The notes below the pieces were generated by a model that did not search any database, had not been told where the DNA came from, and worked only from the letters and a program-made list of their open reading frames with translations. The translations under genes and the position numbers were made by a program. This document shows, piece after piece, positions 1 through 22,529 of a stretch of 22,529 bases of DNA. Origin of the DNA: a virus; the IMG/VR virus record IMGVR_UViG_3300048102_000172, positions 1-22,529 of that record. The stretch is one strand, 5' to 3'. Numbering within the stretch: position 1 is the stretch's first letter; each line of letters begins with the position of its first letter.

Positions 1-1
1 T

Positions 2-214
2 GATGCAAACGCTCGTTTGGCCTTGGGGTCGAGACACCCGCAATCGCACGGCCAGCTTGGATCAGCGGCAGCCGCCGGCATCGTGTTAACTGAAATCGCG
101 TTAACAAACGGCCACCCCTTGCCCCCCACCCCCACGGCTGTATATGTGGGGGTACCACAACAATATTTTCCAGTTTTTCATCAAAAAGGAGTTATCTATG
201 AAAAAGCAGTTTAA
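2..214 (+). CDS. Possible 3' end of an upstream reading frame
   Basis: This frame is open from the first bases of the window to a TAA at 212-214, giving about 70 residues that start DANARLALGSRHPQ. It could be the C-terminus of a gene that begins before the window. I recognise no family. Its last 17 nt overlap the well-supported gene at 198. The first 140 bases are GC-rich compared with the rest of the window, and part of the frame runs through a hairpin, so it may equally be a chance frame in an intergenic region. An internal ATG at 17 exists but has no clear ribosome-binding site. Confidence 0.2.
   Translation, partial: DANARLALGSRHPQSHGQLGSAAAAGIVLTEIALTNGHPLPPTPTAVYVGVPQQYFPVFHQKGVIYEKAV
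84..106. repeat. 7-bp inverted repeat TGTTAAC-N9-GTTAACA
   Basis: TGTTAAC at 84-90 is the exact reverse complement of GTTAACA at 100-106, with a 9-nt spacer. Each arm contains a GTTAAC palindrome. The dyad lies upstream of the packaging block and could be an operator for a dimeric regulator, but nothing else in the window supports this. The dyad itself is certain; any function is a guess. Confidence 0.35.
119..146 (+). promoter_or_regulatory. Possible sigma70-like promoter upstream of the packaging block
   Basis: TTGCCC at 119-124 (4 of 6 matches to TTGACA) is followed after 16 nt by TATATG at 141-146 (4 of 6 matches to TATAAT). Transcription would start near 153, about 45 nt before the first good gene start at 198. 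The match is modest. The -10 element lies in the loop and edge of the hairpin at 128-153, which is odd for a promoter and may point to regulation or to a false match. Confidence 0.25.
128..153. other. Hairpin-forming inverted repeat, 8-bp perfect stem
   Basis: ACCCCCAC at 128-135 pairs perfectly with GTGGGGGT at 146-153 across a 10-nt loop. No T-run follows directly on the + strand, so it is not a typical rho-independent terminator, though it could end transcription from upstream inefficiently or protect the 5' end of the downstream message. It sits about 45 nt ahead of the ATG at 198. Confidence 0.5.
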
Positions 215-464
215 CTTGGTTCAAGCCAAAGAGATCCAGGGTCGTGACAAGCCTGTGTGGTTAAAGCATGGCCGTGCGTTTCAGAACGAGGATGGCAAGA
301 TCCGTATTAAGTTGGAGAGTTTGCCTATACCAAACGCCGATGGTGATATATGGTTAAACTTGTTTGAGGATGACGGGCAGCAGCCTGGCGCTGTTACACC
401 GCCCCCAGCTGATTATGCGTCTGAGGATAATTTATCGGGGTTTGACGATGACATTAAGTTCTAA
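198..464 (+). CDS. Small protein with an SSB-like acidic C-terminal tail
   Basis: An 88-residue protein starting MKKQFNLVQAKEIQG. The start at 198 is chosen because AAAAAGGAG ends 5 nt before it; an in-frame ATG at 144 has no such site. The core (about residues 15-60) has a W-K-x-G-R-A-F...DGKIRIKLESLPIP pattern that looks like a small beta-rich domain. The protein ends GFDDDIKF, very like the acidic DDDIPF tip by which bacterial single-stranded DNA-binding proteins recruit partners. I see no OB-fold signature strong enough to call it an SSB. It overlaps the next gene by 17 nt and heads the packaging operon. A role in DNA metabolism or partner recruitment is inferred from the tail alone. Confidence 0.75.
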   Translation: MKKQFNLVQAKEIQGRDKPVWLKHGRAFQNEDGKIRIKLESLPIPNADGDIWLNLFEDDGQQPGAVTPPPADYASEDNLSGFDDDIKF

Positions 465-651
465 GGTTCCGACATTTCAAGAGCTGCGTGATGCTTTGCG
501 TTTGGTTGAGGTTCCGGCTGCGGCGCCTTTGAAGAACCCATATAGCCGGTTTTATCGTGAACGTGCGATAAATGACCGGACGGTTTTGGCTCGGATAAGG
601 GCCAAGGCTGGGGTTAAGAAAAGAAACGTCAAGCCCAGCAAGTACAGCTGA
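448..651 (+). CDS. Hypothetical small basic protein
   Basis: A 67-residue protein starting MTLSSKVPTFQELRDALR. The ATG at 448 lies inside the end of the previous gene (17-nt overlap), and the stop overlaps the next start as TGATG at 649-653, so translation is probably coupled at both ends. An ATG far upstream in the same frame (364) lies deep in the previous gene and has no ribosome-binding site. The C-terminal half is rich in Arg and Lys (RFYRERAINDRTVLARIRAK, then VKKRNVKPSKYS), which suggests nucleic-acid contact. I do not recognise a family. Its position directly before the terminase genes suggests an accessory role in packaging, but this is only context. Confidence 0.65.
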   Translation: MTLSSKVPTFQELRDALRLVEVPAAAPLKNPYSRFYRERAINDRTVLARIRAKAGVKKRNVKPSKYS

Positions 652-1106
652 TGGCAGATAAGCGTCCCCCATTGGGCCGGTTTGGCGGCGTCAAGATGGT
701 CCAGCGGCGCGTTGGCCGTGCTGAGACATTGCATCAAAACAAAGAGGCTGTTGCCCAGGAGTTAATCGCCCTGGGCACGGCAAACATTACTGACATTGTT
801 AATTTGGATGGGACGATCAAAGATTACGATGATATCCCCGAACACGCTTTACGGGCGATTAAGAAGATCAGTGTTCGCGGCGAGGATGTAACGATAGAGA
901 TGCACGATAAAGTTAGTGTGTTGCGAGTGCTGGCCAAGGCGTCCGGTATGCTGGACCAGGAAGAACACCACGATAAACCTAGTATTGTTGGCATCAACAT
1001 GAAGGGTCCGACAATCGAGATGGAGGAAAACAATGGAAGCGCCGTACCAGAAAGAGGGGCTGAAGATGGCCCAGGCGATGCTGAAAGCGCGGATGAGCGA
1101 GGCTGA
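651..1106 (+). CDS. Terminase small subunit-like protein, lacking an obvious N-terminal HTH
   Basis: A 151-residue protein. Residues about 40-105 (TANITDIVNLDG... DIPEHALRAIKKISV...IEMHDKVSVLRVLAKASGMLDQ) match the pattern of the central and C-terminal part of Terminase_2-type small subunits, where this region oligomerises and meets the large subunit. In that family a DNA-binding HTH normally comes first; here the first 35 residues are short and basic and show no clear HTH. A separate HTH protein is encoded by the next, overlapping gene. The start is joined to the previous gene by TGATG. The last 25 residues (about 1033-1106) overlap the next gene in another frame and are Gly, Glu and Asp-rich, unlike the rest. 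It should recognise phage DNA and load TerL, alone or with its neighbour. Confidence 0.75.
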   Translation: MADKRPPLGRFGGVKMVQRRVGRAETLHQNKEAVAQELIALGTANITDIVNLDGTIKDYDDIPEHALRAIKKISVRGEDVTIEMHDKVSVLRVLAKASGMLDQEEHHDKPSIVGINMKGPTIEMEENNGSAVPERGAEDGPGDAESADERG

Positions 1107-1218
1107 GATTGCTCGGCATTTTGGCCGTTCAAAAAGCCGTATTCGTGAGATGGTCCAGGGCAAGCGGCGTCCTGATGAGTATTTGGTGCAGCGTTTGGAG
1201 GGGATGAGCCGTGACTGA
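1033..1218 (+). CDS. Small HTH DNA-binding protein, possible terminase partner
   Basis: A 61-residue protein starting MEAPYQKEGLKMAQAMLK. Residues about 21-44 (MSEAEIARHFGRSKSRIREM) read as a helix-turn-helix: a short helix, a turn at H-F-G-R, then a basic recognition helix. GGAGG at about 1022-1026 lies 6-7 nt before the ATG. The first 74 nt overlap the TerS-like gene in a different frame, and the stop overlaps the GTG of TerL. Lying between TerS-like and TerL genes, and carrying the very domain the TerS-like protein seems to lack, it may be the DNA-recognition half of a split small terminase. A small transcription regulator is the alternative. Confidence 0.7.
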   Translation: MEAPYQKEGLKMAQAMLKARMSEAEIARHFGRSKSRIREMVQGKRRPDEYLVQRLEGMSRD

Positions 1219-2728
1219 TGTACCTAGCCTGGATTTAGATTTCTCACAAAGCCCCACAGTATGGAAGTTAATAAATGATGACAGTTTTGTCAGAGGTCTC
1301 ATGGGACCCGTGGGAAGTGGAAAAAGCTATGGATGTGCTGCGGAAATTATGCTTAGAGCTGTTAGACAGCGGCCATCCCCCAGAGATGGTATCCGATATA
1401 CTCGTTTTGTGGTCGTTAGAAATACATACCCCGAGCTGCGAACCACCACTATTAAGACTTGGCAGGAGCTATTCCCTGAGTCTACATGGGGAGGCATGAG
1501 ATGGCAGCCGCCAATCACGCACCATTTGAAACTGCCCAGCCGTGGCGATGCCGCTGGGATTGACTGCGAAGTTATCTTCCTGGCCCTGGATACACCGCAA
1601 TCAGTGCGGAAATTGTTATCGCTTGAGATAACCGGCGCCTGGTGCAACGAGGCCAGGGAACTGCCAAAGGCGGTTATTGATGGCCTGACCCACCGTGTCG
1701 GGCGTTATCCTACAAAAGCGGATGGCGGCCCGTCCTGGTATGGGATCTGGATGGACACTAACCCGCCGGACTCGGATCATTGGTGGCATGATGTTTCTGA
1801 GAAAAACCCCATCAAGGGGAAATGGGGCTGGTCTTTTCACCGGCAACCTGGCGGCGTTATCCAGGCATTGCCGGAAGATGTGCCGGAAAACCCAGAGGCA
1901 AACGACTTTGTGCATGGCGCCGGACGCTGGTGGCAAATTAATCCGGCTGCAGAAAACCGCAATAATCTACCGCCAGGATATTATCCACAGTTGATTGGGG
2001 GTAAGAACCTGGACTGGATTCGGTGTTATGCCGAGGGTAAGTTTACATTTGTCCAGGAAGGCCGGCCCGTATGGCCTGAGTATGACGATGAGCTGATGAG
2101 CGGCGATGTCGAGCTGGACCCTTATTATCCGGTGCAAATCGGCGTTGACTTTGGTTTGACGCCGGCAGCAATCTTTGGGCAGCGCACCCAGGCTGGTGGC
2201 TGGCGCATCCTCGATGAGCTGGTTACGTTCGATATGGGCCTGGAACGGTTTGGCCAGGAGATGTTGGCCAGGATAGCGGAACGATATAACAAGCAGGAAA
2301 TACTGATATGGGGGGACCCTGCCGGCAACAAACGTGACGAGATCTACGAGGTCACGGCGTTTGACCACCTCAGAAGCCTGGGCTTCAAGGCGCAGCCTAC
2401 TGAGAGCAACGCTTTCCAGGTCCGGCGTGAGGCTGGAGCAGCGCCTATGTCCCGCCTGATAAGCAGCAAACCAGGGCTGATTGTGGATAAAAAGTGTTTA
2501 AGGCTGCGGAAAAGTCTGTCCGGCGGGTACTTTTTCAAGCGGCAAAGCCTGGGTGCCGGCCAGGAACGGTTCCGAGATACGCCCGTAAAGAACGAACATT
2601 CACATTGTGGTGATGCTTTTGGCTATCTCATGCTCGGCGGCGGTGAACAACGCCGGCTGCGGAGAGGCCACTATTCCCCGCCAGGTTCCGGCGTTTACCA
2701 AGCAAACATGGACTTTGATGTATTATGA
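1211..2728 (+). CDS. terL: Terminase large subunit (packaging ATPase and nuclease)
   Basis: A 505-residue motor that pumps DNA into the prohead and cuts concatemers. The N-terminal ATPase has a Walker A loop GPVGSGKS at residues 32-39 and a Walker B-like strand ending ITGAWCNE with the likely catalytic Glu147. The C-terminal RNase H-type nuclease shows three well-placed acidic residues: Asp313 in VQIGVDFG, Asp369 in LIWGDPAG and Asp468 in HSHCGDAFGYL. Length and motifs fit a full-length T7 gp19-type or Terminase_6-type enzyme. The start is GTG at 1211, behind GGAGGGG at 1198-1204; the next in-frame Met is residue 31, too late to keep the Walker loop's leading strand. It overlaps the HTH gene by 8 nt and the next gene by ATGA. 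Confidence 0.95.
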   Translation: MTDVPSLDLDFSQSPTVWKLINDDSFVRGLMGPVGSGKSYGCAAEIMLRAVRQRPSPRDGIRYTRFVVVRNTYPELRTTTIKTWQELFPESTWGGMRWQPPITHHLKLPSRGDAAGIDCEVIFLALDTPQSVRKLLSLEITGAWCNEARELPKAVIDGLTHRVGRYPTKADGGPSWYGIWMDTNPPDSDHWWHDVSEKNPIKGKWGWSFHRQPGGVIQALPEDVPENPEANDFVHGAGRWWQINPAAENRNNLPPGYYPQLIGGKNLDWIRCYAEGKFTFVQEGRPVWPEYDDELMSGDVELDPYYPVQIGVDFGLTPAAIFGQRTQAGGWRILDELVTFDMGLERFGQEMLARIAERYNKQEILIWGDPAGNKRDEIYEVTAFDHLRSLGFKAQPTESNAFQVRREAGAAPMSRLISSKPGLIVDKKCLRLRKSLSGGYFFKRQSLGAGQERFRDTPVKNEHSHCGDAFGYLMLGGGEQRRLRRGHYSPPGSGVYQANMDFDVL

Positions 2729-3207
2729 GCTTTATTCCGCACCCAAATATTAACATGGGCCACCAGCTGGTCCCCTATCGTAAATCGCATTTGATCTCTA
2801 TGGAGCTGGGAGATTATGAAAGATACCACTACGAAGGTAACTTTGATGATTATATTTCATACGTTGATGACGGACTCATAGAGGAATTTACCTACACGAT
2901 TATGGCCAAAGGAAAACCAATATGTATTTTTGGCCTACGCCCGTACTGGAAGGGGGTGGGTGAGGTTTGGCTGCTACCAGGTAAAAACATTCGCCAAAAT
3001 CCGATAGCTGTTGTGAAGGAGTGTCGGGGGTTTTTAGACGAGATGATGTACGAATATGACCTAAAGCGCCTTCAGATCGCCGTTTCAGTAGCAAACAAAC
3101 CCGCATACAAATTTGCAAAAACACTGTACTTTAATGAGGAAAGCCTGATGGAGCGTTTTGGCCCAGAGGGTGAGGATTATTACATGATGGTTAGGTTTGA
3201 AAAATGA
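2725..3207 (+). CDS. GNAT-like phage protein, T7 gp13-type
   Basis: A 160-residue protein. The pattern from about residue 50 onward (EEFTYTIMAKGKPICIFGL, then W-KGVGEVWLLPG, then LKRLQIAVSVANKPAYKFAKTLYFNEE) follows GNAT acyltransferase folds, and the ending (ERFGPEGEDYYMMVRF) fits the last strands of that fold. In T7-like phages such proteins are grouped with gp13, needed for normal particle assembly. The acetyl-CoA pyrophosphate loop (R/Q-x-x-G-x-G/A) is not evident, so catalysis is uncertain. The gene is coupled to terL and to the next gene by ATGA overlaps. Later internal Met starts are possible, but the first fits the overlap. Confidence 0.75.
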   Translation: MSFIPHPNINMGHQLVPYRKSHLISMELGDYERYHYEGNFDDYISYVDDGLIEEFTYTIMAKGKPICIFGLRPYWKGVGEVWLLPGKNIRQNPIAVVKECRGFLDEMMYEYDLKRLQIAVSVANKPAYKFAKTLYFNEESLMERFGPEGEDYYMMVRFEK

Positions 3208-3497
3208 GCAGTATTTTTAAGCCAATTGGCAAACTTGTTAAAGGTGTTGGTAAGGCTCTTGGCCTGGTGCCGGATAAACCGCCGCCGCCCCCAGCGCAAC
3301 AACCCAAAGTGTCAGAGGCTTTGAACCGCCAGGAAGAACGGGCAGAGACAGCTGAAAAAGAGGCGTTAAAAAGATTGACTGCACGAAAACGTGCGCGAAG
3401 GACGGGCGGCCTTAGACTCTTAATGTCTCCGCAGCGTCTAGATGAAGAAGAGAAAAAACGTAAACTCGGCGGGAATACGCCGAAATCTAAAACGTAG
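3204..3497 (+). CDS. Small basic phage protein, paralogue of the next gene
   Basis: A 97-residue protein starting MSSIFKPIGKLVKGVGKALG. The N-terminus is an amphipathic, basic helix; a proline run (PDKPPPPPAQQP, residues about 24-35) follows, then a charged helical stretch, then KRARRTGGLRLLMSP. The next gene shares the same N-terminal pattern (M-x-S-I-F-K/R-P-I) and the same RRTGG-x-RLLMSP motif, so the two are tandem paralogues. Small Pro/Ala-rich proteins with a basic RR-x-G motif near the C-terminus are common just before the connector gene in podoviruses and siphoviruses; their function is not established. ATGA overlap with the gp13-type gene. Confidence 0.75.
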   Translation: MSSIFKPIGKLVKGVGKALGLVPDKPPPPPAQQPKVSEALNRQEERAETAEKEALKRLTARKRARRTGGLRLLMSPQRLDEEEKKRKLGGNTPKSKT

Positions 3498-3506
3498 GAG
3501 ACACCA

Positions 3507-3800
3507 ATGGGTTCTATATTTAGGCCGATTACAAGAATCTTTAAGAAAGTCATTAAGGAAATTGCCCCTAGTGCCCCAGCAGCCGCAGCTCCAGCAGCTC
3601 CAGCAGCCTCCAAGAAGTCGGTGGCAGAAAAACCGGCGGCAAAGCCGGCAGAGTCGCTTGCGACTGTGCAAACAAAACAGGAAACCAAACGCAGAGCTGG
3701 GCGTAGAAGGGCCAGGCGAACTGGTGGTATGCGGCTGCTTATGAGTCCGACAAACCAACAGGGCAGTAATGATAAACAATCAACGCTAGGACCTTCATAA
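3507..3800 (+). CDS. Small basic Ala/Pro-rich phage protein, paralogue of the previous gene
   Basis: A 97-residue protein starting MGSIFRPITRIFKKVIKEI. GGAG at 3497-3500 lies 6 nt before the ATG. After a basic N-terminal helix come an Ala/Pro-rich linker (AAAAPAAPAAS, encoded by 9-bp tandem repeats) and RRRARRTGGMRLLMSP at residues about 70-85. It ends QSTLGPS, similar to the KTLLG-type endings of small phage proteins found before connector genes. It shares both ends, but not the linker, with the protein at 3204-3497, indicating duplication followed by linker change. The stop overlaps the next start as TAATG. A virion or assembly role is inferred from position only. Confidence 0.75.
   Translation: MGSIFRPITRIFKKVIKEIAPSAPAAAAPAAPAASKKSVAEKPAAKPAESLATVQTKQETKRRAGRRRARRTGGMRLLMSPTNQQGSNDKQSTLGPS
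3586..3610 (+). repeat. 9-bp tandem repeat coding an Ala/Pro linker
   Basis: CAGCTCCAG at 3586-3594 is repeated exactly at 3595-3603 and then degenerates (CAGCCTCC). It encodes the AAPAAPAAS linker of the small basic protein. It is a plausible slippage site that could vary in linker length between relatives. Confidence 0.7.
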
Positions 3801-3994
3801 TGACAAAGATTAAAGATGACCCACGGGTTCACAGCAAATCTGTAGTGGACCCTGTTCGCGCCAGAAACCAAGATGGGACGCTGAAAGGTGATGATCTTTC
3901 GACCCCTGATGTAAACGAGGCTTGGGAAGGCGGCAAAGCGCCGGCAAAAAGTAATGACGTTAAAAAAACATCAAAATCCAAGCGGCGGTCTTAA
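3800..3994 (+). CDS. Hypothetical small hydrophilic protein
   Basis: A 64-residue protein starting MTKIKDDPRVHSKSVVDP. The start overlaps the previous stop as TAATG at 3798-3802, so translation is probably coupled. It is strongly polar, with no predicted membrane segment, and ends in a basic cluster (KKTSKSKRRS). The last 41 nt overlap the next gene in another frame. I do not recognise a family. Confidence 0.6.
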   Translation: MTKIKDDPRVHSKSVVDPVRARNQDGTLKGDDLSTPDVNEAWEGGKAPAKSNDVKKTSKSKRRS

Positions 3995-4244
3995 CCAGGC
4001 TGGACGCGACCATTTCAAACGCAAAGAGGGGGCAAACCTAAAACGCCCCGTCAAGAGCGGCGATAACCCGCGCCGAGCATCCTTCCTCGCTCGGATGGCG
4101 GGTAATCCTGGGCCGGAGCGTGACGCTAAAGGACGCCCCACCAGGCTTCTGTTGTCGCTTCGCGCCTGGGGTGCATCTTCTAAATCAGATGCTAGATCTA
4201 AATCCAGCAACATCAGTAAGAGGCTAAAAAATGCCAAGGCTTAA
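3954..4244 (+). CDS. Conserved small basic protein of the GGLN-x-AGR / RRASFLARM type
   Basis: A 96-residue basic protein. It has the signature NPSGGLNQAGRDHFKRKEG (residues about 8-26), then NLKRPVK, then NPRRASFLARMAG (about 38-50), then KGRPTRLLLSLRAWGAS. This order (GLN-x-x-GR, N-L-K-x-P-V, RR-x-SF-x-x-RM, G-x-P-T-R, L-x-x-W) is one I recall from a conserved phage family annotated as DUF6321, common in marine phage genomes. Function is unknown. The ATG at 3954 lies inside the previous gene with no strong ribosome-binding site, so translation may depend on coupling. The last 14 nt overlap the connector gene. Confidence 0.8.
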   Translation: MTLKKHQNPSGGLNQAGRDHFKRKEGANLKRPVKSGDNPRRASFLARMAGNPGPERDAKGRPTRLLLSLRAWGASSKSDARSKSSNISKRLKNAKA

Positions 4245-5784
4245 TGTAAAAGAATTGATTGAACGTGAGGCCAAGGCGCAAGCCAGAAAAGACGAGTGGC
4301 GGTCTATTTACGAAGATTGTTACGAATTTGCATTGCCGCAACGCAATCTTTATAGTGGTTATTACGAGGGCAAGGTTGCTGGCAAAGGCAAGATGGCCCG
4401 TGTGTTTGACTCAACAGCAATCCATTCAACGCAACGGTTTGCTAATAGACTCCAGGCGGGGCTTTTTCCTCCCTATAAACAATGGTGCCGCCTGGAGCCA
4501 GGTAGCGCAATTCCAGAACAAGACCAGGACGCAGCCCAAGAAGCCCTGGACAGATACAATGTTCGGATGTTTGAAACACTGCGCCAAACTAATTTTGACC
4601 TGGCAATGGGTGAGTTTCTTATGGATTTGGCTGTTGGCACGGCTGTTATGATGATTACGCCAGGGGACGAGACAACGCCAATCCGGTTTAATTCTATCCC
4701 ACAGTACCTGGTTGCCATCGAGGAAGGCTCTTATGGCAATGTCGATAACGTCTATCGCAAGCTGCGTGTAAAGGCAGAGTCTCTCCAAACAGAGTTCCCT
4801 GACGTTAAGATGTCGGCCGAGTTAGACGATGCCGTGACTCGATCCCCAGAAAAAGAGCTGGAGTTAGTGGATGCTGTTATTCTTGACCAGGAGACTGGCC
4901 GGTATCATTACCATGTTATTTGGCCGGCGAAGAAACAAGAGCTTGTCTATCGTGAGATGCGGTCATCGCCATTTGTTGTTGCCAGGTACACTAAGGTTGC
5001 CGGCGAGGTATATGGACGAGGCCCGTTGGTTACGGCGATCAGTGATATTAAAACGCTAAACAAAACCCTGGAGCTTCTTTTGAAAAACGCCAGCCTGGCA
5101 ATTGCTGGTGTTTATACAGCTGCAGATGATGGTGTGTTAAATCCACAGAACGTCAAGATCCAGCCAGGCAGCATCATATCTGTTGCCAGGAATGGCGGCG
5201 CACAAGGCCCATCATTGACTCCGCTGCCGAAAGCTGGGGACTTTAACGTCAGTCAAATTGTTATCAACGACCTCCGCATGAACATCAAAAAGATTATGAT
5301 GGACGATACATTGCCGCCGGATAACATGAGTGCCAGGTCAGCAACGGAAATCTCAGAAAGGACCCGTGAGCTGGCTACAAACTTGGGCAGTGCTTTTGGC
5401 AGGATGATTACAGAAATCCTGGTGCCGATTGTTAGCCGCACTTTATATGTCCTGGATCAGCAAGGCATGATTGATTTGCCATTGCGCGTTAATGGCATCG
5501 AGGTAAAGGTTACGCCAGTGTCCCCATTGGCCCAGGCACAGAAGCTGCAAGAGATCAATGATGTTATGCAGTATATGCAAATCGCTAACAGCATGGGGCC
5601 GCAAGGGCAGACCACTGTTGCGGTAGACCGCGTTCTGAAATTTATTGCAGAGCGTTTAGGCATTAGCCAGGAGCTGTTGGCAACGCCACAAGAACAGCAA
5701 ATGATGATGCAACAATTACAACAAATGATGGCTCCACCAGAAGCGCAACAAGCAGAAGGGGCCATTGAGGAAGCAATGGTATGA
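4231..5784 (+). CDS. Head-to-tail connector (portal) protein, T7 gp8-type
   Basis: A 517-residue protein forming the dodecameric ring at the tail vertex, through which DNA enters and leaves. The N-terminus (EWRSIYEDCYEFALPQRN, then KMARVFDSTAIHSTQRFANRL) and the middle (YGRGPLVTAISDIKTLNKTLE, then SARSATEISERTRE) are the usual marks of the T7 gp8 connector family, and the length is near T7 gp8 (536). The C-terminus is Gln and Met-rich (QEQQMMMQQLQQMMAPPE), as often in these proteins. AAGAGG at 4217-4222 is 8 nt before the ATG. It overlaps the previous gene by 14 nt and is joined to the next by ATGA. Confidence 0.95.
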   Translation: MPRLNVKELIEREAKAQARKDEWRSIYEDCYEFALPQRNLYSGYYEGKVAGKGKMARVFDSTAIHSTQRFANRLQAGLFPPYKQWCRLEPGSAIPEQDQDAAQEALDRYNVRMFETLRQTNFDLAMGEFLMDLAVGTAVMMITPGDETTPIRFNSIPQYLVAIEEGSYGNVDNVYRKLRVKAESLQTEFPDVKMSAELDDAVTRSPEKELELVDAVILDQETGRYHYHVIWPAKKQELVYREMRSSPFVVARYTKVAGEVYGRGPLVTAISDIKTLNKTLELLLKNASLAIAGVYTAADDGVLNPQNVKIQPGSIISVARNGGAQGPSLTPLPKAGDFNVSQIVINDLRMNIKKIMMDDTLPPDNMSARSATEISERTRELATNLGSAFGRMITEILVPIVSRTLYVLDQQGMIDLPLRVNGIEVKVTPVSPLAQAQKLQEINDVMQYMQIANSMGPQGQTTVAVDRVLKFIAERLGISQELLATPQEQQMMMQQLQQMMAPPEAQQAEGAIEEAMV

Positions 5785-6035
5785 ACGAGGAAGGATGGGA
5801 CGGCCTAGTCCCTGCCGAGATGGCAAAACCAGAGGCAGACGATTTAGACATTTTGTACGGCAAGGTTTTTAAGACATCAGAAGGTCAAAAGGTCTTGAGC
5901 CATCTAAGGCAAACGACAATCGAGCAGCCGTCTTGGGTCCCAGGTGAGGACGCTAGTTTTGGCTATGTACGGACAGGGATGGCAGAAATCGTCCGTATGA
6001 TTGAGAAAAGAGTAGGAAGGTCGAACAATGGATAA
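5781..6035 (+). CDS. Bbp19-like small phage protein
   Basis: An 84-residue protein. The pattern LYGKVFKTSEGQKVLSHLRQ (residues about 25-44), then PGEDASFGYVRTGMAEIVRMIEKRV, matches small proteins related to Bordetella phage BPP-1 Bbp19: a short helix with F-x-T-x-x-G-x-x-V-L, a variable turn, then a helix ending in a conserved hydrophobic face. They lie between the connector and the scaffold or capsid genes; their exact role is not known to me. Joined to the connector gene by ATGA and overlapping the scaffold start by 8 nt. Confidence 0.75.
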   Translation: MNEEGWDGLVPAEMAKPEADDLDILYGKVFKTSEGQKVLSHLRQTTIEQPSWVPGEDASFGYVRTGMAEIVRMIEKRVGRSNNG

Positions 6036-6816
6036 CGAAGCACAAACCGCAGCGCAGGGCACAGACGCTGATGCTCCGCTGATTAACCCTGGCAATACTG
6101 TGGAAGCCCCAGAGGCCGTCACAGAGGCTCCTATACCGCTTTACGACAGTTCTGAGGCACAACAGCCCCAGGCAGAGTTTACCACTGATGACGAACCGCT
6201 GGAGCGTCCAGACTATTATCCAGAGCAATTTTGGGATGAGGATGGCCCTAATGTTGAAGAACTTGCCAAAAGCTATAATGAGCTGCGTACAAAATTTAGC
6301 CAGGGAAAGCACAAGGCGCCTGATGGAGATTATGAATATGCGTCCCTTGCTGAACAGGGCCTTGATGCTGAAGAACCAGGCTTTCAAATTTTTTCTGAAT
6401 GGGCAAAAGAAAATGGCGTCAGCCAGGCAGCGTTTGAGGAGTTGGGCCAAAAAATCCTTTCAGTCACTAACCAAGAAGCTGAAGAAATTGAAATAGACCG
6501 CCAGCAAGAGATGGCAAAGCTCGGGGATCGGGCAACCGAAAAGATTGCTATGGTTGAGCGGTTGATTGCAAAAGCGCCGTTGACTAACGAAGAGCAGCAA
6601 AATCTGGCGATAAGCCTGGACAGTGCAGACAGCATCAATGCGTTTATTAAGTATCACCAGGCTTTAACCAATGAGGGCATCCCCATTACGCCGGCCATCA
6701 ATTCACCCTCAATGACAAAAGAGGACCTGGAATCTGCGATTGCAGACCCCCGTTGGACTACTGATGCTTCTTTCCGAGGGAAGATAGAAAAGCAGTGGAT
6801 GGAGGCAAACAGCTAG
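6028..6816 (+). CDS. Capsid assembly scaffolding protein
   Basis: A 262-residue acidic protein between connector and capsid genes, as for T7 gp9. The first 60 residues are Asp/Glu/Ala-rich and disordered. PDYYPEQFWDEDGPNVEELAKSYNELRTKF (starting near residue 60) is typical of phage scaffolds, which often have a PE-x-FWD-x-x-x-G-x-x-x-x-E-L-A-x-x-Y-x-x-L motif. The rest is mostly helical and charged (EAEEIEIDRQQEMAKLGD). The C-terminal helix (DPRWTTDASFRGKIEKQWM) probably binds the capsid protein. AGGAAGG lies a few nt before the ATG at 6028. It should leave the prohead before or during packaging. Confidence 0.9.
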   Translation: MDNEAQTAAQGTDADAPLINPGNTVEAPEAVTEAPIPLYDSSEAQQPQAEFTTDDEPLERPDYYPEQFWDEDGPNVEELAKSYNELRTKFSQGKHKAPDGDYEYASLAEQGLDAEEPGFQIFSEWAKENGVSQAAFEELGQKILSVTNQEAEEIEIDRQQEMAKLGDRATEKIAMVERLIAKAPLTNEEQQNLAISLDSADSINAFIKYHQALTNEGIPITPAINSPSMTKEDLESAIADPRWTTDASFRGKIEKQWMEANS

Positions 6817-6822
6817 ATATAG

Positions 6823-6859
6823 TTGCATAACCGGCCAATTGTGTGTAAATATAGTATTT
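6823..6859 (+). promoter_or_regulatory. Candidate promoter for the capsid gene, with shared motif at 6846-6859
   Basis: TAAATATAGTATTT at 6846-6859 matches TAAATATGGTATAT at 19360-19373, ahead of the tail-fibre gene, in 12 of 14 positions. These two sites lie in the two intergenic gaps that precede the capsid and fibre genes. A host-type reading is also possible: TTGCAT (6823-6828), 17 nt, TAAATA (6846-6851), but both boxes are poor matches. The motif is 128 nt before the capsid ATG, so transcription here would give a long leader. Confidence 0.4.
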
Positions 6860-6948
6860 GAAGGATAACCGCTGTGGCCCTTCTATACGGTGAACCCGTT
6901 GGCCGGCGCAGCCATAAAGCGTTAGCAAGCCGCCCGTAAGGATAACGG
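6829..6948. other. Non-coding capsid leader with inverted repeats
   Basis: The gap at 6817-6987 (171 nt) holds no gene I can support. CCGGCCAA at 6831-6838 is the exact reverse complement of TTGGCCGG at 6899-6906. A second nested set pairs CCGTT (6896-6900) with AACGG (6944-6948) around CGGC (6904-6907) and GCCG (6929-6932). AAGGATAAC occurs twice, near 6861 and 6938. The two sets share bases and so could be alternative folds of a 5' leader. GGAGG at 6976-6980 is the strong ribosome-binding site for the capsid gene. Confidence 0.35.
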
Positions 6949-6987
6949 ATTGTGTTCTAGTCGAAACCTTAATAGGAGGATTCTGCT

Positions 6988-7821
6988 ATGGCGCAGAATG
7001 TAACCACAGCGTTTGTGACACTCTTTGAAAGTGAAGTGAAACAAGCGTATCAGTCCGAGTCGATCCTACGCGGAACAATGCGTACTCGCACCGGCGTCCA
7101 GGGAAACACTGTAAAGTTTCCAAAAATCGGTAAAGGCGTGGCAACCCCTCGCATTAATCAGACCGATGTAACCCCGTTAAATGTGACCTACTCGCAAGTG
7201 ACCGCGAATATGTCAGATTTTATTGCTGCAGAATATTCCGATATCTTTCACCAAACTCACATTAATTTCGATGAGCGGCGTGAACTTGTCGAGGTAGTCT
7301 CAAAAGCGATTGCTCGGCGTATGGATCAGATCTGTATTGATGCACTTGATGCAGCTGCTTCACCGTCAACAGTGGCAACAACCATTGGTGGGTCGGGTTC
7401 AAACATGAACATCGAGAAGCTCCGCGCTACTGCGAAAGCAATGAATGAGAAAAACGTACCTTCTGAGGGCCGTTATCTTCTTATGCACGCTTCCCAGCTC
7501 GATGCTTTGCTTGGCGAAACTGAAATCACTAGCCAAGATTTTGCCAGCGTAAAAGCTCTGGTTCGTGGAGAAATCGGAAGTTTCATGGGATTTCAGGTAC
7601 TTACGATGGGTGATCGTGATGAAGGTGGTATTCCAAAACCATCAACTCGCACTTGCTTTGCCTGGCACAAAGACTCTCTCGGCTATGCTGAGTCAATGGC
7701 ACAAAAGACAGAGGTGAACTACATTGCGGAAAAAACTAGCTTCCTAGTTTCTTCCATGTTCTCAGCTGGCGCTGTTGCTATTGACGATGAGGGCATTGTC
7801 AAAATCAGCTGTACTGAATAA
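6988..7821 (+). CDS. Major capsid protein
   Basis: A 277-residue protein directly after the scaffold, with the strongest ribosome-binding site in the window (GGAGG at 6976-6980, 7 nt before the ATG) and its own leader. The sequence (TAFVTLFESEVKQAYQ, then KFPKIGKG, then FDERRELVEVVSKAIARRMDQICIDAL, then EGRYLLMHASQLDALLG) has the order seen in HK97-fold capsid proteins of BPP-1 or epsilon15-type and marine podoviruses: an N-terminal arm, a spine helix around residues 95-120, and a P-domain with Y-x-L-M-x-x-x-Q. It is shorter than T7 gp10A (344). All 13 Arg codons are CGN, with no AGA or AGG, unlike the neighbouring genes, consistent with very high expression. The decoration gene follows after 12 nt. 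Confidence 0.9.
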   Translation: MAQNVTTAFVTLFESEVKQAYQSESILRGTMRTRTGVQGNTVKFPKIGKGVATPRINQTDVTPLNVTYSQVTANMSDFIAAEYSDIFHQTHINFDERRELVEVVSKAIARRMDQICIDALDAAASPSTVATTIGGSGSNMNIEKLRATAKAMNEKNVPSEGRYLLMHASQLDALLGETEITSQDFASVKALVRGEIGSFMGFQVLTMGDRDEGGIPKPSTRTCFAWHKDSLGYAESMAQKTEVNYIAEKTSFLVSSMFSAGAVAIDDEGIVKISCTE

Positions 7822-7833
7822 GGAGATTAAATT

Positions 7834-8112
7834 ATGGCTTATTCATCTACTGGTCTTTCAACTGTAAATGCGTCTAAGCGCGGCAATGCCCCTGGCATCT
7901 ATGCGTACAAAACAACTGACGCAATTGCGGATGTAAACACAGAGGGTTACTTCAACAGCATTTCAGACGTTCTGGAAGTTGGTGATTTAATTTACTGTGT
8001 GACTTCAACAGGATCGACAGCTGTTGCAACTCTAGTTTATGTGTTGTCAAACGCTGCCGGCGTTGTCGATGTGAACGATGGTACTACTCTAGCGAACACA
8101 GACGGCGATTAA
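7834..8112 (+). CDS. Probable capsid decoration or head-stabilising protein
   Basis: A 92-residue protein 12 nt after the capsid gene, with AAGGAG at 7820-7825 ahead of its ATG. The sequence (GIYAYKTTDAIADVNTEGYFNSISDVLEVGDLIYCVTSTG...VVDVNDGTTLA) is a small, Thr/Ser/Val-rich beta domain. The element TDAIADVNTEGYFN...L-x-VGDLI-x-V recurs in phage proteins found next to capsid genes, and I have seen similar domains in marine phages. A role on the capsid surface is inferred from position, size and expression unit. A hairpin terminator follows immediately. Confidence 0.7.
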   Translation: MAYSSTGLSTVNASKRGNAPGIYAYKTTDAIADVNTEGYFNSISDVLEVGDLIYCVTSTGSTAVATLVYVLSNAAGVVDVNDGTTLANTDGD

Positions 8113-8118
8113 AAAATA

Positions 8119-8152
8119 TGGCGGGGGGTTGTGGCCCCCTGCCAACCATTTT
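8119..8152 (+). terminator. Rho-independent-type terminator after the capsid genes
   Basis: The stem runs from 8120 to 8143: GGC, a G-T wobble and GGGGG pair with CCCCC...GCC around a 6-nt loop (TTGTGG), with an outer T-A pair at 8119. A short T-run (TTTT, 8149-8152) follows 5 nt after the stem. The short, slightly displaced T-run suggests partial rather than complete termination, like the terminator after T7 gene 10, which limits tail-gene expression relative to capsid. Confidence 0.75.
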
Positions 8153-8166
8153 AATGGAGTAGTTAC

Positions 8167-8781
8167 ATGGCCGCCGGCGATACAGATCTATCAATATGCT
8201 CCGATGCGCTGATTATGTTGGGGGCATCCCCGTTATCTTCTTTTACAGAAGGCACTGACGCCGCCCAGGCGTGTGACAGACTTTACCCAGACCTGAGAGA
8301 CTCTTTGCTTGCCAGGTACCCTTGGAGCTGGACGTACAAAAAAGCATCCCTCGGCAGACTTGCAACAGCGCCAATCAACGAATTTAAATATGCTTATCAG
8401 CTACCAGGGAACATTCTTTCTGGTGTCCAGGCAGTGTTTGAGACATCTGCATCTAATCAAAACGCCATCAATGACGGATGGGAAATATACGGCGATCAGC
8501 TGTATACCGACCTAGAGACTGTTTTTATAGATTACCAGGAAACTATTAGTGAATCTAAAATGCCGGTTTATTTTGTGCATTTGCTTAGAAATGCTTTGGC
8601 GGGTGAGCTTGGGATCGTAATTACTGACCAGGCTTCTAAAGCTGATTATTTTAGGGCCATAGCTTACGGCAGCCCTGGAGAAAATGGCCGTGGTGGTTTG
8701 TTTAGAGAAGCTGTGAATATTGACAGCCGTGGCCGACTGCCGCAGATAATCGAAGATTATGCACTGATCCAGGTGAGATAA
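8167..8781 (+). CDS. Tail tubular protein A, T7 gp11-type
   Basis: A 204-residue adaptor that forms the ring between connector and nozzle (T7 gp11 has 196 residues). The N-terminus (SICSDALIMLGASPLSSFTEGTDAAQACDRLYPDLRDSLLARYPWSWTYKKASL) is the classic pattern of this family: a helix with AL-x-x-LG, then EGT-x-x-A-x-x-C-x-x-x-Y, then LL-x-x-YPW-x-x-x-x-x-x-x-LA-like spacing. Residues about 75-90 (KYAYQLPGNILSG) also match its YAYQLP element. GGAG at 8156-8159 precedes the ATG. The stop overlaps the next start as TAATG. Confidence 0.93.
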   Translation: MAAGDTDLSICSDALIMLGASPLSSFTEGTDAAQACDRLYPDLRDSLLARYPWSWTYKKASLGRLATAPINEFKYAYQLPGNILSGVQAVFETSASNQNAINDGWEIYGDQLYTDLETVFIDYQETISESKMPVYFVHLLRNALAGELGIVITDQASKADYFRAIAYGSPGENGRGGLFREAVNIDSRGRLPQIIEDYALIQVR

Positions 8782-10796
8782 TGACAAGGATAGTTCAGTT
8801 TCAAACTAATTTCAGTGTTGGTGAGCTGGACCCATTGCTCCGTGCAAGAACTGATCTAGCGCAATATCAGAACGCTTTAGAAACAGCTGAGAACGTAACA
8901 ATCCAGCCCCAGGGCGGCGCTAGGCGTAGGCCAGGGCTTGAATTTGTTTATAATTTTGGCAGCTCTTTCACCAAGTTTAAGTTAATCCCATTTGAGTACA
9001 GTGTTAATGACAGCTATTTGTTGGTGGTGGTTGTTGGGCGTATCTATGTTTTTAAGAACGGGGTTCTCCAGCAAAACATCAACAGCTCTGGCAACGATTA
9101 TCTTGCTGTTGCTGCTATTACATCTGGGGTTATTGACGAGTTAAATTATATCCAGGCTGTTGATACATTGATTTTGGTGCATCAGAGTTTGGAGCCTCAA
9201 AGGTTATTGCGTAACACCGACACCAGCTGGACTGTTGGCACTTTGACTTTATCTAATGTACCACGGTACGCTTTCACCCTCGCAACTACTGTTGGCTCTA
9301 GCTACAACACTGGAACACCCCACGACCATTTAGAGCCTAGCGGGATCGAGGGTAATATTACTTTGACAGCAAAACATAGCGGTTCAAACGCTAATGTGTT
9401 TAGCGCTTCTGCAGCCAGTTATATCGGCCAATATATTAATGTAACCCCGTTTGGCCGTTTGCGAATTGTGCGTAAAGTTAGCGCAGCACAACTAGAGTGT
9501 TTTGCAGAAGTTCCTTTATTTAACACAAACAACATAGATGATGCTGATTGGGAGTATGAAAGCGGTTACGAAGATACCTGGAGTAACACTAGGGGGTGGC
9601 CAAGATCAGCGGCTTTCCATGAAGGTCGGTTGTATTTTGGCGGCACCACAACTAGGCCCAACACCGTATGGGGCAGCAAGGTTATTCAATTTTTTGACTT
9701 TGATGTTGGCACCGGCCTCGATGACGAAAGCGTAGAAGCTACAATCAACACCAACCAATTGAATGTTATTACGCACTTAAACCCAGGGCCTGACTTGCAG
9801 ATCTTCACAACTGCCGGAGAGTTTGTTGTGGCCCAGCTCGGCAACGAGCCGGTTACGCCTACTAATTTCCTGGTGAAGCCACAAAGCCGCATAGGCAGCC
9901 GGCCTGGCGTTCCTATCGAGGACCTTAAAGGATCAACGATATTTGTGCAGCGCCAAGGTAAGTCTCTTATGGCTTTCCAGTTTCAAGACTCAACATCCAG
10001 TTACGGCGCAAATAATTTGTCAGTATTTAGCAGCCATTTATTAAAAGCGCCTGTTGATATGTCTATTCGCAGGGCAACGTCAACTGATGAAACTGATCGG
10101 TTATTTCTGGTAAACGGGGATGATGGGTCGATGACCGTTTACTCAATATTGCAGGATCAGAATGTTGTGGCCCCCAGTAAGTTTACAACAGACGGTGAAT
10201 TTATAGCTATAGCAAATGAAATCGCTGAAACCTTTACAGTGGTAAAAAGAACTGTAAACAGTGCCACAGTTTATTATTTAGAAAAGTTTGATGAAGGTCT
10301 TACGCTTGATAGCGCAAAAAGCGGCAACGCTGCATCGAGCGTTACAATGGACCACCTGGAGGGAAAGTCTGTAAAAATTGTGCGCGATGGTGTGATCGAG
10401 CCAGATCAAACAGTGCCAGCATCTCCCTTCACTGTGACATTTGGAACGGCTGCCACAGCTTCTCACCAGGTGGGACTAAACTATAATGTCACTATGGTCA
10501 CTATGCCAGCAGAGCCAAAGCTGCCCCAGGGCACGATACAAGGCGTTAAGAAACGTATTGTCCAAGTCGATGCGGTTGTAGCAAACACTCAAAACCTAAG
10601 TATCAACAGCAAGCTAGTGCCATTTAGGAATTTTGGGGTAAGTGTTCTGGGAGATCCTGTTGCGGAGTTTACGGGGACAAAAACGGTGCATGGTCTTTTA
10701 GGTTTTTCTGGAACCGGACAAATTACTGTTACTCAAACAGAGCCACTCAAAATGACTTTGCTTGGCCTTGAGTACAAGATGAGCGTGGGAAATTGA
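8781..10796 (+). CDS. Tail tubular protein B (nozzle), T7 gp12-type
   Basis: A 671-residue protein that forms the tip of the short tail and attaches the fibres (T7 gp12: 794). The N-terminus (QTNFSVGELDPLLRARTDLAQYQNALETAENVTIQPQGGARRRPGLEFV) is diagnostic: F-S-x-GE-x-x-P-x-L-x-x-R-x-D...A-x-x-x-x-N-x-x-x-x-x-GG-x-x-RRPG. A second family mark, WPRSAAFHEGRLYFGGT-x-x-x-P-x-x-x-W-S-like, is at residues about 273-295. Translation is coupled to the previous gene. One base separates its stop from the next ATG. Confidence 0.95.
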   Translation: MTRIVQFQTNFSVGELDPLLRARTDLAQYQNALETAENVTIQPQGGARRRPGLEFVYNFGSSFTKFKLIPFEYSVNDSYLLVVVVGRIYVFKNGVLQQNINSSGNDYLAVAAITSGVIDELNYIQAVDTLILVHQSLEPQRLLRNTDTSWTVGTLTLSNVPRYAFTLATTVGSSYNTGTPHDHLEPSGIEGNITLTAKHSGSNANVFSASAASYIGQYINVTPFGRLRIVRKVSAAQLECFAEVPLFNTNNIDDADWEYESGYEDTWSNTRGWPRSAAFHEGRLYFGGTTTRPNTVWGSKVIQFFDFDVGTGLDDESVEATINTNQLNVITHLNPGPDLQIFTTAGEFVVAQLGNEPVTPTNFLVKPQSRIGSRPGVPIEDLKGSTIFVQRQGKSLMAFQFQDSTSSYGANNLSVFSSHLLKAPVDMSIRRATSTDETDRLFLVNGDDGSMTVYSILQDQNVVAPSKFTTDGEFIAIANEIAETFTVVKRTVNSATVYYLEKFDEGLTLDSAKSGNAASSVTMDHLEGKSVKIVRDGVIEPDQTVPASPFTVTFGTAATASHQVGLNYNVTMVTMPAEPKLPQGTIQGVKKRIVQVDAVVANTQNLSINSKLVPFRNFGVSVLGDPVAEFTGTKTVHGLLGFSGTGQITVTQTEPLKMTLLGLEYKMSVGN

Positions 10797-10797
10797 T

Positions 10798-11328
10798 ATG
10801 TCTCAGATAGTAGCTGGAGTCGTAGGTGCATTTGGCGCCATACTTGGGGGTCAGTCTAAGCAAACGATGTACAACCGAAAGGCGGCTGATGCGCGTCTGT
10901 CTGGTAGAATTACCGCAATAAACTTGCAAATGAAAGGCGCACAAATCCTTTCTAAAGTTAATAGCATTATGTCAACAAGCCTAGCGCGTTCCCAGGTTGG
11001 TGGTGGCGCAACAAACATAACAGCTGTTCAAACAGGGTCATTAAAATACGGCGTCCGTGATTACAGCACGGTCAAAGACAATATTGATATACAATTAGGC
11101 AGGGCCGAAGGACAGGCCCAGGATTACATATATGCTGGAGAGGTCGCTGTTGCTAACTCATACATAGAGGCGATGGGTTCTTTGGCGTCTGGCCATGCAC
11201 AACAATCTCAGCTTGGGTATCCTGAGTTCGGTAAAAGCGCTTCAACCACTTCAACCACTTCTTTTGGAAACCGCACAAGTTATTATAATAGCAGCTCAAG
11301 CTATCAGACTGACCCAGGAGGTTTTTAA
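10798..11328 (+). CDS. Internal virion (ejection) protein, T7 gp14-type
   Basis: A 176-residue protein. Residues about 3-18 (IVAGVVGAFGAILGGQ) are a Gly/Ala-rich hydrophobic segment, as in gp14-type proteins (T7 gp14: 196), which enter the outer membrane early in infection. A helical region (AADARLSGRITAINLQMKG) follows, then a Gly/Thr/Val element, then a Ser/Thr/Tyr-rich C-terminus (residues about 148-176) encoded partly by a 9-bp tandem repeat. Its place right after the nozzle gene and before the gp15-type gene supports the call. CAGGAGG near the end serves the next gene. Confidence 0.8.
   Translation: MSQIVAGVVGAFGAILGGQSKQTMYNRKAADARLSGRITAINLQMKGAQILSKVNSIMSTSLARSQVGGGATNITAVQTGSLKYGVRDYSTVKDNIDIQLGRAEGQAQDYIYAGEVAVANSYIEAMGSLASGHAQQSQLGYPEFGKSASTTSTTSFGNRTSYYNSSSSYQTDPGGF
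11241..11260 (+). repeat. 9-bp tandem repeat in the gp14-type gene
   Basis: TTCAACCAC occurs at 11241-11249 and 11250-11258, followed by a partial third unit. It encodes the STTSTTSF stretch near the C-terminus and may vary between relatives by slippage. Confidence 0.65.
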
Positions 11329-13544
11329 TGGCTCCTAGAATATTAAGATACGAAGGTGGCCAAGAACAGGTGATGCAAGTCAAGCCCTTAGAAGATGCGG
11401 CTTTAGCAGAAACCAGAAATATGTATCGCACTATTTCAGACTCTGTAAACAGAATGGCTAAGTTTTCTTTTGAGCAAGAGTCAAGAGAAGCCAAACAGCG
11501 CGGTATGCAGCGTGTTGCCGATGAGGGTGCCCAGCCCGTATTGTCGGCCATGCAGCAAGCTGGCGGTCCACGAACTATCGAAGATCGCGCAGCTGTAGAG
11601 ACAGCAAACAGGATTGCATCAGCTGAGTTAGAAACCCAGGCGATCTTGGAAATGAACCAAGTGCTTTCTGCCGCTGAACAGCAAGAACTGTCATTAGACG
11701 ATTTTCAAGCTAACCTGGCTGATGTCACAGACGGCATACCGGCAGCACTGTCGGATCTTAATCCGTTGTTGGCGGGTGAGCTGCAAGCAAAGCTAACCGC
11801 AAAAGCTGGGATATTTACACAAAATTACGCTGACTTTTACCACAAGAAAGCAATGCAAGCTGCTAGAGGCCGTGCTTTGGTTGGCATCGACACCAGGCAG
11901 CAAGCTATTTATCAGCTGGCGGCGTCTAATTCTCCAAACGATGGAATACGACTAGCAGTCATAGATGCTGAATTAAAGAATCTTCAGTTCTATATGCAGG
12001 ACCTTCAATTTAGCGAAGAACAGGTATCTAAAATATTTTTAGAAACCAGGGGAAAAGCCATCGAGGAAGGCATCCGGTTTGATTTTTCAGAGCTAGGCTC
12101 TGTGCAAGAACAAATAAAATTTATTTCAAAGCTAGAGAAATCGCCACCAAAGGCTATTGGCAGGGATGCGTCCAGAAAAATAGCATCTACTTTACGCACA
12201 CAAATGAACACTGGCGTTAAAGTAATGAAGGGCCAGGTCAAACTGGCAAGTGATAGAATTGCAGATTTAACAAAAGTAATAGAGGGCGGCGGTCAAATTA
12301 ATGGGGCTGTTTTAGTAAAATTAGAAACTGAGTTGACATCTCTGGACGGTGTTATAGATCCGTCTACTGGTCAGCCTATAAATCTTTCGGCAAGAACAGA
12401 GCTGCAAGAATTAAAAATTGTTGAAAATATATTGTCAGCTTATAGACAATCTACCCCAGAAGAAGCGCAACGATCTTTAGACCAGCTGCAGGGCGGCATA
12501 AGCGGCGCTGGCGGTCCAGGCATTGACACAGTGCTAGAGGTCAAAGCCAGGGACGCTGCCCAAAGTTTTATTACAAACATAAGAGCTAATCTTAAAAAAG
12601 ACGGGATGACTCACGCCCAGACTGTTGGGCTGGTTCAGCCGTCAGCAATTGCGTTTGGGGGCAGCCCAGACGAATTATTTAGCTCGATAGAAAAACGCCG
12701 GCAAGATTACCAGACGGTGCAAAGCGCATACCCTACTTATAACATTGGGCCGTTACGCGAAGGCGAGGTGCAAGTTGTAACGAACGCTATAGAAAACGGA
12801 GATGTGCAAACCCAAATGGAAACTTTGGGGGCTATCGTCCAAGGTTTTCGGCAAGACTCCCCAGCTGTTTTAGAGCAAGTTAGCAAAGAGGCTCCTGTGT
12901 TTGCTCATGTTGGCGGCCTTATGTTAATGGGCAAAACAAAAACAGCCCGTTTGATTTTAGAAGGGATTGCGCTAGGTAAAGAAGGCGGCCCAATGCCGGC
13001 TGATATTACTAGGACCGACATTGAATTATTGTTCCATGAAAATATTGGCAGCGCATTGAACGAACAGTCTGCAGCTGTGACTGGCGCTACATACGAAGCC
13101 ACTATAGCTATCTTTAGATCAAACATGAGCAGAAGCGGCATGGTCAAACAGAAAGCTGCCGGCGATAAAGAAATGCAAACTGCCTTAAATTTAGCGCTAG
13201 GCGGTGACGGCAACCTGGGCAGTGAGGGCCTCGGTGGTGTTAGAACAGTTCGTGACCGGCAAGTCTTGGTGCCGCCTTATCTCAGCGCACCTGGCATGGA
13301 AACCCTTATCAACAATTTAACGCCGGAAACATTTAAGACAGCTTCTGGCAGCGATATAGACGCCGGTATGTTAAATGAAATAAAAGAAAACGATAATATT
13401 TTTCCTCAAGCCATTGGGGATGATAGGTATATTTTTGTCCACGCTGACCCAAATAATATTTCTTTTGTAAAAGTGATGGGCTTTGACGGGGAACCGTTTG
13501 AAATAGATATGCGTGTTTTGTGGGGCAAGGAACCACTGCTATGA
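11328..13544 (+). CDS. Internal virion (ejection) protein, T7 gp15-type
   Basis: A 738-residue, largely helical protein, near the size of T7 gp15 (747). It is rich in Gln, Glu and Ala, with long amphipathic helices (MNQVLSAAEQQELSLDDFQANL, then AGELQAKLTAKAGIFTQNYADFYHKKAMQAARGRALV). It has no enzymatic motif that I can see. In T7 the gp15 protein forms part of the channel across the periplasm. It starts by TAATG overlap behind AGGAGG (11316-11321), and its stop overlaps the next ATG as ATGA. The call rests on size, composition and its position between the gp14-type and gp16-position genes. Confidence 0.8.
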   Translation: MAPRILRYEGGQEQVMQVKPLEDAALAETRNMYRTISDSVNRMAKFSFEQESREAKQRGMQRVADEGAQPVLSAMQQAGGPRTIEDRAAVETANRIASAELETQAILEMNQVLSAAEQQELSLDDFQANLADVTDGIPAALSDLNPLLAGELQAKLTAKAGIFTQNYADFYHKKAMQAARGRALVGIDTRQQAIYQLAASNSPNDGIRLAVIDAELKNLQFYMQDLQFSEEQVSKIFLETRGKAIEEGIRFDFSELGSVQEQIKFISKLEKSPPKAIGRDASRKIASTLRTQMNTGVKVMKGQVKLASDRIADLTKVIEGGGQINGAVLVKLETELTSLDGVIDPSTGQPINLSARTELQELKIVENILSAYRQSTPEEAQRSLDQLQGGISGAGGPGIDTVLEVKARDAAQSFITNIRANLKKDGMTHAQTVGLVQPSAIAFGGSPDELFSSIEKRRQDYQTVQSAYPTYNIGPLREGEVQVVTNAIENGDVQTQMETLGAIVQGFRQDSPAVLEQVSKEAPVFAHVGGLMLMGKTKTARLILEGIALGKEGGPMPADITRTDIELLFHENIGSALNEQSAAVTGATYEATIAIFRSNMSRSGMVKQKAAGDKEMQTALNLALGGDGNLGSEGLGGVRTVRDRQVLVPPYLSAPGMETLINNLTPETFKTASGSDIDAGMLNEIKENDNIFPQAIGDDRYIFVHADPNNISFVKVMGFDGEPFEIDMRVLWGKEPLL

Positions 13545-16500
13545 CTTTTCTTTTTAAGAAAACAGAGTCATTAGAGCAACGCGGTTATCAGCTGCAAGAA
13601 AAACCTACGCCGTCCCTGGAAGAAAATTGGAACGCGGCCACGACTTATGGCAAACTCGCACTAACGTCCACATCTAAGGCCAAGACATACCAAGAAATAT
13701 TGCAGCCTGTGATTGACGAGATGAACGCGGCAAATGTTGGGGAAACATTCCACAACCCTTCTACAGCGTTTTATATTGGTTTGTTTGAACCAGAAAAACA
13801 AACATCTGCTTTCAACCAAAGCCTGGCTAAATTAAATCAAGCAATAGATAGATATCCAGAGTTCGAGCAATACCGAGGGTTATACACTCCAGAAACTGTT
13901 GCATCCCAAGCAGGAGAGATGGCAAGAAACGCCCGTGAAGATTATTTGCGTGTCAGCGGGGAATCACCTTCTACATCAGCTGGTGCAGTAAGAACATTAG
14001 GTGAAATGTACGAGGGGATGGATGACCCTATTTTAATTTCATCTATGTTGTTTGGTGGCGCAAAATCTTTGTGGGGCATGGCCTTTCAAGAAGCGGCCCT
14101 GGGTGCCGGATCGGAGGCCCTGGCTCAAATACCAGTACAACGGTGGCACCAGGAGACTGGTATGCCGTACACTAATGAGCAATATTGGAACGCTGTTAAA
14201 TACGGAGGGGCGATTGGATTTGCCTTTCCGTTTGCGTTTCGTGGTGCCGGCAAAGCAGTAAGCATAACAACAAAACAAGCCAAAAAAGGCATCCAGGCAA
14301 TACGGGCAACTGGCGCTAGACAAACGCCGGACGGGCAAATTGCAGAGGACCTGGCAACAGAACTAGAAGAAATCGTTGCTGATAATCCTTTACAGCAAAC
14401 TCTTTCTGGAGCAGCTGAACATGAACAGCGCCTATCTGACGCTGTAGCAGCCGTTGACGAAAACGTAGCCCCTACTATGCCGGATGCGTCTGCGACCCCT
14501 CCACGGCCATTGTTGAGCGTTACAGACGCCGACAAGGTTGATGGGCTTGTCAAAGTGTTTGACCCTGATGAGGTTGCTGTAGACGCAGAATTATTCCAAT
14601 TCAAAGCCGGCGGTGACGAGTTTGGCGTTACTGAACGATTGCAGGGTGTTACCACCTGGGACCCCATAGCAGCTGGGCAGATCGTTGTTTATGAGTTTGC
14701 TGATGGCCGCAAGTTTATTGCAGATGGGCACCAGCGCCTGGGCCTGGCGAAACGTATCAAGTCACAAGACCCAAGCCAAAAGATCGAGCTGCTTGGGCAT
14801 ACGTTGCGCGAGTCTGATGGTATTACGCCTGACATGGCCAGGGTTATTGCCGCTGTCAAAAACATTAAAGAAGGCACCGGCACCGCTATTGACGCCGCCA
14901 AGGTATTAAGGGATGCGCCGCAACGAGCCGGAGAGCTGCCGCCTCGGTCTGTCTTGGTGCAGCAAGCCAGAGGTCTGACGCTATTAGACGATGAGACATT
15001 TGGCGCTATTATTAACGGGGTGGTTCCGGCTAATTATGGCGCAATCGTGGGCCGGTTAATACCAGATGACCCAGGGTTGCAAAAGAACGCTATCCAAGTT
15101 TTATCTAAAACTGACCCAGCAAACGAGTATCAGGCAGAGTCTATTGTTCGCCAGGTCATTGAGTCCGGCGCAGAAACCAGGACTCAGGAGTCTTTGTTTG
15201 GCGAAGAAATAATTACCGAAAGTTATTTCCTGGAACGGGCAAAAGTGCTTGACCAGGCGAGAAAACAGCTGGGCCAGGACAAGGCTGCATTTGCCAGTTT
15301 ATTACGCAATGCACAACGCCTTGAAGCAGAAGGCAACCAACTAGCACAGAAAGCAAATGAAAGGAGAGCCAGCAATGACTCGCAAGCAATCGGCCTCTTA
15401 CAAGCGCAAGCAAACCGCAAAGGGCCGCTCTCAGACGCCCTCACAGCTGCAGCAAGACAAGCCAGAGAAAGCGGTAGCTACGGACAAGCTACTAGAGGCT
15501 TCATCGAAGCTGTCAGACGATCAATTGAATCAGGCGATTTTGATCGGCTCTCAGCTGGCGATGTTGGACAGTCTATCAATGCTCCAACGGAAGGCCGCGC
15601 AAGTGCGACAGAGCCAGAGCCAGACGTAAGCCTGTTTGATGACCCTAATGGTCCAGGTGTGCAGCGCCAGGCAGATCAGCTAGAAAGCGACCTGATTAGC
15701 GAAGAACAGGCCATTGGCCGTGCGCCGCCAGAGGAAACGGCGGCCACCCGCCAAGAAGGTTTCCAAGAAGATGTTGATCTGCGCCAGGATCTAAAACGAT
15801 TAATTGACGAAGGTGCTGACGAAACAGCGATTGACACACATCCCGCCGTCATCCAGGCATTAGAAGAAGCGCAGTCTATACCGCAAACAGTAGATGCGCC
15901 AGACTTTGGTAGCCAGGCATGGCAAGCAAACCGCACATTTAATTTTGATGGCGAAGAAATCATTGGCTATGACAATGCTATATTCAAAGCATTTGAAGAT
16001 GCACAAATCCTACCATACCGAGAAATGGGCATTGAGGTTCCTGATGCGCCAGTTTTGTATGATCGTAAGGCAACAATTTTAATTGGCCCACCAGCTGCCG
16101 GCAAAAGCACTTTGGCAAACCCAATAGCAATTGAGCAACGGGCTGCAATTATTGACTCAGATGAAATTAAAAAAGCGATGCCAGAGTACCAGGGCGGCAT
16201 TGGCGCTATGGCGGTGCATGAAGAAAGTTCAGAAATAGCCAGGGGCTTGCTTAATACTGTTAAAGATTTTGGTCTAAACGTGGTTGTCCCAAAAGTTGGA
16301 GATAACCCAGCCAGCATACGCAAATTGCAACAAGAGCTAAAAGATGCTGGTTATGAAGTAAAATTGATAAACATGGAAGTCGCTTACCCAGAAGCGCGGC
16401 GGCGTATGTTTGGCAGATTTGTTGAAACAGGCCGGTTGATAGGGCCGGATCATATGCGGATGGTTGGTGACAGCCCAACGCAAACATATTATACTTTGAA

Positions 16501-16888
16501 AGAGGAGGGTGTATTTGATGGATACGCAAACATTGACAACAATGGTGGACTCGATGTCGGGCCAAGACTCACCGATGACAGCTTCAACGGCCCAGAACCA
16601 AAAACAGCCATTGATGGCGTCCAGCTACAATTGGAGCGAGGCCGAGCAGAGAGGGGAGCAGAGGGCAGACCAGATGAAGCTGCAGTCCCAGAAGCTGCGC
16701 CAGCATCTGGAGTCGAGCAAGCCCAAGCCGCAGCAAGGCAAGCGTTAGACGAAACCGAAATACCGATTGGCAGCACAGTAGATGATGCCGGCAACCAGAT
16801 AGCTGTTACAGTTACCAGGCGTCAAATGCTAGATGACATACAGCAAGACAAAACAATGTTAGATAGATTGCGGGAGTGCGCGGTATGA
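13541..16888 (+). CDS. Giant ejection protein with ParB-like and zeta-toxin-like kinase domains
   Basis: A 1115-residue protein in the position of T7 gp16. Residues 1-260 are helical with a hydrophobic stretch (YGGAIGFAFPFAFRGAGK). About 327-460 form a ParB-like domain with IADGHQRLGLAKR (Asp395-Arg399 in DGHQR) followed by KNIKEGTGTAIDAAKVLRD. About 835-990 form a zeta-toxin-like P-loop kinase: GPPAAGKST at 849-857, IIDSDEIKK with Asp872 and Asp874, then VHEESSEIARG and GLNVVVPKVG. Zeta toxins phosphorylate UDP-N-acetylglucosamine; the substrate here is unknown, and no epsilon-type antitoxin is nearby. No T7 gp16-type transglycosylase domain is seen. The combination fits the 'polyvalent protein' class thought to be injected with phage DNA. 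The ATG at 13541 is preferred over GTG at 13520: it forms an ATGA overlap behind AAGGAA. Confidence 0.88.
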   Translation: MTFLFKKTESLEQRGYQLQEKPTPSLEENWNAATTYGKLALTSTSKAKTYQEILQPVIDEMNAANVGETFHNPSTAFYIGLFEPEKQTSAFNQSLAKLNQAIDRYPEFEQYRGLYTPETVASQAGEMARNAREDYLRVSGESPSTSAGAVRTLGEMYEGMDDPILISSMLFGGAKSLWGMAFQEAALGAGSEALAQIPVQRWHQETGMPYTNEQYWNAVKYGGAIGFAFPFAFRGAGKAVSITTKQAKKGIQAIRATGARQTPDGQIAEDLATELEEIVADNPLQQTLSGAAEHEQRLSDAVAAVDENVAPTMPDASATPPRPLLSVTDADKVDGLVKVFDPDEVAVDAELFQFKAGGDEFGVTERLQGVTTWDPIAAGQIVVYEFADGRKFIADGHQRLGLAKRIKSQDPSQKIELLGHTLRESDGITPDMARVIAAVKNIKEGTGTAIDAAKVLRDAPQRAGELPPRSVLVQQARGLTLLDDETFGAIINGVVPANYGAIVGRLIPDDPGLQKNAIQVLSKTDPANEYQAESIVRQVIESGAETRTQESLFGEEIITESYFLERAKVLDQARKQLGQDKAAFASLLRNAQRLEAEGNQLAQKANERRASNDSQAIGLLQAQANRKGPLSDALTAAARQARESGSYGQATRGFIEAVRRSIESGDFDRLSAGDVGQSINAPTEGRASATEPEPDVSLFDDPNGPGVQRQADQLESDLISEEQAIGRAPPEETAATRQEGFQEDVDLRQDLKRLIDEGADETAIDTHPAVIQALEEAQSIPQTVDAPDFGSQAWQANRTFNFDGEEIIGYDNAIFKAFEDAQILPYREMGIEVPDAPVLYDRKATILIGPPAAGKSTLANPIAIEQRAAIIDSDEIKKAMPEYQGGIGAMAVHEESSEIARGLLNTVKDFGLNVVVPKVGDNPASIRKLQQELKDAGYEVKLINMEVAYPEARRRMFGRFVETGRLIGPDHMRMVGDSPTQTYYTLKEEGVFDGYANIDNNGGLDVGPRLTDDSFNGPEPKTAIDGVQLQLERGRAERGAEGRPDEAAVPEAAPASGVEQAQAAARQALDETEIPIGSTVDDAGNQIAVTVTRRQMLDDIQQDKTMLDRLRECAV
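15375..15629 (+). CDS. Candidate nested out-of-frame gene, 84 residues
   Basis: Inside the giant ejection gene, in the +1 frame, AAGGAGA at 15361-15367 lies 8 nt before an ATG that opens 84 codons ending in TAA. The N-terminal 35 residues are basic and Gln-rich (MTRKQSASYKRKQTAKGRS). Residues about 40-75 (KLLEASSKLSDDQLNQAILI, then GSQLAMLDSLSML) look like two amphipathic helices. I recognise no family. It lies between the ParB-like and kinase domains of the host frame, where the host-frame sequence is Ala/Ser/Gly-rich. The ribosome-binding site may be a chance result of the Glu-Arg-Arg codons. Confidence 0.35.
   Translation: MTRKQSASYKRKQTAKGRSQTPSQLQQDKPEKAVATDKLLEASSKLSDDQLNQAILIGSQLAMLDSLSMLQRKAAQVRQSQSQT
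16518..16748 (+). CDS. Candidate nested out-of-frame gene, 76 residues
   Basis: AGGAGGG at 16503-16509, as good a ribosome-binding site as that of the capsid gene, lies 8 nt before an ATG that opens 76 codons in the same +1 frame as the nested frame at 15375. The product (MDTQTLTTMVDSMSGQDS..., then NWSEAEQRGEQRADQMKLQS) is polar, with one probable charged helix near the C-terminus and a basic end (SKPKPQQGKR). It begins right after the kinase domain, in an inter-domain linker of the host protein. I recognise no family; a chance frame is possible. Confidence 0.35.
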   Translation: MDTQTLTTMVDSMSGQDSPMTASTAQNQKQPLMASSYNWSEAEQRGEQRADQMKLQSQKLRQHLESSKPKPQQGKR

Positions 16889-19362
16889 GTTTGCGTGGTT
16901 GCATAGACAACGCTGAGACAGAAGGCACCATAACTTCAGAACAGGCGTCAGAGGCCCGTGATTTGTTTGATGACCTGGAAGCTCAGTACCAAGGCAGGAT
17001 GTCACCAGGGCAAGCCGCTTCACAAGCTGGGCGGGATACGTTTAGCGCATTAGAAAATATTGCCTTACATCGAAAGCGCCAAAAAATATTAGCGTACCAA
17101 AACTGGAAACAAATTACTAAAAACCTCGATGAATACCGTAACTATCGGGGTGAAGTAGATCCGTATAGAGCAGCGATAGCGCATCTCGCCAGGGACGAAG
17201 GCGCCAAATTCTCTGCATTTGAGAACCGCGTTAATGCTGTAACTAATGCTGCAACCAGGAGTATGTATAACGTCCTGGCATCTTTCCGTAAGAATTTAAT
17301 TGGAGGCACCAGGAACAAAGCCAAGCTGCACAGTATGGTTCGGGAGGTGTTTGGAGAGGAAACCGGAGATGCTTCTGCTAGAGAGTTCGCACAAGCCTGG
17401 GCCAAGACAGCTGAATATTTGCGGCAAAGATTTAACGCAGCCGGTGGCAGGATAGTTCAGCGCCAGGGCTGGGGGTTGCCGCAGTTCCACGACACACTGC
17501 AAGTAAGAAAAGCGACATTCCAGGAATGGCGAGATTTTATTGCCCCTCGGTTGAATATTGAAAGAATGGTCGATGAGGGCACCGGCTTGCCAATGACGCC
17601 AGCTCGTCTTGAGCTTGCTTTGAAAGATGTATACGAAACAATCCGCACAGACGGGATGGCAAAGATCACGCCTGGCGCAGCTGCCGGACGCGGCAAAAGC
17701 ATGGCAAACAGGCGTACCGATCATAGATTCCTGGTGTTTAGAAATGCAGACTCATGGATGGAATATCAAACCAAGTTCGGCAACCCCGATGCGTTTGATA
17801 CCATGATGGGCCACATTAGCACTATGTCTAGGGATATCGCATTGATGGAGATCCTGGGGCCAAACCCAAGATCAACAATTAATTTTATGAAAACAACCAT
17901 TGCAAAACGTGCAGCTGGTAATGTTGCCGAGGAAAGCAGGGCGAACAGGGCTGGTAAAAAGCTAGAAGATTTATATATGGCTGCAACCGGAAACGTAAAC
18001 ACGCCTGTTGGCGGGGGCCGGTTTGCGGCAACGATGGCAGGAATTAGACAAGTGCTGCAATCAGCGCAGCTGGGTGCCGCTTCTATATCTGCTTTAACTG
18101 ATCTTAACTTTCAGCGCATTGCCAGGCGTTCAGCTGGGTTGCCTCAAGTTAGAACCGTTACTCAATACCTGGATCAGCTAAACCCACTGACTATCGAGGA
18201 ACGCGGTAAAACGGCTATTCGTATGGGATTGATTGCTGAAGGTTGGATGACTGTCGCGGCAGCGCAAATGCGTTATGTTGGAGATATATCTGGACCAGAG
18301 ATCACCAGGCGAATTGCTGACTTTACCATGAAGGCGTCATTGCTTTCCCCATTTACTAATGCTGGTCGCTGGGCTTTTGGCATGGAGTTCTATGGGACCC
18401 TGGCAGATAATGTTGGCAGAGCTTTTAATGATCTTGACCCCGCATTGCGGCAGACCTTGGAAAAATACGGGATCGGATCTGACAAATGGGACATTATCCG
18501 GTCAACTGACCCATATGAGTATGAAGGAGCTACGTTCTTACGGGCAGAGGATATTGAGTTTCGTGACGATATAAACCCTCGCCTGGCTCAAGACCTGGCC
18601 ACCCGCGTTATGGAAATGGTAGATGCAGAGACAAACTTTGCCGTTCCCAGCTCTAGCCTCAAAGGCAGAGCAACCTTAATTGGAAACACGCAACCAGGGA
18701 CACTGCAGGGAGAGCTGCTTAGATCGTTTGCTATGTATAAGAATTTCGGCGTTACCTTGGTAAACACCCATTTGATGCGCGGGATGGCCCAGGCCGGCAT
18801 AAAAGGCAAAGGCGGTTACTTTGCTGATCTTCTTATCAGCACAACTGTTATGGGTGCTTTTGCTATGCAGCTCAAAGAGATGAGCAAGGGCCGCGATCCT
18901 CGGCCAATGGAAGGCACAGAGTTTTGGCTTGCTGCTTTCTTGCAGGGCGGTGGAGTCGGCATCTATGGAGATTTTCTGTTTAGCGATGTAAACCGGTTTG
19001 ACCGAGGGTTGTCAGAGACTATCGCTGGTCCAGTGATTGGTTTTGTTAATGATGTTAGAAAACTGACTGTGGGCAATTTGCTTGAGGCCGCACATGGAGA
19101 GGACACCAACGCCGCAACGGAAACTGTTAGTTTTGCGTCCAGGTACACGCCTGGCGTATCCCTTTGGTATCTGCGACTGGGGCTGGAGCGAATGGTGTTC
19201 GATAGAATGAAAAGATACACAGACCCTAAGGCTGGCCAGAAGATGCGGCGCTTAGAAAGCAGATATAGACGCGAAACTGGGCAACGGTATTGGTGGCGTC
19301 TTGGGCGTGATGAACCAGGCAGGGCACCAGATTTAGGTAATATGTTGTCTGATGCCCCATAA
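16885..19362 (+). CDS. Large internal virion protein, C-terminal partner of the gp16-position pair
   Basis: An 825-residue protein. The N-terminus (RGCIDNAETEGTITSEQASEARDLFDDLEAQY) and the C-terminal half (GTLQGELLRSFAMYKNFGVTLVN, GGVGIYGDFLFSD, FASRYTPGVSLWYLRLGLERM, then GQRYWWRLGRDEPGRAPDL) are marks of large ejection proteins of many podoviruses and related phages. The stretch at residues about 640-700 is hydrophobic and Gly-rich and may insert into membranes. The ATG at 16885 is preferred over GTG at 16876: GGGAG at 16872-16876 lies 8 nt before it, and it forms an ATGA overlap with the previous stop. With the 1115-residue protein it probably does the job of one T7 gp16. Confidence 0.85.
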   Translation: MSLRGCIDNAETEGTITSEQASEARDLFDDLEAQYQGRMSPGQAASQAGRDTFSALENIALHRKRQKILAYQNWKQITKNLDEYRNYRGEVDPYRAAIAHLARDEGAKFSAFENRVNAVTNAATRSMYNVLASFRKNLIGGTRNKAKLHSMVREVFGEETGDASAREFAQAWAKTAEYLRQRFNAAGGRIVQRQGWGLPQFHDTLQVRKATFQEWRDFIAPRLNIERMVDEGTGLPMTPARLELALKDVYETIRTDGMAKITPGAAAGRGKSMANRRTDHRFLVFRNADSWMEYQTKFGNPDAFDTMMGHISTMSRDIALMEILGPNPRSTINFMKTTIAKRAAGNVAEESRANRAGKKLEDLYMAATGNVNTPVGGGRFAATMAGIRQVLQSAQLGAASISALTDLNFQRIARRSAGLPQVRTVTQYLDQLNPLTIEERGKTAIRMGLIAEGWMTVAAAQMRYVGDISGPEITRRIADFTMKASLLSPFTNAGRWAFGMEFYGTLADNVGRAFNDLDPALRQTLEKYGIGSDKWDIIRSTDPYEYEGATFLRAEDIEFRDDINPRLAQDLATRVMEMVDAETNFAVPSSSLKGRATLIGNTQPGTLQGELLRSFAMYKNFGVTLVNTHLMRGMAQAGIKGKGGYFADLLISTTVMGAFAMQLKEMSKGRDPRPMEGTEFWLAAFLQGGGVGIYGDFLFSDVNRFDRGLSETIAGPVIGFVNDVRKLTVGNLLEAAHGEDTNAATETVSFASRYTPGVSLWYLRLGLERMVFDRMKRYTDPKAGQKMRRLESRYRRETGQRYWWRLGRDEPGRAPDLGNMLSDAP

Positions 19363-19374
19363 ATATGGTATATA
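19345..19374 (+). promoter_or_regulatory. Candidate promoter for the tail-fibre operon
   Basis: TTGTCT at 19345-19350 (4 of 6) is followed after 18 nt by TATATA at 19369-19374 (4 of 6), the latter preceded by TGG as an extended -10. The -35 lies inside the end of the previous gene. The overlapping sequence TAAATATGGTATAT (19360-19373) closely matches the motif ahead of the capsid gene. The fibre ATG is 25 nt downstream. Confidence 0.4.
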
Positions 19375-19398
19375 CATTAACAACCGCAGAGGTGAAGC

Positions 19399-20682
19399 AT
19401 GGCTGACGTAGCAATTAACCCCGTAACCAGGCGGGTGCAATTCACAGGGAACACTGGCACGGGACCGTTTGCGTTTACGTTTAACATCCTGGTTGCAGCT
19501 GATATTGCTGTTTATAAGAACGCGACCTTGCTCACTCTCACATCAGATTACACTATTAGCACAAACGCTGATGGCACCGGATCTGTAACTCTTACGGGCA
19601 GCGGAAACGGCACTGCTCTAATTAGCGCAGATTTCCTGACGATTGTTGGCGGCAGAGCGTTAGCTAGGACAACCGATTTTGTTACAGCTGGTGATTTATT
19701 GGCCAGCTCTCTAAATGAGCAGCTTGATAGTAATGTTATCATGGTCCAACAGCTGGACGAAAAGTTTACCAGGGCTTTGCGCGTTGACCAGTTTGATGTA
19801 ACAGCTGATATGACAATCCCAGCGAAGGCCACCAGGGCTAACAAGTTTCTGGCGTTCGATGCAGACGGCCTGGCAATTGCGGCCTCGCAAGGTAATTGGC
19901 AGGGTAATTGGGCGTCTGGTTTTGCATACACCAAAGGCGATATTGTAAAAGATACGTCAGATGGCAGTATTTATATTGTCAATACTGGTCACACATCGTC
20001 CGGCTCACAACCAATATCAACTAACGCTGACGCCACTAAATGGGATGAGATGATTGACTTGTCTGGCGTCACAACCGCTGAGACAAACGCATCTAACAGC
20101 GCAACCGCTGCGGCTGGCAGTGCTACTGCTGCGGCAGCTAGTGCAACAGCGGCAGCATTTTCTGACGATTGGGCGGTTAAAACAGATGGCGTTGTTAACG
20201 ATGGCGTAACAACAGACTACTCATCTAAAGCATATGCTATTGGTGGTACTGGTGTAACAGATAGTTCTGGTAAAGGCCCAGCAAAAGATTGGGCTATTGA
20301 AACAACAGGTCAGGTTGACGGCACTGAATACTCAGCTAAAGAGTATGCTGTTGGTACGCAGACCAGAGGCACAACAGGATCTGCAAAAGATTGGGCAACT
20401 TATACTGGCGGCACAGTAGATGGTTCTGCGTACTCTGCTAAGTATTGGGCAGAACAAGCGGCTGCTAGTGCTGATAACGTAGATGATTTGTATCTTGGCC
20501 CTAAAAGCTCAGACCCAACAGTAGACAATGATGGTGACGCTTTAACTACTGGTGATTTGTATTTTAATACAAGCAGTAATGTTTTAAAAGTTTATGACGG
20601 ATCAGCTTGGAATGACGCTGCTGTAGACACCAGTTCGTTTGCAACAAAAGGCTTTAGTATAGCTGTAGCGATTGCCTTATAG
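19399..20682 (+). CDS. Tail fibre protein with T7 gp17-type N-terminus
   Basis: A 427-residue protein. Residues 1-150 (RRVQFTGNTGTGPFAFTFNI, then DYTIS...GSVTLTGSGNGT, then LNEQLDSNVIMVQQLDEKFTRALRV) form the T7-tail domain that anchors a fibre to the nozzle. About 165-215 (GNWASGFAYTKGDIVKD... SIYIVNTGHTSSGSQP...KWDEM) resembles a CBM5/12-type carbohydrate-binding module. Next come an Ala/Ser/Thr helix (NSATAAAGSATAAAASATAAA), three DWA...YSAKEYA repeats, and a phage-fibre element GDLYFNTSSNVLKVYDGSAWNDA near residue 385. AGAGGTG precedes the ATG. It is shorter than T7 gp17 and has no obvious receptor tip, which the following proteins may supply. Confidence 0.9.
   Translation: MADVAINPVTRRVQFTGNTGTGPFAFTFNILVAADIAVYKNATLLTLTSDYTISTNADGTGSVTLTGSGNGTALISADFLTIVGGRALARTTDFVTAGDLLASSLNEQLDSNVIMVQQLDEKFTRALRVDQFDVTADMTIPAKATRANKFLAFDADGLAIAASQGNWQGNWASGFAYTKGDIVKDTSDGSIYIVNTGHTSSGSQPISTNADATKWDEMIDLSGVTTAETNASNSATAAAGSATAAAASATAAAFSDDWAVKTDGVVNDGVTTDYSSKAYAIGGTGVTDSSGKGPAKDWAIETTGQVDGTEYSAKEYAVGTQTRGTTGSAKDWATYTGGTVDGSAYSAKYWAEQAAASADNVDDLYLGPKSSDPTVDNDGDALTTGDLYFNTSSNVLKVYDGSAWNDAAVDTSSFATKGFSIAVAIAL
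20164..20460 (+). repeat. Three imperfect repeats in the fibre shaft (DWA...YSAKxYA)
   Basis: The fibre has three consecutive units of about 35-40 residues, each starting with DWA and ending in Y-S-S/A-K-x-Y/W-A: DWAVKTDG...YSSKAYA, DWAIETTG...YSAKEYA and DWATYTGG...YSAKYWA. The repeat is visible in protein and, less clearly, in DNA (gattgggc near 20167, 20287 and 20391). Repeats of this type occur in phage fibre shafts. Confidence 0.75.
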
Positions 20683-20691
20683 GAGTTAATG

Positions 20692-21039
20692 ATGGCACAA
20701 AATTTTAGACGATATATGCTTCAAGGGGTCGGAACGGTAGCGGCTGACATTCCTGATGGCGGCAACTTTGATAGTTACGACACGCTGGTAGGTATTCACC
20801 TGACCAACATATTAACAAATGCAATCACGGTTGATGTTTATATTCAGCATACAATCAATGGCACTCCTACTAACCATTATCTTATTAAAGGCGCACCCAT
20901 TGCTGCTGGCGGTGCTTTGCAGTTGCTTGATGGCGGTGCAAAAATTGTTGTTCAAACTGGCGATAGATTGTGGGTTAAGTCAGATACAGCATCATCCTTA
21001 GATGTTTGGGTATCTGCTGTTGATGATATTAGTTTATAG
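20692..21039 (+). CDS. Small tail-associated beta protein
   Basis: A 115-residue protein starting MAQNFRRYMLQGVGTV. Two ATGs are adjacent; the second (20692) is chosen because GGAG (20682-20685) is 6 nt before it, against 3 nt for the first. The sequence alternates hydrophobic and polar residues (AITVDVYIQHTINGTPTNHYLIKGAPIAAGGALQLLDGGAKIVVQTGDRLWVKSDTASSLDVWVS), typical of a small beta-sandwich. Similar proteins (N-terminal Y-x-x-x-x-V, then LVGIHLTN...V-x-V-x-I, then G-D-x-L-x-V-x-S) are common next to fibre genes in marine phages. A tail or fibre accessory role is inferred. It lies between the fibre and the next tail gene, with spacers of 9 nt on each side. Confidence 0.7.
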   Translation: MAQNFRRYMLQGVGTVAADIPDGGNFDSYDTLVGIHLTNILTNAITVDVYIQHTINGTPTNHYLIKGAPIAAGGALQLLDGGAKIVVQTGDRLWVKSDTASSLDVWVSAVDDISL

Positions 21040-21048
21040 GAGTAACTA

Positions 21049-21831
21049 ATGGCGTACATAGGCAATCAACAGACGCAAGGTTTTAGCCAAGTACCAGCGA
21101 AACAGGATTTGACTGGTGCTGCTGGCACTAGCCTGACGCTGACACACGCAGTTGCGAGTGCAGAAGGCATTGACCTTTTTATTAATAATGTCCGTCAGGA
21201 AAGTGGTGAAGCCTATTCTATTGCTGGCGATGGCGTAACAGTAACGCTCACAGGCTCAGTGGTAGCGACAGACGATATTTATGTTGTCTACAATTCACTG
21301 GCTTTGCAAACCTCTGTACCGCCGGATGCGTCTGTTAGCACAGCCAAGATTATTGATGGGTCAGTAACCGCTGCCAAGTTAGCGTCTGGTGCTGTAACTG
21401 CCGCTAAAATGCCAACTGGTGCTGTATTGCAAGTTCAGCAAAGTATTGGGTCTACTAGCGCACAGAATATAAGTTCAACAACTTTTGCTGGTATTGGTCT
21501 TAGTGTTAATATTACTCCTCGTGATGCAAACAGTAAGTTTCTTGTGCAGGCAGCAATGGACATAGATGTTGATGCAAACGAACAAACTTTCTTTACAGTC
21601 TTTAGAGATTCTACAGATTTAGGAAGCACTAATGGACTTGTTAATGCTTGGAATGGTACTAATCGTATGATTGTGCCTGTCACTGTTTTAGTTTTAGATG
21701 CTCCATCTACGGCATCACAAATTACCTATGAAATAAAATCAAAGATTGCCCCTGCAATTAGTGGTGCAGCATCAAGATTAAATTCGCAAGGCACTAAAAT
21801 TATAATGACCGTTTCAGAAATAGCAGGATAG
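21049..21831 (+). CDS. Tail fibre-like / receptor-binding protein
   Basis: A 260-residue protein starting MAYIGNQQTQGFSQVP, an N-terminus common in marine phage tail proteins. Residues about 20-90 (QDLTGAAGTSLTLTHAVASAEGIDLFINNVRQE, then YSIAGDGVTVTLTGSVVATDDIYVVY) form a beta domain frequent in such fibres. Residues about 97-126 hold pseudo-repeats (STAKIIDGSVTAAKLASGAVTAAKMPTGAV), a shaft-type sequence. The C-terminal 130 residues (SSTTFAGIGLSVNITPRDANSKFLVQAAMDIDV ... TKIIMTVSEIAG) resemble a trimeric fibre-tip domain. AGGAG at about 21037-21041 precedes the ATG. It is probably an adhesin or part of the fibre tip. Confidence 0.8.
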   Translation: MAYIGNQQTQGFSQVPAKQDLTGAAGTSLTLTHAVASAEGIDLFINNVRQESGEAYSIAGDGVTVTLTGSVVATDDIYVVYNSLALQTSVPPDASVSTAKIIDGSVTAAKLASGAVTAAKMPTGAVLQVQQSIGSTSAQNISSTTFAGIGLSVNITPRDANSKFLVQAAMDIDVDANEQTFFTVFRDSTDLGSTNGLVNAWNGTNRMIVPVTVLVLDAPSTASQITYEIKSKIAPAISGAASRLNSQGTKIIMTVSEIAG

Positions 21832-21840
21832 GAAACAGAC

Positions 21841-22529
21841 ATGGCTTTATCGAAAATACTACCAGCCGGTCAATCCCAGTTTGCTGGTGCGAGAAATCTT
21901 ATCATCAACGGTGCGATGACTGTCAGCCAACGTGGTGATAGCACAGGCAAAACAGCAACTGGTTACTATGGACCAGACCGCCATGCACTTACTCTTAACA
22001 GTCTTGGCACTTGGTCTATCTCACAGTCTACTGATACCCCAAGTGGTGAAGGCTTTGGCAACAGCTATAAGCTAGAAGCGACAACTGCTGACGCTTCACC
22101 AGCCGCTAGTGATTACGCTTTGTTTCTTCAAAAGTTTGAAGGTCAAAATTTACAACAACTTAAAAAGGGTACAGCGAGTGCAGAAAGTGTGACACTTTCT
22201 TTCTGGGTGCGTTCAAGCAAAATAGGCACATACATTGTTGAGTTGTTTGACAATGATAACAGTCGTTCAATATCTGCGTCATATACAATTAGTGTAGCTA
22301 ATACTTTTGAGTATAAGACCATTACATTTGCTGGTGATACAACTGGCGCATTTGACGATGATAGTGCTTCTTCATTGGAAGTAGTTTGGTGGCTTGCGTC
22401 TGGCACAGACTTTACTAGCGGCACACTAAATACTAGCTGGGGTACTCGCACAAACGCTAACATTGCTGTTGGTCAAGTCAATATGGCAGACACAGCCAAC
22501 GCCACTTGGTACATCACAGGCGTACAGCT
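21841..22529 (+). CDS. Tail/adhesin protein of the ARNLIINGAM type, cut by the window end
   Basis: The frame is open from the ATG at 21841 to the end of the window (229 codons), so the C-terminus is missing. It begins MALSKILPAGQSQFAGARNL, then IINGAMTVSQRG, then YYGPDRHAL, a pattern common in tail proteins of marine phages (RNLI-x-NGAM-x-x-x-QRG...Y-x-x-DR). A beta-rich stretch follows (VTLSFWVRSSKIGTYIVELF, then YKTITFAGDTTGAF, then LEVVWWLASGT), resembling carbohydrate-binding jelly-roll domains, in which the DR...SFW-x-R and TFAGDTTG elements recur. AGGA at 21830-21833 precedes the ATG. It probably binds the host surface together with the two previous proteins. Confidence 0.8.
   Translation, partial: MALSKILPAGQSQFAGARNLIINGAMTVSQRGDSTGKTATGYYGPDRHALTLNSLGTWSISQSTDTPSGEGFGNSYKLEATTADASPAASDYALFLQKFEGQNLQQLKKGTASAESVTLSFWVRSSKIGTYIVELFDNDNSRSISASYTISVANTFEYKTITFAGDTTGAFDDDSASSLEVVWWLASGTDFTSGTLNTSWGTRTNANIAVGQVNMADTANATWYITGVQ

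What the first reader, a model, noticed from the sequence alone, without database searches (positions are those of the whole stretch)
13541..16888. Ejection protein carrying ParB-like and zeta-toxin-like kinase domains
Seen: one 1115-residue frame has DGHQRLGLAKR (residues 395 on) with a KNIKEGTGTAIDAAKVLRD element, and a P-loop kinase (GPPAAGKST 849-857, IIDSDEIKK 870-878, VHEESS, GLNVVVPKVG). Known: zeta toxins phosphorylate UDP-GlcNAc; phage 'polyvalent proteins' combine such domains and are thought to enter the cell with DNA; T7 gp16 sits at this place in the virion. Inference: this phage delivers a kinase and a DNA-binding or nuclease domain at the start of infection, perhaps acting on the cell wall precursor pool, on host defence, or on competing phages. 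No epsilon antitoxin is visible, so the toxin would need another control, such as packing in the virion.
Basis: partly seen in the sequence, partly recalled or inferred. Interest (0 to 1): 0.75.

Follow-up and report, generated by a model that had tools for sequence, protein, structure and literature searches.

The report
Phage ejection protein with swappable enzyme
A marine phage protein that is probably injected into the host with the viral DNA carries a toxin-like kinase in a slot where close relatives carry a different toxin-like enzyme (one that makes starvation-alarm nucleotides) or nothing, as if the virus could change its first weapon while keeping the delivery device.

Summary
The 1115-residue protein is real. 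Its zeta-kinase domain is firm: Pfam Zeta_toxin 4e-15; predicted fold matches zeta toxin, Z 16.8. The ParB-like part is invisible to Pfam but folds like Noc/ParB.

The kinase sits in an exchangeable slot between a conserved backbone and a conserved ~45-residue tail. In 122 non-redundant relatives the slot holds a zeta-like kinase (41), a RelA/SpoT-fold alarmone-synthetase-like domain closest to the type VI effector Tas1 (72, inflated by a search seeded with it), or nothing (9); never both, never a third type. Swaps are recent: two phages 97.4% identical over 8.0 kb upstream and 95.9% over 3.4 kb downstream differ in that slot.

Neighbours overlap by ATGA on both sides, leaving no room for an antitoxin gene. 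Catalytic residues are invariant, but zeta's essential Glu116 is an invariant Pro, so the cell-wall precursor is not a safe guess.

Best reading: a podovirus core/ejection protein delivering a swappable ATP-dependent nucleotide-modifying payload. Packaging and delivery are inferred, not shown. New variant of known polyvalent/MuF-toxin themes.

The parts
13541..16888 (+). Gene for the 1115-aa predicted ejection protein with enzyme slot
   Evidence: ORF and translation; ATGA overlap with both neighbours
13541..14530 (+). Residues 1-330: helical N-terminal region, with two weakly hydrophobic stretches (about 164-182 and 224-242)
   Evidence: AlphaFold2 model; hydropathy; no convincing match among phage records
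14549..15160 (+). Residues 337-540: ParB/Noc-like domain (DGHQR motif 395-399) plus helical DNA-binding-like part
   Evidence: Foldseek: Noc 7nfu E 6e-5, ParB 7bnr E 1e-3; invariant D395 G396 H397 Q398 R399 E424 D426 G427 N441 D451
15161..15700 (+). Residues 541-720: conserved helical linker ending in the slot's left border (FDDPNGPGVQRQADQLE)
   Evidence: alignment A1; exchange border at the equivalent place in L062/L114
15692..16750 (+). Exchangeable enzyme slot (about residues 718-1070), here holding the zeta-like kinase
15899..16600 (+). Zeta-toxin-like P-loop kinase fold (residues 787-1020; Pfam match 843-1001)
   Evidence: Pfam E 4e-15; Z 16.8 to 1gvn/3q8x, 15.7 to PezT, 14.8 to AvrRxo1
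16085..16111 (+). Walker A GPPAAGKST, residues 849-857 (K855 = zeta K46)
16160..16162 (+). D874 = zeta catalytic base D67
   Evidence: profile alignment to 1gvn; 19 of 19
16289..16291 (+). P917, where zeta has the essential E116
   Evidence: PMC6356619
16415..16435 (+). R959 and R965 = zeta R158 (by alignment) and R171 (by position, inferred)
16748..16885 (+). Residues 1070-1115: C-terminal tail kept whatever the slot holds (right border of the slot)
11328..13544 (+). Upstream 738-aa neighbour, T7 gp15 position; overlaps the gene by ATGA
   Evidence: no Pfam or PHROG match
16885..19362 (+). Downstream neighbour, PHROG 684 'virion structural protein'; overlaps by ATGA; fused to this protein in L121 and L131
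   Evidence: PHROG E 4e-175
10798..11328 (+). 176-aa protein at the T7 gp14 position of the ejection block
   Evidence: gene order; no family match

Best explanation
It is one of the internal (core/ejection) proteins of a T7-like-organised podovirus, probably marine. Shown: a conserved backbone (helical N-terminus, ParB/Noc-like domain, helical linker) and a conserved short C-terminal tail enclose a slot that is exchanged as a unit and holds either a zeta-type P-loop kinase, a Tas1-like RelA/SpoT-fold synthetase domain, or nothing. Inferred: the protein is packed in the capsid core next to the PHROG-684 protein, leaves the virion through the tail, its N-terminal part lies in or near the envelope, its ParB-like part grips incoming DNA, and the slot enzyme reaches the cytoplasm at time zero. 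Inferred: both payloads do the same kind of chemistry, moving phosphate or pyrophosphate from ATP to a hydroxyl of a nucleotide-like small molecule, so they shift or tag the host's nucleotide pools or signals in the first minutes (host shut-down or counter-defence), and host-dependent selection swaps them. Self-harm is avoided by late expression and packaging, not by an antitoxin (inferred).
For: Zeta: Pfam 4e-15, PDB profile 1.8e-8 to zeta, fold Z 16.8. ParB: Foldseek Noc 6e-5. Alternative payload: PDB profile 1.4e-20 to Tas1, 3.2e-8 to SaSAS; model pLDDT 84.8; Z 14.3 to Tas1, 13.7 to SaEAS. Slot: 41 zeta, 72 alarmone-type, 9 none, 0 other, 0 both; 13 label changes on the backbone tree, where 2 would do if each type had one origin; clean swaps L062/L114, L038/L046 and L050/L099, and L062/L111 up to a cut contig end. 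Purifying selection on most payload pairs. Virion role: gene order tube A, tube B, three proteins, PHROG-684 structural protein, fibre, overlapping downstream start in all three slot states, fusion to PHROG 684 in L121 and L131, and published order of podoviral ejection genes (PMC8954989). No antitoxin.
Against: No virion proteomics for this family was found. The N-terminus shows no homology to the phiV10 gp16-position protein or a MEP301 internal protein. The closest isolate for capsid and tail genes, Methylophilales phage MEP301, has a different ejection block. The ParB-like fold rests on a full-length model of modest quality (mean pLDDT 67.9, about 80 in most of that part). Substrates are unknown: UDP-GlcNAc contacts are not kept, and the syn3 region of most alarmone-type payloads (GYFDRK) matches neither the guanosine (SxH) nor the adenosine (GxN) signature given in PMC12226406.
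Confidence: 0.68

Rival explanations
1. Phage polymorphic toxin for rivals: the payload acts in a co-infecting or neighbouring setting (superinfection exclusion or killing of non-productive hosts), like MuF-Apk2 may do, rather than helping the phage's own infection.
For: Two toxin families alternate in one slot while the carrier stays constant, the hallmark of polymorphic toxins; Apk2 of MuF prophages is a close analogue (PMC12226406).
Against: No room for an immunity gene next to it in any slot state, whereas apk2 is followed by iapK and aph1; the slot is internal, with a conserved tail after it, not C-terminal; the one relative found on a long scaffold of an isolate genome (Novosphingobium, L122) has no payload.
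Confidence: 0.15
2. The slot domains are enzymatic relics or structural fillers that tune packing or length of the ejection protein.
For: The slot can be empty (9 of 122), including what looks like an in-frame deletion remnant in L262.
Against: Catalytic residues invariant across divergent members in both types; dN/dS near 0.1 in most pairs; two unrelated enzyme folds but never an inert domain.
Confidence: 0.1
3. One reading: the zeta kinase phosphorylates UDP-GlcNAc to weaken or block the wall during infection.
For: Family and fold; K46, D67, R158, R171 equivalents kept; a wall role was proposed for zeta domains in polyvalent proteins by Iyer et al. (PMC5512222).
Against: E116, essential for zeta toxicity (PMC6356619), is an invariant Pro; E100 and R120 not kept; other zeta-fold kinases use other substrates (AvrRxo1 phosphorylates NAD, PMC5491322, title and abstract); the alternative payload has no known link to the wall.
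Confidence: 0.12
4. Not a virion protein: a cytoplasmic effector made during infection that merely lies among structural genes.
For: No proteomics; no homology to known ejection proteins.
Against: Embedded between structural genes with overlapping starts in all slot states, fused with the PHROG-684 structural protein in two lineages, and the same place in Dunaliella virus SI2 and, within a larger protein, Prochlorococcus P-SCSP1.
Confidence: 0.1

Closest known systems
Polyvalent proteins (Iyer et al. 2017, PMC5512222)
   Same: Phage protein combining ParB-like and conflict-type enzyme domains, thought to enter with DNA; zeta and RelA/SpoT domains are both recorded there; L121 joins this backbone to ART-PolyVal
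   Different: There zeta was reported for conjugative elements and MuF fusions, RelA/SpoT for spirochaete and epsilonproteobacterial (pro)phages and MuF fusions; no in-place alternation of the two in a podovirus ejection block was seen in the passages read; no peptidase domain found here
MuF-Apk2 phage polymorphic toxins (PMC12226406)
   Same: Phage head-associated carrier with a (p)ppApp-synthetase payload of the same fold class as the alternative payload
   Different: MuF carrier of temperate phages with two immunity genes and a C-terminal payload; here a podovirus core-position carrier, internal slot, no immunity gene
Tas1/Apk1, type VI effector (PDB 6ox6)
   Same: Closest sequence and fold match of the alternative payload
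   Different: Delivered by a type VI system with a PAAR domain and immunity protein (PMC12226406); syn3 region differs
Zeta/PezT toxins (1gvn, 3q8x, 2p5t)
   Same: Fold, Walker A, catalytic Asp, two ATP-site Arg
   Different: No epsilon antitoxin; E116, E100 and R120 not kept; embedded in a 1115-aa protein
Halovirus HCTV-5 gp114 and relatives
   Same: Zeta and ParB domains in one viral protein as annotated
   Different: Zeta lies near the N-terminus (Pfam match at residues 145-317), other backbone, head-gene neighbourhood of an archaeal virus
T7 gp16 / podoviral ejection proteins (PMC8954989)
   Same: Place in the gene order, size, DNA-binding role of the cytoplasmic part
   Different: No homology to the ejection-position proteins tested, no lytic transglycosylase domain found by Pfam

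Membership tests
Zeta_toxin (PF06414) kinase family | Profile match over the curated cut-off | tested here: met
   56.2 bits against 22.3, E 4e-15; also in L004, L005, L006, L008
Zeta_toxin (PF06414) kinase family | Zeta/PezT fold | tested here: met
   Z 16.8, rmsd 3.3 over 202 residues to 1gvn_B
Zeta_toxin (PF06414) kinase family | Catalytic residues K46, D67, R158, R171 | tested here: met
   K855, D874, R959, R965 in 19 of 19; R171 by position only
UDP-GlcNAc kinase (functional zeta toxin) | UNAG-site residues E116, E100, T118, R120 | tested here: not met
   E116 is Pro in 19 of 19; E100 and R120 positions variable; T118 position mostly Lys or Val by alignment (PMC6356619, PMC3062530)
Epsilon/zeta toxin-antitoxin module | Adjacent antitoxin gene | tested here: not met
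   ATGA overlaps on both sides; no antitoxin family among ten small ORFs scanned
ParB/Noc superfamily | ParB-type N-terminal fold plus helical DNA-binding part | tested here: met
   Foldseek Noc 7nfu 6e-5, ParB 7bnr 1e-3; moderate model confidence
ParB/Noc superfamily | Sequence-profile match | tested here: not met
   no credible Pfam or PDB-sequence hit
DdrB-like ParB (PF18763) of polyvalent proteins | Profile match | tested here: not met
   no member of A5 hits PF18763; profile-versus-single-sequence comparison uninformative
RelA/SpoT synthetase family (alternative payload in relatives) | Fold and catalytic Asp/Glu | tested here: met
   Tas1 Z 14.3, SAS Z about 13; K75, K87, D97, R100, E152 invariant in 18
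RelA/SpoT synthetase family (alternative payload in relatives) | Pfam match of single sequences | tested here: not met
   no RelA_SpoT hit for any of 18 members; only the profile and fold searches find it
Podoviral ejection proteins | Position in gene order next to core genes | tested here: met
   order as reviewed in PMC8954989
Podoviral ejection proteins | Presence in virion and ejection | not testable with these tools
   needs proteomics and a translocation assay
Polymorphic toxins | Constant carrier, variable C-terminal toxin and immunity gene | tested here: not met
   carrier constant and payload variable, but the payload is internal and no immunity gene is adjacent

The most novel reading that the evidence does not exclude
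Podoviruses of this group carry a modular time-zero payload bay in an ejected core protein: a dedicated slot, bordered by conserved sequence, that is switched by recombination between two unrelated ATP-dependent nucleotide-modifying toxins (a zeta-type kinase with a changed substrate and a Tas1-type alarmone synthetase) without any immunity gene, giving the phage instant control of host nucleotide pools or nucleotide-based immunity before any phage gene is expressed.
Probability: 0.4. Interest if true: 0.85.

Novelty: new variant of a known kind. Interest (0 to 1): 0.7.

Why it matters
If delivery is confirmed, phages of this widespread group arrive in the cell with a ready-made enzyme, and nature has already made the comparison experiment: near-identical genomes that differ in which enzyme they carry. 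The exported alarmone synthetase SaEAS and Apk1 turn over about 100,000 molecules per enzyme per minute (PMC12691689), so even a few ejected copies of such an enzyme could change the nucleotide pool of a small cell (inference). That makes the old question of what ejected virion proteins do besides making a channel directly testable, and it suggests that the choice of payload tracks host defences or metabolism.

Tried and rejected
Ubiquitin, Adhesin A and Spexin matches are taken as chance: they cover odd parts and vanish or change with the profile. Pfam single-sequence scans of the alternative payload gave only noise until a profile was used; the Vps5, QueH and ArdA hits were rejected for E above 0.01. 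Homology of the N-terminus to the phiV10 gp16-position protein and a MEP301 internal protein was tested and not found. Comparison with the DdrB-ParB protein L202 by hhalign was uninformative. An assembly-chimera origin of the swaps was considered and rejected, because each state recurs in independent contigs (zeta L061, L062; alarmone-type L098, L111, L114) and swaps occur in at least three backbone lineages. Divergence of the slot between window and L002 (90-92% against 98-99% nearby) is not taken as proof of exchange, because tube B and the fibre dip further. The 72 alarmone-type count includes loci fetched with that domain as query; without them it is 41 zeta, 36 alarmone-type, 8 none. Literature searches in the open library found no report of this alternation, which does not exclude one elsewhere. 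MEP301 was tried as a host clue but its ejection block differs, so the host of the window's phage stays unknown.
Full report
What was checked. The window is a 22.5-kb record of a tailed phage with the gene order small terminase, large terminase, portal, scaffold, capsid, tail tubes A and B, four proteins, fibre; the names rest on family matches, matches to annotated phages and gene order. The protein of the finding is the third of the four. Both neighbours overlap it by the four bases ATGA, at 13541-13544 and 16885-16888, so it is probably translated as part of the structural block.

Domains. Residues 843-1001 match Pfam Zeta_toxin at 4e-15. A profile of 19 homologous domains finds the Streptococcus zeta toxin in the PDB at 1.8e-8 and PezT at 2.9e-5. 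In the AlphaFold2 model (mean pLDDT 67.9 overall, about 90 in most of the kinase), residues 786-1020 match zeta at Z 16.8, PezT at 15.7 and AvrRxo1 at 14.8. Residues 337-540 are not seen by any Pfam model or PDB sequence search, but Foldseek places Noc and ParB among the matches of the model with E 6e-5 and 1e-3. The ParB-type reading is therefore a fold-level assignment with moderate confidence. The ParB region is shared by at least 565 stretches in viral contigs, and by P-SCSP1 cyanophages, where it lies in a 2563-residue protein downstream of the tube genes.

Catalytic residues. Using the printed alignment to zeta, K46 is K855, D67 is D874, R158 is R959, and R171 is by position R965; all are identical in 19 of 19 homologues. 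Published mutants show D67, E116, R158 and R171 to be essential for zeta toxicity, E100 and T128 less so (PMC6356619), and T118, R120, E100 and T128 to touch UDP-GlcNAc (PMC3062530). Here the E116 position is proline in 19 of 19, and the R120 and E100 positions vary. The domain is likely an active kinase, but its acceptor is unlikely to be held as UDP-GlcNAc is in zeta. AvrRxo1, of the same fold, phosphorylates NAD (PMC5491322, seen as title and abstract). So the substrate is open, and a nucleotide-like acceptor is the best guess (inference).

The exchangeable slot. In viral contigs the backbone (residues 1 to about 718) and the last about 45 residues are conserved, but the stretch between them is not. 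Some relatives carry the zeta-type kinase, others a domain whose profile matches Tas1, a type VI effector of the RelA/SpoT fold, at 1.4e-20 and the exported synthetase SaSAS at 3.2e-8. A model of that domain (pLDDT 84.8) matches Tas1 at Z 14.3 and alarmone synthetases at about Z 13 (Foldseek). Its Lys, Asp, Arg and Glu at the expected catalytic positions are invariant in 18 sequences. Others have only a short linker. Among 122 non-redundant proteins with complete 3' ends there are 41 zeta, 72 alarmone-type, 9 empty, none with both and none with a third kind. Without the loci that were fetched through the alarmone-type domain the numbers are 41, 36 and 8. L262 looks like an alarmone-type gene whose domain core was deleted in frame.

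The exchange is recent and repeated. On a tree of the backbone alone the three labels need 13 changes, where 2 would do if each type had a single origin; the labels are still more clustered than shuffled ones (mean 20.5), as expected of inherited cassettes that are swapped now and then. L062 (zeta) and L114 (alarmone-type) are 97.4% identical over 8.0 kb up to the slot and 95.9% over 3.4 kb after it, with 940 and 829 bases in between that do not align; L038/L046 and L050/L099 show the same pattern at 86-92% and 74-90%. L111, cut at its 3' end inside an alarmone-type slot, is 99.5% identical to the zeta-type L062 up to the border. Both states recur in independent contigs, so assembly chimeras are unlikely. 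Most close pairs show dN/dS near 0.1 in either payload; L061/L062, with five changes, and L023/L024 (0.52) are exceptions.

Where it acts. Direct evidence for packaging is missing. The inference rests on gene order like that of podoviral ejection genes (PMC8954989), overlap with the PHROG-684 virion structural protein in all slot states, fusions to that protein in L121 and L131, and the same position in Dunaliella viridis virus SI2. Homology to the phiV10 and MEP301 internal proteins was not found. Two weakly hydrophobic stretches near residues 164 and 224 recur in relatives, compatible with a membrane-touching part, but the scores (1.0-1.7) are low for membrane helices.

Mechanism proposed. 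Shown: backbone, slot, two enzyme folds with conserved catalytic residues, swaps, no adjacent antitoxin. Inferred: the protein is stored in the capsid core, ejected, and places the slot enzyme in the cytoplasm before gene expression. The ParB-like part may grip entering DNA, in keeping with the DNA-binding C-terminal part of T7 gp16 (PMC8954989). The two payloads share one kind of chemistry in their known relatives: transfer of phosphate or pyrophosphate from ATP to a hydroxyl group of a nucleotide-type molecule. They may therefore be alternative answers to one task, such as shutting host metabolism or disturbing nucleotide-based defence. Lack of an immunity gene fits late expression in a cell about to lyse, in contrast with Apk2 of temperate MuF phages, which has two immunity genes (PMC12226406).

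Comparison with the known. Polyvalent proteins (PMC5512222) already include ParB-like, zeta and RelA/SpoT domains, and one relative here, L121, is joined to an ART-PolyVal domain. Halovirus HCTV-5 has an annotated zeta and ParB protein with another arrangement. New here, as far as the searches reach, is the strict alternation of two unrelated toxin folds in one bordered slot of a podovirus core-position protein, with near-isogenic natural pairs. This is a new variant of a known kind, not a new category.

Verdict. Observation confirmed; interpretation partly supported; interest 0.70.

Noticed in passing
L003:8001-11729 (and L013; L038, L090, L096 also longer there): An extra segment of about 140 residues (Tudor/KOW-like by eye, 'GGIIVRSADGEEKILELDEL') is inserted near window residue 284 in a gene otherwise 96% identical to the window's: a possible second insertion site.
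   Followed up: partly
L099:5875-9585: The slot holds an extra ParB-like piece ('VRDGNSTYAIAAQAGWPEMPV', by eye) before the alarmone-type domain.
   Followed up: no
L121:5716-13944 and L131:2-4630: The protein is fused to its downstream PHROG-684 neighbour; L121 also carries an ART-PolyVal domain (PF18760).
   Followed up: partly
L262:4954-7440: Looks like an in-frame deletion remnant of an alarmone-type slot.
   Followed up: partly
window 10798-19362 against MEP301 (L116): Methylophilales phage MEP301 matches the window in terminase, portal, scaffold, capsid, tubes and fibre start (34-69%) but not in the four ejection-block genes: the whole block seems to have been exchanged.
   Followed up: partly
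L183, L184, L186, L187, L196, L197, L200-L204: Alarmone-type domains related to the slot payload occur in other phage proteins of 520 to 2807 residues without detectable similarity to this backbone; L202 has a DdrB-ParB domain, L200 an LPD38.
   Followed up: no
window 9001-10200 and 19500-21300: Against L002 the tube B gene and the fibre region fall to 74-82% and about 50-78% identity in an otherwise mostly 96-99% alignment: further exchange hot spots.
   Followed up: no
L031 (Dunaliella viridis virus SI2): A record listed with a green alga as host carries a bacterial podovirus-type structural block with this backbone and an empty slot, suggesting that the true host is a bacterium of the culture.
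   Followed up: no
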